Shown here in pieces: positions 1 through 64,000 of a stretch of 64,000 bases of DNA (positions are counted from its first letter, which is position 1; each line of letters opens with the position of its first letter). Below the pieces are notes generated by a model. That model was not told the DNA's origin. It saw only the letters and a program-made list of their open reading frames with translations, and did no database searches. A program made the translations under genes and the position numbers. Origin of the DNA: Alcanivorax sp. (GTDB taxonomy: Bacteria > Pseudomonadota > Gammaproteobacteria > Pseudomonadales > Alcanivoracaceae); the NCBI GenBank assembly GCA_022565695.1, contig JAIUME010000003.1, forward strand, positions 248,001 through 312,000, written 5' to 3'.

Positions 1-60
1 GCCAAGAGTTTTGATGATGCCGCTGAACAGATCGTGAAAGCCGTCGGGGGTGCAGCGTGA
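1..60 (+). CDS. sucC: Succinyl-CoA ligase beta subunit, C-terminal end (partial)
   Basis: The window opens inside a frame that reads [19 protein letters not shown] and then a TGA stop. Its position directly in front of sucD, with the sucD start overlapping its stop by four bases (GTGA), identifies it as the last 19 residues of sucC, the ADP-forming succinyl-CoA synthetase beta subunit of the TCA cycle. Only the tail is visible, so the assignment rests mainly on context. Confidence 0.85.
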
Positions 61-932
61 GCGTACTGATTGATAAAGATACCAAAGTCATTTGTCAGGG
101 CTTCACCGGTGCGCAGGGCACGTTCCACTCCGAGCAGGCCATTGCTTACGGCACGAAGATGGTCGGCGGTGTGACGCCGGGCAAGGGCGGCCAGACGCAT
201 CTGGGCCTGCCAGTGTTCGATACCGTCCGCGAAGCGATCGAGAAGACCGGCGCCACCGCATCAGTGATCTATGTCCCGGCGGCGTTCTGCAAGGATTCGA
301 TCATCGAAGCGGCGGATGCCGGTATCGAACTGATCGTTTGCATCACAGAGGGCATTCCCACACTGGATATGCTGTACGTGAAAGAGTACATCACCCGCAA
401 GGAAGGCGTACGCCTGATCGGGCCCAACTGTCCCGGCATCATCACGCCGGGCGCCTGCAAGATCGGCATCATGCCCGGGCATATCCATCAGCCGGGCAAA
501 GTGGGTATCGTGTCGCGCTCCGGCACCCTGACCTATGAAGCCGTCAACCAGACCACCACGCTGGGTTTCGGACAGTCCACCTGTATCGGTATTGGCGGCG
601 ACCCGATTCCGGGTACCACCTTCATTGACGCGCTGGAGCTGTTCCAGAATGACCCGCAGACCGAGGCCATCATCATGGTCGGCGAGATTGGTGGTACGGC
701 AGAAGACGAAGCGGCGGCGTATATCAAGGCCCACGTGACCAAGCCTGTCGTGTCCTATATCGCTGGCGTGACTGCGCCGGCAGGTAAGCGGATGGGGCAT
801 GCCGGCGCAATTATTGCCGGCGGCAAAGGCACTGCAGATGAAAAGTTTGCGGTACTGGAAGAGGCTGGTGTGAGAACGGTGCGCAATCCCGCACAGATCG
901 GTCAGGCCCTGAAGGAACTGACTGGCTGGTAA
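57..932 (+). CDS. sucD: Succinyl-CoA ligase [ADP-forming] alpha subunit
   Basis: The 291-residue product is a full-length SucD. With SucC it forms the TCA-cycle enzyme that converts succinyl-CoA to succinate with substrate-level ATP formation. The N-terminal CoA-binding Rossmann domain starts with [25 protein letters not shown] motif lies near residue 125, and the active-site histidine that is phosphorylated sits in GHAG at residue 248. The GTG start overlaps the sucC stop, which implies translational coupling. A strong intrinsic terminator follows 24 bases after the stop, so this is the end of the suc operon. Confidence 0.97.
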
Positions 933-956
933 GGGAAAGGCAACAGCCTGAATCAG

Positions 957-982
957 AAAAGCCGGCGAAAGCCGGCTTTTTT
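957..982 (+). terminator. Rho-independent terminator of the suc operon
   Basis: A perfect stem AAAAGCCGGC / GCCGGCTTTT with a GAAA-type loop is followed by TT. It sits 24 bases after the sucD stop. Because the stem is flanked by A and T runs on both sides it may also act on the opposite strand, where the small gene at 1031-1270 ends. Confidence 0.9.
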
Positions 983-1030
983 GTGGCCCCGGGTTGCGAC
1001 GACAGAGCCGGGCCCTGTCGATGGGGGGTA

Positions 1031-1270
1031 TTAATGCAGCGTGTCGTCGTCCTCCAGATCAAAGGCTTCATAGCCATTGAGCTCTCGTGCGAGCCGGCGC
1101 TGCTCCAGGCGATCCTCGATCCTGTGTCGCATATCCAGGTTGAAGCCTCTGGAACGCGGGGTGGGTTCGTCCTGTTCCTCTTCGGCTTCTTCGTCGAGAA
1201 AATCGATGTCCTCATTCATCAGCATCTCATCCGTATCGTCATAGTCGTGCTCAGCGCGATGATCGGTCAT
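1031..1270 (-). CDS. PA3496-family small acidic protein
   Basis: A 79-residue, strongly acidic protein that begins MTDHRAEHDYDD and has an Asp/Glu-rich first half. A basic helix (MRHRIEDRLEQRRLARE) follows, and the protein ends FDLEDDDTLH. This layout matches the PA3496-type small proteins of pseudomonads, which are annotated as putative envelope-integrity proteins; the experimental role is not known to me. The start was placed at 1270 because AGGAGGG lies just upstream, although an in-frame start exists eight codons earlier. It is convergent with sucD. Confidence 0.75.
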   Translation of the reverse strand: MTDHRAEHDYDDTDEMLMNEDIDFLDEEAEEEQDEPTPRSRGFNLDMRHRIEDRLEQRRLARELNGYEAFDLEDDDTLH

Positions 1271-1306
1271 GGCAGGCCCTCCTGCTAATACCACTCAACT
1301 TGACTG

Positions 1307-1337
1307 TTCAGCTTCAGCGTCAACTTCAACTTCAACT
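1307..1337. repeat. Hexanucleotide tandem repeats upstream of the PA3496-type gene
   Basis: TTCAGC occurs twice (1307-1318), then after one base TCAACT occurs three times (1320-1337). The tract lies in the 264-base spacer 1271-1534, just upstream of the start at 1270. The rest of that spacer holds a G-rich run, an A-rich run and the hairpin listed at 1484-1502, with no gene that I can support. Confidence 0.7.
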
Positions 1338-1483
1338 TGCCAGTTACCCCGTCCCCGGCAGGGGGGGGGCGGGCTGGGCGGGACCGCCGGTCGCCGTTTT
1401 CAGTCCACAGCGCCTGTATACCGCCGACTTTTGTCCTTGACAAGAAAAAAATAACGAAAAAGGCATACCGTTTGTCGGGCGAT

Positions 1484-1502
1484 GACCGGCCGCTGGCCGG
1501 TC
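1484..1502 (-). terminator. Possible terminator hairpin after the DMT transporter gene
   Basis: GACCGGCC, a three-base loop and GGCCGGTC form an 8-bp perfect stem 33 bases past the stop of the minus-strand transporter gene. On the minus strand the nearest T-rich stretch is about 20-45 bases further on, so it is not a textbook intrinsic terminator. Confidence 0.35.
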
Positions 1503-1534
1503 GCCTTTCCTGGCGGGCTCAGGGGGGCTGGCAG

Positions 1535-2422
1535 TCAGTGGTCCGAGCGGCGGTCGCGCGTGAAGATAACGGCAAAAATGCCGCTGGCGATGACGACGGC
1601 CATGCCGGCAAAGGCCAGGCCGCCGGGCAGTTCACGCCAGAGCCACCAGTCCAGCAGGCCAGCCACGGGCACTGCCGCATAGCTCAGCGGGGCGATCAGG
1701 CTGGTGGGTGCATGACTGTAGGCGCGGGTGTAGAGCACCATGGTGAGAAAGATCGACAGGCCGATGTAGAGCATGCCGCTGGCTGCCAGCAGGGACACCG
1801 GCTGCAGATTCAGCAGCGCCATGGGCGTGCTGGCGACAAAGGAAATCCCGAAGTAGTAGAACAGGATGCGGCTGGCAGGCTCGCTGGTGGACAGGGCCCG
1901 GGTGGTGGCCATGGAGATGGCGAGGGCCAGCCCTGCAGCAATGCCCAGCAGGTGCCCGGCCTGAATGCCCTCACTGGCGGGGCCCAGGATCATCAGGATG
2001 CCGACAAAGCCGCCAGCCAGAGCCGCCCATCGGGCCAGCGGGATACGTTGCCGCAGGCCAACGAAAACGACCAGGGGCACCCACAGTGGCGCGGCACTGC
2101 GGAGCAGGGTGGCGTCCACCAGCGGAATGAAAGGCAGCGCCAGATAGTAACAGGTAAAGCCCAGCCAGCCGCCCAGGGAGCGCACTGCGTGCAGTATTGG
2201 CCGGTGGGTGGCGAGGGCGGTTGGGCCGTGGCGAAGCAACCAGGGCATCAGCAGCAACGTACAAAGACCGTACTGGACCCAGACGATCAGCCAGGGCGAT
2301 ACGCCTTCGCCGCTGATGTGCTTTACTGTGGCTGCAGCGGTGCTGGCCACCACCGTAGTGGCCAGCGCATAAAAGACACCCAGCGGAATGTGATGGCGGT
2401 CAAGGCTTGCGGGAAGCTTCAT
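1535..2422 (-). CDS. DMT-superfamily (EamA) transporter
   Basis: A 295-residue integral membrane protein with about ten hydrophobic segments arranged as two EamA repeats, each typical of drug/metabolite transporters. The first helix begins at LGVFYALATTVVASTAAATV. The C-terminus ends in a basic tail (FTRDRRSDH). The substrate cannot be read from sequence; families of this kind export amino acids, nucleotides or drugs. The start at 2422 (MKLPASLDRHH) gives the family length. An upstream ATG at 2476 is possible, and neither has a strong ribosome-binding site. It is divergent from the gene at 2537. Confidence 0.85.
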   Translation of the reverse strand: MKLPASLDRHHIPLGVFYALATTVVASTAAATVKHISGEGVSPWLIVWVQYGLCTLLLMPWLLRHGPTALATHRPILHAVRSLGGWLGFTCYYLALPFIPLVDATLLRSAAPLWVPLVVFVGLRQRIPLARWAALAGGFVGILMILGPASEGIQAGHLLGIAAGLALAISMATTRALSTSEPASRILFYYFGISFVASTPMALLNLQPVSLLAASGMLYIGLSIFLTMVLYTRAYSHAPTSLIAPLSYAAVPVAGLLDWWLWRELPGGLAFAGMAVVIASGIFAVIFTRDRRSDH

Positions 2423-2447
2423 CTGGTCAGTGGCCGGCAGGCTTTGT

Positions 2448-2469
2448 AAAGTGAGGCAAAAGTGAGGCA
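2448..2469. repeat. 11-bp perfect tandem duplication in a divergent spacer
   Basis: AAAGTGAGGCA occurs twice with no gap, in the spacer between the DMT transporter and the 556-residue membrane protein. It is one of many similar short duplications in this window. Confidence 0.85.
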
Positions 2470-2536
2470 ACGGCATCAGTCGCGTCGCTGGCGCAAATAA
2501 TGATACAGCAAAAGGCCATGGGGAGATGGTGAGCAA

Positions 2537-4207
2537 ATGACACAGGTGATGCTGATTATCGGGCTGACACTGCTTCTGTTGGGGACCTTTGGACTGATGC
2601 GCGATATTGCCGCCAAAGGGCGCAGTGCGCTGGTGTTCCTGCTGCCGCTGGCAGGCCTTCGACACGTGCAGGAGAACTGGGCTGATGTCTGGTGGGCGGC
2701 GCTGATGCGGGTGTTCGGCGTGGCCCTGATGTTGCTTGGCCTCGGGTTGGCCGTAGCGCGGGATCCACTTCTGATGCAGGAACCGCAACGCCTGTTCAGC
2801 GTCACGGCGACCGGGCAGGGCGGCGTCCTTGCTGGCAGCCAGCGTGCCGAACTGAACGCCTTCGTCAGCTCGGAGGAAGCCATCCGCATTGCCATTCGCA
2901 ATGACGATGATCCGCGCCTGAGCGGCAATATCAACGGTCGGGCGTTCAGGTATGACCGGGTTGAGCTGATCAATGGTGTCTTCAGTGCGCAGCAGGGGGA
3001 GGGTTTCATACCGGATCTGGAGGTGCGCATCATGTTGCGTGAAAACCCGATGCCGATCACCCAGCGCCGCACGTTGCTGGTGCGCCCGGGGGATGAAAAC
3101 CCGCCGGAAATCCACCTCTCCTGGCGAGAACAGGGCAGCGACTTGCCGGAGACGCAAATCATCAGGGAAGGCTACCGCATGGAGCTGCATCTGGCGCCGC
3201 TGGATCACAATCAGCTTACCGGTTTTCTGCAACTGATCCTGCCGGACACGCGGCGCAGTTTCCTGTCCGGTGATTTCAGCGCCTACACAAACCGCCTGCG
3301 CTACGTGAACAATCAGGTAGACCTGACCTTTGATCACCCCGATACCCTGAACTATCTGGCGCGAGAACACCTGCGCAGCCAATTCCCGGAAGGCATGATC
3401 AGCCATGTCGAGGTGCTGGAGACGCGCATGCAGCGTCGTGAGCAGATCGGCAGCACGCGTATGCGCATCACACTGCGCAATGGTCGTGTCGAGGAACGCC
3501 TGCTGCGTCTTGAGCGCTCCAGCGTCGGCTGGGCGATGCGACCCGGGGCGACAGAGATCACGGTGGTGCAGGCTGGTGAGCAGGGTGACCTGCGATTGAT
3601 TACCTCGGCGCCACGACGCAAAGACGGTGAGGGTGATACGCGGCCGGCGTCACCCCCTCCGCCCATCACACTGCCCTTCACCGACTTCGGGCAGTATACG
3701 GGCCGACAGGTCGAGCTGCTGCGTACGGATGGCTCCCGCCAGTCCGGCATTCTTCGCACAGTTGATGGCGACAGGTTGATGCTGGAAACAACGGTTGGCA
3801 GTGGCTCGTTGACGTATGCGGTCTCATCCAGAGAACTGGTCATGCTGCAGTTGACCGATGGGCAGCAGATATTCGCTGAAGGGCACGCTCCGCAGGATCA
3901 GCAGCAAGCCCGGAAGCAGGCGGCACCCACGCCGGCGTCTGAGGATGCACAGGACGCGGGAGAGGCCTCTGCGGCCACTGCCGGGCAAGTGGTGCCTGAG
4001 GTTGTATCGGACGAGCTGCGTCGGTACAAGGCGCTGACGGGGCGGCAGGTGCGAATCAGTGGGCAGGATGGCAGAGTCCGCACAGGTGTGTTGCGCAGTG
4101 TGGACGAGCGGCAGCTGACACTGGAAGTCCCTGTGGGGTCCGGCGCGCTGGAGTATTACTACCGACTGGAAGAGATCGCCAATCTTGAGCAGGCAGGACA
4201 GCAATGA
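2537..4207 (+). CDS. Uncharacterised membrane protein with two C-terminal Sm-like repeats
   Basis: A 556-residue protein I cannot assign to a named family. Two hydrophobic segments lie near residues 1-22 (MLIIGLTLLLLG) and 52-77 (ALMRVFGVALMLLGLGLAVA). A long soluble part, probably periplasmic and rich in beta-strand-like stretches, follows. The C-terminus carries two copies of a roughly 55-residue unit, at about 379-437 and 492-550. They share the pattern TGRQV....DG....G.LR.VD...L.LE..VGSG.L.Y, which resembles a small beta-barrel of the Sm/LSm or SH3-like kind. A Pro/Ala/Gln-rich linker separates the copies. The stop overlaps the next start by four bases. Confidence 0.75.
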   Translation: MTQVMLIIGLTLLLLGTFGLMRDIAAKGRSALVFLLPLAGLRHVQENWADVWWAALMRVFGVALMLLGLGLAVARDPLLMQEPQRLFSVTATGQGGVLAGSQRAELNAFVSSEEAIRIAIRNDDDPRLSGNINGRAFRYDRVELINGVFSAQQGEGFIPDLEVRIMLRENPMPITQRRTLLVRPGDENPPEIHLSWREQGSDLPETQIIREGYRMELHLAPLDHNQLTGFLQLILPDTRRSFLSGDFSAYTNRLRYVNNQVDLTFDHPDTLNYLAREHLRSQFPEGMISHVEVLETRMQRREQIGSTRMRITLRNGRVEERLLRLERSSVGWAMRPGATEITVVQAGEQGDLRLITSAPRRKDGEGDTRPASPPPPITLPFTDFGQYTGRQVELLRTDGSRQSGILRTVDGDRLMLETTVGSGSLTYAVSSRELVMLQLTDGQQIFAEGHAPQDQQQARKQAAPTPASEDAQDAGEASAATAGQVVPEVVSDELRRYKALTGRQVRISGQDGRVRTGVLRSVDERQLTLEVPVGSGALEYYYRLEEIANLEQAGQQ

Positions 4208-5109
4208 ATATTCTGATCACTGGCGGTAGTGGCTTTGTCGGGCAGCATCTGTGCCCGGCGCTGGCGCGTCGAGGGCATGAGATCACCGTGCTCACGCGGC
4301 AACCGCGCAAAGCCGCTGCGCGCCTCCCGGATACCGTGACCCTGGTGGATGATCTTGACGCGATAGCCGCCGATACGCGCTTCGATGCGGTGATCAATCT
4401 TGCCGGGGAAGGCATTGCGGATCGCCGCTGGAGTGAATCCCGCAAACAGGCGCTGCTGGACAGCCGCGTTGGTGTGACCGAGGCGCTGGGCGAGCTGTTC
4501 GGCAGGTTGTCGCACAAGCCGCCGTTGTTGATCAGCGGCTCGGCGGTGGGGTTTTATGGTGATGCGGGCAATGCCGAGCTGACCGAGAGTGCCCCTGCGG
4601 CACGCAGGGAATTCACCTATCTGTTATGTGACGCCTGGGAGCAGGCTGCCCGGGACGTCGCCAAGCAGCATGGTACTCGCTTGTGCGTACTGCGGATTGG
4701 CGTGGTGCTGGGTCGTGGCGGCGGTATGCTGGGGCGGTTGTTGCCGGTCTACCGTCTGGGGCTGGGGGCGCAGTTGGGGGACGGCAGCCAGTGGTTCTCC
4801 TGGATACATGTCGACGATCTCGTGGCGCTCATCCTGCGCTGTCTGGACACGCCCGCCGCCAGTGGTGTCTATAACGCCGTGGCGCCGGAGCCGGTGCCCC
4901 ATGGCCGCTTTCACAGTACTCTGGCGGCGCGCTGCCGCAGGCCCGGTTTCATGCGTGTGCCGGCCTGGCCATTGAGGCTGGGCCTGGGTGAAATGTCAGT
5001 GCTACTGCTGGGCGGTCAGAAAGTTGTGCCGCGCCGCCTGCTGGATCAGGGCTTCGTGTTCAGCCACCCGACACTGGACGCTGCGCTGGACGAGATACTG
5101 TCTGCCTGA
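4204..5109 (+). CDS. TIGR01777-type NAD(P)-dependent epimerase (YfcH-like)
   Basis: A 301-residue extended-SDR protein beginning MNILITGGSGFVGQHL, a Rossmann TGGxGFxG motif. LAGEGIADRRWSESRKQ is a hallmark of the TIGR01777/YfcH (SDR39U1) branch, as is SGSAVGFYGD further on. The C-terminal DUF1731-like part includes the vPAWPLRLGLGEM and LLGGQKVVPRRLLDQGF motifs. The substrate of this family is unknown. The ATG overlaps the preceding stop, so it is translated together with the membrane protein. Confidence 0.9.
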   Translation: MNILITGGSGFVGQHLCPALARRGHEITVLTRQPRKAAARLPDTVTLVDDLDAIAADTRFDAVINLAGEGIADRRWSESRKQALLDSRVGVTEALGELFGRLSHKPPLLISGSAVGFYGDAGNAELTESAPAARREFTYLLCDAWEQAARDVAKQHGTRLCVLRIGVVLGRGGGMLGRLLPVYRLGLGAQLGDGSQWFSWIHVDDLVALILRCLDTPAASGVYNAVAPEPVPHGRFHSTLAARCRRPGFMRVPAWPLRLGLGEMSVLLLGGQKVVPRRLLDQGFVFSHPTLDAALDEILSA

Positions 5110-5233
5110 TGGCTGTGGTGAGGCTGCTTCGGCAAGGGGGGAAGCAGGTGCATTGCGGCCCGGCGCCGGGATGCTTATGATGCCGGGCAACCCCGCTGGC
5201 ACAGTGCCAGCGTCAGGAGGCGAACAAATTACC

Positions 5234-6262
5234 ATGACGGACAAAATGGAAGTCGCGGCGGTACTCGGTGGTGGCAGTTTCGGGACCGCCATTGCCACCA
5301 TTCTTGCGCAACAGGGGCATGCGACGCGCCTCTGGGTGCGGGATCCGGAAACCGCTGAAGCAATCAACCGTGATCGCGAGAACCCGCGATACTTCCCCGG
5401 AGCCGAGCTGCCTGAGGGCGTGCTGGCCAGTGAAGATCTGCACGAAGTGCTCAGCGGCGCCAGTCTGGTGTTCATGGCGGTGCCCAGCAAGGCGTTCATG
5501 GATGTCCTGGCGCAGGCCAGTGATGACATCGCCGAGGGCACCATCGTTGTCAGCTGCACCAAAGGCATCAGCGCAGACGGCTTTCTGTTGATGAGTCAGT
5601 TGCTGGAGCGGGAATGGCCACACGCCCGTGTCGGTGTGCTGAGTGGCCCCAATCTCGCCAGAGAAATCGTCGAGCGCAAATTTACCGGCACCGTCATTGC
5701 CAGCCCGCACCCCGAGGTCTGTACGCGTATTCAGGACGCCTTGTCCTGCGATTACTTTCGCGTGTATGACAGCGCGGACATGTTCGGTGTGGAGCTGGGC
5801 GGGGCGCTGAAGAATATCTATGCCATCGCTACCGGCATGGCCGCTGCGCTGGGCGTTGGCGATAATACCCGCGGGCTGCTGATCACCCGCAGTCTCGCAG
5901 AAATGAGCCGCTTTGCGGCACACCTTGGTGGCAGCCCGATGACGTTCCTGGGTCTGGCGGGGGTGGGCGACCTGATTGTGACCTGCTCCTCGAGCCTGTC
6001 ACGCAACTACCAGGTCGGTTACCTGATTGGTCAGGGCAAGACCGTGGACGAGGCCGTCGAGGTATTGGGTCAGACGGCGGAGGGGGTCAACACGATCCGT
6101 CTGGTGGCGGAGCGGGCCCGGGAGCTGGGCATCTACATGCCGCTGGCTTCGGGGCTGTACGAGATACTGTTCAACCAGCTGCCGCTGTCCCAGGTCATCG
6201 ACTCCCTGATGCGCGGTGAGCACAACCATGATGTGGAATTTGTCCGCGAGGCGGTCTCCTGA
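5234..6262 (+). CDS. gpsA: Glycerol-3-phosphate dehydrogenase [NAD(P)+]
   Basis: The 342-residue product makes sn-glycerol 3-phosphate from dihydroxyacetone phosphate for phospholipid synthesis. The nucleotide-binding loop GGGSFGTA is at residues 12-19. Family motifs SCTKGI, SGPN and ELGGALKNIYAIATG, which contains the catalytic lysine, are all present. The chosen ATG has AGGAGG upstream, but the spacing of 13 bases is long, so expression may be modest. The stop overlaps the sixA start by one base (TGATG). Confidence 0.97.
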   Translation: MTDKMEVAAVLGGGSFGTAIATILAQQGHATRLWVRDPETAEAINRDRENPRYFPGAELPEGVLASEDLHEVLSGASLVFMAVPSKAFMDVLAQASDDIAEGTIVVSCTKGISADGFLLMSQLLEREWPHARVGVLSGPNLAREIVERKFTGTVIASPHPEVCTRIQDALSCDYFRVYDSADMFGVELGGALKNIYAIATGMAAALGVGDNTRGLLITRSLAEMSRFAAHLGGSPMTFLGLAGVGDLIVTCSSSLSRNYQVGYLIGQGKTVDEAVEVLGQTAEGVNTIRLVAERARELGIYMPLASGLYEILFNQLPLSQVIDSLMRGEHNHDVEFVREAVS

Positions 6263-6771
6263 TGCGTCTGTATGTGGTGCGCCATGGCGAGGCAGAGCGG
6301 CAGGTCACCACTGACGAGGCGCGCGCGCTGACCGCCAACGGGCGTGACGGTGTACGCCGGCTCTGGCAGGCGCTGACCGCTGAAGGGGAGTGCCCGGCGC
6401 GGCTTTACACCAGCCCCTATGTGCGTGCCCGGCAGACTGCCGCAGAGATTGCTGATATCTGCCGCCTGCCCGTGACCGGGACCTGCGATCTGCTGGTGCC
6501 GGACGGCCAGCCACAACGCGTCCTTGACTGGTTGCTGGGCCTGACGATGCAGCCGCCCGTAGCGACGGGCAGCGAACCTGCAGACATTGATGCGCCTCTG
6601 GTGCTGGTCAGTCACATGCCGCTGGTGGCCCATCTGGTGGGGCAGCTCTGCGAAGGCCCCTCTGCGCGCCTGCCCATGGGCGTGGGGGCAGTAGCGGCTC
6701 TGGATGTGGAGGTGGCGGCCATCGCCGGCGCCCGGCTGGCCTGGCTCCGGGCCCCGGGAGACCTGTTCTGA
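6262..6771 (+). CDS. sixA: Phosphohistidine phosphatase SixA
   Basis: A 169-residue histidine phosphatase of the small SixA type. The N-terminus MRLYVVRHGEAE carries the RHG phosphate-binding motif with the catalytic histidine, and VLVSHMPLVAHLV contains the second conserved histidine. SixA removes phosphate from histidines of HPt domains or the nitrogen PTS protein. It overlaps gpsA by one base and the following thioesterase by one base, which makes a tight three-gene operon. Confidence 0.92.
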   Translation: MRLYVVRHGEAERQVTTDEARALTANGRDGVRRLWQALTAEGECPARLYTSPYVRARQTAAEIADICRLPVTGTCDLLVPDGQPQRVLDWLLGLTMQPPVATGSEPADIDAPLVLVSHMPLVAHLVGQLCEGPSARLPMGVGAVAALDVEVAAIAGARLAWLRAPGDLF

Positions 6772-7208
6772 TGATGATCTGGACCCGCGAGCCCGACCTC
6801 GCCCTCGCTAACGACCTGCAGCGCAATACCCTCTGCGAGCACCTTGGTATACGTATCACGCATATCGGCGATGACAGCCTGACCGGGACCATGCCGGTGG
6901 ACCCCCGCACGCATCAGCCCATGGGCATTCTGCATGGCGGCGCCTCGGTGGTGCTGGCCGAGTCCCTCGGCAGCCTGGCGGCCAACATGTGCGCGGCGCC
7001 GGGGCACTACTGCGTCGGCCTGGACATCAACGCCAACCATCTCCGCAGCGTGAGATCAGGGGAAGTAACGGGTGTGGCGCGGCCGCTGCACCTGGGGCGG
7101 AGCACCCAGGTGTGGGAGATACATATTCATAATGAGGCGGGCAAGCCGGTGTGCATTGCCCGGCTGACCATGTCGGTGCTGGCTGGCGACCGTTCGTCGG
7201 GGTTCTGA
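6771..7208 (+). CDS. Hotdog-fold thioesterase, YdiI/PaaI type
   Basis: A 145-residue hotdog protein. The motif QPMGILHGGASVVLAESLGS is the signature of the PaaI/YdiI/EntH acyl-CoA thioesterases, in which the helix glutamate (here in LAES) is catalytic. The substrate is not readable: members hydrolyse 1,4-dihydroxy-2-naphthoyl-CoA or other aromatic and short acyl-CoAs. It is the last gene of gpsA-sixA-thioesterase, sharing one base with sixA. A second ATG at 6774 is equally possible as start. Confidence 0.9.
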   Translation: MMIWTREPDLALANDLQRNTLCEHLGIRITHIGDDSLTGTMPVDPRTHQPMGILHGGASVVLAESLGSLAANMCAAPGHYCVGLDINANHLRSVRSGEVTGVARPLHLGRSTQVWEIHIHNEAGKPVCIARLTMSVLAGDRSSGF

Positions 7209-7391
7209 TGCCCGAGAGAGCCCGGGACTGGACGCATGTGAATTGGGTCACATACTATACTAGTATTCGAGGGCGATTCCGCCTGATGAGAAAAGGTTAG
7301 TTTCCGAGAGAGTGGGGTCACCGCAGGGTGCTGGACGCATCCTGGCGAGTGCCTGACAAGCGTGTTGTGTAACGGAGAGGTTGCCTGGGCC

Positions 7392-8630
7392 ATGGCCGTC
7401 AGGACTGAACGTGTTGAAACCGGTGAGTTGCAGCTCGGCATGTATGTGTCGGAGCTTGACCGTGCCTGGATTGAAACACCCTTCCCGCTGCAAGGTTTTC
7501 ATATCAAGACACACCAGGACATCGAGCAGCTGCGAGCCTGGTGCCAGTATGTCTACGTCGATCGTCAGCTGAGTACTGGCAAGCTTGACCCCCTGCCTGC
7601 GGTGGCTGCACCAGCGCGTCCTCGAGTGCGTGGTGGTATCGGCAAGTTTACGCCGGTGAAATACGAGATCAGTCAGACGCTCAAGCAGGAAGTGGTGTCT
7701 GCCACGCTGTATCACCGTGAAGTAACGCGCGCGGTGGTGCATCTGCTCAATGACCTGCGGGCGGAGAAAGGCCTGAATCTGCGTGTGGCGCGCAAGGCGG
7801 CTGCGGTGATGGTGCATAGCATCTTGCGCAATCCGGATGCGATGGTCTGGCTGGCGCGCATCAAGGATTGTGACAGCTACGGTTACGCACACAGTATTCG
7901 CGCGTCGATCCTGGCCACCGTGTTTGGCCGGCATATCGGTTTGCCCCAGGAGGTACTGGAAAATCTTGCCACGGGTGTCTTGCTGATGGATGTCGGCAAA
8001 ACCCGTCTCGCCCGCAGCATGCTGGCCAGTACCGAGCTTTTCGGGCCCGCCGAGCATGCTGTCATGCGTGAGCATGTGAATCACGGGGTCGAGCTGCTGC
8101 AGCATTGTGGCGGCGTCAACGATCAGATGCTGGCGGTGGTGCAGTACCACCATGAGCGTCATGACGGCAGCGGCTATCCATTTGGCCTCAAAGGTGGAGA
8201 GATACCCCTGCTGGCACGTATCGCCGGTATTGTGGACACCTATGACGCCATGACCAGTGACCGGCCCTGGGCGCCAGCCCGCACCGCCACGGAGGCCGTA
8301 TCCGAGTTGTATGAACTGCGCGACAGCGGCTTCCAGAGCGCGCTGGTGGAGCAGTTTATCCAGGCGGTCGGTGTGTACCCGACAGGCACCGCCGTCGAGT
8401 TGTCCAACGGTGAAAAAGGTATCGTCGTCGCGCAGAACGCCACACGTCGTCTGCGGCCTCAGGTAATGGTGATCCGCGATGCCTGCGGTAACACCTTGGA
8501 GCGGCCACATATTGTGGACCTGATGAGTGTGCAGCGGGATGCGGAAGACCGGCCGCTGGCGGTGGCCGGGTGTATTCGAGCGGGCAGTGAAAAACTGGAT
8601 CTGGTCAACCTGCAGATCAACGCAGTTTGA
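7392..8630 (+). CDS. HD-GYP domain protein with N-terminal DUF3391 (probable c-di-GMP phosphodiesterase)
   Basis: A 412-residue protein. Residues 1-60 resemble DUF3391 (VETGELQLGMYVSELDR). An HD-GYP domain spans about 105-310, with HSIR near 168, HVNHG near 228, HHERHDGSGYP at 253-263 and VDTYDAMTSDR at 281-291. HD-GYP enzymes cleave c-di-GMP using a bi- or trinuclear metal site. Oddly, the position of the HD dyad reads LLMDVGK, so the His is Met199 while Asp200 is kept. That may weaken or change metal binding. The start has GGAGAGG upstream. A TATACT hexamer at 7256-7261 could be its -10 but lacks a clear -35. Confidence 0.88.
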   Translation: MAVRTERVETGELQLGMYVSELDRAWIETPFPLQGFHIKTHQDIEQLRAWCQYVYVDRQLSTGKLDPLPAVAAPARPRVRGGIGKFTPVKYEISQTLKQEVVSATLYHREVTRAVVHLLNDLRAEKGLNLRVARKAAAVMVHSILRNPDAMVWLARIKDCDSYGYAHSIRASILATVFGRHIGLPQEVLENLATGVLLMDVGKTRLARSMLASTELFGPAEHAVMREHVNHGVELLQHCGGVNDQMLAVVQYHHERHDGSGYPFGLKGGEIPLLARIAGIVDTYDAMTSDRPWAPARTATEAVSELYELRDSGFQSALVEQFIQAVGVYPTGTAVELSNGEKGIVVAQNATRRLRPQVMVIRDACGNTLERPHIVDLMSVQRDAEDRPLAVAGCIRAGSEKLDLVNLQINAV

Positions 8631-8631
8631 G

Positions 8632-9018
8632 TTACTGTTCGGTTTCCTGCCCGGCCTTCTTGCCGACTTTCTCCAGTATCAGCGGCTCCAGCGGCTTGCC
8701 GTCACTGCCATCAAGCATGACGTTCACGGTCATGGTCTTGAGCGGCGCATGGGCGGGAATATCCCGCAAGCGCCGCACATAGTCCTTTACCCGACCGGCA
8801 ATCCAGGGGTGGACCGTTGCATTGATCTGCACGGCACTGCAGCGCTTGCCGCGTTTTGCATACCATGTCAGCAGGGCAGCGCTGAATGCCTCATAGCGCG
8901 GTTTGAATTCGTCAAAATCCTCCGCCGCGAAGCTAATCACGAAGACACGCTTGCGAGTCAGCAGGCCGGGCATCTTTTCATCAGTGAGCGTCAGCCCTGA
9001 GGGCAGGTCTGGTGTCAT
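8632..9018 (-). CDS. Hypothetical 128-residue protein
   Basis: I do not recognise a family. The product starts MTPDLPSGLTLTDEKMPG and has a hydrophobic strand (RKRVFVISFAAEDF). Aromatic and basic residues dominate the middle. It has no signal peptide or membrane segment and ends in a charged tail. The start at 9018 is set by GAGGAAG upstream. It is the last gene of the minus-strand run xthA, voltage-sensor-like protein, this gene, with a 10-base gap to its neighbour, so co-transcription is likely. Its stop is adjacent to the stop of the convergent HD-GYP gene. Confidence 0.7.
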   Translation of the reverse strand: MTPDLPSGLTLTDEKMPGLLTRKRVFVISFAAEDFDEFKPRYEAFSAALLTWYAKRGKRCSAVQINATVHPWIAGRVKDYVRRLRDIPAHAPLKTMTVNVMLDGSDGKPLEPLILEKVGKKAGQETEQ

Positions 9019-9028
9019 GGGGACTTCC

Positions 9029-10087
9029 TCAGTGCTTGTTGCGCGACCTTGCGGCTTTGCGTGCAGCTTCTGCGCGCTCTTCTTCCAGTTTCCAGTTCTG
9101 CACGGCGACCTGATGCTTGATCTGATCAAGCACGTCCATCAGTGTATCGCGAACCAGGCTGTTAAGCTGTTCCGCGTCACCGGCGCTGTTTTCAATCAGA
9201 TCATTGAGGAGCTTGTCGACGGTTTCCCGGTAATCCGGGTGGCTGATATCGGCGATCAGCTGGTCCACCAGCGCAACGCCGACTTCCCGGACCGCCTCAC
9301 CAATCAATGCAACGGCTCGCGGTCCGGCCACGGGTATGGCGGCCAGGCGCGCGCCGCTGCGCGTGTTGCTCAGGGCTTCGTCTGTCAGGTGTGACAGGTA
9401 GCGACCCAACGGTTCCCGGTAATCGGCATGGGTTTCCTGGGCAGCACTGATCAGGCGCCCGGCGGCAAAGTCCACCAGGCTGGCCTGGCGAGGCAGCAGC
9501 ACTTCATGCTGGATGCGTTGCATCAGGGGATTGCCCTCGCTGATCTCCCGTTGCACGCCATCCAGCACATTGATGACAACCCGGTCAGACACTTCCTCCA
9601 CCAGCACCTTGTAGTACTTGAGCAGGGTGGCGCCGATATAGGTGTCGCGGAGGTCTATCACACCCAGGCGCTGGAGGCGCAGCAACAGGCTGATGATGCG
9701 CAGGGTACGAAGCCAGCGGAAGCCGCCGACGGGAATACAGCCAAGCAGGTCATACCAGTGGATAAAGGGAAAGAAAAACCAGCGATGGTAGGTTTGCCGG
9801 GCCGCCGCGATGATCCAGCGAATGACGAACTCGGTCAGGTAGATGCCGACAAACCACAGATCGTAGAAAAAGAAATCGGCATGAATCGTGTCTGCGTACA
9901 GGGCCGTTAACCCGGGTGCCAGGCCAGCGAGCCGGTCCTGGACCCAGGACAGGGCAAACAGCCAGTCGAAGACGATCAGTGTCAGGTTGACGACCACCAG
10001 CGTGATCATCAGCACATCGACCAACAGCCCGAGGCGATCCCAGAGGCTGCTGGCACGGAACTTGTCCGGGTGCAGATGCACGCTCAT
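9029..10087 (-). CDS. Voltage-sensor-like membrane protein without a recognisable pore
   Basis: A 352-residue protein. The first 150 residues hold about four hydrophobic segments: near 19-45, 75-100, 110-125, and then an S4-like helix. The last is RWLRTLRIISLLLRLQRLG, where arginines recur every third or fourth residue as in voltage sensors. No potassium-channel selectivity motif (TVGYG) follows. The remaining 200 residues are soluble, helical and charged, ending in a basic tail. Ion-transport-like proteins of this shape are common in gammaproteobacteria but uncharacterised. It lies two bases after xthA. Confidence 0.7.
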   Translation of the reverse strand: MSVHLHPDKFRASSLWDRLGLLVDVLMITLVVVNLTLIVFDWLFALSWVQDRLAGLAPGLTALYADTIHADFFFYDLWFVGIYLTEFVIRWIIAAARQTYHRWFFFPFIHWYDLLGCIPVGGFRWLRTLRIISLLLRLQRLGVIDLRDTYIGATLLKYYKVLVEEVSDRVVINVLDGVQREISEGNPLMQRIQHEVLLPRQASLVDFAAGRLISAAQETHADYREPLGRYLSHLTDEALSNTRSGARLAAIPVAGPRAVALIGEAVREVGVALVDQLIADISHPDYRETVDKLLNDLIENSAGDAEQLNSLVRDTLMDVLDQIKHQVAVQNWKLEEERAEAARKAARSRNKH

Positions 10088-10089
10088 GT

Positions 10090-10902
10090 TCAGTCCTGGA
10101 AACGAGCCCAGACAGGGCAATGGTCAGAGGGGCGTTCCATGGCACGTATGTCGTAATCGATGCCGGTATCTTCCAGACGCTCGATCAGAGGTGCCGTGGC
10201 CAGCACGGTGTCGATGCGCAGCCCGCGACGGGGCTCACGCTCGAAACCTTTCGAGCGATAATCAAACCAGCTGAAGCGGTCGTCGGCCTCGGGATAGTTG
10301 ACCCGGTAGGTATCAGCGAGCCCCCAGTCCAGCAACTCGTCAAACCACTCTCGCTCTTCAGGCAGAAAACTGCATTTCCCATCGCGCAGCCAGCGCTTGC
10401 GATTGCTTTCACCGATACCGATGTCGGTATCCCGGGAAGAGATATTGAAATCACCCATGATGGCGACCTGCTCGTCTGGCTGATGCTGCTCTTGCAGGTA
10501 GCGCTGCAGATCGGCATAGAAGCGGGCCTTTGCCGGAAATTTGACCGGATGATCACGGCTCTCGCCCTGGGGGAAATAGCCGTTCAGCACGGTCAGTGAC
10601 TGGCCGTTGTACTGCATGCGGCCGATGATCATGCGTCGCTGTGCCGCTGGTTCATCAGAAGGGAAGCCATACTGCACTGCTTCCAGTGGCTCCCGCGTAA
10701 TCAGCGCGACGCCGTAGTGACCCTTTTGACCGAAGAAATAGGGGTGGTAGCCCATTTCCCTCACGGCCTCGGCGGGGAACTCGTCATCCTGAACCTTGGT
10801 TTCCTGGAGCCCGATCATGTCCGGGCGGTGCTGGTTGATCACTGCCTCAAGCTGCGGCAGACGGGCGCGGATACTGTTGATATTGAATGAAACCAGTTTC
10901 AT
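10090..10902 (-). CDS. xthA: Exodeoxyribonuclease III
   Basis: A 270-residue DNase I-fold nuclease of the ExoIII/AP endonuclease family, acting in base-excision repair. It starts [20 protein letters not shown]. The metal-ligand glutamate is in LQETKVQD (Glu34). GDFNI and the C-terminal [10 protein letters not shown] motif with the catalytic histidine are present. The start is placed at 10902 because GGAGGAAGG precedes it, not at the longer in-frame start further upstream. It leads a minus-strand operon with the voltage-sensor-like protein and a small hypothetical gene. Confidence 0.96.
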
Positions 10903-11030
10903 GCCTTCCTCCATTGCTGTTTGGCATTGTAGGGGCGCATCGCGCTGGTCACCAGCTTTTGCCGCGCTGGCGCGAGGGTGCAAGGCATGATTCCATACAG
11001 CTCGCACTTGTCGATCAAACGAGGATCACC

Positions 11031-11900
11031 ATGACAGATCGCCCGACACTGGCGTTTGCGCACGCCAATGGCTTCCCCGGCGGTAGCTACCGCACTTTCC
11101 TGGCGCCCTTTGCCGAGCATTTCAGCCTCGAAGTGATGGATCGCATGGGCCACGACCCGCTGTATCCGGTGGATGCCCACTGGGGCAGCCTGTCCCGTGA
11201 ACTGGAAGCGAAACTTGAACATCTGCCTCGCCCCTTCGTGGGTATGGGCCATTCCATGGGGGGCGTGCTGATGTGCATGGTGGCCAGCCGCAGACCGGAC
11301 TGGTTCAGTGCGCTGATCATGCTGGACCCGCCGCTGATCAACGGCTGGCAGGGGCATCTGTTCAATTTTGCCCGGTTTGCCGGGATGGGTGACAGGATTA
11401 CGCCTGCCGGGCGCAGCAAGGGGCGCAGGGCGCGTTGGCCAGACCGGGCCGAGGCGGAAGCCTACTTTCTCCGACGGCCCTTCTTCCAGCGTCTGGATCC
11501 CCGTTGTCTTGCGGATTATCTGGCCGCCGGACTGGAACCCGATGGTGATGCACCCGGTGAAGGGGATGCCGGGGCTCTGCGGTTACGTTATGCTCCAGAG
11601 GTGGAAGTGAACGTGTTTCGCACCACACCGGGAAACATCGGACGGCTGCCTCAGCTGCAAGTGCCCGGTCTCATGGTATCAGGCGCTGAATCGGAACCCA
11701 TGTTTCGCAGCAGTGCCCGTCGCCATGTGCAGCGCCATGGAATGGTCTATCGTCTGGCGCCGGGCGGGCATATGTTCCCGCTGGAAAATCCTGAAGCGGC
11801 TTCAGATATCATTCTCGACGGGTTGCAGGGGCTGGGCGTGATGCCGGCCCGGGGCACAAAGGATGACAATGACGATGTCGCGCACCATACGCCGGCCTGA
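11031..11900 (+). CDS. Alpha/beta hydrolase
   Basis: A 289-residue alpha/beta-hydrolase. It starts MTDRPTLAFAHANGFPGGSY, the HxNGFP oxyanion-region motif. The nucleophile elbow is GMGHSMGGV (Ser in GHSMGG). The C-terminal GGHMFPLENP carries the catalytic histidine. The substrate is unknown, and a carboxylesterase or lipase-like role is likely. The last part overlaps the following hydrolase gene by about 30 bases, which implies a coupled pair of related enzymes. GAGG precedes the start. Confidence 0.87.
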   Translation: MTDRPTLAFAHANGFPGGSYRTFLAPFAEHFSLEVMDRMGHDPLYPVDAHWGSLSRELEAKLEHLPRPFVGMGHSMGGVLMCMVASRRPDWFSALIMLDPPLINGWQGHLFNFARFAGMGDRITPAGRSKGRRARWPDRAEAEAYFLRRPFFQRLDPRCLADYLAAGLEPDGDAPGEGDAGALRLRYAPEVEVNVFRTTPGNIGRLPQLQVPGLMVSGAESEPMFRSSARRHVQRHGMVYRLAPGGHMFPLENPEAASDIILDGLQGLGVMPARGTKDDNDDVAHHTPA

Positions 11901-12741
11901 AGAGCGGCGCATAGAGGCATGGGGTTTGACCTTGCAGGGCCGCTACTGGCCCGGCGAGGGCGTACCGATCCTGGCCCTCCACGGTTGGCTGGACAATGCC
12001 AATTCCTTCCTGCCGTTGTCGGCACATATTCGTAATCCGCTGTTCGCGCTTGACTCGGCAGGCCATGGCAAATCGGCGCATCGGCCATTTCATAGCGTGA
12101 CGCACTACATCGACAATATACGTGACGTCATTGCTGTAGCTGACAGCCTGGGCTGGCAGCGTTTCATCCTGATGGGGCATTCCATGGGGGCAGGTATTGC
12201 CAGTCTGCTGGCCGGGACATTCCCCGAGCGGCTGGTCGGCCTGATCCTGCTGGAAGGGCTCGGCCCACCCACGACACCGGGCAGCGATGCGCCGACCACC
12301 CTGCGCAAGGCGATTCGTGCCATGCAGGATCTCTCTTCCAAACGAAAGCCGCGTTACGCGCGAGTGGATGAGGCGGTCGCGGCGCGCACGCTTGGCTTTG
12401 GCGGGCTGTCAGAGGAGGCTGCGCGACTGTTGTGCGAGCGTGGGCTGGAGTCTGTCGCCGGTGGCTGGACCTGGCGAGCGGATCCGCGCATGCGGCTGCC
12501 TTCGTCGCTGCGCCTCACTGAAGAACAGGTGCTGGGCTTTCTCGGGGCCATTACCGCACCGGCATTGCTTATCGGGGCGGAGCAGGGCCTCGAAGGTGGC
12601 GGCGCCTTCGCTGTACGTGCGGGGCATGTACCGCAACTGGAAGTGGTCCGCGTGCCAGGACGCCACCATGTGCATATGGAGGCCGCCGCTGCCGTGGCAG
12701 AAGTCATCAATCCATTTATTGACCGGATTGTTCAGGCCTGA
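11869..12741 (+). CDS. Alpha/beta hydrolase, second of a tandem pair
   Basis: A 290-residue alpha/beta-hydrolase. LALHGWLDNANSF is the oxyanion motif of the serine hydrolase-like branch, MGHSMGAGIAS is the nucleophile elbow and GRHHVHMEAA carries the catalytic histidine. The function is not known. Three in-frame ATGs (11863, 11869, 11875) crowd the start; AAAGGA at 11858-11863 best fits 11869. The gene begins inside the preceding hydrolase. The two hydrolases are not near-identical, so they are old paralogues or independent recruits. Confidence 0.87.
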   Translation: MTMSRTIRRPEERRIEAWGLTLQGRYWPGEGVPILALHGWLDNANSFLPLSAHIRNPLFALDSAGHGKSAHRPFHSVTHYIDNIRDVIAVADSLGWQRFILMGHSMGAGIASLLAGTFPERLVGLILLEGLGPPTTPGSDAPTTLRKAIRAMQDLSSKRKPRYARVDEAVAARTLGFGGLSEEAARLLCERGLESVAGGWTWRADPRMRLPSSLRLTEEQVLGFLGAITAPALLIGAEQGLEGGGAFAVRAGHVPQLEVVRVPGRHHVHMEAAAAVAEVINPFIDRIVQA

Positions 12742-12799
12742 GTCTCTCCGTCATGGAGTGCTGCACGGCGGGCGTTATGATCCATCGGGTGCGTCCCGT

Positions 12800-12825
12800 A
12801 TGCACCGTCGCAATGCACCATCGCA
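12800..12825. repeat. 13-bp tandem duplication upstream of the MaoC gene
   Basis: ATGCACCGTCGCA is followed directly by ATGCACCATCGCA, differing at one base. The duplication sits 30 bases in front of the MaoC start. Confidence 0.85.
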
Positions 12826-12854
12826 TGTCGACGAGATATCAGAGGGAGAGAACA

Positions 12855-13316
12855 ATGAAAGTGGTTGAGCCGAATCAACTGAGCGAATATGTGGGCAAGG
12901 CGCTGGGTGAATCCGAGTGGTTTCTGATTGATCAGGCGCGTATCAATGCTTTCGCTGATGCAACGCTGGATCACCAGTTCATTCATGTGAATCCGGAACA
13001 GGCGAAAATGACACCCTTTGGCAGCACCATCGCCCACGGCTATCTCACAGTGTCACTGTTGCCTTATCTGCAGACCAGCATTGATGGTCTGGTGGTGCCG
13101 AAAGGCCTGAAGATGGGTATGAATTACGGCTTCGACAAGTTGCGCTTCATGGCGCCGGTCAAGGTGGGCAAGCGAATTCGCGCGCGCGCGACCCTGATGG
13201 AAGCCACTGAGCGCAAGCCCGGGCAATGGCTGTTCAAGCTGGAGTGCACCGTGGACATCGAGGGCGAGGACAAGCCCGCGCTGATCGCTGAGTGGCTGGT
13301 GATGTATTTCGTATGA
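12855..13316 (+). CDS. MaoC-family hotdog dehydratase
   Basis: A 153-residue MaoC/NodN-like hydratase. The catalytic Asp/His dyad lies in DATLDHQFIHVNPEQA, and TIAHGYLTVSL is the family's second motif. Such enzymes hydrate or dehydrate enoyl-CoA or enoyl-ACP intermediates; the natural substrate here is unknown. The start follows a GGGAGAG ribosome-binding site. Genes on both sides are hydrolase-like, which would fit acyl-CoA or polyester metabolism, but this is inference. Confidence 0.9.
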   Translation: MKVVEPNQLSEYVGKALGESEWFLIDQARINAFADATLDHQFIHVNPEQAKMTPFGSTIAHGYLTVSLLPYLQTSIDGLVVPKGLKMGMNYGFDKLRFMAPVKVGKRIRARATLMEATERKPGQWLFKLECTVDIEGEDKPALIAEWLVMYFV

Positions 13317-13365
13317 TCTGTGACGGGGCCAGAAACATAAGCAGGGCCAGAAGCAGGGCAGAGGC

Positions 13366-14319
13366 ATGCTGAGTAAAGCGTTCAGGTGGGGCAGGCGAGT
13401 GCTGGACAATCGTTCAGCGGTACGCCGCGACATGTCTCTCGCGCTGTCCCATGTTAGTGAGCTGCCCTGGCTGCTCTCGCCACGACAGGATGAGCCCACA
13501 GTGCACTCGGAACTGGACGCCGCCAGTTACGGGAGTCGGGGCGATTGGCTGAACGCGCTGGTGCAGATCCTGACGCCGGGGCGGCGTGCCTCGTGCAGTG
13601 CCGGCACCCTGGTGTTGCGACCGCCAAGAGCGGCGCGGGAGCAGCCCGGCGAGCGCTGGTTCTTCATCAACGGTATGGCCTGCCCGCCGCCGGTTGCCAT
13701 TCTCAATGGTCTGGAGATCGCCCGCACTTTCGGGCGCCCGGTGCATTTGCTGCACATCCCCACTGCCGGATTGGCGGCTGACGTGCTGGACGTTGCCGCC
13801 GCGCGCACGCTGCGCAAGGATGGCTACCTGTCCCGTACGGCGTTTTATGTGGTCGAGGAGGCATTGCGCCAGCATGACAGGGTGGTGCTGGTCTGCCACT
13901 GCCGTGGTGCCATTACCGCCAGCTATATTGTCCGCCAGCTTCTGCGCAGCGAGGCGACCCGCGCGCTGGCGCAGAAGCTCGAGATTTACAGCATCGGGGG
14001 CATAGCCGACAGCCTGGAGAGCGATGTCACGCTCAGCCGGGAAGCGGGGCGCCCGGTCCCCTATGTGGAGCATTTCGCCAACGGACGGGATTATTTTTCC
14101 CGGATTGGTGTACTTTCGCACCTTGATAGCACCGCAGGTACGGTATTCTGTATTCCGGCACGTACCGGGCATCTACTCAATCAGCATTATCTCGCCGGTA
14201 TTGCCAGGGGGGATTACTGCCAGCGCAGTTCTCGTCTGTATCGTTACGCCCGAGGGCGCGATCCAGGCAAGGCATACTGCCTGGCGCCGGCAATCCTTGA
14301 TCATCAAGCGCCCGCATGA
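13366..14319 (+). CDS. Alpha/beta-hydrolase-like protein with a cysteine nucleophile elbow
   Basis: A 317-residue protein of no family I can name. The fold looks like an alpha/beta hydrolase: a strand-turn RWFFINGMACPPP at about 98-110 resembles the oxyanion loop. VVLVCHCRGAITASY at about 173-187 has the nucleophile-elbow shape with Cys179 where serine is usual (C-H-C-R-G in place of G-H-S-x-G). A late TGHLLNQHYL could supply the histidine. Imperfect 12-bp repeats (GCAGGGC-rich, 13341-13364) lie directly before its ATG. It is followed 34 bases later by a response regulator. Confidence 0.65.
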   Translation: MLSKAFRWGRRVLDNRSAVRRDMSLALSHVSELPWLLSPRQDEPTVHSELDAASYGSRGDWLNALVQILTPGRRASCSAGTLVLRPPRAAREQPGERWFFINGMACPPPVAILNGLEIARTFGRPVHLLHIPTAGLAADVLDVAAARTLRKDGYLSRTAFYVVEEALRQHDRVVLVCHCRGAITASYIVRQLLRSEATRALAQKLEIYSIGGIADSLESDVTLSREAGRPVPYVEHFANGRDYFSRIGVLSHLDSTAGTVFCIPARTGHLLNQHYLAGIARGDYCQRSSRLYRYARGRDPGKAYCLAPAILDHQAPA

Positions 14320-14353
14320 CCGTTTACGGTTCTGACAAGAGGCAGGAGTTTCA

Positions 14354-15481
14354 ATGTCACAATTACCCGGCCGCTCCGGGGGCAAGCCGCGCCTCATCAT
14401 CGTCGATGATTCCCGAGTCATGCGCACCGCCGTCAAGAAGATGCTGGGGGATCGCTTTGATGTCGTGGTAGCAGAGGACGGGCAGAAAGGGTGGGATGCC
14501 ATCCGTGCGGATCAGTCCATTCAGGTGGTATTTACCGATCTGTCCATGCCCGAGATGGACGGCTACGAGCTGCTTCAGCGTATTCGTACCTGCGATGATC
14601 CCGGGGTCGCCGGGCTGCCGGTGATTATTGTTACCGGTGCCGAAAACGATGACGCTGCCCGGGAACGAGCCCTGGCGCTTGGCGCCACAGACTTCATCAG
14701 CAAACCGTTCAACACCACAGATCTGACCGCCCGTGCTACCGCCCATGCGAACTACCAACGTGCCCGTAAAACGCTGGAAGAGCGCACCACCATCGACACG
14801 TTGACCGGTCTGGGCAATGCCGCCTTCTATGCCGCACGCCTGAAACAGGATCTGGCGTTTGCGGCGCGTCACCAGCATGCCTTGTCGGTGGTGCGTCTGG
14901 AGGTTGATCATTTCAACAAGCTGTTCATTCGCGCCGGGAAAGAGGCTGCAGATCATTTGCTGGTCGAGGTGGCGCGCCTCGTGGCCCGGCTGATCCGCAA
15001 GGAAGATACGGCTGCGCGTACCGGTGTGGCACAGTTTTCTGTGACATTACCGACGGCCGATGGCGCGGGCGCCCGCGTGTTTGCCGAGCGCCTGTGTCGG
15101 CAGGTCCGGGAAGCGGGTATCAGTCACGGCGGGCGGCGCTTGCCGGTAACCGTGTCGGTGGGCGTGCTGACGCCCGGCACGCATCCGGGGCAAACCACCC
15201 GGACTGTGCAGGAAGAAGCGGGCACCGTGTTGCAGGCCGCTGTCGCGGCAGGCGGTGATCGTGTGATGACGGACAGTGACCTGAGAAAGGCGGCGCGCGA
15301 AACACTGCCCTCCTCACCGGAGAAGCCAGCCAAAGGCGCGTACGGGTCTCCGCCCATCAGTGTCGAGCAGGCCCTGGCGATGTTGAAGGCGGGGCGTGAC
15401 AAAGAGGTTGCGGCGCACGCTGCGGCGTTGCGGGAACAGCTGGCACCGTTGCTGACATTGCTGGAGAGAGGCTCGCGTTGA
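14354..15481 (+). CDS. Response regulator with a degenerate GGDEF domain
   Basis: A 375-residue protein. The receiver domain (about 12-130) is intact: Asp18/Asp19, phospho-acceptor Asp62, Thr95 and Lys117. A GGDEF-like domain follows, beginning DTLTGLGNAAFY near 148. However, the catalytic signature reads TGVAQF at 223-228 instead of GG(D/E)EF, and the usual GHxxGD region reads AGKEAAD. Diguanylate cyclase activity is therefore unlikely. It may act as a c-di-GMP or protein-binding output module. The stop overlaps the next start by one base. Confidence 0.88.
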   Translation: MSQLPGRSGGKPRLIIVDDSRVMRTAVKKMLGDRFDVVVAEDGQKGWDAIRADQSIQVVFTDLSMPEMDGYELLQRIRTCDDPGVAGLPVIIVTGAENDDAARERALALGATDFISKPFNTTDLTARATAHANYQRARKTLEERTTIDTLTGLGNAAFYAARLKQDLAFAARHQHALSVVRLEVDHFNKLFIRAGKEAADHLLVEVARLVARLIRKEDTAARTGVAQFSVTLPTADGAGARVFAERLCRQVREAGISHGGRRLPVTVSVGVLTPGTHPGQTTRTVQEEAGTVLQAAVAAGGDRVMTDSDLRKAARETLPSSPEKPAKGAYGSPPISVEQALAMLKAGRDKEVAAHAAALREQLAPLLTLLERGSR

Positions 15482-16005
15482 TGAGCGTGAAATTGGCCCG
15501 AACAAGACAGTTCCCGGTATCGCCTTCGATACTCTACAGCGTGCTGACCAGCCGCGCATACTATGACGCGCGCTTCGCCATGTCCGGCGTGACGGATTAC
15601 GGCTATGAAGAACAGCAGATGCCGGACGGCGCATTACTGATCCGTCTGACACGCCAGATGGATGTGAAATCTGGCAAGGTGCCGGCGTTCGCTCGCCGAT
15701 TTATCGGGCGTTCTGCCGCACTGGTCAGCGAATTTATCTGGCAGCCCGGCGATGCGCCACCGTTTCAGGCCAGCTTCCGTTTTTCCATGGGGAACGTGCC
15801 GGTAACGGTTGCCGGTGGCATGACATTGAGTGCGGACGATGCAGGGCACGCTCAGCAGCGTCTGGAGGCCGATATCACCAGCTCGGTGCCGCTGCTGGGA
15901 CGCAAGCTGACGCAGCTGGTGGCCGATCAGGTTGATAAAGGCCTTGCCTCTGATTCCCGGGCCACGCTGCGTTATCTGGCAGAGCAGGGCATGCTGCCAG
16001 CGTGA
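15481..16005 (+). CDS. DUF2505 family protein
   Basis: A 174-residue protein resembling the DUF2505 group, whose members look like START/polyketide-cyclase-type lipid-binding folds. It starts MSVKLARTRQFPVSPSILYSVLT, and SRAYYDARFA is typical of the first helix. There is no signal peptide. Its role is unknown. The ATG overlaps the preceding stop (TGATG), which couples it to the response regulator. A TTG three bases earlier is a less likely start. Confidence 0.8.
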   Translation: MSVKLARTRQFPVSPSILYSVLTSRAYYDARFAMSGVTDYGYEEQQMPDGALLIRLTRQMDVKSGKVPAFARRFIGRSAALVSEFIWQPGDAPPFQASFRFSMGNVPVTVAGGMTLSADDAGHAQQRLEADITSSVPLLGRKLTQLVADQVDKGLASDSRATLRYLAEQGMLPA

Positions 16006-16009
16006 ATCG

Positions 16010-16816
16010 TCAGGCGCGCATTTTTCGGCCAATGGCGATCATCGCCTGGTAAAAGCGTGCCGGGCGCCAGCGCTTGTTGCGCCAGGCGCGTCGTCCGGCG
16101 GGGTGGGGGAGAATCAGAAACTGCTTTTTCTCGATGCCCTGGAAAATACGTTCGGCAATTTCGGTGGCGCTGTAGGATTGCGATTCGATCAGTTTTTCGA
16201 ATCGGGCGCGGGTGACCGGGTCCGGGGTGCGGAGCGAGTCACTGAGGTTGGTTCTGAAGAATGACGGGCAGGCGACGCTGACATGAATGTCCAGCGGCGC
16301 CAGTTCGCTATGCAGGCTTTCTGAAAGACTGACCACGCCTGCCTTGGCCACGTTATAACTGCTCATGCCCGGCGGCGGTGTCAGCCCGGCCATGGAGGCG
16401 ATATTGACGATGTGACCACCGCCCTGGCGTTTCATGGCGGTCAGCGCAGCACGGCACCCTCGTACGACTCCCATCAGATTGATGTCGATCATCCATTCCC
16501 AGTCTTCTGCCGGCAGCATCTCGAACAGGCCTGCGGCGGCGACCCCGGCATTGTTGACCATGATGTCCAGTTGACCCCAGCGGGACACAACGCGCTCGAC
16601 GGCCAGCCGCAGATCGGCTTCCTTGCGGACATCACACGGGATATACATATGCCCGACATCCATATCGGCCAGGGCCTTGCAGGTTTCGTCGGCGCGCAGA
16701 CTGTTGGTGTCGGCAATGGCGACGCGGTAGCCGCGTTTGCCGGCCAGCTCAGCCAGCGCCCGGCCGAGCCCGGACGCACCGCCGGTGATGAGGATGGTGG
16801 GGAACAGGGTTGTCAT
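16010..16816 (-). CDS. SDR-family oxidoreductase
   Basis: A 268-residue classical short-chain dehydrogenase. The cofactor loop TGGASGLG is at 11-18, NNAG near 90, and the catalytic Ser/Tyr/Lys in NIASMAG...SSYNVAKAG. The C-terminus is extended and basic (RNKRWRPARFYQAM). This resembles the long-tailed SDRs of marine and Pseudomonas genomes whose substrate is unknown. It is convergent with the DUF2505 gene, four bases apart. Confidence 0.9.
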   Translation of the reverse strand: MTTLFPTILITGGASGLGRALAELAGKRGYRVAIADTNSLRADETCKALADMDVGHMYIPCDVRKEADLRLAVERVVSRWGQLDIMVNNAGVAAAGLFEMLPAEDWEWMIDINLMGVVRGCRAALTAMKRQGGGHIVNIASMAGLTPPPGMSSYNVAKAGVVSLSESLHSELAPLDIHVSVACPSFFRTNLSDSLRTPDPVTRARFEKLIESQSYSATEIAERIFQGIEKKQFLILPHPAGRRAWRNKRWRPARFYQAMIAIGRKMRA

Positions 16817-16844
16817 GGTTTTTCATCTCGCGAGCAAGCGTATC

Positions 16845-18119
16845 TCATAACTGGCGTGTGGGTACGGATAGTACGCCTTCTTCACCTTCGCTGCGTGCAA
16901 TGAGCACGGCGCCGACGCTGTCGCCCCAGATGTTCACCGCAGTGCGACACATATCCAGAACCCGATCGGTGACCAGAATCAGTCCGATGGCCTCTGGTGG
17001 CAGGCCCACCATGCCCAGGATCAGTGTGATCGCCACCAGGCTGGCAGCAGGCACGCTGGCGACGCCGATAGACGTCAGCAGCGCAGCAATGACGATCATG
17101 AACTGGGAGGCCAGCGACAGATCCATGCCGTAGGCCTGGGCAATAAAGACAACAGCAACACATTCATACAGCGCGGTGCCATCCATGTTCACCGTGGCAC
17201 CCAGTGGCAGTACGAAGGTGGCTGTGCGGCGGGAGACGCCCGAGCGTTTTTCAACACACTCCATGGTCAGCGGCAGCGTGGCGGCCGAGCTGGCGGTGGA
17301 AAAAGCGGTCAGCAACGCCGGTGTCATCGCCTTCATGTGCCGCGCGGGGCTGCGATGCGCGATCAGCCGAATGGCCAGAGGCAGAATGACGAAAGCATGT
17401 ATTGCCAGCGCCAGCAGCACGGTGAGGAAAAACCACGCCAGTGGTGCGATGGCGGAGAAGCCGGTGCGGACCACCGTGGCGGCAATCAGGCCAAACACCC
17501 CCAATGGCGCGAAGCGAATGATGAACATGGTGATCTTGACCATGGTCTCGTACAGACCATCGATGGCATGGCGCAGCGCACTGCCGGCGTCACCGTCGAC
17601 CTGGCGCAGGAAATAGCCGAACAGCAGGGAGAATACGATCAGACCCAGCAGCTGTCCGGTGGCCGCTGCCTGGAACAGATTCGAGGGCACCATCTGCAGA
17701 ATGATGCCGGCGAAATCGCCGGCACCGCGTCCCTCGACGCGTGCCAGAACGTCGGCGGTATTCTCCGCCAGCCCGAGTCGATCACCCGCCGCTTCGCCAC
17801 CGATAATGCCGGGCTGGATCATGTTCACCACCAGCAGGCCGACAACGACGGCGACCAGGCTGGTGCCGAGATAATACGCGAGTGTCTTGCCACCGAGACG
17901 ACCGAGGTCCCGGCCGTCCGCCAGCCCGGTCAGGCTGCTGATGATCGCGGTGGTGATCAGGGGCACCACCACCATTTGCAGGCCACTGATGAACAGCTCG
18001 CCCACCGTGTCGTAGATGGCCAGCAGGGGAATGCCGAAAAGCTGCGTGGTCTCTGTGGTCAGCCAGCCTGCCAGGGCGGCCAGCACCATGGCCAGGAAAA
18101 TCTGGTTATGCAGCTTCAC
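16845..18119 (-). CDS. Dicarboxylate/amino-acid:cation symporter (DAACS)
   Basis: A 424-residue membrane transporter of the GltP/DctA family. It has eight predicted helices plus two re-entrant loops. The serine-rich loop TAFSTASSAATLPLT and the sodium/substrate motif GATVNMDGTALYE are conserved. It imports C4-dicarboxylates or glutamate/aspartate with protons or sodium. The start is GTG at 18119 (VKLHNQIFLAM) with GGGAG at a good distance. It reads in the same direction as the SDR but is probably a separate unit. Confidence 0.93.
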   Translation of the reverse strand: MKLHNQIFLAMVLAALAGWLTTETTQLFGIPLLAIYDTVGELFISGLQMVVVPLITTAIISSLTGLADGRDLGRLGGKTLAYYLGTSLVAVVVGLLVVNMIQPGIIGGEAAGDRLGLAENTADVLARVEGRGAGDFAGIILQMVPSNLFQAAATGQLLGLIVFSLLFGYFLRQVDGDAGSALRHAIDGLYETMVKITMFIIRFAPLGVFGLIAATVVRTGFSAIAPLAWFFLTVLLALAIHAFVILPLAIRLIAHRSPARHMKAMTPALLTAFSTASSAATLPLTMECVEKRSGVSRRTATFVLPLGATVNMDGTALYECVAVVFIAQAYGMDLSLASQFMIVIAALLTSIGVASVPAASLVAITLILGMVGLPPEAIGLILVTDRVLDMCRTAVNIWGDSVGAVLIARSEGEEGVLSVPTRQL

Positions 18120-18189
18120 GCATCACTCCCTGTTGTGTTTTTTGCATAGCATACGCAGCGGGCAATGGCTGCCGCAACTGGCCAGCTCG

Positions 18190-18222
18190 CCATGCAGGTC
18201 ATGCAGCTCGTGCAGATCATGG
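18190..18222. repeat. Imperfect 9-bp tandem repeat between two minus-strand genes
   Basis: Consecutive units CATGCAGGT, CATGCAGCT, CGTGCAGAT and CATGGAAG form an imperfect array. It is located between the stop of the 241-residue gene (18227) and the start of the symporter (18119). Confidence 0.65.
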
Positions 18223-18226
18223 AAGT

Positions 18227-18952
18227 CTACAGCAACTGGTTCAGGTGGCTATCCAGGTTCGGATGCGTGTCACGCACCTGAGTGACGGCATCGGCCAGCG
18301 CCCGGTCTGCGCTGACGGGGCCGATGCGCTCGGCCAGTAGTACGTAGGTCCGGTTGACCAGCGCCTGCAGCAGCGCCTCCGGCACGGGCGGGACATTCAG
18401 TGCACTCTCTGTTTGATCCGGCGCAGCGCGCCGTTCAGCGTTATCGCGGCCAAGCCAGTGCTGCATGGCGCTGACCAGTGGTGGCGGCAAGGTGTCGCGG
18501 TTCAGCGAAGCCAGCAGATCCAGGCGAAAGCTGTGTCGTTGCGACAGTGGCACCCGGCTGCTCAATGCTTCCATTAACGCAGAGAACGCAGCGGCCACAG
18601 AGGCCGATGAGCCGGTTTTCACCGAGCCATCCTTTGTTGTGGCATCTGTCGGGACATCTGTCGAGGCATCGCTGCGCCGCTGGGGAAGCTGCCCGGCCAG
18701 TGGGTCGGGCAGCAGGGACTGCACGGGCATGTTCATGGCCTGCACCAGGCTCAGCAGTATTGCGGAGCGTCTCTCGCGCAGACTCTCGTCCTGGCAGATA
18801 TCCGCCACAAACCGCTGCAGCGTGAACCGCGGGCGCTCAGCATAGTGGGTTTCCCAGTGATGCAGAGCGGCCATCAGATCTTCACGGGGCAGGAAGGGTT
18901 TCAGGCCCGTGAAGACGGCGCGGCGCTTGTCGACAAGCTCGTGGGTTTTCAT
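18227..18952 (-). CDS. Hypothetical protein co-transcribed with amt
   Basis: A 241-residue protein I do not recognise. An N-terminal helical part (residues 1-85) begins MKTHELVDKRRAVFTG and contains ALHHWETHYAERPRF. A low-complexity Ser/Thr/Asp linker follows (about 95-120), and then a second helical part ends QVRDTHPNLDSHLNQLL. No membrane segments or enzyme motifs are visible. The ATG overlaps the amt stop by four bases, in the place where many genomes have glnK upstream of amt. It is not a PII protein: the T-loop motif is absent. Confidence 0.7.
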   Translation of the reverse strand: MKTHELVDKRRAVFTGLKPFLPREDLMAALHHWETHYAERPRFTLQRFVADICQDESLRERRSAILLSLVQAMNMPVQSLLPDPLAGQLPQRRSDASTDVPTDATTKDGSVKTGSSASVAAAFSALMEALSSRVPLSQRHSFRLDLLASLNRDTLPPPLVSAMQHWLGRDNAERRAAPDQTESALNVPPVPEALLQALVNRTYVLLAERIGPVSADRALADAVTQVRDTHPNLDSHLNQLL

Positions 18953-20241
18953 CGACTTACCTCGATGCTGCTGGCTCTCTCTGCGGTGTAGGCGGTGGTC
19001 TCACCCGAGAATTCCGGATAACCGATCTCGGCATGCTCGCTGAGATCAAGCCCGCGCTGTTCATGCAGTGCGCTGGCCCGCAGGCCCATGGTCAGGGCGA
19101 TGACGCCATACATCAGCAGGGCGGAGAAAAATGTCCAGGTGAAGCAGGCCAGCACACCAATGACCTGAACCGTGACAACCTGGGCATTGAAGGGGTTATC
19201 CATCAGGAACAGTCCGGCAGCAATGGTGCCCCAGGCGCCGGCGACACCGTGCGCCGACACGGCGCCGACGACATCGTCCAGGCGCCAGCGCAGCAGCAGG
19301 CGCATGCTGACGCTGCACAGAATGCCGGCAATCAGGCCGGTGACCAGTGCGTAAGGCGGCAACATGGTTGCACAGCCGGCAGTGACGCCGACCAGCCCGG
19401 CCAGGCTGCCGTTGACGGTTTCCGTCAGCAGTATCGGCCGACGGCTGATGATGGCCAGTAGCATGCTGCCGCAGGCACCCGCTGCTGCGGCCAACTGGGT
19501 GTTGAGGTTGATCAGCCCGATGTCGGAGGAGGCCTCCAGTGTCGAGCCGCCATTGAAGCCGAACCAGCCGAACCAGAGGATGAAGCCGCCCAGAGCGACC
19601 AGTGTCAGGTTGTGGCCGCGTATTTCCCTGGGCCGACCCTGATCATCGAAGCGTCCCAGGCGTGGGCCCAGCACCAGAATGCCTGCCAGCGCGCACCAGG
19701 CGCCCACGGAGTGCACCACCGATGAGCCGGCAAAATCGATGAAGCCCATTTGCGCCAGCCAGCCATTATCGTTCCAGACCCAGCTACCGAACACCGGGTA
19801 GATGAAGCCGATGATGCCGAGGGCGCCGACCAGATAAGCCCCGAAGCGCGTGCGCTCGGCCATGGCGCCACTGGCGATGGTGGCGGCGGTGGCGGCAAAC
19901 ATGGTCTGGAACAGCAGCATCCCATAGGTCTGGTTGTCAGCCTGGCTGATCATGAAGTCGCTGGTGCCATACCAGCCGTGGCTGTCACCAAACATGAGGC
20001 CATAGCCAATCGCCCAGAAGACGATGGTACCGACACACACATCCATGTAGTTCTTCATGACCACGTTGAGCGCGTTCTTGGCGCGAGACATGCCGGATTC
20101 CAGCAGCGCGAAGCCGGCCTGCATCAGAAACACCATTGCCCCCGCAGCAGCCAGCCAGACCATATTGACGCCTGCGCTTTCATCGCTGGCAGCCGCGATG
20201 GACGGCACCAGACAGAGCGGGCCGATCAGCCAGATATACAT
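18949..20241 (-). CDS. amt: Ammonium transporter (Amt/MEP/Rh family)
   Basis: A 430-residue ammonium channel with a signal-like first segment (IGPLCLVPSIAAASD) and eleven expected helices. The conserved IDFAGSSVVHSVGAW and DDVVGAVSAHGVAGAWG carry the twin pore histidines and the ammonium-site Asp. It imports NH4+/NH3 under nitrogen limitation. The start at 20241 has GGGAG at ten bases; the longer in-frame extension lacks a ribosome-binding site. A sigma-54 promoter and an NtrC-like palindrome lie upstream. The following hypothetical gene overlaps its stop. Confidence 0.95.
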   Translation of the reverse strand: MYIWLIGPLCLVPSIAAASDESAGVNMVWLAAAGAMVFLMQAGFALLESGMSRAKNALNVVMKNYMDVCVGTIVFWAIGYGLMFGDSHGWYGTSDFMISQADNQTYGMLLFQTMFAATAATIASGAMAERTRFGAYLVGALGIIGFIYPVFGSWVWNDNGWLAQMGFIDFAGSSVVHSVGAWCALAGILVLGPRLGRFDDQGRPREIRGHNLTLVALGGFILWFGWFGFNGGSTLEASSDIGLINLNTQLAAAAGACGSMLLAIISRRPILLTETVNGSLAGLVGVTAGCATMLPPYALVTGLIAGILCSVSMRLLLRWRLDDVVGAVSAHGVAGAWGTIAAGLFLMDNPFNAQVVTVQVIGVLACFTWTFFSALLMYGVIALTMGLRASALHEQRGLDLSEHAEIGYPEFSGETTAYTAERASSIEVSR

Positions 20242-20316
20242 GATGTTTGTGCTCCCGAGCGGTTGCATTCGAGTCCGCGCGCGCTTCAGCGTGGATGACT
20301 CCCCCTCAGGAGATGC

Positions 20317-20332
20317 TGCAACCGGCGTGCCA
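20317..20332 (-). promoter_or_regulatory. Sigma-54 (RpoN) promoter of amt
   Basis: On the minus strand the sequence is TGGCACGCCGGTTGCA, an exact fit to the -24/-12 consensus TGGCACG-N4-TTGCA. It is placed so that transcription would begin about 65 bases before the amt start codon. Confidence 0.85.
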
Positions 20333-20434
20333 GCTCGGTGCACAGTCTTGTGGCGTGCCAATGCGGCGTTTGGGCCGTGCTGGCGAGGGCGTGCCCCACG
20401 GCGTGGGCAATAGGCGTGGTGCGGCAGCGAGAAG

Positions 20435-20451
20435 CGCACCATTGAGGTGCG
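20435..20451. promoter_or_regulatory. Putative NtrC enhancer site upstream of amt
   Basis: CGCACCATTGAGGTGCG is a perfect 17-bp palindrome with a five-base centre. It matches the NtrC consensus TGCACC-N5-GGTGCA at all but the two outermost bases. It lies about 105-120 bases upstream of the sigma-54 promoter, a usual enhancer distance. A second palindrome with different spacing is at 20464-20483. The remaining 294-base spacer 20242-20535 holds no gene that I can support. Confidence 0.65.
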
Positions 20452-20535
20452 GTGGGCGAGGCGTGATGCGCGGTGGCGCATCACTGTTAATGCCCACTGT
20501 TATTGCGTTGCCATTGCGGTGTCAGCGTCGGAGTG

Positions 20536-21237
20536 TCAGCGAAAGGTGACCAGATCAGCTGGCTGCAGATGGCTGTAGTTGTTGAAATAAGCCAGGTGCA
20601 GCTGCCCTTGCTCGTGGGTCAGGCAACTGACGGAGGCGTTGGCAATGCGATAATTGAGATGACGCAGCAGGCTGTCGTCGGTGCCCAGTACCTGCTGCAA
20701 TAGCACGGCAATGACACCGCCGGAGGTAAATACGCCGATGCGTTCCCCCGGTCGGGCGTCGGCGAGAATATCGGCCATGGCGTTACGCACACGCTGACGG
20801 AATGCGGGCCAGCTTTCCAGGTCATCTCTGGGGAATTCGCAGGACTGCCAACTGCCCAGGGTGGCCAGTAACAGCGGCTGGAAGTTGCGGTGAAAGCCAT
20901 TCTCTCCGGTCAGCAGCTGTCCCAGCTCGGGTTGCTGGCGGATCACCCGTGGCAGGTAATGACGAACGATATGCTCGGCCTGAAATTCATTGAAGCCGGG
21001 GTGCTCCTGTTGCCGCGAGGTGTCGACCACCTGTGGTTGCCGCAGATACGCAGCCGCAGTGTCGCGTTGCCGAGTCAGGGTGCCGTGGATAACGCGATCC
21101 AGTGGTGCCTCGGCAGACTCTTTCAGGTGGGCCGCCAGTACTTCGGCCTGACGCTGACCCTGTTCTGACAGCACATCATAGTTCTGTGCGCCGAAGGAGG
21201 CCTGGCCGTGGCGGATGAGCAGAATGTCAGTGGTCAT
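20536..21237 (-). CDS. Histidine phosphatase family protein
   Basis: A 233-residue phosphoglycerate-mutase-like protein. It begins MTTDILLIRHGQASFGAQNYD, with the RHG motif and catalytic histidine, followed by LSEQGQRQAEVLA. The second histidine-type motif appears as VFTSGGVIAVLL, where the expected histidine of VsHG is replaced by Ser-Gly-Gly. The same is seen in several members of this subgroup. The substrate is unknown. It precedes amt on the same strand but is separated by the amt regulatory region. Confidence 0.85.
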   Translation of the reverse strand: MTTDILLIRHGQASFGAQNYDVLSEQGQRQAEVLAAHLKESAEAPLDRVIHGTLTRQRDTAAAYLRQPQVVDTSRQQEHPGFNEFQAEHIVRHYLPRVIRQQPELGQLLTGENGFHRNFQPLLLATLGSWQSCEFPRDDLESWPAFRQRVRNAMADILADARPGERIGVFTSGGVIAVLLQQVLGTDDSLLRHLNYRIANASVSCLTHEQGQLHLAYFNNYSHLQPADLVTFR

Positions 21238-21275
21238 GAGTCTCCGGACCAGGGTTGTTTGGCGGATAGTGCCTG

Positions 21276-21737
21276 TCAGGTCAGCACGTTCAATCGGGAA
21301 AGCATATAGCCTGCGGCGGCGACATCAACCTCCTGAATGGATAGCCGGCCCCGATTGACCAGTTCCAGGTGGGCCAGTTGCGGTGTCTGTTTGACGGCCT
21401 TCAATGTGAGCGGGTGTTCAGCATGGCCGCGGTAGGCGACATCCACGCGCACCCAGCGGGGCGCATCCTGGCTGGCGCGCGGGTCGAACCAGGGCGACTG
21501 CGGATCGAACTGGGTCGGGTCCGGGTAGGCGCTGCGCACCACTTCCGCCAGACCGACAATCGCCGGCACCTTGCAACTGGAGTGGTAAATGAACACGGTG
21601 TCGCCCTGCTGCACGCTATCCCGCAGCCGGTTGCGGGCCTGGTAGTTGCGAATGCCTTCCCAGCCGCAGCGCTGTTCCCGCTGAAGATCGTCAATGCTGT
21701 AGGTGTCCGGTTCGGTCTTGAACAGCCAGTACGCCAT
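21276..21737 (-). CDS. EVE domain-containing protein
   Basis: A 153-residue single-domain EVE (PUA-like) protein. It starts MAYWLFKTEPDTYSIDDL, then GWEGIRNYQARN and GDTVFIYHSS, all diagnostic. EVE domains are thought to bind modified bases in nucleic acids and are often linked to RNA modification or DNA-modification defence. This one stands alone, 38 bases upstream of the histidine phosphatase gene on the same strand. Confidence 0.94.
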   Translation of the reverse strand: MAYWLFKTEPDTYSIDDLQREQRCGWEGIRNYQARNRLRDSVQQGDTVFIYHSSCKVPAIVGLAEVVRSAYPDPTQFDPQSPWFDPRASQDAPRWVRVDVAYRGHAEHPLTLKAVKQTPQLAHLELVNRGRLSIQEVDVAAAGYMLSRLNVLT

Positions 21738-21868
21738 GGGCCGCCTCGTGTCATGCCAGTCTGTCGGTCATTGTAGCGGATCGCGTGGGCGTAGCGGGCA
21801 TGATCAGCAGGCGCGACGACGGTGGCGGATTCTGTGATAATCTTCGCCGCCGGAATGGGATGGACAGC

Positions 21869-22798
21869 ATGATCAGTGAACTCGAACAGCAACAGGCCAG
21901 CCAGGCGCTGGTGACCGTGCGGGACTGCCTGCGCTGGGGCGAATCTGCCCTGCGTCGGGGTGAGGCCTTTTTAGGGCACGGCACCGATGATTATGGCGAT
22001 GAAGCGCTGAATCTTCTGCTGCATGTCCTCGGGCTGCCCTGGGATTCGGATCCGCGCTTGCTGGACGCGCGCTTGCTGCCGCTGGAGCTGGACGCCTATG
22101 TGGCGTTGATGACCCGGCGCGTGAATGAGCGTATGCCGGCCGCCTATCTGACCGGGCGCGCCTGGTTCTGCGGCCTGGAGTTCCGCGTGGATGAGCGCGT
22201 CCTGGTGCCGCGCTCGCCGCTGGCGGAGCTGATCGAGCAGGGGTTTGAACCCTGGGTCGTGCCCGAGCAGGTGCACCGGGTGCTGGATCTGTGTACCGGC
22301 AGCGGCTGCATCGCCATCGCGCTGGCGGCGGCCATGCCCCACGCCCAGGTGGATGCCTCGGATATCTCGGCGGACGCCCTGGCAGTGTGCCGTGACAATA
22401 TTGCGCTGCACGGGGCGGAGAATCAGGTCCGGGCACTGCAGGGCGACGGGCTTGGTGCGGCGGAAGGTCGCTATGATCTGATTGTGACCAACCCGCCTTA
22501 CGTCGACGCACAGGATATGGCCAGCCTGCCGGAAGAGTACCGCCACGAGCCAGTGCTGGCGCTGGCCTCCGGCGCCGACGGGCTGGATTTTACCCGGCGG
22601 CTGCTACGGGAAGCGCCGGAGTATCTGACCGAGCATGGTGTGCTGATCGTCGAGGTGGGCAACAGCTGGGAATCCATGCTGCAGGTCTGGCCTGAGGTGC
22701 CCTTTTTCTGGTTTGAATTCGAGCGAGGCGGGCACGGCGTCTTCATGCTGACCCGCGATCAGTTGCTGGCCCACGCAGCGGCGTTTGCGGCGGGCTGA
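21869..22798 (+). CDS. prmB: 50S ribosomal protein L3 glutamine methyltransferase
   Basis: A 309-residue class I SAM methyltransferase. AYLTGRAWFCGLEFRVDERV and LVPRSPLAELIE separate PrmB from PrmC. The SAM loop is DLCTGSGCIAIALA and the catalytic NPPY occurs in VTNPPYVDAQD. It methylates a glutamine of ribosomal protein L3. The start at 21869 has GGGATGG upstream; an in-frame ATG at 21860 is also possible. Only about 110 bases, including a tandem repeat, separate it from aroC. Confidence 0.94.
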   Translation: MISELEQQQASQALVTVRDCLRWGESALRRGEAFLGHGTDDYGDEALNLLLHVLGLPWDSDPRLLDARLLPLELDAYVALMTRRVNERMPAAYLTGRAWFCGLEFRVDERVLVPRSPLAELIEQGFEPWVVPEQVHRVLDLCTGSGCIAIALAAAMPHAQVDASDISADALAVCRDNIALHGAENQVRALQGDGLGAAEGRYDLIVTNPPYVDAQDMASLPEEYRHEPVLALASGADGLDFTRRLLREAPEYLTEHGVLIVEVGNSWESMLQVWPEVPFFWFEFERGGHGVFMLTRDQLLAHAAAFAAG

Positions 22799-22805
22799 GC
22801 AGTCA

Positions 22806-22841
22806 GAGAGACTTACTTGAGAGACTTACTTGAGAGACTTA
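22806..22841. repeat. 13-bp tandem repeat, 2.8 copies, between prmB and aroC
   Basis: GAGAGACTTACTT occurs twice (22806-22818, 22819-22831) and is followed by a partial third copy GAGAGACTTA (22832-22841). It starts eight bases after the prmB stop. Confidence 0.92.
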
Positions 22842-22910
22842 ACGGGCACCGGTCGCCAGCGATGACAGTCATGTCACGCAGATCGGGCCTGACAGACAGG
22901 GCAGGTGAAT

Positions 22911-24032
22911 ATGGCAGGTAACAGCTTTGGTGAACTCTTCCGTGTCACCACCTTCGGTGAGAGTCACGGTCCGGCGCTGGGCGCCATTGTTGACGGCTGC
23001 CCGCCCGGGCTGGCGCTGTCGGAAGCGGACCTGCAGGGGGAGCTGGACCGGCGTAAACCGGGTACCAGCCGTTACACGACCCAGCGTCGTGAGCCGGATC
23101 AGGTGCGTATTCTTTCCGGTGTGTTTGAAGGTAAAACCACGGGCTGCCCGATCGGGCTGCTGATCGAGAATACCGACCAGAAATCCAAGGACTACTCGGA
23201 TATCGCCAGCACCTTCCGGCCCGGCCATGCGGATTACACCTACCACCGCAAGTACGGCTTTCGTGACTACCGGGGGGGCGGGCGTTCGTCTGCCCGCGAG
23301 ACCGCCATGCGCGTCGCGGCGGGCGCCATTGCGCGCAAATGCCTGGCCGAGCAGTTTGGTGTGCGTATCTACGGGGGCGTTGTCCAGATCGGCCACGTAC
23401 GCGCGACGGCGTTCGACTGGAACACGGTCAACGACAATCCGTTCTTTTTCCCGGATGCGGCACAGGTGCCGGCGCTGGAGCAATTGATCAACGGCCTGCG
23501 CAAGGATGGCTCCTCCATCGGTGCGCGCGTCAATGTCTACGCCGAGGGTGTCCCGGCAGGGTGGGGCGAGCCGGTGTTCGACCGTCTGGATGCCGATCTG
23601 GCCCGGGCAATGATGAGCATCAATGCGGTCAAGGCGGTGGAGATCGGCGACGGCTTCGCTGTGGTCGAACAGCGCGGCGAGCAGCATCGTGACGAAATGA
23701 CCCCTGACGGCTTCCTCAGCAATCATGCCGGTGGCGTGCTGGGTGGCGTGACATCCGGCCAGCGCATCAAGGTCTCCATGGCGCTGAAGCCGACATCCAG
23801 CATCCTGATTCCCGGACAGTCCGTGGATGTGAACGGCCAACCGGCTGAAGTCGTCACCAAGGGACGCCACGACCCTTGTGTGGGCATACGTGCTACGCCG
23901 ATCGCCGAAGCCATGCTGGCACTGGTACTGATGGATCACTGTATGCGTCATCGCGCCCAGTGCGGTGACGTGCAGCCCTCTGGCGTGCCTGTTCCGCCTG
24001 GCCTGGATCACGACGTAACGGGCCAGGGTTGA
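22911..24032 (+). CDS. aroC: Chorismate synthase
   Basis: A 373-residue enzyme of the last shikimate-pathway step (EPSP to chorismate, FMN-dependent). It starts [20 protein letters not shown]; the GESHG motif holds an active-site histidine. [14 protein letters not shown] and the late [20 protein letters not shown] motifs are complete. The start at 22911 was preferred to the GTG six bases earlier. It supplies chorismate for the tryptophan genes in the same window. The MFS gene follows at once. Confidence 0.97.
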
Positions 24033-24043
24033 GCGTACCGGGC

Positions 24044-25201
24044 ATGCGGGGAATGCCCTGGTACTGGCGCCTGTCTGCGTTTTACCTGTTCTATTTCGCG
24101 CTACTCGGCGTGTTGGTGCCGTACTGGAGTCTGTATCTCCGGGATGATGGCTTCAGCGCTGCCGAGATAGGGCTGCTCATGGCCGTCCCGCAAATCACCA
24201 AGATCGGTGCGCCGAATCTGTGGGGCTGGCTGGCCGACACCACCGGGCAACGCTTGCGCATCATTCGCACCGGTAACCTGCTGGCAGCCGTGATCTTTAC
24301 CGGTGTGTTTTTCGCCGAGGGTTTCTGGTGGATGCTGCTGGTGCTGGCGGGTTTCAGTTTCTTCTGGAATGCGGTGCTGGCCCAGTTCGAAGTACTGACC
24401 CTGAGTGCCCTCGGGCGCCACAGTGATCGCTACAGTCAGATCCGGGTGTGGGGTTCGGTGGGTTTTGTGCTGGCGGTGCTGGTGCTGGGCAGAGTCCTGG
24501 ATAGCGCGCCGGTATCGGTGGTGCCCTGGGTCTTGCTGGGCCTGCTCTGGGCCATCTGGCTGTGCACGCTGACACTGCCCGAGCAACCGCAGGGGCATCA
24601 GCGACCGGTCAGCGGTGGCTTGCTTGCATTGCTGCAGCGTCGCGAGGTGGTGATCTTTTTTGTCTGCGCATTCCTGATGCAGATGTCCCACGGCCCCTAT
24701 TACACCTTCTACACCATCTACCTCGTGGACATGGGCATCAGCCGCAGTATTGCCGGGCAGCTGTGGGCGTTCGGGGTGGTTGCGGAGGTGGCGGTCTTTC
24801 TGCTCATGCACCGGCTGCTGGAGCGGCATTCGCTGGCCCTGATTATTCAGGCGAGCCTGCTGCTGGCGGCGCTTCGCTGGCTGATCATTGCCACCCAGGC
24901 GGACAGCATGAGCATGCTGGTGCTGGCTCAGGTGCTGCATGCGGCCAGCTTTGGCAGCTTCCACGCCGCGTCCATGGCCTGGCTGCATCGCACGTTTCGT
25001 GACGGGCATGCGGGGCAGGGGCAGGCGCTTTACTCCAGCCTGGGATTTGGTGCCGGTTGGGCGGTGGGCGCAACCCTCGCCGGTCTGTTCTGGGACCAGC
25101 TCGGGGGCACCAGCTTCCTGCTCGCGGCGGGTGTGGCGTTGTTTGCCGCGATACTGGCGTTGCTGTTTTTGCGTACACCCGTTTCTGACAAAGCGCCCTG
25201 A
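24044..25201 (+). CDS. MFS transporter (HcaT-like)
   Basis: A 385-residue twelve-helix major facilitator of the MFS_1-like/3-phenylpropionate transporter group. It opens MPWYWRLSAFYLFYFALLG, and LRDDGFSAAEIGLLMAVPQ with APNLWGWLADTTGQR is the family's first loop. GRHSDRYSQIRVWGSVGF is the second signature. The substrate cannot be inferred. A TTG start at 24029 overlapping the aroC stop is the alternative to the ATG used here. Confidence 0.88.
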   Translation: MRGMPWYWRLSAFYLFYFALLGVLVPYWSLYLRDDGFSAAEIGLLMAVPQITKIGAPNLWGWLADTTGQRLRIIRTGNLLAAVIFTGVFFAEGFWWMLLVLAGFSFFWNAVLAQFEVLTLSALGRHSDRYSQIRVWGSVGFVLAVLVLGRVLDSAPVSVVPWVLLGLLWAIWLCTLTLPEQPQGHQRPVSGGLLALLQRREVVIFFVCAFLMQMSHGPYYTFYTIYLVDMGISRSIAGQLWAFGVVAEVAVFLLMHRLLERHSLALIIQASLLLAALRWLIIATQADSMSMLVLAQVLHAASFGSFHAASMAWLHRTFRDGHAGQGQALYSSLGFGAGWAVGATLAGLFWDQLGGTSFLLAAGVALFAAILALLFLRTPVSDKAP

Positions 25202-25214
25202 TCTGCAACCCTGA

Positions 25215-26450
25215 TCAATCCGCCGTATGCCGCGCAGTCGCCGTGGCCCAGATGCCCTTCGCCAGAGACAGAAGACGCAGCCCGATGACGTGCCAGAACG
25301 CGGTGCGGGCGCGAGTCAGCGCGCCGCGCTGATGCCAGGCGTCACGTGTGACGTGCACGGATTCGGTGTTCAGAAATGATTTCAGCACAGTCATACGCGC
25401 GGCAAATCCCTGATCAACCGTTTCCACGTTGGCCTCAAGGTTCCAGCTACTGTTCCAGACGTCGTAGTTGAAAGATCCCATGGTGCTCCAGTGATCGACT
25501 CTGGCCGCCTTGAGATGCAGAAAGCGGGCCTGGTATTCATGAATCTGCACGCCTGCATCCAGCAGGCGCTGGTAATAATGCTGCCCGGCATAGCGGATCA
25601 CGGGGTGATCTGTGTGCTCGCCGGCCAGCGTCAGATGCACACTGACACCGCGTCGCGCGGCGATCAGCAGTGCCTTGTACAGTGACCGTGGTGGCAGGAA
25701 ATAGGGCGTGCACAGCCAGACTTCCTTGCGTGCCCGCAGGATGCGGCGCACCAGCGTCCTGATCAGGGGATTCCTGCGGCCACCCCGGGCCGCGCTGACG
25801 CGCGTCCAGGTGGTATTGCGCCGGTCCTGCCGCACCGGCTGCGGGGGATGCGTCGTCAGGCGCCAACGTACGGCGCCGCTCACGGGGCCGGCGTCCGCGA
25901 GGCGCCAGGCCTGATCGAACAGCATCCGCAGATCGGCCACCACCGGGCCACGACAGGCCAGCATGGCGTCCATCCAGGCATTGTCACCGTGAAAGCGCGG
26001 GTCGTATCGGTCATCGATACCCATACCGCCTACCCAGGCGCGCTCGTCATCGACAATGATCACTTTACGATGATCGCGGACCAGCGCGCTGATCAGATGG
26101 CCCATCCGTACCGGATTGAACAGCAGCAGTGTAACGCCAGCGTCTCGCAAACGCTGCTGGTCCCGCGTGGTGAGCGCCGCGCTGCCGATGTCGTCGAGCA
26201 ATAACCGAACCGCCACACCGCGCTTGACGGCAGCGCGGAACACAGCAAGCCATTCGTCAAACAGCACACCGGAGCTGCACATATAGAGTTCGATGCAGAT
26301 GCTGGTTTGCGCGCTTTGCATGGCAGTGCGGATATGCGGCAGAAAGCGCTGCCCGCCGGTCTGGATCGACAGGGTGCAGCGGCTGCGCCAGGGCCAGCTC
26401 AGTCGTCCTGTGACGCTGTCTGCGCCCGCTATCAATGCTGTTGGCTTCAT
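25215..26450 (-). CDS. Phospholipase D-family protein (cardiolipin synthase ClsB-like)
   Basis: A 411-residue protein with two HKD motifs. The first is HRKVIIVDDERAWVGG and the second is HLKAARVDHWSTMGSFNYD. Both have the HxK-x4-D spacing needed for catalysis. It lacks an N-terminal membrane anchor, which fits the ClsB/ClsC-like branch rather than ClsA. It probably joins phosphatidyl groups to make cardiolipin. It is convergent with the MFS gene and divergent from fadL. No clear ribosome-binding site is visible at 26450. Confidence 0.88.
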   Translation of the reverse strand: MKPTALIAGADSVTGRLSWPWRSRCTLSIQTGGQRFLPHIRTAMQSAQTSICIELYMCSSGVLFDEWLAVFRAAVKRGVAVRLLLDDIGSAALTTRDQQRLRDAGVTLLLFNPVRMGHLISALVRDHRKVIIVDDERAWVGGMGIDDRYDPRFHGDNAWMDAMLACRGPVVADLRMLFDQAWRLADAGPVSGAVRWRLTTHPPQPVRQDRRNTTWTRVSAARGGRRNPLIRTLVRRILRARKEVWLCTPYFLPPRSLYKALLIAARRGVSVHLTLAGEHTDHPVIRYAGQHYYQRLLDAGVQIHEYQARFLHLKAARVDHWSTMGSFNYDVWNSSWNLEANVETVDQGFAARMTVLKSFLNTESVHVTRDAWHQRGALTRARTAFWHVIGLRLLSLAKGIWATATARHTAD

Positions 26451-26737
26451 GCGGCGATAGTAACCCGTCGAATCAGGCGGTGTAATTGTTATGGTGGGTG
26501 GGTCCGGTTTCGTCGTAAAAGCGATGTAAAATGTGAAGCTGGTACGGTCGTTTGGTTATTTCGGGTGACGCATAACGGGGCATAAACTGGCAGTATTTCG
26601 AAATCGGTAGTGAACACGTATACACTGAAAGTGCATGTGTGCATGCAGGCATGTCTATGGTTGCCGATATTTGAAGATCACCGATCAACGGTGGCATTTC
26701 AAGAATAATGGCCCTTATCAAGGGGCGGGAGTGCAGT
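26451..26737. other. 287-base divergent spacer upstream of fadL
   Basis: No gene is supported here. An 8-bp imperfect repeat (GTGCATGT, GTGCATGC, AGGCATGT) occupies 26631-26654. A TATACA hexamer lies near 26620 without a good -35. The GC content is lower than in the neighbouring genes, as expected for a promoter region. Both fadL and the phospholipase-D-type gene could be controlled from it. Confidence 0.5.
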
Positions 26738-28294
26738 ATGAAACGTTATTTACCGGGCGTCCGGATGATGCCCTGTGTTGCCGGGGTTGCGCTGACAATC
26801 ACCAGTACGGTTGCTTCGGGTGCTGGCTTTGAGCTGCCCCAGCGAGGCATCAAGGAAATGGGTATAGGGTTCGCAGGCTCTGCCGCACTGCTGGAGGATG
26901 CCTCCGCAGTGGCCAACAACCCGGCCGGCCTGATGCGTTTGCAAGGGCGTCAGGTCAGCGGTGGTGTGACATTGATCCGCTCCGGTTTCGATTACGACGT
27001 GAGCGTACAGCGCGAACTGATTGATGGTACCGGCGGAACCGTTCCGGGTCGCGAAAGCGGCAGCATTTCAGCATTGTCGGTGGCGCCCCATGTGTATTAC
27101 AGCCAGCGTTTGTCTGAAAACGCGGCGATAGGCTTTGGCATCTACGCGCCCTTTGGCTCCACCACCAGCTACCCTGAAGAGTGGGCCGGGCGTTACCACG
27201 CGACCGATACAGACATTACCACCGTCAACTTCAATCCGGCCTTCGCCTGGCGCGTCAGCGACACCGTGTCGATGGGCCTGGGCGTGGTCATCCAGCGTTT
27301 CGAGGGCGACTTCCGCAATACCATCGATCTGGGTTATCTGGTGGCCGACCAGGTCATCGAGGAGCTTGAGAACAATAACCTTGCCAGTCTGCGCGAGGGT
27401 CGACAGAACCTCGTCGACAGGATGGCCCATCAGTTCGATGTCGATAACACCATGATCGTGGACAGCTGGGGCTACGGGTTCAACTTCGGCGTGCTGTGGG
27501 AGCCCAACGAACGGAGTCGTGTGGGCTTCAACTATGCCAGTGCTGTGCGGCAGGTCGCCGATGGTGACGCGAAACGCCCTCAGGCAGAGGATCCGGCTTT
27601 CCAGCAGGAACTGGAGGATGCCATTGCCGCGACTCAGATCTGGGGCATTGGTTTCTTACCCAGCACCATCGGCGCCTTGCAGCCAGCCTCTGCAACGGAA
27701 GGCGCAGAACGCGCCGTCGGGCCGCTCGGTGCCCAGGGCGGGAAGGTGCAGCTGATCACGACAATGCCGGAGGTGGCGACCCTGAGTGGCTATCACCAGC
27801 TTTTCGACTCGCTGGCCATCACCGGCGGTGTCACCTGGACAAACTGGAGCCGGTTGGATGAATTGCGCTTTACCTACCCGGACAGCTCCGACCGTGGCGG
27901 CAGTGATATCACTGGTTCCGGGGATGATGTGCGCCGGCGTGATCTGGTGGTGCCGTTCGAATGGGAGGACACCTTCCGTTACGGGGTCGGCGCAATCTTT
28001 ACCGGCATTGATAACTGGGCGTTGCGGGCAGGCTTCAGCTACGACGAAAGCCCCGTGCCCAATCCGGAGCGTCGGACAGCGCGCGGTCCGGATAGCGACC
28101 GTATGATCTATGCATTGGGTGCCGGCTGGCAGTGGCGGGAAAATCTTTCGATAGATGTGGGTTACACCTATACCCACTTCGCGTCATCGCGCATCAATAA
28201 CCGGGAAAACCCGGCGGGCTCCCAACATCGCATGGAAGGCAGTTACAGCGGCGGGCTGCACAATATCGGTGTGCAGGCCAACTATCTGTTCTGA
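26738..28294 (+). CDS. fadL: Outer-membrane long-chain fatty acid transporter FadL
   Basis: A 518-residue FadL/TodX-type beta-barrel. It has a signal peptide (cleavage near ASG-AGF, about residue 28), then GFELPQRGIKEMGIGFAGSAA. The NPAGL motif (NNPAGLMRL) of the hatch region is intact. The C-terminus ends in an outer-membrane-type aromatic residue (VQANYLF). It takes up long-chain fatty acids or hydrocarbons through the outer membrane. The ATG at 26738 has GGGAG at a suitable distance. Confidence 0.95.
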   Translation: MKRYLPGVRMMPCVAGVALTITSTVASGAGFELPQRGIKEMGIGFAGSAALLEDASAVANNPAGLMRLQGRQVSGGVTLIRSGFDYDVSVQRELIDGTGGTVPGRESGSISALSVAPHVYYSQRLSENAAIGFGIYAPFGSTTSYPEEWAGRYHATDTDITTVNFNPAFAWRVSDTVSMGLGVVIQRFEGDFRNTIDLGYLVADQVIEELENNNLASLREGRQNLVDRMAHQFDVDNTMIVDSWGYGFNFGVLWEPNERSRVGFNYASAVRQVADGDAKRPQAEDPAFQQELEDAIAATQIWGIGFLPSTIGALQPASATEGAERAVGPLGAQGGKVQLITTMPEVATLSGYHQLFDSLAITGGVTWTNWSRLDELRFTYPDSSDRGGSDITGSGDDVRRRDLVVPFEWEDTFRYGVGAIFTGIDNWALRAGFSYDESPVPNPERRTARGPDSDRMIYALGAGWQWRENLSIDVGYTYTHFASSRINNRENPAGSQHRMEGSYSGGLHNIGVQANYLF

Positions 28295-28333
28295 GCTCGC
28301 TGTTCTGATGTTCTGAGTTCTGACCGGGCTGGC

Positions 28334-28356
28334 CCCGGGCTGATGGTCAGCCCGGG
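28334..28356. terminator. Bidirectional hairpin between fadL and fghA
   Basis: CCCGGGCTG, a five-base loop and CAGCCCGGG form a perfect 9-bp GC-rich stem between two convergent genes. It overlaps the last codons and stop of fghA. There is no U-tract on either strand, so termination may be partial or factor-dependent. Confidence 0.5.
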
Positions 28357-29201
28357 CTCAACCCAAGATGGCGGGCGTGATAGCGCAGATGGTCGTCAAT
28401 GAAGCTGGTGATGAAATAGTAACTGTGGTCATAGTCTTCATGGCGCCGCAAGCTCAGCGGATGATCATGCTGCTGGCAGACGCTTTCCAGCATATCCGGC
28501 ATCAACTGCTCGGCCAGAAAATTGTCCGCCAGGCCCTGATCAACGAACAGTGGTTGTTTCGACCTGCCTTCGGCAATCAGTGCGCACGCATCATAGGTAG
28601 CCCAGTCTGCTTCGTTGTCACCGAGATAGCCGCTGAAGGCCTTGCGCCCCCAGGGGCAGCCTGTCGGATGGGCAATCGGCGCAAAGGCTGATACAGACGC
28701 GTAGCGCCCGGGTTGCCTGAGTGCGCAAACCAGCGCGCCATGCCCGCCCATGGAATGACCGCTGATGGCTTCGGCATCACTCAGCGGGAACAGGGCACGT
28801 ACAAGTGCGGGCAGTTCCTTCGTGACGTAATCGTACATGTGGTAATGCGCATTCCAGGGCGCCTGCGTGGCATTGACGTAGAAGCCGGCCCCTGAGCCGA
28901 AATCATAGCTCTCATGCTCGCCGGGCAGGTCGGTACCGCGCGGGCTGGTGTCGGGGCAGATGACCGCCAGGCCGAGTTTCGCGGCCAGCCGGAAGGCGCC
29001 CGCCTTGCTGGAAAAATTCTCGTCGGTGCAGGTTAGCCCGGACAGCCACCAGAGCGTTGGCACGTCACCGTTTTCTGCGGCCGGTGGCAGGAACAGGGCA
29101 AACACCATATCGCAATCGAGTACGCTGGAATGATGGCGTATGCGATGCAGCCAGCCGCCGTGGCATCGTATGCGAGCAAGCGTTTCGGTAGATGTGTTCA
29201 T
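28347..29201 (-). CDS. fghA: S-formylglutathione hydrolase
   Basis: A 284-residue esterase-D-type hydrolase that completes glutathione-dependent formaldehyde oxidation by releasing formate. The family block LSGLTCTDENFSSKAGA is present. The nucleophile motif GHSMGGHGAL carries the serine, and the C-terminal DHSYYFI supplies the histidine. It lies 48 bases downstream of adhC in the same direction, the classical adhC-fghA operon. Confidence 0.97.
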   Translation of the reverse strand: MNTSTETLARIRCHGGWLHRIRHHSSVLDCDMVFALFLPPAAENGDVPTLWWLSGLTCTDENFSSKAGAFRLAAKLGLAVICPDTSPRGTDLPGEHESYDFGSGAGFYVNATQAPWNAHYHMYDYVTKELPALVRALFPLSDAEAISGHSMGGHGALVCALRQPGRYASVSAFAPIAHPTGCPWGRKAFSGYLGDNEADWATYDACALIAEGRSKQPLFVDQGLADNFLAEQLMPDMLESVCQQHDHPLSLRRHEDYDHSYYFITSFIDDHLRYHARHLGLSPG

Positions 29202-29249
29202 ACACTCTCTCTGTTGTCTGTTGCGCGCCGGGGCAGGGCAGCTGCCGGG

Positions 29250-30503
<1,254 letters not shown>

Positions 30504-30658
30504 TCAAAAACAGTCTATTCAGACCACGAGTATGCGATTTTTTACGGATGGTGAACAATGGTTCGCCTAAATAACTTCTTTCCATGATTGCGCTCCTGTC
30601 CGCCAATGTGGCATCACAGAATCTGGTCCGGGGAACGACCATGTCAGGGGACACCATC

Positions 30659-31480
30659 ATGAACAACAAAGCAAGATATCTGGAGCAGTTGATGAGCATG
30701 GCTGCCAGGCAACCGGATTACCTCTCCACCTTCTACGCCACCTTGCTGGATGCGACGCTTTATATTCTGGGCAGGACCCCGACGCCGCAGCCGGATCTGA
30801 TACGACTGCGGGGCGATATACGATTGAGGGGCAATGTGGCCAGCCCGGTCAGCCGACGCGACCTGATGCCGGGCAACGGTGTACTGGTACAGCACTGGTA
30901 CCTTGATGATGGTACCCGAGTGCTGCCCTGCTTCACTTCACTGGCGGCGCTGCGGCTGGCTATCGATGACGACAGTGCCTATCTGGCGCTGCGCGCCCGG
31001 GATCTGTTTGCCATGACCCGCGGGAACACCCTTGTACTGAATCCCTGTCTTGCTGTGAGCAGAATCCTCTGGCCCGGCGATATCGACATGCTGATGGAGC
31101 AGGACGCCATGGATATTCGCAACTGCGTACTGGGTGTGCCCGAACATTACCCGCAATCAATGGCGGAGGCGCTTGCCCGCACCTTGAGCCGATATCCGGA
31201 AGTCAGGCGAGCCTGGCTGGCGCAAGTGCTGAATGACCCCGCCGCGAAGCAGCATCTGGTGGTGGCGCTGGAGATTGACGGCGATGCTGACGACGTGCTG
31301 CGCGAGACTGGCATCGTGGCCAGCAGCCATGTTGGTGAGGCCCAGCTGCTGGATCTATGCCGTATTCAGGTAGACCGGGCAGGGCTGGCTGAGGAGTTTC
31401 TGGCCGAGGCCCCGCCGTTCTATGAGCGCGTCTGGGGGCGCAAACTGGCGATGTCGCCGGATGCCATCGGTCACGCCTGA
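30659..31480 (+). CDS. sseB: SseB family protein
   Basis: A 273-residue protein aligning by eye along its length with E. coli SseB. It has LLDATLYILG, DDGTRVLPCFTSLAALRLAI, LFAMTRGNTLVLNPCL, and in the C-terminal domain EIDGDADDVLRETG and APPFYERVWGRKL. SseB is linked to enhanced serine sensitivity and affects sulfurtransferase activity; its mechanism is unclear. Two starts (30641 and 30659) both have GGGGA-type ribosome-binding sites. The 3' end overlaps the convergent LysR gene by ten bases. Confidence 0.88.
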   Translation: MNNKARYLEQLMSMAARQPDYLSTFYATLLDATLYILGRTPTPQPDLIRLRGDIRLRGNVASPVSRRDLMPGNGVLVQHWYLDDGTRVLPCFTSLAALRLAIDDDSAYLALRARDLFAMTRGNTLVLNPCLAVSRILWPGDIDMLMEQDAMDIRNCVLGVPEHYPQSMAEALARTLSRYPEVRRAWLAQVLNDPAAKQHLVVALEIDGDADDVLRETGIVASSHVGEAQLLDLCRIQVDRAGLAEEFLAEAPPFYERVWGRKLAMSPDAIGHA

Positions 31481-32340
31481 TCCTGGAGCAGTGCCAGAAA
31501 GTGCCGCCCTGCATTGGAGAGACTGCGCGCCGGGTGCATGACATAGCCCAGCTGGCGCACAGGCAGCTGGGTGGTGACGGGCAACGTACGGACCTGATCA
31601 TCCAGCATGGTGGCCGGCAAGACACTCCAGCCCAGCCCGATGGAGACCATCATGTAGATGGTTTCCAGATAGTTGGTCGACATGGAGATGTTGAGGGTCA
31701 GGTCATGGTCGTCAAACAGCTTCTCGACAATACGGCGGGTGAAGGTCACCGGGGAGGGCAGAATGGCGCTGTAAGCAGTGAGCATCTCCAGGCTGACTTC
31801 CTGTGCCTGGGCGAGGGGATGCTCCGGTGCTGCCATGAACACCAGTGGATCCTGCCAGATCACCTCGCTGGTTACCCTCGGGTCAGGCGCCGGCGGCAGG
31901 GTGACCACGCCAAGCTCCAGATCCCCCTGTAATACGCCCTCCCAGGCTTCCTCCGAATCAATAAAGTGGATATCCAGCTGCACCGTCGGATAGCGGCGCG
32001 AAAACTGCCGCAGCACCGGCGGCAGGCGATGCAGCCCGATATGGTGGCTGGTGCCGATGCGCAGGGTGCCGCCGACCTGTCCCGCCAGGTTGCTGATCGC
32101 GCGGCTGGTGTCCTCCATGTCCCGCAGGATGTTGCGGGCCCGTGGCAGAAGTGCCTGGCCCGCCTCAGTCAGGTGCACCTGCCTGCCGATGCGGTCGAAC
32201 AGTCGTGTGCCAAGCTGCTGTTCCAGCAGGGCGATACGCTTGCTGATGGCGGGCTGGGTGACAAACAGTGCTTCGGCGGCGGTCGAAAAGCTGCCGTGAT
32301 CGGTCACCGCCAGAAAGGCCTGCAGGCTATGGGTATCCAT
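31471..32340 (-). CDS. LysR-family regulator divergent from leuC
   Basis: A 289-residue LysR-type regulator. The N-terminal helix-turn-helix is in FLAVTDHGSFSTAAEALFVTQPAISKRIALLE, and the effector domain follows. Its position next to leuC, as in pseudomonads, makes leucine-pathway regulation likely, but the effector is not known. A 15-bp dyad typical of LysR operators lies 21 bases upstream of its start. The 3' end overlaps the convergent sseB. Confidence 0.93.
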   Translation of the reverse strand: MDTHSLQAFLAVTDHGSFSTAAEALFVTQPAISKRIALLEQQLGTRLFDRIGRQVHLTEAGQALLPRARNILRDMEDTSRAISNLAGQVGGTLRIGTSHHIGLHRLPPVLRQFSRRYPTVQLDIHFIDSEEAWEGVLQGDLELGVVTLPPAPDPRVTSEVIWQDPLVFMAAPEHPLAQAQEVSLEMLTAYSAILPSPVTFTRRIVEKLFDDHDLTLNISMSTNYLETIYMMVSIGLGWSVLPATMLDDQVRTLPVTTQLPVRQLGYVMHPARSLSNAGRHFLALLQDQA

Positions 32341-32361
32341 GGGGTTATCCTGAGTCGTGTC

Positions 32362-32376
32362 ATTCCATTTGGGAAT
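32362..32376. promoter_or_regulatory. Putative LysR operator between lysR and leuC
   Basis: ATTCC-ATTTG-GGAAT is a 15-bp inverted repeat of the T-N11-A type, in the 123-base divergent spacer. An AT-rich stretch just after it (about 32380-32410) probably holds the leuC promoter. Confidence 0.55.
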
Positions 32377-32463
32377 CCTAAAGATAAATAATATGAATTG
32401 GATTTATAGATGGCAAGGCCCTAAGCTGACCCCTGTGAATCGGCTATCGCCCGGGAGTCAGAG

Positions 32464-33885
32464 ATGGCAGGCAAGACACTTTACGACAAACTCTGGGATG
32501 CGCACCTTGTCACCGAGCGGGATGACGGGTCAGCGCTGATCTATATCGATCGTCAGATCATCCATGAGGTCACATCGCCTCAGGCCTTTGAAGGCCTGCG
32601 CCTGGCCGGGCGCCAGCCCTGGCGCGTGGGTGCGAACTTCGCCACGCTCGACCACAACGTGCCCACCACGCCGTTTCGTAACGCATCGGAAATCGTGGAT
32701 GACACCTCCCGTATTCAGGTGCAGACCCTCGAGGATAACACCCGCAGTTTTGGTATCCGGGAGTTCGGTATCGGCGACGTGCGCCAGGGCATCGTGCATG
32801 TCATGGCGCCGGAGCAGGGTGCTGTCTTGCCGGGCATGACAGTGGTATGCGGCGATTCCCATACCTCCACCAACGGTGCCCTGGGCTGTCTCGCCCACGG
32901 CATAGGCACCAGCGAAGTCGAGCATGTACTGGCGACGCAGTGCCTGGTGGCCAAGAAGATGAAGAACATGCAGGTGCGCGTCGAGGGCGAGCTCGGCCCT
33001 GGCGTGACCGCCAAGGACGTGGTGCTGCATATCATCGGGGTCATCGGGACCGCCGGTGGTAACGGTCATGCCCTTGAGTTTGCCGGCAGTGCCATCGAGT
33101 CGCTGTCCATGGAAGGCCGCATGACGATCTGCAACATGTCCATCGAGGCTGGCGCGCGGGCCGGGATGGTCGCGGTGGATGACAAGACCATCGCCTATTG
33201 CAAAGGTCGGCCATTTTCCCCGAGCGACGCCCAGTGGGAGGCGGCGGTGGCCTACTGGCGCACCCTGCGCTCCGATGATGATGCGGTCTTCGACACCCTG
33301 GTCGAGATTGATGCGGCGGATATCCAGCCTCAGGTGTCCTGGGGTACGTCGCCGGAAATGGTATTGCCGGTAGATGCAACCCTGCCGGACCCGGCCAGCG
33401 AAGCCGACGCCGTGAAACGCTCAGGCATGTTGCGGGCCTATGAATACATGGGTCTGACACCGGGCATGAAGATCAGTGATATTCATGTGGATCGGGTGTT
33501 TATCGGTTCCTGCACCAATTCCCGCATCGAGGATCTGCGCGCGGCCGCAGAGGTGGCGCGTGGTCGGAAAAAGTCGGATTCCGTGAAACAGGTATTGGTC
33601 GTGCCGGGCTCCGGACTGGTCAAGCGTCAGGCCGAAGAAGAGGGCCTGGACAAGATATTTCTGGATGCGGGTTTCGAGTGGCGCGAGCCGGGTTGTTCCA
33701 TGTGTCTGGCCATGAATCCGGACCGGTTGCTGCCGGGCGAACACTGCGCCTCGACGTCGAATCGCAACTTCGAGGGGCGTCAGGGTAACGGCGGCCGCAC
33801 GCATCTGGTCAGCCCGGCCATGGCTGCCGCTGCGGCAGTTGCCGGGCATTTTGTCGATATCCGCAGTTTTGCCGGGGAGGCCTGA
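32464..33885 (+). CDS. leuC: 3-isopropylmalate dehydratase large subunit
   Basis: A 473-residue aconitase-family subunit that isomerises 2- to 3-isopropylmalate in leucine synthesis together with Leu[13 protein letters not shown] contributes to the active site. The [4Fe-4S] ligands are in [14 protein letters not shown] and [24 protein letters not shown] precedes the ATG. It begins the leuC-leuD-leuB-asd-asd2 run; leuD follows after one base. Confidence 0.97.
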
Positions 33886-33886
33886 G

Positions 33887-34531
33887 ATGATGGACAAGTT
33901 CACGACACTCGAAGGCCGCGTAGCGCCGCTTGATCGCGCCAACGTGGATACGGACCAGATCATTCCGAAACAGTTTCTCAAATCCATCAAGCGCACCGGA
34001 TTTGGCCCCAATCTGTTTGATGAATGGCGCTATCTGGATGAGGGGCAGCCTGGCCGGGATAACAGCCAGCGACCCCTTAACAAGGAATTTGTGCTCAATC
34101 AGCCCCGCTATCAGGGCGCACAAATCCTGTTGACCCGGCGTAACTTCGGTTGCGGGTCAAGCCGGGAGCACGCGCCCTGGGCGCTGCTGGACTACGGTTT
34201 CCGCGCGATCATCGCGCCGAGCTTTGCGGATATTTTCTTCAACAACTGCTTCAAGAATGGCGTGCTGCCCATCGTGCTGCCCGAAGAGGTGATTGATGCA
34301 TTGTTCCGTGACGTTGTGGCGTCTGAGGGTTACACCCTCAAGGTCGATCTGGCCGGTCAGTATGTCGAGCGGCCTGATGGTGAACGGTTGGCGTTCGAGG
34401 TGGACCCGTTCCGCAAGCATTGTCTGTTGAACGGCCTGGATGATATTGGCCTGACGCTTCAGGATGCGGACGCCATTCACGCCTACGAGGCCGCGCGCCA
34501 GAAAAAAGAGCCCTGGGTCTTTGTGGAATAA
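33887..34531 (+). CDS. leuD: 3-isopropylmalate dehydratase small subunit
   Basis: A 214-residue LeuD, partner of LeuC. It opens [20 protein letters not shown], then [14 protein letters not shown]. The signature [17 protein letters not shown] is intact. Two adjacent ATGs (33887, 33890) are equally plausible. The stop is followed within six bases by the repeat array that forms the leuB start. Confidence 0.97.
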
Positions 34532-34536
34532 TCGAA

Positions 34537-34581
34537 AAATGGAACGGACAGAAATGGAACAGGCAGAAATGGAACAGACAG
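34537..34581 (+). repeat. 15-bp tandem repeat (x3) forming the leuB start region
   Basis: Units AAATGGAACGGACAG, AAATGGAACAGGCAG and AAATGGAACAGACAG follow one another without gaps. Each contains an in-frame ATG (34539, 34554, 34569) and encodes [10 protein letters not shown] and MEQTV. Confidence 0.93.
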
Positions 34582-35669
34582 TGCACCAGACAGCAACGAA
34601 GCAGATTCTGATCATGCCCGGTGATGGTATCGGGCCCGAGATCGTGGCCGAAGCGGTCAAGGTATTGGACGTGGCGAAGCAGCGATTCGGCCTGGATATT
34701 GCCACGGACGAGGCGCTGGTGGGTGGTGCTGCCTACGACGCCCACGGTGATCCATTGCCGGAGGTGTCGCTGGAAAAAGCGCGCGCGGCGGATGCGATTC
34801 TGTTTGGCTCGATTGGTGGTCCGAAATGGGACAGCATTGAGCGCGACAAGCGCCCCGAGCGCGGGCTGCTGCGCCTGCGTGCGGCTCTGGGTCTGTTTGC
34901 CAATCTGCGTCCTGCATTGTTGTTCCCGCAACTGGCGGATGCATCCAGCCTGAAACCGGAAGTGGTCAGTGGTCTGGATATTCTGATCGTGCGCGAGCTG
35001 ACTGGCGGCATCTATTTCGGCCAGCCACGCGGTATCCGTGAAGAAAACGGAGAACGTGTCGGCTTCAACACGGACGTATACAGCGAAAGTGAAATTCGCC
35101 GTATCGGCCGGGTTGCTTTTGATCTCGCCATGGCCCGTGGCAAGCGATTGTGCTCGGTTGACAAAGCCAACGTGCTGGAGGTGACCGAGCTGTGGAAAGA
35201 GGTCATGACAGACCTGTCTGCTGAGTACCCCGAGGTCGAGTTGTCGCATATGTATGTGGACAATGCGGCCATGCAGCTGGTGCGTGCGCCGAAGCAGTTT
35301 GACGTGCTGGTGACCGGCAATCTGTTCGGCGACATTCTGTCTGACGAAGCGGCGATGCTGACCGGGTCTATCGGCATGTTGCCGTCTGCGTCGCTGGACC
35401 AGGCGCGCAAGGGGCTTTACGAGCCGTGTCATGGTTCGGCACCGGATATTGCCGGGCAGGGTATTGCCAATCCGCTGGCGACCATCTTGTCACTGGCCAT
35501 GCTGCTGCGTTACAGCCTGGATCGTGGTGATGTGGCGCAAGCCATCGAAGCGGCAGTAGAGGCAGTGCTCGAACAGGGCCTGCGCACCGCTGATATCCAT
35601 ACAGAGGGTTGCCGCAAGGTCAGCACCGCAGAGATGGGTGACGCAGTGGCCCAGGCGCTTTCAAGCTGA
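34539..35669 (+). CDS. leuB: 3-isopropylmalate dehydrogenase
   Basis: A 376-residue (from the first ATG) NAD-dependent decarboxylating dehydrogenase of leucine synthesis. [16 protein letters not shown], the [10 protein letters not shown] motif and [11 protein letters not shown] are conserved. Homologues start close to the third in-frame ATG (34569), which would give 366 residues. The first ten codons are two copies of the 15-bp repeat, so the true start is uncertain. No site has a strong ribosome-binding sequence. Confidence 0.95.
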
Positions 35670-35678
35670 AGCTACGCC

Positions 35679-35700
35679 GATATTACGCTGACATTACGCT
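35679..35700. repeat. 11-bp tandem duplication between leuB and asd
   Basis: GATATTACGCT is followed directly by GACATTACGCT, differing at one base. A degenerate third unit, GAAATTTTCCT, follows. The asd ribosome-binding site lies just beyond. Confidence 0.8.
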
Positions 35701-35725
35701 GAAATTTTCCTGACGGGAGCGAGAT

Positions 35726-36841
35726 ATGAAACGAGTCGGATTTGTAGGATGGCGCGGCATGGTGGGCTCAGTGCTCATGGATCGCATGCGCACCGAGAAT
35801 GATTTTGCCGATATTGAACCGGTATTCTTCTCCACTTCCCAGACCGGACAGCCCGGCCCCGATGTGGGCAAAGACATTCCGCCGTTAAAAGACGCGCACA
35901 GTATTGATGAGCTGAAGACGCTGGACGTGATCGTGACCTGCCAGGGCGGTGATTACACCAACGAGGTATTCCCTGCGCTGCGTGAGGCTGGCTGGAAGGG
36001 CTACTGGATTGATGCGGCGTCAGCACTGCGCATGAAGGACGATGCGATCATCGTCCTGGATCCGGTAAACCGCCGTGTCATTGACGAAGGTGTGCAGGCG
36101 GGCGTGCGCAATTACATTGGCGGCAACTGTACCGTCAGTCTGATGCTCATGGGGTTGGGTGGTCTGTTCAACGCCGGGCTGGTGGAGTGGGCGAGCGCCC
36201 AGACCTATCAGGCGGCGTCAGGGGCGGGCGCGCAGAATATGCGAGAGCTGATTGCCCAGATGGGCAAGATCAATGCCGACGTGTCCGGGCTTCTGGCGGA
36301 TCCGCGCAGCGCCATTCTGGATATCGATACCCAGGTGGCTGCCACCATGCGCGGCGACTTGCCGGTGGACAATTTCGGTCACCCGCTGGCGGGCAGTCTG
36401 CTGCCGTGGATCGACAAGCAGCTGGATAACGGGCAGAGCAAGGAAGAGTGGAAAGCCCAGGTGGAAACCAACAAGATTCTGGGCCGTAGCGCTGATCCTG
36501 TTCCGGTGGATGGTACCTGCGTGCGTATTGGTGCCATGCGCTGCCACAGTCAGGCATTGACCCTGAAACTGAAAAAGGACGTGCCGCTGGACGAGCTGAC
36601 TGACATGATCGGCAGTGCCAATGACTGGGTAAAAGTGGTGCCCAATGAGCGCGAGGTGACGTTGCGCGACCTGACACCGACTGCGGTGACCGGCACACTG
36701 ACCATCCCCGTCGGTCGCCTGCGCAAACTGAATATGGGTCCGCAGTATCTGAATGCCTTTACCGTCGGCGATCAGTTACTCTGGGGCGCCGCTGAGCCGC
36801 TGCGCCGCATGCTGCGTATCCTGCTTGAGCACAATGTATGA
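35726..36841 (+). CDS. asd: Aspartate-semialdehyde dehydrogenase
   Basis: A 371-residue enzyme of the long gammaproteobacterial Asd type. It reduces aspartyl phosphate on the way to lysine, threonine, methionine and diaminopimelate. [17 protein letters not shown] is the NADP site. The catalytic cysteine lies in [23 protein letters not shown] precedes the ATG. The stop lies within an 11-bp duplication, and a related paralogue follows. Confidence 0.97.
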
Positions 36842-36861
36842 AAACCGTTTGAAAGCCGTTT
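36840..36861. repeat. 11-bp tandem duplication across the asd stop
   Basis: GAAAACCGTTT is followed directly by GAAAGCCGTTT, starting within the asd stop codon. The spacer to the next gene is only 38 bases. Confidence 0.85.
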
Positions 36862-36879
36862 CAACATCAGGAATCCAGC

Positions 36880-37893
36880 ATGAGTCGTCAGTTTGATATC
36901 GCCATCGTCGGTGCCACCGGCCTGGTAGGAGGAATGCTGGTGGAGCTGCTCGCCGCCAGCGATCTGCCGGTGGGAGAGGTCGCGTTGCTGGCCTCGGCGG
37001 AGTCTGCCGGCAAGCGGTTGGCGTTTCGTGGCCGACATCGCAGCACCCAGGCGCTGGATGAGTTCGATTTCAGCACCGTGCAGCTGGCATTTTTTGCTGT
37101 GCCCGAAGCCATTGCCCAGGTACATGCCGAGCGTGCGGCTGAGGCCGGCGCCATCGTCATCGATGTCAGCGGCGCTTTTGCCGCGGACCAGAGCGTGCCG
37201 GTGGTGGTGCCCGAGGTCAACGCAGAGATGCTGACCGACTTTCGCGAGCGCGGCATCATCGCCAGCCCCTCACCGGGCAGTATCCAGTTGGCGATGGTGC
37301 TCAAACCTGTGCTGGACGCCGTCGGGCTGGGGCAGATCAATGTGACGGTCTGTGAGTCGGTCTCCGAAGCAGGGCGACCGGGGGTGGATGAACTGGCCTC
37401 CCAGACTGCCCGGCTGCTCAACGGGCAGAATCCGGAGCCGAAGCTGTTCAGCCAGCAGATTGCCTTCAATGCCTTGCCGCAGACCGGCGCGGTGCTGGAG
37501 AGCGGTGCATCGCGTTCGGAAGTCAGGCTGGCGCTGGAAACCATGCGTGTGCTGGGCGAGCCCGGCTTGCGGATCAATGCGACCTGCCTCAGATTGCCGG
37601 TATTCTTCGGCACATCACTGGTGGTGCAGCTGGAGACCGGGCAGCCGCTGGATGCTGGCCAGGCGGTGGCGTTGCTTGAATCCGCGCCCGGCCTGGTGGT
37701 TGTCGAGCGGCCGGAAGGGGCGACCCTGATCGGCGATGCGCTGGGTCATGATGCAGTATGGGTCAGCCGGGTGAGGGCAGATCTGTCACGTGAACAGGGC
37801 CTGAATCTGTGTCTGGTCACGGATAACCTGCGCAAAGGGGCCGCGCTCAACTGTGTACAAATTGCCGAATTATTGATAAAAGACCATCTGTGA
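36880..37893 (+). CDS. Asd paralogue lacking the catalytic cysteine (Usg-like)
   Basis: A 337-residue protein with the Asd fold: IAIVGATGLVGGMLVELLA at the N-terminus and PEVNAEML in the middle. The region that carries the catalytic cysteine in true Asd (NPNCST) reads SPSPGS at about 129-134, so dehydrogenase activity is not expected. This is the Usg/PA3116-type paralogue that follows asd in pseudomonads; its role is unknown. fimV lies 175 bases downstream. Confidence 0.88.
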   Translation: MSRQFDIAIVGATGLVGGMLVELLAASDLPVGEVALLASAESAGKRLAFRGRHRSTQALDEFDFSTVQLAFFAVPEAIAQVHAERAAEAGAIVIDVSGAFAADQSVPVVVPEVNAEMLTDFRERGIIASPSPGSIQLAMVLKPVLDAVGLGQINVTVCESVSEAGRPGVDELASQTARLLNGQNPEPKLFSQQIAFNALPQTGAVLESGASRSEVRLALETMRVLGEPGLRINATCLRLPVFFGTSLVVQLETGQPLDAGQAVALLESAPGLVVVERPEGATLIGDALGHDAVWVSRVRADLSREQGLNLCLVTDNLRKGAALNCVQIAELLIKDHL

Positions 37894-38068
37894 TGGATAC
37901 TTACTGGCAATATGTGACACAGTTTCTAGGTTTGTACAGGTCGCCAGTGCACAATGTCTGAGCCGGCCTGAGGCTGGGCACAGTATGTCATGAATCCCTT
38001 CCGGGGGCCGTCAGGCAGGCGAAACTGCCGGTCTGCGGTGGGAGGCATAATAAATAAAGGGTTCAACC

Positions 38069-40993
38069 ATGTTGCGAAGACTTGGGATCGGCTTTACCGC
38101 GTTGGCATTGTTGTGGCCTGGCATGGCGGCGGCACTGGGAGTGGGGGATTATTCACTCAACTCCTATCTGAACCAGCCTCTGGACATGGAAGTCACGCTG
38201 CGTGACACCCGTGGGCTGAACGAAGAGCAGCTGCTGGTCAGCCTGGCGTCTGATCGCGATTTCGCCATGGCGGGGATCGATCGCCAGTCCATGCACAGCG
38301 AACTGCGCTTCGACGTCACGATCAACGAGGATGGCAGTGGCCTGGTGCGTATTACCACCCGCCAGCCGGTGCGCGAACCCTATCTGAACTTCCTGGTGGA
38401 ATATCTGTGGCCCACGGGGCGCATGCTGCGCGATTACACGGTGCTGCTTGATCCCCCCAGCTACGCTGCGGACCGTCGCAGCACGCCGGCTGCCCCGGCG
38501 ACGAGCGCGCCTGCCAGACGTGATCCGACACCGGCTGCGCCGCCGCGCCCGCCCGCTGAGGCGCCCCGGGAACCCGCCCGCGTGGCCACCCAGGATCGCC
38601 CACGCCAGCCACAGACCGCTGCGGCCGACAGCGGCCCGCGTAGCACCCATACCGTACGCTCTTCTGACACCATGTGGCGCATAGCCCGTGATAACCGGCC
38701 CTCCAGCAGCGTGTCGGTCCAGCAGATGATGGTGGTGATTCAGGAGATGAATCCTGATGCCTTCATCAATGACAACGTTAACCTGGTCCGGGAGGGCGCG
38801 GTACTGCGCCTGCCCACCGAACAGGAAGTACGTGCCACCAGCACCCGTGATGCACTGGCATCGGTTGCAGACCAGAATCGCCAGTGGCGAGAAATGTTGC
38901 AGGCTCGCGGCATCGAAGTGCCCGGTCGCCAGCAACTGGACGGCACGCCAAGAACGATCGAAAGCGGTGTCGCGACAACGCGGCCGGATCAGGGTCAGGT
39001 GCGCCTGGTGGCGCCGGAGTCGGAAGGCACCGGTACCGGGACTGGCGCAGGCTCGGCCCGTGAAGGCGATAGCGCGGCGCTGCAGAATGAACTGGCGATC
39101 CGCGACGAGAATCTCGACCAGTTGCGCCGTGAAAACCGTGAACTGGCAGATCGGCTGAGCGACCTGGAAGGGCAGGTGGACACCAGCGAGCAGATCCTCA
39201 GCTTGCGCAATGACCAGATTACCCGTCTTCAGGATGAGCTGCGCCGTCTGCGTGAGGAGCGCGGCATCGAGATCGAGGACGACAGCCTGCTGGCCCCGGT
39301 ACCCCGGCTTGCTGATGAGGATGATGACAGTACGCCAGCTGGCGAACAGGCTGGCGCCGAGCGCACCGCGCAGGACGATGATGCCGAAGACGATACTGTG
39401 GTTGCCGCGCCCGGCGGCCCCGCCGCGATAGAGGGCGATGCGCCGCCACCTCGGCCAGAGCCGCTGCCGCCAGCGCCGGCGCAGCCGTCGCTGATGGATT
39501 CCCTGTTGGGCAACCCGTTGTTGCTCGCCGGAGCCGCAGGTCTCCTGTTGTTGCTGGTACTGCTTGCCGTGGTGGCGCGCCGTCGCCAGCAGGCGGCAGC
39601 CGCAGCTGAAGAGGAAGAGTACGAGGAATATGAGGAAGGCGAGGCCTTCGGTGATGACGATGATTTCCTGCCGCCGCTGAGCAATGCCGACGAGGATGAT
39701 GTATTCGGTGCTGACGGCCCCATGGGTGATGAAGCGCCGATGCAACAGCCTGGCCAGGACCCTGTGGAGCAGGTCGAGGTCTTCATGGCCTATGGCCAGT
39801 ATCCTCAGGCGCTGAGCCACCTGCGCAGTGCGATCAATGCAGAGCCGGGGCGTATTGACCTGAAGAAGCGCTTGCTGGATGTGCTGGTCGAGAGCAACGA
39901 CGAAGCTGCCTTCGAGCAGGAAGCCACCAAATTGAGCGGCCTTGACCGCGACCTTGATCAGCACATTGCCGCGCTGCGTCCTCGCTTGCACGGTGGCGCG
40001 GCGTCGCAGGAAGACGACGATCTGTCGTTCGATGATCTGGCTATGGATCTGACCGCCGAGCCGACTGTACAGAATGCTCAGCCTGCAGCGGCTGCTGATG
40101 ATGAAGAAGAGCTGTCCCTGGATTTCACGGATGCCGGAAGCGACGACTCTTTCGAAACCCTGACGCTCGACGAGGGTGGCAGCGGCGATGAAAGTGGCCT
40201 GGATGATCTGGGCGACTTCGATCTCGAGCTGCCTGATGCCGGGGAAGAGACGCCCGCGGCCTCCGCGTCGGCGACCAGTGCCCCGGTTGCCAACAACCGT
40301 TATTCGCTGAATGAAGTGGATGATCTGTCAGAAGACGAAGTCTCCGCGAGCCTCGGTGCTAATTCGTTGCTGGAGCTGGATAGCGATGCCGGTACGCTGG
40401 ATGAAGCGGATATGGATTTTGGCGAGCTGAAGCTGGACGACGTCAGCGACGAGTTCTCCGGCGTAGACAGCGGCCCGGCAACGGTCGACGAGGATGATCT
40501 CGATCTGTCCCTGGATGATCTGGATCTCGGCACACCGTCGGATAGCCGCAGCCTGCAGGACGACGACCTCGAACTGACGCTGGATGATATTGATCTGGAC
40601 GGCGCCGACGACGGTGGCCTGCGTGATGTGGCGCTGACTGACAGTTCGCCGGCCGAGGCGGGGCTGGATGATATTGCACTGGATGATCTGTCGCTGGATG
40701 CCGAGCCGCAGCCAGAAGCGGCCCCGGCCCCAACACCGGCGCCAGCACCAGCACCAGCAGTTGTGGCGCCACCCGCCGCAGCCAGCTTGCCGGATGATGC
40801 CGGTCTGGGCGATGACGATGATTTCGACTTCCTCGGGGAGACGGACGAAAACGCGACCAAACTGGATCTTGCCCGTGCCTACATCGACATGGGTGATACG
40901 GAAGGCGCGCGGGATATCCTGAACGAAGTGGTTTCCGAAGGTAATGATCAACAGCAATCGGAAGCCCGGGAGCTGCTCAGTCAGGTGGGCTGA
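38069..40993 (+). CDS. fimV: FimV/HubP-family polar hub protein
   Basis: A 974-residue protein with a signal peptide (about 1-22), then the FimV N-terminal domain (GVGDYSLNSYLNQPLDMEVTL) and a LysM peptidoglycan-binding motif at about 193-250. A coiled coil (about 338-400) and one transmembrane helix (about 480-503) follow. A very acidic cytoplasmic region of Asp/Leu-rich imperfect repeats (DDLDL-type) comes next. The FimV C-terminal TPR-like motif ends the protein (DLARAYIDMGDTEGARDIL). It organises cell-pole and type IV pilus functions. The spacer 37894-38068 contains no gene. Confidence 0.95.
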   Translation: MLRRLGIGFTALALLWPGMAAALGVGDYSLNSYLNQPLDMEVTLRDTRGLNEEQLLVSLASDRDFAMAGIDRQSMHSELRFDVTINEDGSGLVRITTRQPVREPYLNFLVEYLWPTGRMLRDYTVLLDPPSYAADRRSTPAAPATSAPARRDPTPAAPPRPPAEAPREPARVATQDRPRQPQTAAADSGPRSTHTVRSSDTMWRIARDNRPSSSVSVQQMMVVIQEMNPDAFINDNVNLVREGAVLRLPTEQEVRATSTRDALASVADQNRQWREMLQARGIEVPGRQQLDGTPRTIESGVATTRPDQGQVRLVAPESEGTGTGTGAGSAREGDSAALQNELAIRDENLDQLRRENRELADRLSDLEGQVDTSEQILSLRNDQITRLQDELRRLREERGIEIEDDSLLAPVPRLADEDDDSTPAGEQAGAERTAQDDDAEDDTVVAAPGGPAAIEGDAPPPRPEPLPPAPAQPSLMDSLLGNPLLLAGAAGLLLLLVLLAVVARRRQQAAAAAEEEEYEEYEEGEAFGDDDDFLPPLSNADEDDVFGADGPMGDEAPMQQPGQDPVEQVEVFMAYGQYPQALSHLRSAINAEPGRIDLKKRLLDVLVESNDEAAFEQEATKLSGLDRDLDQHIAALRPRLHGGAASQEDDDLSFDDLAMDLTAEPTVQNAQPAAAADDEEELSLDFTDAGSDDSFETLTLDEGGSGDESGLDDLGDFDLELPDAGEETPAASASATSAPVANNRYSLNEVDDLSEDEVSASLGANSLLELDSDAGTLDEADMDFGELKLDDVSDEFSGVDSGPATVDEDDLDLSLDDLDLGTPSDSRSLQDDDLELTLDDIDLDGADDGGLRDVALTDSSPAEAGLDDIALDDLSLDAEPQPEAAPAPTPAPAPAPAVVAPPAAASLPDDAGLGDDDDFDFLGETDENATKLDLARAYIDMGDTEGARDILNEVVSEGNDQQQSEARELLSQVG

Positions 40994-41011
40994 CCCCGGA
41001 CCGGATATTTC

Positions 41012-41830
41012 ATGACCCGTATTGCCCTAGGTGTTGAGTACGATGGCAGCCGTTATCACGGCTGGCAGACACAGCAGACAGGTATTGCCTCGGTGCAGCT
41101 CGCCGTCGAGACGGCGCTGGCCCGCGTAGCAGATCACCCGGTGACGGTGAGCTGCGCCGGCCGCACCGATGCCGGGGTGCATGCCACCGGACAAGTCATT
41201 CACTTCGACACAGATGCCGAACGCAGCGAGCGTGGCTGGGTATTCGGCGCCAACACCAACTTGCCTGCCGATATTGCCATTCGCTGGGCCCGCCCGGTCA
41301 GCGAGGCATTTCATGCGCGCTTCGGCGCCCGGGCCCGGCGTTACCGTTACGTCATCTATAATCATCCCATCCGCCCGGGTCTGTATAATCGCCAACTGAC
41401 GTGGAATTATCGTCCACTTGATGTTGAGCGAATGCGGGCGGCGCTCCCGGCGTTGCTGGGCACCCATGACTTCACCTCCTATCGCGGCATCCACTGCCAG
41501 GCGAAATCGCCGGTGAAGACGTTGCATCACCTGGCGCTGTACCAGCAAGGCCCGCTGATGGTGCTGGAGGCGGAGGCCAATGCGTTTCTGATGCATATGG
41601 TGCGCAATATTGTCGGTGTGCTGATGGCGATTGGGACTGGCAAGGCGGAGCCGGAGTGGGCCGGGCAGGTGCTTGCCGCCCGCGACCGGCGTCAGGGCGG
41701 CGTCACGGCACCGCCGTTCGGTCTGTATCTGGTCAATGTGGATTACGACAGCGCCTTCGGTTTGCCGTCGGAACCGCTGGGCCCGCAGTGGCTGCCAGAT
41801 GACCTGTCAGTCTGGTCCCCGGCCAGATAA
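41012..41830 (+). CDS. truA: tRNA pseudouridine(38-40) synthase
   Basis: A 272-residue TruA that modifies U38-U40 in the anticodon arm of tRNAs. The catalytic aspartate is Asp53 in CAGRTDAGVHATGQV. FMHMVRNIVGVLM near the C-terminus is also typical. The gene follows fimV by 18 bases, as in pseudomonads. A new promoter for the trp genes lies about 60 bases downstream. Confidence 0.97.
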   Translation: MTRIALGVEYDGSRYHGWQTQQTGIASVQLAVETALARVADHPVTVSCAGRTDAGVHATGQVIHFDTDAERSERGWVFGANTNLPADIAIRWARPVSEAFHARFGARARRYRYVIYNHPIRPGLYNRQLTWNYRPLDVERMRAALPALLGTHDFTSYRGIHCQAKSPVKTLHHLALYQQGPLMVLEAEANAFLMHMVRNIVGVLMAIGTGKAEPEWAGQVLAARDRRQGGVTAPPFGLYLVNVDYDSAFGLPSEPLGPQWLPDDLSVWSPAR

Positions 41831-41890
41831 ATCAGCCTGGATGGATGAGCGGCTGGCATCGCGCTGACACGGCGCCCTGACCGCTGTCGC

Positions 41891-41922
41891 TTGACGCGCT
41901 GATCATTAAAATTTGCTATACT
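41891..41922 (+). promoter_or_regulatory. Probable sigma-70 promoter of trpF
   Basis: An extended -10, TGC-TATACT, occupies 41914-41922. A TTGACG at 41891-41896 is a good -35, but the 20-base spacing is longer than usual, so recognition may rest on the extended -10. It would give a leader of about 70 bases. Confidence 0.65.
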
Positions 41923-41930
41923 GCGCCACT

Positions 41931-41970
41931 TGTCAGAGCTCGTCCGAGCTTGTCCGAACTTGTCTAGGCC
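41931..41970 (+). repeat. 10-bp tandem repeat in the trpF leader
   Basis: Consecutive units TGTCAGAGCT, CGTCCGAGCT and TGTCCGAACT are followed by a decayed TGTCTAGGCC. They lie directly after the promoter and end 27 bases before the start codon. CCGCTT-CCC-AAGCGG then forms a small hairpin in front of the ribosome-binding site. Confidence 0.75.
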
Positions 41971-41997
41971 GCTTCCCAAGCGGGCAGGAGATCTTGT

Positions 41998-42654
41998 TTG
42001 TTTCGCACCCGGGTCAAGATATGTGGCATCACCCGCGCCGACGACGCGCTGGCTGCGGCGCGTGCGGGTGCGGACGCCATCGGTCTCGTGTTCTACGGCC
42101 CCAGCCCTCGTGCGGTGACAGCAGAGCAGGCTGCGGCAATATGCGCCGTGCTGCCGCCTTTCGTGACCACCGTGGGGCTGTTTGTCGACGCCACGGAGGC
42201 CGAGGTGGCTGCCGTGCTGTCCCGGGTGCCGCTGGACCTGTTGCAGTTCCATGGCGATGAGACACCCGAGTACTGCCGCCGTTTTGACACGCCCTGGATC
42301 AAGGCGCTGGCGATGCGGGATGGGCTGGATGTCGCCGCTTGCGCGACGCGCTATGCCGGTGCGCGAGGCTTGCTACTGGATGCCTGGGTGCCCGGTGTGC
42401 CCGGTGGTACGGGTGAAGTATTCGACTGGGCGCGCATTCCCGACGCGTTGCCCATGCCGGTTGTGCTGGCCGGGGGGCTGACCCCGGACAACGTGGCCCA
42501 GGCCATCGCCAGGGTTCAGCCCTGGGCGGTGGATGTCAGCGGTGGTGTTGAGGCCCGTGATGCGTCAGGTGATGCATTGCGCGGCATCAAGTCTGCCGAG
42601 GCCATGAAAGCATTTATTCAGCAGGTTCAACTGCGAGGAGTAGAAGGTGGCTGA
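41998..42654 (+). CDS. trpF: Phosphoribosylanthranilate isomerase
   Basis: A 218-residue TIM-barrel enzyme of tryptophan synthesis. It opens [19 protein letters not shown], where the cysteine in KICG is the general base. LQFHGDE and [11 protein letters not shown] are typical, as is a final VDVSGGVE phosphate-binding motif. The start codon is TTG, with GCAGGAG seven bases upstream; no ATG or GTG suits. It overlaps the trpB start by eight bases. Confidence 0.96.
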
Positions 42655-43867
42655 ACGTCCCGATTATGCAGCGTTTCCCGATGCCCGCGGGCACTTTGGT
42701 GCTTACGGCGGCCGGTTTGTGTCCGAGACACTGATGGCTGCGCTGAACGAGCTTGAGGAAACCTATCTTCAACTGCGCGACGATCCGGTGTTTCGCGCCG
42801 ATTTCGACCAGGATATGGCCGATTATGTGGGCCGTCCGTCGCCCCTGTATCTGGCCGAACGCTGGAGCGACAAGATTGGCGGTGCGCGCATCTGGCTCAA
42901 GCGTGAGGACCTCAATCACACCGGCTCCCACAAGGTGAATAACACCATTGGCCAGGCACTGCTGGCCAAGCACATGGGCAAGCCGAGAGTGATTGCCGAA
43001 ACCGGCGCAGGGCAGCACGGTGTGGCAACAGCCACCGTCGCGGCGCGGCTGGGTTTGAAGTGCCAGGTCTACATGGGCGCAGAGGACGTCGAGCGTCAGA
43101 AGCTCAATGTCTTCAGGATGCGCCTGTTAGGTGCGGAGGTGATTCCGGTCACCTCCGGGTCTGCAACACTCAAGGACGCCATGAATGAAGCCATGCGCGA
43201 CTGGGTGACCAATGTGGATGATACCTTCTACATCATCGGCACCGTGGCGGGGCCCCATCCGTACCCGATGCTGGTGCGGGATTTCCATCGCATCATCGGC
43301 CTGGAGGCACGCGAGCAGTTCATGAGCCGCCATGAGGGCCGGTTGCCGGATGCCCTGGTGGCCTGTGTTGGTGGCGGTTCCAACGCCATAGGGCTGTTCC
43401 ATCCGTTCCTGAATGATGATGGCGTGGCCATGTACGGCGTGGAAGCCGGGGGCGATGGTCTCGAGACCGGCCGTCATGCGGCGCCGCTGGCTGCCGGGCG
43501 CCCGGGTGTGTTGCACGGCAACCGGACCTATCTGATGGAAGATCAGGACGGCCAGATCATTCCGACCCATTCTGTGTCTGCGGGGCTGGATTATCCCGGC
43601 GTCGGGCCTGAACATGCCTGGTTGAAAGACATGGGGCGGGTGCAGTATGTGTCCGTGACCGACAAGGAAGTGCTGGTCGCCTTCCATGAACTGACCCGCA
43701 CCGAAGGCATCATGCCGGCCCTGGAAACCGCTCACGCCGTGGCATACGCCGGCAAGCTGGCGAAGACCATGTCCCGTGACCAACACATCATCATCAATCT
43801 GTCTGGCCGGGGCGACAAGGACATCCATACTGTCGCCGCAATGGAAGGCCCGAAACACCCATCGTGA
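42647..43867 (+). CDS. trpB: Tryptophan synthase beta chain
   Basis: A 406-residue PLP enzyme joining indole and serine. The PLP lysine is Lys96 in [29 protein letters not shown] and [13 protein letters not shown] are conserved. The start is GTG, preceded by GAGGAG. It overlaps trpF and is followed after ten bases by trpA. In P. aeruginosa the trpBA pair lies elsewhere, so its place here between trpF and accD is informative about lineage. Confidence 0.98.
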
Positions 43868-43877
43868 GGAGTAACAG

Positions 43878-44687
43878 GTGAGTCGCATAGCAACATGTTT
43901 CGCAGCGCTGGCAGAACAGGGACGCAAGGCACTGATCCCTTTCGTGACGGCGGGGGACCCGGTGCCTTCAGTCACGGTGCCGCTGATGCACGCGATGGTG
44001 GAAGCGGGCGTCGATGTAATCGAGCTGGGCATGCCGTTTTCGGACCCCATGGCAGACGGGCCAGTGATTCAACTGGCCTGCGAGCGGTCGCTGGCGGGTG
44101 GCACGACCCTGCTGCGGGTGCTCGAGATGGTGACCGAGTTCCGCCGCGACAATGACCACACACCGGTCGTACTGATGGGATACCTGAATCCTGTCGAGGC
44201 CATGGGGTATGAGGTGTTTGCCGAGCGCGCTGCGAAGGCTGGCGTGGACGGCGTACTGCTGGTGGACCTGCCACCGGAAGAAGCGGAGAGCCTCGCGCCC
44301 CTGTTTGATCAGCATGGTCTGGATCGGGTATTCCTGCTGGCCCCGACCACCACCGAAGCACGCATGCAGATCATTGCGGCGGCGGGTACCGGTTACCTGT
44401 ATTACGTGTCCCTGAAAGGTGTTACCGGCTCCGGTGCCCTGAATGTGGATGAAGTGGCGGCCAAGGTCGAAACAATTCGCAAACATGCAAAATTGCCCAT
44501 CGGGGTCGGCTTTGGTATCAAGGACGCTGCATCCGCCCGGGCGATCTCCCGTGTTGCGGATGGTGTTGTGGTAGGCAGTGCGCTGGTACAGCGCATTGCA
44601 GACCATGCCGATGAGCCGGAAAAGATTCCGGCACAGGTGTCGCAACTGCTGGCAGAGATGCGCGCCGCGATGGATGAGAGCGAGTAA
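43878..44687 (+). CDS. trpA: Tryptophan synthase alpha chain
   Basis: A 269-residue alpha subunit that cleaves indole-3-glycerol phosphate. The catalytic Glu and Asp are in [33 protein letters not shown] and [11 protein letters not shown] are conserved. The start is GTG with a GAGGAG site upstream. accD begins three bases after the stop. Confidence 0.98.
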
Positions 44688-44690
44688 TAC

Positions 44691-45572
44691 ATGAGCACAA
44701 ACAACTGGCTGGAGAAGATCCTTCCCGCAATACGGCGCACCGGCGAAGACCGCCGGGCCAGTGTGCCTGAGGGCCTGTGGCGCAAATGCCCGCGCTGCGA
44801 CGGGGTCTTGTACCGGCCGGAGCTTGAGCGCAACCTTGAGGTGTGTCCGAAATGTGGCCATCACATGCGAGTCAGCGCGCGCAAGCGATTGAAGCTGTTT
44901 CTCGATGAGGGTCCCCAGGCAGAAATCGGTGCCGAGCTGATGCCGATCGACCGGCTCAAGTTTCGTGACTCCAAGAAGTACAAGGATCGTCTCGTTGCGG
45001 CACAGAAGGAAACCGGTGAGGGAGATGCCCTGATCGTCATGCGTGGCAGGTTGAAAACGCTGCCGGTGGTCGCTTGTGCCTTCGAATTCCGCTTTATGGG
45101 CGGCTCCATGGGCTCCGTCGTCGGGGCACGCTTCGTGCGTGCTGTGGACGTCTGTCTGGAGCGCAATATTCCGCTGGTGTGTTTCGCGGCCAGTGGTGGG
45201 GCGCGCATGCAGGAAGCCCTGTTTTCGCTGATGCAGATGGCCAAGACCAGCGCGGCGCTGCAGCGTATGCGGGAGGCGGGTCTGCCGTTCATCTCGGTGC
45301 TGACCGACCCGGTCTATGGCGGGGTATCAGCGTCGCTGGCCATGCTGGGTGACGTCAATATTGCCGAGCCGAATGCCCTGATCGGGTTTGCCGGGCCGCG
45401 CGTCATCGAGCAGACGGTACGGCAGAAACTGCCCGAGGGTTTCCAGCGTAGCGAGTTCCTTCTGGATCATGGCGCTATCGACATGATCGTGCATCGCCAT
45501 GAGATGCGTGACACCGTGCACCGGCTTCTGGCCAGCATGATGCACGCGCCGGCAGCCGAGCCGGCTGCCTGA
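44691..45572 (+). CDS. accD: Acetyl-CoA carboxylase carboxyltransferase beta subunit
   Basis: A 293-residue subunit that with AccA transfers CO2 to acetyl-CoA in the first step of fatty acid synthesis. The N-terminal zinc ribbon has Cys33, Cys36, Cys52 and Cys55 (CPRCDG...CPKCGHH). [14 protein letters not shown] and [10 protein letters not shown] mark the carboxyltransferase core. It is three bases from trpA, so fatty-acid and tryptophan genes share a transcript. Confidence 0.98.
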
Positions 45573-45580
45573 TTCCCTGT

Positions 45581-45598
45581 CCCGGCCGCAGGGCCGGG
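45581..45598 (+). terminator. GC-rich hairpin after accD
   Basis: CCCGGCC, a four-base loop and GGCCGGG form a 7-bp stem nine bases after the accD stop. Only GTTT and, further on, CTTT follow, so it may attenuate rather than end transcription. Confidence 0.4.
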
Positions 45599-45636
45599 GC
45601 GTTTGCCGATCTTTCGGGCGTTGCTTACATGGCTCC

Positions 45637-47043
45637 ATGGCTCGCATGACTCGCATCACTGGCGCTGACAATACGGCCCCTGCCATGCCTGATGATCTGC
45701 CAGGCTGGTTGTCGCACATTGAATCCCTGCATAGTCGCGAAATCGATATGGGCCTGCCGCGTATCCGGGACGTGGCGATGCGCCTTTCCCTCTTGCCCTG
45801 GTCCGGGCCGGTGGTGACCGTCGCCGGCACCAATGGCAAGGGCTCCACGGTGGCGTTGTTGCACGCGCTGGCTTCCGCAGCGGGTTATCGCACCGGGGTT
45901 TATACATCGCCCCATATCCTGCGTTTCAATGAGCGTGTCCAGGTGGCAGGGCAGCCTGCGGATGATGCGTCCCTGTGCAGGGCTTTCGCTGCGGTGGAAG
46001 TGGCGCGGGGCGAGACCCCGCTGACCTATTTCGAGTTCTCCACCCTGGCCGCGTTGTGGCTGTTTCGTGAAGCGGCGCCGGATCTGTTGATTCTCGAGGT
46101 CGGCCTGGGCGGTCGTCTGGATGCGGTCAATCTGGTCGATCCCACAGTGGCCGTGGTCACGTCGGTCGGGCTCGACCATACCGACTGGCTGGGTGATACC
46201 CGCGATGCGATTGCCACCGAAAAGGCCGGCATTCGTCGTCCCGGGGTGCCGCTGCTTTATGGCGAAGAGGATATGCCGCCGGTGGTGGCCGAACTGGCCG
46301 CTGCCGACGGGGTGCCGCTACTGCGTGCCGGGCAGGCCTTTGGCAGTGTGGAGCATCGGGAAGAGGGTGCCGATTCGGTGATCTGGTGGCAGCAATCTGG
46401 TCAAGCCTCTCATCAATCCGGTCAGGTCTCTCATCAGCCCGGTCAAGCCTGTCATCAATCCGGTCAAGCCTCTCATCAGCCCGGTCAAGCCTGTCGCCTG
46501 ACAACGCCGCCGGTGTGGCTGGGGGCTGACAATCTGGCTACGGCCGTCCAGGCGCTCGCCGTGCTGGACATGCTGCCGGCGGGCCCGGTTATTCAGCGGG
46601 TGGCGGATGAACTCCGGCTGCCCGGTCGTTGTCAGCATCTGCGGTGGGGCGGCATCGACTGGTATCTGGATGTCGGTCACAATCAGGAGGCGTTGTCGCG
46701 GTTCCTGAACCGGCTCCCCCCGGTTGCGACCGGGGGTAATACACTGGCGGTGTGTGCGATGCTGGCCGACAAGCGCGCGGAGGCACTGCTGCCGTTTCGC
46801 GACCAGGTGAGTCACTGGTTTCTGGCTGACTTGCCGCCGCCGAGAGGCGGGCAGGGCGCGCGACTGCGTGCAGCGCTGGATGATGCCAGGCCCGCCAGCC
46901 CCGTGCTCGCCACGCTGCATGAGACGGTGGAGTCTGCGGTACAGGCGGCTGCTGCAGCAGCGAGCCCCGGTGACCGCGTGCTGGTGTTCGGTTCTTTTTA
47001 CACGGTTGCCGCAGCGCAATCCATGCTCAACAGAACGTCGTGA
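45637..47043 (+). CDS. folC: Bifunctional folylpolyglutamate/dihydrofolate synthase
   Basis: A 468-residue Mur-ligase-like enzyme that makes dihydrofolate and adds glutamates to folates. The P-loop GTNGKGST lies at 64-71, and YFEFSTLAALWLF and VGLGGRLDAVN are typical. It is about 45 residues longer than E. coli FolC. Most of the excess is a 35-residue insert (253-287) of five seven-residue repeats, QSGQASH-like. The start region is itself repetitive (CATGGCTC-type units from 45628) with no strong ribosome-binding site, so 45637 is a choice among close ATGs. Confidence 0.93.
   Translation: MARMTRITGADNTAPAMPDDLPGWLSHIESLHSREIDMGLPRIRDVAMRLSLLPWSGPVVTVAGTNGKGSTVALLHALASAAGYRTGVYTSPHILRFNERVQVAGQPADDASLCRAFAAVEVARGETPLTYFEFSTLAALWLFREAAPDLLILEVGLGGRLDAVNLVDPTVAVVTSVGLDHTDWLGDTRDAIATEKAGIRRPGVPLLYGEEDMPPVVAELAAADGVPLLRAGQAFGSVEHREEGADSVIWWQQSGQASHQSGQVSHQPGQACHQSGQASHQPGQACRLTTPPVWLGADNLATAVQALAVLDMLPAGPVIQRVADELRLPGRCQHLRWGGIDWYLDVGHNQEALSRFLNRLPPVATGGNTLAVCAMLADKRAEALLPFRDQVSHWFLADLPPPRGGQGARLRAALDDARPASPVLATLHETVESAVQAAAAAASPGDRVLVFGSFYTVAAAQSMLNRTS
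46393..46497 (+). repeat. 21-bp in-frame minisatellite (x5) inside folC
   Basis: Five contiguous units begin CAATCTGGTC, CAATCCGGTC, CAGCCCGGTC, CAATCCGGTC and CAGCCCGGTC, each 21 bp. They encode QSGQASH, QSGQVSH, QPGQACH, QSGQASH and QPGQACR. Units 3 and 5, and 1 and 4, are closest to each other, which suggests duplication of a two-unit block. Confidence 0.97.
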
Positions 47044-47082
47044 TCAACAGAGTGCCAGGCCAGGGATGACGGAGATGCGGAT

Positions 47083-47727
47083 ATGAACAGGCAGGTAACC
47101 CAGCGTATCGTCGGCATCATACTGCTGTTGCTACTGGCGGCTATCGTGACGCCATTCCTGCTGCGTAGCCCGGAGGAAGTGCGTGTGGCGCTGGATCTGA
47201 GCCTGCCGCCGCCGCCGGATTCGCCGGCAATGGCCATCGAGCCGGTGGTCACCGATGCAGAAGTGGCCGAGTTTGACGCGCGCATCAGCGATGAGCGCGA
47301 GAGCGTGCGTCGCACGGCGGAGGATGCCGAGCCCCTGGTCGGGGCACCTGACGCCGGCGAGGGCGCTGCGGAAGAGGGCACGGAGATCAGTGTTGCAGAC
47401 GTGCAGGATCAGGATGCAGCTGATGCCGGGGCTGATAGAGGGGCTGGTACAGAGGCTTCTGCCGCTGAGCCTGCGGCCCAACTGTCAGGCTGGGCCGTCC
47501 AGGTCGGCAGCTTCAGCCGTCTCGCCGGTGCAGAAAGCCTCGCACAACGGTTACGCGATGCGGGCTACCGGGCCTTCACTCGCCCATTCGAACAATCCGG
47601 GCAGACCTTGCATCGGGTCTATCTCGGGCCAGAGCTGGACCGTGACCGGGCGCGCGACCTGCGTGAGCGCATCGCGGCGGACGACAGCTTCGGCCTGCAG
47701 GGGCTGGTGGTATCAGTCGGGCCCTGA
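47083..47727 (+). CDS. dedD: DedD-like SPOR-domain protein
   Basis: A 214-residue inner-membrane protein. It has one N-terminal helix (IVGIILLLLLAAIVTPFLL), an acidic Ala/Glu/Asp-rich periplasmic linker, and a C-terminal SPOR domain (GWAVQVGSFSRLAGAESLAQ onward). SPOR domains bind denuded septal peptidoglycan, and DedD helps cell division. The place between folC and cvpA is the standard one. Confidence 0.92.
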   Translation: MNRQVTQRIVGIILLLLLAAIVTPFLLRSPEEVRVALDLSLPPPPDSPAMAIEPVVTDAEVAEFDARISDERESVRRTAEDAEPLVGAPDAGEGAAEEGTEISVADVQDQDAADAGADRGAGTEASAAEPAAQLSGWAVQVGSFSRLAGAESLAQRLRDAGYRAFTRPFEQSGQTLHRVYLGPELDRDRARDLRERIAADDSFGLQGLVVSVGP

Positions 47728-47833
47728 CAAGCGCCTCTGATGGCAGCCCCTGCTGCGTGCAAAATCCTCGCTCCGGCGTGGGCAATGGCCTGCGCCTCTG
47801 CTACCATTCGCGTCCTCATCATGTGGTGCGGAT

Positions 47834-48322
47834 ATGAACCTGGCAGACGGCGTGATCCTCTTCATTATAGCCGTGTCGGCGCTGATCAGTGTGCGGCGCG
47901 GGTTCATGCGCGAAGCCTTCTCCCTGGTCACCTGGGTGGCCGCTTTTGTCGTTGCCCGATTGTTCGGTCCGGGTCTCGAGGTGATGCTGGAATCCTCGAT
48001 TGAAACGCCGAGCATACGTATGGCTGTGGCGTTCGGGAGCCTGTTTGCCGCCACCCTGATTGTCGGGGCGCTGATCAATCACCTGTTGGGCGAACTGGTC
48101 CGTGTGACCGGGCTCAGCGGCACGGATCGCCTGTTCGGGATGGTATTCGGTGCCGTGCGTGGCATGGTGGTTGTGATCGTGCTGGTGGCACTGGCAGGAC
48201 CGATGTTTGTGGAAGATGCCTGGTGGCAGCAGTCGATGCTGGTGCCCCAGTTTGCAATGATGGAAGACTGGTCGCGACAGCTCGCTGAAGAGTTTGTCGC
48301 GTTTCTGATGAATATTGGCTAG
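47834..48322 (+). CDS. cvpA: Colicin V production protein homologue
   Basis: A 162-residue membrane protein with four hydrophobic segments. It opens [30 protein letters not shown], the CvpA signature. CvpA is needed for colicin V export in E. coli and affects envelope tolerance. purF follows after 11 bases, the conserved cvpA-purF pair. Confidence 0.95.
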
Positions 48323-48333
48323 GGGAACCGAAC

Positions 48334-49863
48334 ATGTGCGGGATTGTGGGCATTGTCGGGCACTCGAACGTAAATCAGAGCATTTATGATGCGCTGACCG
48401 TTCTTCAGCATCGTGGCCAGGATGCCGCGGGTATTGTCACCTGTGATGGTGATCGCCTGTTCCTGCGCAAGGACAATGGCATGGTGCGGGATGTGTTCCG
48501 TAACCGGCACATGCGTCGTCTGGTGGGCAACATGGGGATCGGCCATGTGCGCTATCCGACGGCGGGCTCTTCCAGCTCCGCCGAGGCGCAGCCGTTCTAT
48601 GTCAACTCGCCCTACGGCATCACCCTGGCGCACAACGGTAACCTGACCAATTCCCAGGCCCTGGCGGAAGACATCTTTCGCGCTGACCTCCGCCACATCA
48701 ACACCACCTCGGATTCCGAAGTGCTGTTGAATGTATTTGCCCATGAATTGCAGCAGTTGGGCAAGCTGGTGCCGGGCCCGGACGATATCTTCAATGCGGT
48801 GCGGCGAGTGCATGAGCGCGTGGAAGGCGCGTATGCGGTGGTGGTGATGATCACCGGCTACGGCATTCTGGCATTCCGCGACCCCTATGGCGTGCGTCCG
48901 GTCTGCTACGGCAAGCGTGAAACCAGCCGGGGCGTAGAATATATGGTGGCGTCCGAAAGCGTCGCGCTGTCTGCCCTGGGCTTCCACCTTGAGCGGGATC
49001 TGGCGCCGGGCGAAGCCATCTACATCACCGCCGATGGCAAGCTGCATACCCAGCTTTGCGCTGAGGGTGCGCAGCTCTCGCCGTGCATTTTCGAGCAGGT
49101 CTATCTGGCCCGCCCGGATTCCATCATGGATAACATCTCCGTCTACAAGGCGCGCCTGCGCATGGGCGACAAGCTGGCGGAAAAGATTCTGCGCGTATGG
49201 CCGGATCACGACATTGATGTGGTCATCCCGATTCCGGATACCAGCCGTACCTCGGCGCTGCAACTGGCGAACACGCTGGAAGTGAAGTACCGCGAAGGTT
49301 TCATCAAGAATCGCTATATCGGCCGTACCTTCATCATGCCCGGCCAGCAGCAGCGCAAGAAATCCGTGCGCCAGAAACTCAACGCCATCGAGCTGGAGTT
49401 CAGTGGCAAGAATGTGTTGCTGGTGGACGATTCCATTGTGCGTGGCACAACCTGCAACGAGATCATCCAGATGGCGCGAGAAGCCGGTGCAAGGAAGGTG
49501 TATTTCGCCTCTGCCGCGCCGCCCGTGCAATTCCCCAATGTGTACGGCATTGATATGCCCGCTGCCCGGGAGCTGATTGCCCATGGTCGTAGCGTCGAGG
49601 AGATCTGTGAATTGATCGGTGCAGATCGCCTGATCTATCAGGATCTGCCGGATCTGATCGAAGCCTGCCGTGAGGGCAACAGCAGTATCGAACATTTCGA
49701 GTGTTCGGTATTTGACGGCAACTACCTGGCCGGTAATATCAATCGGGATTACCTGGATTATCTGGAGCATCTGCGCAGCGAGACCTCCAAGCGCGAACGC
49801 GACCAGGAACGCTCCGCCGCGCTGGCAGAAAACGGCGCCATCGATTTGCATAACGCGGAATAA
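48334..49863 (+). CDS. purF: Amidophosphoribosyltransferase
   Basis: A 509-residue enzyme that starts purine synthesis from PRPP and glutamine. After removal of Met1 the N-terminal nucleophile is Cys2 ([10 protein letters not shown]). The phosphoribosyltransferase PRPP loop is [16 protein letters not shown]. The C-terminus ([15 protein letters not shown]) matches the family. It overlaps nothing and is 11 bases after cvpA. Confidence 0.98.
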
Positions 49864-49893
49864 GCGCTGAATAAATGACATAGGAAGAACCCC

Positions 49894-51117
49894 ATGGCAG
49901 AGCGGCAATTGCCGGATGATCTGAGTCTCGACACCCTGGCCATCCGGGCCGCTGAGCTGCGCACGGACGAAATGTCCCATTCCGAAGCCCTGTTCCTGAC
50001 GTCCAGTTTCGTCTATGAGTCAGCGGCGCAGGCTGCGGCGCGTTTCTCCGGCGAGGAGCCGGGCAACGTCTACTCCCGCTTTACCAACCCGACCGTCCGT
50101 TCTTTCGAGCAACGCCTGGCGGCGCTCGAGGGTGGTGAACGCTGCGTGGCCTTTGCCTCCGGCATGGCGGCCATTACCGCTATCTTCATGTCACTGCTGA
50201 ATCCCCGCGACCATATCGTCAGTTCCCGTGGGGTGTTCGGCACCACCAATGTGGTCTATGACAAGTACCTGAAGAAATTCGGTATCGAGACCACCCTGGT
50301 GGATCTGGCAGATCTGGATGCCTGGCGTGCTGCGATACGCCCGGAGACCCGTTTTCTGTATCTGGAAACGCCATCCAATCCGTTGGCGGAAGTGGGGGAT
50401 ATTCGCGCGCTGGCTGATCTGGCCCATGAACATGGTGCCTGGCTTGTGGTGGATAACTGTTTCTGCACCCCCGCATTGCAGCGGCCGCTGGATATGGGCG
50501 CAGACTTCATCATTCACAGCGCCACCAAGTACCTCGATGGGCAAGGGCGTTGCCTTGGCGGGGCTGTGGTTGGCCCGGCGGAGCCGATGAACGAGGTGCT
50601 GGGTTTTCTGCGTACCTGCGGCGCAACCCTGAGCCCCTTCAATGCCTGGGTATTCCTCAAAGGTCTGGAAACCCTGTCATTGCGTATGCAGGCGCACTCG
50701 CGCAATGCCCAGGCTCTGGCGGAGTGGTTGTCGGCGCAGCCCGGCATCGCCAGGGTTCATTACGCTGGCCTCACGTCCCATCCGCATCATGAGTTGGCAA
50801 AGCGCCAACAAAGTGCGTTCGGAGGGGTGCTGTCCTTCGAGGTGGAGGACAGTGCCGGCAAGCGGGACCGTCAGGCCGCCTGGCGTTTCATCGACGCCAC
50901 CCGGCTGGTGTCGATCACCGCCAACCTCGGAGACGTCAAGACAACCATTACACACCCGGCATCCACCACCCATGGTCGTGTCAGTGATGAGGAAAAGCAG
51001 CGCTCGGGCATCCGCGAAAACCTGATTCGCGTCGCCGTGGGCCTGGAGGGCATCGCTGACCTGAAGGCAGATATGGCGCGCGGCATCGCTGCGCTGGGGC
51101 AGGCGCCGGGCAAATAG
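49894..51117 (+). CDS. metZ: O-succinylhomoserine sulfhydrylase
   Basis: A 407-residue PLP enzyme of the cystathionine gamma-synthase family. LDTLAIRAAELRTDEMSHSEALF and SRFTNPTV are the MetZ pattern. The PLP lysine lies in IHSATKYLDGQG. It makes homocysteine directly from O-succinylhomoserine and sulfide. The purF-metZ neighbourhood is as in Pseudomonas, which supports MetZ over MetB. Confidence 0.95.
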   Translation: MAERQLPDDLSLDTLAIRAAELRTDEMSHSEALFLTSSFVYESAAQAAARFSGEEPGNVYSRFTNPTVRSFEQRLAALEGGERCVAFASGMAAITAIFMSLLNPRDHIVSSRGVFGTTNVVYDKYLKKFGIETTLVDLADLDAWRAAIRPETRFLYLETPSNPLAEVGDIRALADLAHEHGAWLVVDNCFCTPALQRPLDMGADFIIHSATKYLDGQGRCLGGAVVGPAEPMNEVLGFLRTCGATLSPFNAWVFLKGLETLSLRMQAHSRNAQALAEWLSAQPGIARVHYAGLTSHPHHELAKRQQSAFGGVLSFEVEDSAGKRDRQAAWRFIDATRLVSITANLGDVKTTITHPASTTHGRVSDEEKQRSGIRENLIRVAVGLEGIADLKADMARGIAALGQAPGK

Positions 51118-51140
51118 TGATCTGAAATCTGGGGATTCTG

Positions 51141-52049
51141 ATGCAAAAGCTTCATGACGCGCTTGAGCGTGTCGGCAAGGTCGTACTGGGCAAGGATGAA
51201 CAGATACGACTGGCAGTTGCCTGCATGCTGGCCCGGGGGCATTTGCTGATCGAGGACCTCCCCGGTATGGGCAAGACAACGCTGGCCCACGCGTTGTCGC
51301 GAATCTTCTCGCTGGATTATCAGCGGGTGCAGTTCACCAGTGACATGTTGCCCGCCGACATTCTCGGCGTCTCGGTGTTTGACCCGGAAAGCCGTCGCTT
51401 CGAACTGCGCAAGGGCCCGGTCTTCACGCAACTGCTGCTGGCTGATGAGATCAATCGCGCCACGCCGAAAACCCAGAGTGCCCTGCTTGAGGCCATGGAG
51501 GAAGGGCAGGTGACTCAGGATGGCGAAAGTCGTCCGCTGCCGGAGCCGTTCTTTGTTGTGGCCACCCAGAATCCCCTGGATCAGGGCGGCACGTTTCCGC
51601 TGCCGGAATCCCAGCTTGACCGTTTTCTGATGCGTATCAGCCTCGGCTACCCGGCGCCGGAGGCCGAGATGGCGTTGCTGCGCGCCGGCGATCTGCGCGA
51701 ACGGGCACTGGACATGACGCCGGCGCTGACCGTGGCAGAGTTGATGGCGCTGATGGCCGAGGTGGAGCAGGTGCACGCCTCGGACGACCTGCTGGATTAC
51801 CTTCAGCGTCTGCTGGAACACAGCCGGGGTTGTGGTTGGTTCGCCGCCGGGCTCTCGCCCCGTGCCGGGCTGGGGGTACTGCGGGCGGCCCGCGCCTGGG
51901 CACTGCTGGACAAGCGCAAGTACGTCATACCCGAGGATATTCAGGCGGTGCTGAAGCCGGTTTGTGAACACCGCCTGCAGTCTGCGGCAGGGGGCGCGGC
52001 AGGGGGCTCTGCCAGCCGTCTGCTCGAGGCTGTGCCGGTGGTCCTCTGA
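51141..52049 (+). CDS. MoxR-family AAA+ ATPase
   Basis: A 302-residue MoxR chaperone-like ATPase. Walker A is in DLPGMGKTTLAHAL, Walker B in LLLADEINRATPKTQSALLE, and sensor 1 in VVATQNPLDQGGTFPLPE. MoxR proteins mature partner complexes, usually those with VWA or DUF58 proteins. It shares one base with the DUF58 gene downstream and so begins a three-gene unit. Confidence 0.95.
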   Translation: MQKLHDALERVGKVVLGKDEQIRLAVACMLARGHLLIEDLPGMGKTTLAHALSRIFSLDYQRVQFTSDMLPADILGVSVFDPESRRFELRKGPVFTQLLLADEINRATPKTQSALLEAMEEGQVTQDGESRPLPEPFFVVATQNPLDQGGTFPLPESQLDRFLMRISLGYPAPEAEMALLRAGDLRERALDMTPALTVAELMALMAEVEQVHASDDLLDYLQRLLEHSRGCGWFAAGLSPRAGLGVLRAARAWALLDKRKYVIPEDIQAVLKPVCEHRLQSAAGGAAGGSASRLLEAVPVVL

Positions 52050-53023
52050 TGGCAGCCGCCGGGCCGCGCAGTCTGTACCGGCGCTGGCTGGACCGGCGGA
52101 TGCCGGCATCGCGGCAACAGCAACTGACCCAACGCCGGATTTTCATCCTGCCCACCGGCTATGGCATGTTTTACATGGTGATTGCCGGCGCGCTGTTTCT
52201 CGGCGGCATCAACTATGAAAATAATCTGATCATGGCCCTGTCATTTCTGATGACCAGTCTGTTCATGGTCGCCATTCTCCATACTTTTCGTAATCTCTCC
52301 GGGCTGGTCGTGCGTGCCGGGCGCATGGCGCCGGCGTTTGCTGGCGCCGACGGCGCGCTGGAGCTGGTGCTGCATGCGGGCGATCAACATCCTCACACCG
52401 GTGTCTGGCTGGCGTACCCGGGCGCGTCGGCTGAAGAGGTCTCCGTGGCGCCGGGCGAGGAAAAAGCGGTCTGGCTGACGGTGTCCGTGCGCCGCCGAGG
52501 CTACAACCGGGCCGGGCGAGTGCGTATCGAGAGTCGCTACCCGCTGGGCCTGTTGCGCGCCTGGAGCCTGCTGGATATGGACCAGGCCTGTCTGGGCTGG
52601 CCGCGCCCCCTGCAGAACGAAGACTGCCCCGCCGGCGGCGGTGAGCTGCGCCAGGGGCTGCACGCTGGTCGGCAGCGGGGCAGTGATGACTTTCAGGGCT
52701 TGCGCAGCTACCAGGAGGGCGACTCGCCACGGCAGGTCGACTGGAAAGCCTATGCCGCAGGGCGAGGGCTGCACAGCAAGCACTTTGCCGATCCGGCCGA
52801 GGGGTGGTTGTGGCTCGACTGGTCCTTGCTGCCGGCGCTGGATACGGAAACCCGATTGGGACGTCTGGCCTGGTGGGTGCTGGAGCTGGAGCATCGTCAG
52901 CAGCGCTATGGGTTGCGGTTGCCTGACGCAGAACTGCCACCGGCCCTGGGGGCGGATCAACGCCGCCGTGCGCTGGATATGCTTGGCCAGTACGGCGAAA
53001 GCGCACCGGGGGAGGATCGCTGA
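52049..53023 (+). CDS. DUF58 domain protein
   Basis: A 324-residue protein with two N-terminal hydrophobic segments (FYMVIAGALFLGGINYENN and LIMALSFLMTSLFMVAIL). A DUF58 region follows, with FQGLRSYQEGDSPRQVDWKAYA as the signature. It functions with MoxR and the transglutaminase in an uncharacterised envelope process. It overlaps both neighbours by one base. Confidence 0.93.
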   Translation: MAAAGPRSLYRRWLDRRMPASRQQQLTQRRIFILPTGYGMFYMVIAGALFLGGINYENNLIMALSFLMTSLFMVAILHTFRNLSGLVVRAGRMAPAFAGADGALELVLHAGDQHPHTGVWLAYPGASAEEVSVAPGEEKAVWLTVSVRRRGYNRAGRVRIESRYPLGLLRAWSLLDMDQACLGWPRPLQNEDCPAGGGELRQGLHAGRQRGSDDFQGLRSYQEGDSPRQVDWKAYAAGRGLHSKHFADPAEGWLWLDWSLLPALDTETRLGRLAWWVLELEHRQQRYGLRLPDAELPPALGADQRRRALDMLGQYGESAPGEDR

Positions 53024-55092
53024 TGCGTGTGTATCAGGTGCCCCAACATACCTTTCTGCTGCTGGTCGGTGGGGCACTGCTCGCCGCCGCACCGCACTTG
53101 CTGATGGGGCCGACCTGGCTGCGGATTCTGCTGCCTGTGCTGCTGCTGGCGCGGATATTGATTCAGCGCGGCCGACTTGCCATGCCGGGGCGCGTCATCC
53201 GGGTGGTGCTGTTGCTGGGCGTGGTGCTCGGCACCTTGTACACCCATGGCACGGTGCTCGGGCCCGAGGCGGGCACCTGTCTGCTGGTCGCCGCCTTCGG
53301 GCTGAAGACACTGGAGATGTTCCGGCTGCGCGATGCTTACGTGTTGCTCGTGCTGGGCTATTTCGTGCTGGCAACAACCTTCCTTTTTTTCCAGGGCCCG
53401 CTCGCGGCGCTGTATGTCTTCGCTGCCATGGTGCTGCTGACCGCCGCGCTGGTGGGTATCAATCGGCCGGAAACCGGCGCTCGTTCCCGCACACACCTGC
53501 GGCTGGCCTCGGTGATGGTGCTCCAGGCACTACCGTTGATGGTGCTGCTGTTTGTTCTGGTGCCCCGCATCGCCCCGTTGTGGGCGCTGGAGTTCCAGAA
53601 AGAGGGTGCGCGCACCGGCATGAGCGACTCCATGGCGCCGGGGGAGGTGAGCCGTCTGACGGAGTCGACAGCGCTGGCATTCCGGGTCGAGTTCGACGGG
53701 CCTGTCCCGTCACCGGCGGAGCGTTACTGGCGCGGGTTGACCTATTCCCTGTTCGATGGGCGCCGCTGGAGTCAGGCCACGCCGGGTGGTCTGCCACGGC
53801 CCGAGCTGGTGGTGTATCCCGGCCAGCCCTCTGCGCCCTGGCACGAGCAGTTGCTGGCGCAGCGCGCTGCGGCTGAACAGGTGGGGAGCGAGCTGGTGTA
53901 TCGCTACCGGGTAGTGCAGGAGGCGAGTCGCCGGCCCTGGCTCTATACGCTAGCCGTGCCGTTTGTCCGCGAGCCGACGCGGGGTATCGGTCAGGTGCGG
54001 GATTTCCGCCTGGTCAGTGAGGACGACATCACGCAGCGGTATGCCTACACGGTTGAGAGCTATCCGTTGTTGACTGCCGCCGTGGGGTTGCCGGACTGGG
54101 AGCGTGATTTCAACCTGGCCCTACCTGAGCAGGGGAACCCGCGTAGCCGACGGCTGGCGCAGCGCTGGCTGGATGAGGCGAACGGGGATGTCGAGAGTTA
54201 TGCGTTGCGCGTGCTCACGCATTTTCGGCAAGAGGCGTTTTACTACACTCTGGAACCGCCCCTGCTGGGCAGTAACACCGTCGATGAATTCCTGTTCGAT
54301 ACGCGTCGCGGGTTTTGTGAACATTATGCGTCGGCATTTGCCTTCATGATGCGCGCTGCGGGCGTGCCCGCGCGTATCGTTGCGGGCTACCAGGGCGGTG
54401 AGCTCAATCCCGTCGGCAATCACCTGCGTGTACACCAGTATCATGCCCACGCCTGGACCGAGATATGGATCGAGGGTCGGGGCTGGGTCGAGTTTGATCC
54501 GACCGGCGCGGTGGCACCGGAGCGCATCGAGCAGGGCATGGACCGTTTCCTCGGCCGCGAGATGGGCGCGCTGGAGAACCTGTTCAGTGGTGCGGCGTTC
54601 AGCCGTAATCCGCTTCTGGCCCGTATGCGCAACAGTCTGGATTATTTGCAGTTCAGCTGGCAAAAGTGGGTGCTGGGATACGATCAGACCAGCCAATTGG
54701 CGTTTTTGCAGCGTTGGCTCAAGGACGTCTCGCCACTGCGCATCGGGCTGGCACTATTGATTGGTGTGGTGGTCATGCTCCTGCCGGTGGCGTTATGGGT
54801 ATTGCTACGCCAGCGCGGACCACAGCGCTCGCCCTTGCAGCGCGAGTATCGCGCCTTGCGCAGACAGCTGTTGCGCAGCGGCATCCCTGTATCGGGAAGC
54901 CAGCCCCCGCGTGCGCTGTCTGCTGCGGTGGCGCAGGCCTGCCCGCCCGCGACCGATGCGATACGAGCCTGGGTGTCGCAGTACGAACAGGCCGTCTATG
55001 CGGAACAGGCGGATGCGCAGGCGGTACAGCGCTTGCGCCGCTTGCGGCGCACGCTACGGTGGCGGTTACGCCGCAGCGCTGTGACGGCTTGA
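53023..55092 (+). CDS. tgpA: TgpA-like transglutaminase membrane protein
   Basis: A 689-residue protein with six N-terminal transmembrane segments, a periplasmic transglutaminase core and a further helix near 585. The triad is Cys in DTRRGFCEHYASAFAFMMR, His in VHQYHAHAWTEIWI and Asp in VEFDPTG. P. aeruginosa TgpA of this type is reported essential for growth. It is the third gene of moxR-DUF58-tgpA. Confidence 0.93.
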   Translation: MRVYQVPQHTFLLLVGGALLAAAPHLLMGPTWLRILLPVLLLARILIQRGRLAMPGRVIRVVLLLGVVLGTLYTHGTVLGPEAGTCLLVAAFGLKTLEMFRLRDAYVLLVLGYFVLATTFLFFQGPLAALYVFAAMVLLTAALVGINRPETGARSRTHLRLASVMVLQALPLMVLLFVLVPRIAPLWALEFQKEGARTGMSDSMAPGEVSRLTESTALAFRVEFDGPVPSPAERYWRGLTYSLFDGRRWSQATPGGLPRPELVVYPGQPSAPWHEQLLAQRAAAEQVGSELVYRYRVVQEASRRPWLYTLAVPFVREPTRGIGQVRDFRLVSEDDITQRYAYTVESYPLLTAAVGLPDWERDFNLALPEQGNPRSRRLAQRWLDEANGDVESYALRVLTHFRQEAFYYTLEPPLLGSNTVDEFLFDTRRGFCEHYASAFAFMMRAAGVPARIVAGYQGGELNPVGNHLRVHQYHAHAWTEIWIEGRGWVEFDPTGAVAPERIEQGMDRFLGREMGALENLFSGAAFSRNPLLARMRNSLDYLQFSWQKWVLGYDQTSQLAFLQRWLKDVSPLRIGLALLIGVVVMLLPVALWVLLRQRGPQRSPLQREYRALRRQLLRSGIPVSGSQPPRALSAAVAQACPPATDAIRAWVSQYEQAVYAEQADAQAVQRLRRLRRTLRWRLRRSAVTA

Positions 55093-55207
55093 TCTCTCGT
55101 CAGTCATCGGGTAGTCATTTAATCCGTTTTTGTTACCTTCTGCATGGGTCGGCTGGCTGGCATGCTGTTGCGCTTTCCAGATAATCCACATCCCGGAGGC
55201 ATCCATT

Positions 55208-55255
55208 ATGCGGGGAAGTTCTATGCGGGACAGTACTATGCGGGCAAGTACTATG
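55208..55255 (+). repeat. 15-bp tandem repeat forming the start of the TolC-like gene
   Basis: Units ATGCGGGGAAGTTCT, ATGCGGGACAGTACT and ATGCGGGCAAGTACT, then ATGCGCGGAGCC, run head to tail. Each begins with an in-frame ATG (55208, 55223, 55238, 55253). They encode MRGSS MRDST MRAST MRGAR. Confidence 0.95.
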
Positions 55256-56599
55256 CGCGGAGCCCGTCTTTTGCTGGTCGGTCTGCTTGGCTGGAGCGGC
55301 GGCGCTGCGGCCATGGGCCTGTCAGAGGCCTTTGATCTGGCGACAGAGTTTGATCCGGCGATTCCGCAGTCACTGGCCATTTACGAGGCGGACCGCCAGC
55401 TGGGCCGCCAGGTGAGCGGTGGTCTGAAACCGTCAGTGAACGCCTTCGGTCGTGCTGCGCGGGGGCGAGCGCGGGTGGAGAGCAATGTCTTTCCGGGCGG
55501 TGAAGACGAAGGCAATGTCTACAATGCCGGGGTCGAGTTGCGCCAGCCGCTCTACCGTCGGGACTGGAGCGCCCGGGGGCAGCAGGCAGGCGCGCTGGAT
55601 CGCATGGCGGATATCGGCCGTGAAGACCGCATCCAGCGGTTGATACTGCGCGTGGCCGAGCGCTACTTCGGTGTGCTGGAGGCCCGTGACGGGCTGGAAC
55701 TGGCGCAGCTGGAGCAGGACGCGCTGGACAAGGCGCTGGAAGATACCCGCAATCGCGCGGAAGCCGGTGTCGTGGCACAGACCGAACTGCAGGAAGCCCG
55801 CGCCCGTTCGGACCTGGCCCGGGCCGGTACGATCCGGGCGGAAGCGACACTGGACGCCGCTCAGGATGCCCTCGACGAGATTACCAACAATGGTTATGCA
55901 CCGCTGCCAAGGCTGGGCCGGGATACACCGTTGCCGCCGATCATGCCGTCGCGGGTCGAGGACTGGCTGGAAACCTCCCGTCGTCACAGCCTGGTGCTGA
56001 TGCAGGCCCGGGAAACCATTGTGAATGCGCAATCCGAGGCAGCAGCGCAGCGCTCGGCCTATACGCCGACGCTGGATGCCGTGGCCGCATACGACTATAT
56101 GGATACGCGGGATTTCAGTGACGGTATGGAACGGCGTGAGGCCAGTATCGGCCTCGAGCTCCAGGTGCCGATCTATCAGGGTGGTGCCAATACTGCGCGC
56201 AGTCGTGAGGCGGCCTTTCGTCTGGAAGCGAGCCGGGCAGAACTGGCGCGATTGAATCTGGAGACCGACCGGCGTATCAGACAGTTGTTCCGCGGCGTGC
56301 AGGCGGACCTGCTGGAAGTGGAGGCGTTGCGGCGTGGTGAAGAGTCCGCAGCATCGGCGCTGGAGGCGACGCGCAATGGCTACGAAGCCGGGACCCGTAC
56401 CATTCTTGATTTGCTGGACGCAGAAGCGCGGCTGGCCGATGCCCGCCGTAATTTCGCCGGCGCGCGTTATCAGTTCCTGATGAGTTCACTGACGCTGTAT
56501 TACGAAGCGGGCGTGCTCAGCGCGGATGAAATCCGCCGCCTGGATGATCTGCTGGAGCCGGCTTCCGAGGCGCCGGCATTCGGTATGTCCCGGTACTGA
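55208..56599 (+). CDS. TolC-family outer-membrane channel protein
   Basis: A 463-residue outer-membrane efflux protein (OEP/TolC). A signal peptide (LLLVGLLGWSGGAAAM) is followed by MGLSEAFDLATEFDPAI. Two OEP repeats show long amphipathic helices (LRVAERYFGVLEARDGLELA and TRNGYEAGTRTILDLLDAEARL). It should form the exit duct of a type I secretion or tripartite efflux system, but no partner is adjacent. The GGAGG at 55195-55199 is eight bases from the first ATG, which is why that start is chosen; the other three would remove 5-15 residues. Confidence 0.9.
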   Translation: MRGSSMRDSTMRASTMRGARLLLVGLLGWSGGAAAMGLSEAFDLATEFDPAIPQSLAIYEADRQLGRQVSGGLKPSVNAFGRAARGRARVESNVFPGGEDEGNVYNAGVELRQPLYRRDWSARGQQAGALDRMADIGREDRIQRLILRVAERYFGVLEARDGLELAQLEQDALDKALEDTRNRAEAGVVAQTELQEARARSDLARAGTIRAEATLDAAQDALDEITNNGYAPLPRLGRDTPLPPIMPSRVEDWLETSRRHSLVLMQARETIVNAQSEAAAQRSAYTPTLDAVAAYDYMDTRDFSDGMERREASIGLELQVPIYQGGANTARSREAAFRLEASRAELARLNLETDRRIRQLFRGVQADLLEVEALRRGEESAASALEATRNGYEAGTRTILDLLDAEARLADARRNFAGARYQFLMSSLTLYYEAGVLSADEIRRLDDLLEPASEAPAFGMSRY

Positions 56600-56630
56600 C
56601 TATTGCCACCATCGCAAGTCTGAAAGCCAG

Positions 56631-56662
56631 CAGCCGAAGGCGTGAGGAAACGCCTTCGGCTG
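56631..56662. terminator. Bidirectional stem-loop between the TolC-like gene and ppnP
   Basis: CAGCCGAAGGCGT, loop GAGGAA and ACGCCTTCGGCTG form a perfect 13-bp stem between two convergent genes. There is no U-tract on either strand. Confidence 0.7.
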
Positions 56663-56683
56663 ACCGACTCACTGGTACAGGCA

Positions 56684-56965
56684 TCAGCGGTACAGGCAAA
56701 GGTAGGCGGTATCGACGGCCACTTTCAATTGGAAGCTGGCATTGGCAGGCACTTCAAACGTCTCGTCGGCAGCAAAGGTCTGCCATGCATCGGTGCCCGG
56801 CAGTTTGACCGTCAGCGCACCACTGATGACCTTCATGATTTCATGCTGGCTGGTGCCGAATTCATACTCCCCGGGTGCCATGACGCCGACGGTGGCGGGC
56901 AGGGTTTCGGTCTGAAAGGCAATTGAGGCCACCTGGCCATCGAAGTACTGGTTGGTCTTGAACAT
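56684..56965 (-). CDS. ppnP: Pyrimidine/purine nucleoside phosphorylase (DUF1255)
   Basis: A 93-residue single-cupin protein of the PpnP/YaiE family. It starts [18 protein letters not shown] and continues [22 protein letters not shown], then [10 protein letters not shown]. PpnP splits nucleosides with phosphate. It stands alone, convergent with the TolC-like gene and divergent from hrpB. Confidence 0.95.
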
Positions 56966-57106
56966 GGTTGTCTCCGTATCGTTCTCGGCATCAGCCTCGG
57001 CATCGAGGCGCGCGAGTATCGCATGCCCGGTGTTTCCGCCGCCAGATCAGGCGGCTAAACTCAGCCGAATCTGCCGCCATGGCGGATCTTCGTAACAGGA
57101 GAGACG

Positions 57107-59650
57107 GTGCCGCCTTCCTTCCCGGCCGACAGTTTGCCCATTGATGAGGCCATGCCTGCACTGCTTGCTGCGCTGAGCAAGTCCCCGGCGGTGGTGTTGC
57201 AGGCGCCGCCGGGGGCGGGCAAGACCACCCGTGTGCCCCTGGCGCTGTCGGATGCACCGTGGCTGGCGGGGCAGCGCATTCTGATGCTGGAGCCCCGGCG
57301 TATGGCCGCACGCAGCGCAGCGACCTATATGGCGCGTCTGCGTGGTGAACAACCGGGCCAGTCAGTGGGTTACCGCACTCGGCTGGACAGTCGCGTTGGC
57401 GCAACTACCCGCATTGAAGTCGTTACCGAGGGCATTTTGACCCGGATGCTGCAGCAGGACCCGCAGCTGGACGGTTACGGCATTGTGATTTTCGACGAGT
57501 TCCACGAGCGATCCTTGCAGGCGGATCTGGGGCTGGCGCTGGCCCGTGAGAGCCAGCAGGTATTGCGGCCTGATCTGCGAATGCTGGTCATGTCAGCGAC
57601 GCTGGATGGGGAGCGGTTGTCTGCATTGCTGGATCATGCGCCGGTGGTCAGCAGTGCCGGGCGCATGTTCCCTGTCTCGGTGACGTACAGACCGCCGGGG
57701 CGCACGCCGTGGCTGGACCATGCGGCACAGGAAATTCGGGGGTTGCTCGCCGGGGATTGCGGCTCGGTACTGGTGTTTTTGCCGGGTGCGGCGGAAATCC
57801 GCGGACTGCAACGGCGCCTGGACGGTACGCTGCCGGACGACGTGCATTTGGCCGCGCTGGCGGGCGAACTGAGTCCGACGGCACAGGACGCGGCGATTGC
57901 ACCGGCCCCGCAGGGACAGCGCAAGCTGGTGCTGTCCACCGCCATCGCCGAAACCTCCCTGACCATCGAAGGCGTGCGCACGGTGGTGGATTGTGGCTGG
58001 TCACGCAGGCCGCATTACGATCCCGGCAGTGCCATGACCCGTCTGATCACGGAGCGCGTATCGGCGGCATCAGCGACCCAGCGCAGTGGCCGTGCCGGGC
58101 GCCTGGAGGCGGGCCATTGCCTGCGTTTGTGGGCCGAGTCCGAGCGGTTGTCGCCGTTCTCCGCGCCAGAGATAGTGCACGCAGACCTGTGTGATCTGGT
58201 GCTCGAGCTGGCGGCTTGGGGCTGTCACGATCCGGCGGCGCTGACCTGGCTCGATCTGCCGCCATCCGCAGCCTTCGAGCGCGCCCGATCGTTGTTGCAA
58301 CAGCTCGGCGCGCTGGACGATAGCGGCTGCATTACCGGCCACGGCAAGGCGATGCAGCAAGTGCCACTGCCGGTGCGGCTGGCGCATATGCTGCTGTGCG
58401 CGCGCACTCGGGGATTGGGGGTGCTTGCGGCGGAGCTGGCAGCGTTGTTGTCCGACCGCGATCTGTTTGCCGGTCCTCTGGCGCGGGAGCAAGGGGTTGA
58501 TCTGCATCGGCGTCTGGCGGCGTTGCGCGCGCCGGCAGGTGCTACCTTGCCGGGCGTGTCGTGGGGTGTGCCGCGCGCCCGATTGCAGCAGGTCCGGCAA
58601 CTGGCCCGACGTCTGGATCCGCATGCGGCGCGCACGCGTGGCGAGCAGGCGCGCGATGAATCCGACGACGAAGCAGGGGCGTTGCTGGCCCTGGCCTATC
58701 CGGACCGCATTGCCCTGCGACGGCCGGGGAATACGCCGCGCTACCAACTCAGCAATGGTCGCGGTGCCTGGTTGCCGGAGGATGACCCGCTTGCCATGGC
58801 GCCGTGGCTGGTGGCGGCCGAACTTGACGGCGACGCCCGTGAGGCGCGTCTGTTTCTGGCGGTCGAAGTGCGCGCCGACCAGATCGAGACGGCATTCGCG
58901 CAGACATTGATCGAGGAAGCGGACCGGGTGAGCTGGGACAGCCGGGCCGGGCAGGTCGTGGCGCGCAGAGAGCGGCGGCTTGGTGCCTTGTTACTGAGTG
59001 AGGGGCCGCTGGTACGCCCGGACCCGGTGGCGATACAGCACGCCATGCTGGCAGGGTTGCGTGCTGCGGGTTTGGGCGCGCTGCCCTGGCGCCCTGCACT
59101 GCGGCAATGGCAGGCGCGGGTGATGCTGCTGCGGGGGCAGGTGCCCGCAGACTGGCCGGATGTCTCCGACGAGGCGCTGCTGACTGGCCTGGAGGACTGG
59201 GCTGGCCCCTTTCTTGATGGCATGACCCGGTTGCGCCAGCTCAATGATTTTCCGCTGTCGGAGGCGTTACAGGCGCTGCTGGACTACCCGGCGCGGCAGG
59301 TCCTGGCCCGTGAGGCGCCCACCCATGTGCAGGTGCCCAGTGGCAGCCAGGTCACGCTCGACTATTGCGTCGCAGGCGAGCAGCCCGTTCTGGCGGTCAA
59401 GCTGCAGGAAATGTTTGGTGCTCAGGACACGCCGAGAGTGGCCTATGGCCGGGTTCCGGTATTGCTGCATCTGTTGTCGCCGGCGCGTCGGCCGGTGGCC
59501 ATCACCACTGACCTGGCCGGCTTCTGGCAGCAGGGGTACACGCAAGTGCGCAAGGACCTGCGTGGCCGTTACCCGAAACACCCCTGGCCGGAAGACCCGC
59601 TGCAGGCGCCGGCGCAGCGCGGCACCGGTCGCCGCCGCCCTGAGTCCTGA
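57107..59650 (+). CDS. hrpB: ATP-dependent helicase HrpB
   Basis: An 847-residue DEAH-like RNA helicase of the HrpB type. Motif I is VVLQAPPGAGKTTRVPLAL, motif II is DEFHERS, and motif III is VMSATLDGERL. Motif VI is QRSGRAGRLEAGHC, and the HrpB C-terminal domain is present. The start is GTG, with AGGAGAG five bases upstream. The stop lies within a 7-bp repeat tract. Confidence 0.96.
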   Translation: MPPSFPADSLPIDEAMPALLAALSKSPAVVLQAPPGAGKTTRVPLALSDAPWLAGQRILMLEPRRMAARSAATYMARLRGEQPGQSVGYRTRLDSRVGATTRIEVVTEGILTRMLQQDPQLDGYGIVIFDEFHERSLQADLGLALARESQQVLRPDLRMLVMSATLDGERLSALLDHAPVVSSAGRMFPVSVTYRPPGRTPWLDHAAQEIRGLLAGDCGSVLVFLPGAAEIRGLQRRLDGTLPDDVHLAALAGELSPTAQDAAIAPAPQGQRKLVLSTAIAETSLTIEGVRTVVDCGWSRRPHYDPGSAMTRLITERVSAASATQRSGRAGRLEAGHCLRLWAESERLSPFSAPEIVHADLCDLVLELAAWGCHDPAALTWLDLPPSAAFERARSLLQQLGALDDSGCITGHGKAMQQVPLPVRLAHMLLCARTRGLGVLAAELAALLSDRDLFAGPLAREQGVDLHRRLAALRAPAGATLPGVSWGVPRARLQQVRQLARRLDPHAARTRGEQARDESDDEAGALLALAYPDRIALRRPGNTPRYQLSNGRGAWLPEDDPLAMAPWLVAAELDGDAREARLFLAVEVRADQIETAFAQTLIEEADRVSWDSRAGQVVARRERRLGALLLSEGPLVRPDPVAIQHAMLAGLRAAGLGALPWRPALRQWQARVMLLRGQVPADWPDVSDEALLTGLEDWAGPFLDGMTRLRQLNDFPLSEALQALLDYPARQVLAREAPTHVQVPSGSQVTLDYCVAGEQPVLAVKLQEMFGAQDTPRVAYGRVPVLLHLLSPARRPVAITTDLAGFWQQGYTQVRKDLRGRYPKHPWPEDPLQAPAQRGTGRRRPES

Positions 59651-59675
59651 GTTCTGAGTTCTGGGTCCTGAGGGG
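59641..59675. repeat. 7-bp tandem repeat (x5) at the hrpB stop
   Basis: Units TGAGTCC, TGAGTTC, TGAGTTC, TGGGTCC and TGAGGGG run across the hrpB stop codon (59648-59650). They end four bases before the stop of the convergent AraC gene. A similar TTCTGAG-rich stretch follows fadL (28288-28325). Confidence 0.8.
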
Positions 59676-59678
59676 CGG

Positions 59679-60701
59679 TCAGGGAGACCAGGGGTGCGAA
59701 GCCCGGTATTCGCCGGGCGTCATGCCGGTCCAGCGGCGGAAGGCCTTGAACAGTGTGCCCGTCTCGGTATACCCCAATTGCTGTGCTATGGCCTCGAAAG
59801 ACAGTAGTCCCTCGCTGATCAATTGCCGGGCCCGATGGGCTCGTACCTGATCCACTAACTGCCGGAAAGTGGTGTTCTGGGCCTGGAGTCTGCGCTGCAG
59901 GCCGCGCACGCTGATATGCATCAGTTCGGCAATCTGCTGCTGCGCGGACACCCCTTCCATACTGCCTCTGGGCAACTGATCGCGGATCAGCGCCGTGATG
60001 TCGTCGCTGAAAAAGCGTTGGCGCAGATTGCCCAGTTCACGCCGTGCCTGTGCCAGTGCCTGCTCCAGCGAGGCCGTCTCGCTGGCCGGATTGTGCTGAT
60101 CGAGAATATGGCGGCTGAAGCAGATCTCATCGACGTCGCAGCCGAAATGTACCGGGACGCCGCTCAGTTCGCGCCAGAGATGCGGGTGAGAGGGCGTGGC
60201 TCTGCGCAGCCGGATATGGGCATCCGGGGCGCGATCAATGCCCAGCAGCACACCGCCCAGCCGCAGGATGCCGTTGATCATCGCCTCGGTCTGCTGGGGA
60301 TGTTGCTGTGTTTCTGACACCGGCAGCACCTGAACGCGGCAGGTGTCTCCGTGGACCTGCAGGTCGAGACGGTCTGCCTCGCTCAGCAGCGGCCAGAACT
60401 GCCGCGCATGATGCAGCATTTGCCAGCCATCCTCGCTGTGGTGCACCAGTGACAGCAGCGGGGCAATATCGCTGAGCAGTGTCTGGTGGCCAATCCGTAA
60501 CCCCATGCAGGGGTCTCGCAGCCGGTTGCTGGTGTAGCAGTAAAGGCGATAGATGAGCGCGGCATCCGCCCGCTGACTGTCGTGACAGATATCGGACAAT
60601 GGCGATCCCGCCGCCGCACTCAGCTCTTCCAGGGACAGGCCGTGACTGACCCAGTAACGCAGATCACTGGCCAGCAGGGCGGGGTGTTTGGTCAGCTGCA
60701 T
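59679..60701 (-). CDS. AraC-family regulator with an OruR/ArgR-type sensor domain
   Basis: A 340-residue regulator. The N-terminal part (about 1-200) resembles the Arabinose_bd domain of pseudomonad AraC proteins. The C-terminal AraC helix-turn-helix has SFEAIAQQLGYTETGTLFKAF and RRWTGMTPGEYRASH. The ligand is unknown. It is divergent from the beta-helix lipoprotein gene across a 190-base spacer (60702-60891) with no other gene, so it may control that cassette. Confidence 0.92.
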   Translation of the reverse strand: MQLTKHPALLASDLRYWVSHGLSLEELSAAAGSPLSDICHDSQRADAALIYRLYCYTSNRLRDPCMGLRIGHQTLLSDIAPLLSLVHHSEDGWQMLHHARQFWPLLSEADRLDLQVHGDTCRVQVLPVSETQQHPQQTEAMINGILRLGGVLLGIDRAPDAHIRLRRATPSHPHLWRELSGVPVHFGCDVDEICFSRHILDQHNPASETASLEQALAQARRELGNLRQRFFSDDITALIRDQLPRGSMEGVSAQQQIAELMHISVRGLQRRLQAQNTTFRQLVDQVRAHRARQLISEGLLSFEAIAQQLGYTETGTLFKAFRRWTGMTPGEYRASHPWSP

Positions 60702-60891
60702 GGCCCAGCCTTCACGCTTTCTTTATTCATCCTTCACACTCTACCCCATGGTGGCACTTTGGTACCACACGACACCTGCGCACCAAGACAGGCGTGTGAT
60801 GCCATTGTCTGTGTCAGGGGCTGCTACGAATATCGGATGAGTCACAACTTACAAGCAGAACTCATAGTCAAAACAATAACGGGAGAGCCCC

Positions 60892-62337
60892 ATGATCGAT
60901 GTCCTTCACCTGGTCTCACGGCAGCGGTGTGCCGCCGCAGTATTAGTGGGCGCCAGCGCGCTGCTGGTCGCCTGCGGTGGCAGCAGTAGTTCCAGTTCCA
61001 GTGGCCCGGTATTTCCACCCGGCGCGATCATGCTGGACGCGGATGATCTGACCGAAAGCGCCAAGACGGCCTTCATCACAGCCTCGCCGGGGGATGTCAT
61101 CGTCTTCCCTGAAGGGCATTTCATGATCGACGACACGCTGACGCTGGACGGCGTGACCAGTGGCCTCCACAACGTCACCCTGCGGGGTTATGGTCGGGAG
61201 CGTACAACCCTGGATTTCTCAGGCTCCGTCGGCGGGGATGGCATCTATATCCAGAATGCCAGCGACATCACCATTCGTGACCTGACAGTGATCGAGGCCA
61301 ACAACAACGCCATCAAGCTGCTCGGTGTGGACGGCGTACATATCCATCACGCAGGTGCGGAATGGCGGGGCGATCTCACTTCGGATAATGGTGCCTATGG
61401 GCTCTATCCCGTGGAGTCCAGCAACATTCTGATCGAACATTCCTACGTGCGTGGTTCTGCTGACGCGGGTATCTATGTCGGTCAGTCCCAGAATATTGTC
61501 GTCCGGCATAACATTGCCGAAGAGAACGTCGCCGGGATCGAAATCGAGAACTCCAGCAATGCCGATGTCTACGGCAACATTGCGCGGCACAACACCGGTG
61601 GCATCCTGATCTTTGATCTGCCAATTGGTAATAGCATCTACGGCAGCACGGTGCGGGTCTTCGACAACGAGATACAGAGCAACAATACGGATAACTTTGC
61701 CAACCAGAGCTCCAATCCGGCCGGTGTTCATATTGTACCGCCAGGCACCGGGGTTATCGTGCTCGCCACCCGGGATGTAGAAATCTATAACAACCGCATC
61801 AATGATCATGATACGACTGCGATCGCCATTACCGACTACCAGATAGCGGGCACACCCAACGCCGATGTGATTGCGGACGGTTTCCGGCCGACACCGCGCA
61901 ATATCCATGTGCATGATAACGAGATTGGTGAAAGCGGTGCTGATCCGCGCGGTTTGCTGATTGAAGCGATCGTCGCGCCGGTGTTTACGATGATCGGTGA
62001 AGGCATGCCGGCGATTCTGTACGACGGCCTCGGTGAGGTGCTGGCCAATCAGGGCTATTCCGCTGGTCTGGGAGAGACGCCTTTTGCGGCAGATGGTTCG
62101 GATAACGTCTGCGCTGCGGACAACGGCGACATAACAGTCGGCTACCTGTTCGATCCCTCTGACGATTCCGATCTGCAGTTTCATGAGGGCGAACCCATTC
62201 CGCGGCCTGCGGTGGACACCGGCAACGCCAGCGCCATCTTCTGTACACAGACACGCCTGTCCGCATCCGCTGCCACCATCAACGGCGTTACCTATGGTTG
62301 CGGCGAGGATGATGACGGCGACGCCTGCCAGCTGTAA
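60892..62337 (+). CDS. Parallel beta-helix lipoprotein (TIGR03805 type)
   Basis: A 481-residue lipoprotein: the lipobox LLVAC ends at Cys28, followed by GG and a serine run. The body is a right-handed parallel beta-helix of imperfect turns with repeated N-N-x-I and V-x-x-N-x-I motifs (NASDITIRDLTVIEANNNAI and NIVVRHNIAEENVAGIEIEN). Members of this family sit next to SO2930/HNE_0200-type proteins, exactly as here. No polysaccharide-lyase catalytic motif stands out. Gly at +2 suggests outer-membrane sorting. Two cysteines near the C-terminus (C-T-Q and YGCGEDDDGDACQL) could form a disulfide. Confidence 0.85.
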   Translation: MIDVLHLVSRQRCAAAVLVGASALLVACGGSSSSSSSGPVFPPGAIMLDADDLTESAKTAFITASPGDVIVFPEGHFMIDDTLTLDGVTSGLHNVTLRGYGRERTTLDFSGSVGGDGIYIQNASDITIRDLTVIEANNNAIKLLGVDGVHIHHAGAEWRGDLTSDNGAYGLYPVESSNILIEHSYVRGSADAGIYVGQSQNIVVRHNIAEENVAGIEIENSSNADVYGNIARHNTGGILIFDLPIGNSIYGSTVRVFDNEIQSNNTDNFANQSSNPAGVHIVPPGTGVIVLATRDVEIYNNRINDHDTTAIAITDYQIAGTPNADVIADGFRPTPRNIHVHDNEIGESGADPRGLLIEAIVAPVFTMIGEGMPAILYDGLGEVLANQGYSAGLGETPFAADGSDNVCAADNGDITVGYLFDPSDDSDLQFHEGEPIPRPAVDTGNASAIFCTQTRLSASAATINGVTYGCGEDDDGDACQL

Positions 62338-62382
62338 TGCTGTTCTGATATCTGCAGATGTCTGTATGAGTACCCCGGGAAG

Positions 62383-62418
62383 CCTGTCATGGCGGTGATT
62401 CATCGCCGCCATGACAGG
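62383..62418 (+). promoter_or_regulatory. 13-bp perfect stem-loop between the two lipoprotein genes
   Basis: CCTGTCATGGCGG, a ten-base loop and CCGCCATGACAGG form a perfect stem about 45 bases after the beta-helix stop and 28 bases before the next start. No U-tract follows. It may stabilise the upstream message, attenuate transcription or bind a regulator. Confidence 0.65.
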
Positions 62419-62445
62419 TGACCCTTCTCCGTAGAGGAATCTCTG

Positions 62446-63618
62446 ATGCAAGCAGTACGCACTTTGATGTTGTGTATGCTGGCGGGCATATTGTTGCCTG
62501 CATGCGGTGGCAGTAGTAGTGGTGGGACAGCATCCGGGGGACAGGAATGTGGTATCCGGGACGGCGACATAGATCGCGCTGCACTGATGCAGAACATGCC
62601 ACGATTATCCGACTATGGTCTGTTTCAGGATGCCTGTAATCCTACCGCTTTCCCCCGTGAAAACGGTGTCCGCTACGAGCTGACCAGCAGTCTGTTTTCC
62701 GATTACAGCAGCAAGTACCGCTTCGTCTTCCTGCCGCCAGGTGAGTCGGCCACATGGCAGGATACCGAGGCGTTTCAGTTTCCGGTGGGCACGGTCATCA
62801 CAAAAACATTTTCCATGCCGAACGATACGGCCCATCCGGGCTTCGATAATGAACGCCTTCTCGAAACTCGTCTGTTGATCCGACGGGCGGGCGGCTGGGT
62901 TGCGCTGCCGTACATCTGGAATGAGGAAGGTAATGACGCGACGCTGCGTATCACGGGTGGCGGTATACCGTTATCAGTGGTGCATAACGGTGCCCAGCGT
63001 GACTTCACCTATCGGGTCCCAGACGCCAATCAGTGCAGTGCATGTCATCAGTTCCGTGTTGACGGCACGGCGGTGATCACACTGATAGGGCCAAGGGCAC
63101 GCAGCCTGAACAGAGACGTTGATTATGGTGCCGGCCCGGAAAGCCAGTTGGCCTACTGGGTGGATGAGGGGCTGCTCAGTGATGCCCCTGCAGATATGGA
63201 AACGGTAGACACAGTGCCCGGCTTTTCAAACGACGATGCAGCCTTGATTCCGGGCATGAGCGATGCGGATTTGTTGCGTACGGCAAAGGGCTATCTCGAT
63301 ATCAACTGCGCGCATTGCCACCGCCCACAAGGCAGTGCCAGCACCTCGGGTCTCTTTCTGGAGTTCGGGCGCGATTTTGATTCCCAGCCAACGCAGCACG
63401 GTGTCTGCAAACGTCCGATTGCCTTTGGTGGTGGCGCGTTGAGTTACGACATTGTGCCCGGCAGCGCTGCGGAGTCGATCCTGCACTACCGCATGGGCAC
63501 CTTGCAGCCGGGGCACAGTATGCCAACGGTCGGTAAAGCCACGCTACATACCGAAGGTCTGGCGTTGATCGGTGCCTGGATCGACAGAATGCCCGCATTT
63601 GACTGCGATGGTGCCTGA
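62446..63618 (+). CDS. SO2930-family diheme c-type cytochrome-like lipoprotein
   Basis: A 390-residue lipoprotein with the lipobox LLPAC at Cys20 and then GGSSSGG. The N-terminal domain has MPRLSDYGLF and ELTSSLFSDYSSKYRFVFLPPG, typical of the SO2930/HNE_0200 family (TIGR03806). Two CxxCH haem-c motifs occur: CSACH at 197-201 and CAHCH at 288-292. GTLQPGHSMPTVGK follows, with a methionine that may be an axial ligand. The mature protein should be a membrane-anchored diheme protein. The function of the family is unknown. The stop shares one base with the next, related gene. Confidence 0.85.
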   Translation: MQAVRTLMLCMLAGILLPACGGSSSGGTASGGQECGIRDGDIDRAALMQNMPRLSDYGLFQDACNPTAFPRENGVRYELTSSLFSDYSSKYRFVFLPPGESATWQDTEAFQFPVGTVITKTFSMPNDTAHPGFDNERLLETRLLIRRAGGWVALPYIWNEEGNDATLRITGGGIPLSVVHNGAQRDFTYRVPDANQCSACHQFRVDGTAVITLIGPRARSLNRDVDYGAGPESQLAYWVDEGLLSDAPADMETVDTVPGFSNDDAALIPGMSDADLLRTAKGYLDINCAHCHRPQGSASTSGLFLEFGRDFDSQPTQHGVCKRPIAFGGGALSYDIVPGSAAESILHYRMGTLQPGHSMPTVGKATLHTEGLALIGAWIDRMPAFDCDGA

Positions 63619-64000
63619 TGTTTCCGGGTCTCGTCAGGCGCCACCGACTGCTGCTTCCGGCACTGGCAGCGGCAACGGTGCTGGCGGGATGCGGCGGCGA
63701 TGGACGCGGGAGCTCGTCCGTATCTCCGTGTGAGGCGGTGGGCGAGGGCGTCAACTGGGCGGCACTGGCCGAGCGGAATTGTCCGCAGCTGGCTGATTAC
63801 CGTTTGCTGGACGAGCTGGGTGATCCCCGCTATCCGGCACAGTTGTTCGAGCCCTCGGTGGCCCTGTTTACGGACTATGCGCGCAAGACCCGTGCGATAT
63901 ATCTGCCTCCGGGTGGGCAGATGCAGTTCGACGATACCGCGCCCTTCGCTTTCCCTGATGGCAGTGTGCTGTTGAAAACCTTCTCACTGCCGACCACGAC
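63618..64000 (+). CDS. Second SO2930-family lipoprotein (truncated by the window end)
   Basis: The first 127 residues of a lipoprotein. The lipobox TVLAGC ends at Cys25 and is followed by GGDG. After it come CPQLADYRLL, VALFTDYARKTRAIYLPPGG and FPDGSVLLKTFSLPT. They align with MPRLSDYGLF, SSLFSDYSSKYRFVFLPPG and FPVGTVITKTFSMPN of the preceding gene, so it is a tandem paralogue. The ATG overlaps the previous stop by one base. Whether it has the CxxCH motifs lies beyond the window. Confidence 0.82.
   Translation, partial: MFPGLVRRHRLLLPALAAATVLAGCGGDGRGSSSVSPCEAVGEGVNWAALAERNCPQLADYRLLDELGDPRYPAQLFEPSVALFTDYARKTRAIYLPPGGQMQFDDTAPFAFPDGSVLLKTFSLPTT

Follow-up and report, generated by a model that had tools for sequence, protein, structure and literature searches.

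The pairings MopE/SACCP and MbnP/MbnH are among the known systems closest to the locus described here, and MauG and MbnH oxidize side chains of partner proteins. In Shewanella, a beta-helix protein (TIGR03805) and diheme cytochromes of the SO2930 family (TIGR03806) are encoded together, and SO_2930 and SO_2931 are listed as outer-membrane c-type cytochromes in the available sections of three papers (PMC4837345, PMC12175506, PMC5357785). Neither a demonstrated function for this pair nor a link to cytochrome P460 was found in literature searches and a word search of a P460 review, a weak negative with most subscription journals outside its scope; a text search of PMC4335978 and PMC3271074 did not return the two Shewanella gene names. 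A previous reading of the locus, made from the sequence only, knew of no established function for the pair. In characterized P460 proteins hydroxylamine oxidation goes together with a lysine cross-link and a distal carboxylate (PMC11928373, available part), and the alginate epimerase AlgE has Tyr149, Asp152, His154 and Asp178 as catalytic residues (PMC7385640, available part).

The window analyzed here is a stretch of 64,000 nucleotides from Alcanivorax sp. (contig JAIUME010000003.1, positions 248001 to 312000), where the same families as in Shewanella SO_2930/SO_2931 occur in the same order. The gene of an AraC-family regulator (59679-60701, minus strand) diverges from three plus-strand frames that encode a beta-helix lipoprotein (60892-62337), a diheme cytochrome (62446-63618) and its diheme paralogue, which starts at 63618, leaves the window at 64000 and ends at C3:312754 (L003:8754) on the same contig. 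The sequence-only reading had described three consecutive lipoproteins with glycine at position +2, divergent from an AraC regulator, and both statements are borne out, by the leaders (LLVAC-G, LLPAC-G and VLAGC-G, each a lipobox cysteine plus glycine) and by the frames. The beta-helix protein scores 401.1 bits with TIGR03805 (cut-off 141.5) and the first and second cytochromes 373.1 and 314.2 bits with TIGR03806 (cut-off 313.3, the second barely above it). The third lipoprotein is a tandem paralogue of the second; the two cytochromes are 43% identical and their genes share one base (TGATG). Extension past position 64000, suggested in the same reading, completed the second cytochrome and revealed a fourth open frame outside the window (L003:8774-9427), with its ATG 19 bases beyond the second cytochrome and a weak likeness to PlcR (31.3 bits, cut-off 99.1, scanned with two extra N-terminal residues).

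Glycine after the lipobox cysteine is a predicted signal of outer-membrane sorting only and says nothing about exposure on the outer face. With a crude lipobox pattern, 42 of 126 relatives of the beta-helix and 33 of 107 of the cytochrome (fused forms excluded) gave no match, thus lipidation may not be general. The genome itself carries a CcmF-type gene and a GspD gene.

Conservation of the pair was followed in 397 genomes of the phylum and in the loci of relatives, the latter being the best 80 of 587 matches and strongly biased toward Shewanella, to which 28 of the 77 counted belong. The sequence-only reading had stated that TIGR03805 and TIGR03806 proteins occur paired, and a neighborhood search across proteobacteria had been advised; the pairing holds and is very strongly conserved. 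TIGR03805 is present in 44/44 genomes with TIGR03806 over cut-off, the pair with both members over cut-off occurs in 44 of the 397 genomes, and the two genes are adjacent, on the same strand and with TIGR03805 first in all 47 genomes (47/47) that have the two families, among them the own genome; these pair counts omit 6 weak TIGR03805 rows and 36 weak or partial TIGR03806 rows. Among the fetched loci, the beta-helix is fused to the cytochrome in 52 of 126 beta-helix proteins. In the remaining 6 of 53 TIGR03805 genomes a beta-helix with its own CxxCH adjoins a diheme gene of the CCP/MauG type (PF03150, 185.2 bits in the one scanned), an arrangement referred to here as the sister cassette. Within the sample, the beta-helix is always tied to a c-type heme protein. 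The SO2930 domain was also found fused to a PQQ-type GSDH domain (4/4 proteins, in the three genomes without TIGR03805), as expected for an electron-accepting module. Relatives occur in Bacteroidota, Kordiimonas, Halieaceae and Alcanivorax (among the best 80 of 587 matches).

In the Shewanella loci fetched among those 80 matches the beta-helix is fused to a cytochrome, with the second cytochrome next door in most, whereas Alcanivorax has separate genes and a divergent AraC gene upstream; in 24 of the 28 Shewanella loci an AraC gene is adjacent on the opposite strand but downstream. MopE/SACCP, MbnP/MbnH and the surface MauG-type cytochromes of Methylococcus (PMC4831470, available sections) share with the window an envelope protein beside a diheme protein. 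These systems most closely resemble the sister cassette; in the window, by contrast, the cytochrome is not of the CCP/MauG type by Pfam scan and its partner is a beta-helix.

Both CxxCH motifs attributed to the first cytochrome, at residues 197-201 (63034-63048, heme 1) and 288-292 (63307-63321, heme 2), are present in 97/97 non-redundant family members and hence are not due to chance; these residue counts, and the tree, come from 97 of 157 rows, left after removal of domains shorter than 230 residues and filtering at 80% identity. The first heme domain (about residues 41-245, 62566-63180) is likely, judging from a structural model and profile comparisons, to be a distant relative of cytochrome P460/c'-beta, a proposal that is new here for an SO2930-family cytochrome. 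For the window cytochrome, an AF2 model with pLDDT 89.5 was compared by VIA-align with the families listed in the VIA tables. Of the first 17 PDB rows, 15 were P460 or c'-beta (six proteins in all), the first 12 without a break, with matches that span about four fifths of the P460/c'-beta chains and stop 20-50 residues past the first CxxCH. The best Z for these rows, 5.7, is under the 7-8 often reached by models without relatives, and Foldseek on the same model gave nothing under E 0.24, with P460 absent among the best 50 of 610 matches. Sequence profiles point in the same direction at low scores. Arg92 (62719-62721) and Lys120 (62803-62805), the latter at the place of the heme-cross-linking lysine, are put on the P460 arginine and lysine by hhalign (33 columns; E 9.3e-5 for one pair, hhalign probability 58.9%). 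Among the controls, a c4 family reached a probability of 41.7 on the second heme motif, a true c-type likeness, the beta-helix 57.2 through the lipoprotein leaders, and the others at most 21.4. With the Pfam P460 model (PF16694), hits inside SO2930 genes are confined to 4 genomes, all from one family, and cover positions 16-119 of its 125 (E 0.2-0.8), while the own genome has none; the best of these hits scores 14 bits, and no SO2930 gene reaches the cut-off of 27 bits. A ranking with a P460 HMM places 63 SO2930 proteins in the first 80 of 1751 (159 of the 1751 being SO2930), with c4-type proteins also within the first 25, and the best domain spans from well upstream into the first CxxCH in just 2 of 150. 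The cytochrome profile found no relative in the PDB, with one chance-level row (E 0.69).

Conservation of the putative pocket is almost complete: Lys120 is found in 96/97 rows, Arg92 in 95/96 and Glu140 (62863-62865) in 97/97. Glu140 is proposed as the counterpart of the distal carboxylate Glu96 of P460 by strand order, and an extended hhalign did not align it cleanly. Met359 (63520-63522), invariant in 97/97 rows, is the probable axial ligand of heme 2, as in electron-transfer cytochromes. The window protein shares with P460/c'-beta a predicted beta-rich heme domain, a CxxCH near its end and the arginine and lysine at the P460 places; it differs in lying under the Pfam cut-off, in having a second heme domain (after residue 245) with the methionine, and in its lipid anchor and beta-helix partner.

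The TIGR03805 domain of the partner covers residues 59-379 (61066-62028) and has an alginate epimerase/lyase-like fold, as seen in the model of a fused relative (pTM 0.61, so that no domain interface is claimed), for which the top VIA structures are the alginate epimerases/lyases 8jaz (Z 32.7) and 8ja4 (32.6), AlgE4 (31.3) and the lyase RbmB (30.9). The beta-helix profile weakly matched pectin-lyase-like folds in the PDB, RbmB and AlgE4 among them, and PDB sequence searches with the beta-helix or the cytochrome returned no relative. The alignment used for beta-helix residues retained 42 of 126 rows (70% filter), and 32 columns are invariant in 22 sequences, the Tyr, Asp, Glu and Asn among them lying together; the patch Y169, P173, D191, Y195, E217, E219 and N220 lies at 61396-61551. 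The same 22 sequences contain no invariant or 90% conserved histidine, and, on residue conservation, the catalytic Tyr, Asp, His, Asp set of mannuronan C5-epimerases is not matched. The domain resembles the AlgE/alginate epimerase-lyase A-module in its right-handed beta-helix, with Z 31-33 across some 300 residues, and differs in having no invariant histidine and in being tied to heme proteins. The AlgE motif YGxDPH might, to judge by its spacing, have become YGxYPV in the beta-helix. The C-terminal tail (62029-62334) has four cysteines and by eye resembles the linker of the fused Shewanella protein. The sequence-only reading had seen this protein as a surface scaffold or binding partner; scaffold is too weak a term in view of the 32 invariant columns and the fold of polysaccharide epimerases and lyases.

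The AraC protein passes the Pfam cut-offs for PF12833 (HTH_18, 69.3 bits) and the N-terminal PF12625 (Arabinose_bd, 58 bits) and stays below the QhpR model NF049968 (142.4 bits, cut-off 250). From the divergent layout it probably controls the set. The intergenic region (60702-60891) holds long blocks identical to A. limicola, in a comparison of two species, and no sigma-70-like site in the promoter listing. Regulators and leaders were counted in 77 of the 80 loci and in 48 of 56 loci from the 397-genome set; loci outside the counts had no beta-helix called by a simple gene finder or lay at a contig end. In other lineages a membrane AraC or TetR gene takes the place of the regulator, directly adjacent in only 10 of the 48 loci (including six sister-cassette loci, none with an adjacent regulator). 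Beyond the core, the genes vary between loci, in counts that exclude the short-copy loci L001, L002, L004 and L085-L113. TonB receptors (four by Pfam) and a FadL gene (Pfam) are neighbors in various loci, and a VolA-type lipase, an arylsulfatase, an aldehyde dehydrogenase and a second FadL were named by eye. The VolA-like gene, present in 19 Shewanella-type loci, may reflect plain synteny, and PlcR-like and PAE genes are confined, among labeled loci, to the two closest Alcanivorax loci. Neighbors were rejected as a clue to the substrate, none being general across loci.

The explanation that best accounts for the whole, and that we hold with moderate confidence, is that the pair forms an outer-membrane redox enzyme in which the beta-helix holds a ligand. 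It would be a conserved two-module unit at the outer membrane, consisting of the beta-helix and the SO2930-family cytochrome with its pair of c-type heme sites, which are encoded side by side or as one fused protein. Given the P460-type arginine and lysine of its putative pocket, heme 1 should be five-coordinate and reactive, and heme 2, presumably ligated by methionine, would be an electron carrier. The beta-helix may keep a glycan or another outer-surface molecule close to heme 1. Oxidation by heme 1 would act on this molecule or on a small co-substrate, for instance hydroxylamine or peroxide, and heme 2 would then deliver the electrons to carriers in the periplasm. The tandem paralogue would be an old duplicate in which the pocket residues are the same. 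More tentatively, the SO2930 family may comprise two-heme, P460-type outer-membrane oxidoreductases that have a heme-lysine bond and whose target is a ligand or side chain in the conserved cleft of the epimerase-fold beta-helix. This would be a heme enzyme equipped with a carbohydrate-type binding module, a combination that would have arisen at least twice, with different heme partners.

An unlikely alternative is the handling of hydroxylamine or NO at the envelope, where a P460-like heme would oxidize hydroxylamine or bind NO and the beta-helix would be a mere scaffold. Lys120 and the invariant glutamate match the residues that accompany hydroxylamine oxidation in P460 proteins (PMC11928373, available part), but Glu140 is only a proposed counterpart of the carboxylate, and the unchanging partner with its invariant patch and the sister cassette, where a CCP/MauG gene is present and an SO2930 gene absent, are left unexplained. 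It seems similarly improbable that the heme protein matures its partner by oxidizing a beta-helix side chain so that a cofactor or a metal site arises. MauG-like proteins form prosthetic groups, and in Methylococcus some are part of the surface fraction (PMC4831470, available sections), a diheme CCP/MauG gene stands beside the beta-helix in 6/6 TIGR03805-only genomes, and Tyr169 and Tyr195 are invariant; however, the CxxCH of those six beta-helices suggests electron transfer, no MauG-type gene adjoins the system of the window and Trp158 is missing from the sister-cassette group.

A role in passing electrons to extracellular metals or electrodes, like that of the Shewanella outer-membrane cytochromes, is more doubtful still. 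SO_2931 is counted as one of five outer-membrane cytochromes whose functions are redundant in part (PMC12175506) and a transcriptome paper places it with Fe/Mn oxide reduction (PMC5955497). Yet each protein has just two hemes, no other gene with at least three CxxCH lies up to three genes away from the core in 134 loci, so that the decaheme cytochromes of an Mtr-type conduit were not found there, and relatives extend to the lineages given above. Moreover, cathodic current loss was 95.7 +/- 3.2% in a seven-gene deletion including SO_2931 and 88.2 +/- 6.7% in mtrC omcA alone (PMC5829830, available sections), so that no separate contribution of SO_2931 is visible. That the beta-helix is an active polysaccharide epimerase, lyase or hydrolase, and the cytochrome an accessory to it, is equally doubtful: the closest structures (8jaz, 8ja4, AlgE4, RbmB) and invariant D191, E217 and E219, which could suit a hydrolase, speak for it, but it leaves the heme partner unexplained, and no histidine is invariant or 90% conserved in the 22 sequences, whereas AlgE uses His154 (PMC7385640, available part).

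Of the previous proposal that the heme proteins transfer electrons at the outer membrane, the location is supported by the partial texts that list SO_2930 and SO_2931 there; simple electron transfer is doubtful because one heme appears to lie in a P460-like domain. The lipoprotein set may be an unrecognized surface enzyme and not a plain electron wire, a metal-reducing role of the latter kind being less likely. The model organism Shewanella also has the pair, and SO_2931 is listed among its outer-membrane cytochromes with no function of its own given in the sections available. If heme 1 is P460-like, the SO2930-family proteins would be enzymes, a beta-helix family with no function found so far would gain a pointer to one, and the P460 superfamily would gain membrane-anchored, two-heme, partner-bound forms.

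The four open frames described by the sequence-only reading were all found in the window sequence: an AraC protein of the PF12625 kind in Pfam (59679-60701, reverse strand), a beta-helix lipoprotein (60892-62337, forward) and two SO2930-type cytochromes (62446-63618 and from 63618, both forward). The contig runs on past 64000 and completes the second cytochrome there; in this continuation (locus L003) a small open frame follows with weak similarity to PlcR, a phospholipase C accessory protein (L003:8774-9427; ATG 19 bases after the second cytochrome; 53% identity in A. limicola), and then a pectinacetylesterase-like gene on the opposite strand, convergent with the cassette (PF03283; L003:9473-10864; 94% identity in A. 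limicola). The genome is Alcanivorax-like: Alcanivorax limicola is the nearest named relative among the best 80 of 587 matches, with 85% identity across the entire first cytochrome. The beta-helix stop lies 108 bases before the first cytochrome start and the two cytochrome genes overlap by one base; given these short gaps and the 19 bases downstream, the beta-helix gene, both cytochromes and the small frame are likely transcribed together. The leaders of all three lipoproteins carry a lipobox followed by Gly, as had been claimed, which predicts sorting to the outer membrane and is neutral between its inner and outer face. Since the genome also holds a CcmF-type gene (haem attachment) and a GspD gene (type II secretion), haem loading and surface export of the cassette proteins are possible.

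Pairing was surveyed across an even sample of 397 genomes of the phylum, applying the cut-offs of TIGR03805 (beta-helix) and TIGR03806 (SO2930-family diheme cytochrome). TIGR03806 exceeded its cut-off in 44 genomes and TIGR03805 in 53, including all 44 of the former. The proposed neighbourhood of the two families was borne out: in 47/47 genomes with both, three of which have fused proteins scoring under the TIGR03806 cut-off, the beta-helix comes first on the same strand, with less than 1500 bases between the domains. The two form one chain in 52 of the 126 beta-helix proteins from all fetched loci, a set that leans to Shewanella; fusions occur in Shewanella, Ferrimonas, Endozoicomonas, Halieaceae and others, and, compared by eye, the four-Cys tail of the window's beta-helix protein resembles the linker of the Shewanella fusion.

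Other neighbours were seen at some loci. A FadL/TodX-type channel gene (PF03349; L135:5299-6594) sits immediately upstream of a gene for a beta-helix-cytochrome fusion, and another FadL-like gene, named by eye, is near the pair at L123. An arylsulfatase-like gene, also named by eye, directly follows the cytochrome in six of seven Bacteroidota loci (L074, L075, L076, L082, L083, L084), the exception being L070.

TIGR03805 occurs without TIGR03806 in six of its 53 genomes. In these six genomes a sister cassette (loci L143, L144 and L154-L157) combines a beta-helix bearing its own CxxCH with an adjoining CCP/MauG-type diheme gene (6/6), a second two-haem gene that we name c4-like (5/6), a TonB receptor (5/6) and a membrane AraC (4/6). 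In the one such beta-helix protein scanned with Pfam, the beta-helix is recognised and a C-terminal cytochrome c stretch scores below cut-off (19.6 vs 27 and 19.5 vs 21.3 bits). A c-type haem protein is tied to all 53 above-cut-off beta-helices of the 397-genome sample. TIGR03806 without TIGR03805 was found in three genomes, where each of the four proteins combines the SO2930 domain with a PQQ dehydrogenase domain (GSDH) in one chain of 1196-2369 aa (L139:6869-10459, L140:7383-13499, L141:6380-13489 and L142:6720-13193), those of L141 and L142 also containing planctomycete-type PSD/PSCyt domains. From these fusions and the CCP/MauG-partnered beta-helices it follows that each module swaps partners: the SO2930 module is a redox module serving different partners, and different haem proteins in turn take the beta-helix as their partner.

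In the model of the fused Shewanella sp. ANA-3 protein (pLDDT 84.3) the beta-helix resembles alginate epimerase/lyase, AlgE4 and RbmB (Z 31-33) and NosD (Z 28). Among 22 diverse sequences the family has 32 invariant columns, including Y169, D191, Y195, E217, E219 and N220 of the window's protein, and no invariant His. For the scaffold of the earlier idea (scaffold or binding partner), 32 invariant columns are more than needed; the protein may bind, cut or epimerise a glycan.

The haem 1 domain is probably a distant P460-like domain. AlphaFold2 modelled the window's first cytochrome well (pLDDT 89.5, pTM 0.84), and Foldseek gave no match to the model below E 0.24. When the Foldseek candidates were aligned with VIA-align, cytochromes c'-beta/P460 held all of the top 12 rows and 15 of the top 17, these 15 representing six proteins with several entries each. 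The alignments span model residues about 41-245 and some four fifths of the P460/c'-beta chains, ending 20-50 residues past the first CxxCH. By itself the highest Z, 5.7, falls short of significance; the weight of the comparison comes from a single haem-protein superfamily occupying the top rows. Profile comparisons lend weak support: PF16694 matches SO2930 genes of four genomes, all of one family (G058, G139, G062, G214), covering positions 16-119 of its 125 with E values of 0.2 to 0.8; these hits fall well short of the cut-off, for which reason the SO2930 family is left outside P460 membership. With hhalign, Arg92...FPxGTVxxK120 lines up with the corresponding stretch in P460 proteins (controls: c4 family 41.7%, on the second haem motif; beta-helix 57.2%, on the leader). 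An HMM of P460 sequences run on 1751 proteins placed SO2930 proteins in 63 of the first 80 rows, which are mutually related rather than independent events, and other haem proteins score slightly too.

Across 97 SO2930 domains Lys120 is present in 96/97 and Arg92 in 95/96, and Glu140, on the strand next after Lys120 in the model, is invariant. From the profile alignment and the P460 sequence, we take Arg92 and Lys120 to be the probable counterparts of Arg44 and Lys70 of N. europaea P460. According to a review, Lys70 is the cross-linking lysine of that protein, the Lys-haem link did not form in an Arg44Ala mutant, and NH2OH oxidation is associated with a distal carboxylate, Glu96 (PMC11928373). 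A Lys-haem bond in SO2930 proteins is less probable than the P460 likeness itself. The only His or Met positions that are invariant or reach 90% conservation are the CxxCH histidines, His290 within the second motif, and Met359. Haem 1 would therefore lack an obvious sixth ligand, and Met359 fits the role of haem 2 ligand.

Of the 21 second-position cytochromes in a maximum-likelihood tree built from 97 cytochrome domains, 20 group together with support 100/99. This group comprises the window's gene and those of Ferrimonas, Shewanella, an Alcanivoracaceae and a further gammaproteobacterial metagenome assembly; the lone outsider belongs to a Hydrogenedentota pair. The exact placing of the window's second cytochrome is unsure because of its long branch. 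The duplication is old and has been retained, and pocket residues are alike in first and second cytochromes.

Control by a local regulator, proposed from the window's AraC gene, appears common but not general. An AraC, membrane AraC or TetR gene, the kind differing among loci, is directly adjacent in 46/77 loci of the first set, taken from the best 80 of 587 matches (Shewanella 24/28, other loci 22/49), and in 10/48 of the second, from the 397 genomes.

In the working we propose, whose parts are individually shown or supported, the lipid-anchored beta-helix would hold a ligand, the reactive haem would sit in the P460-like pocket, and the Met-ligated haem would carry electrons away, presumably to a periplasmic partner. 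The most serious alternatives are that the cytochrome handles NH2OH or NO, and that it matures side chains of the beta-helix.

In the fetched loci S. chilikensis and S. indica, which are near S. algae, have the fusion and lack the second cytochrome. SO_2930 probably encodes the fusion, with SO_2931 as the paralogue, judging by gene order in Shewanella sp. ANA-3 and a printed 'diheme' description; this fits both that absence and the lack of an SO_2931 homologue in S. algae stated in the paper giving the description. In the passages available, both genes appear in lists and a network table as outer-membrane c-type cytochromes (PMC4837345, PMC12175506, PMC5357785), and SO_2931 is part of one multiple-deletion strain (PMC5829830), is raised in one transcriptome and put there with Fe/Mn oxide reduction (PMC5955497), and is mentioned as a possible disulfide reductase; these passages demonstrate no function specific to either gene. 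The pair is already catalogued and uncharacterised, and the locus adds another example; what is new for this family is the likeness to P460 and a second, independent haem-beta-helix cassette.
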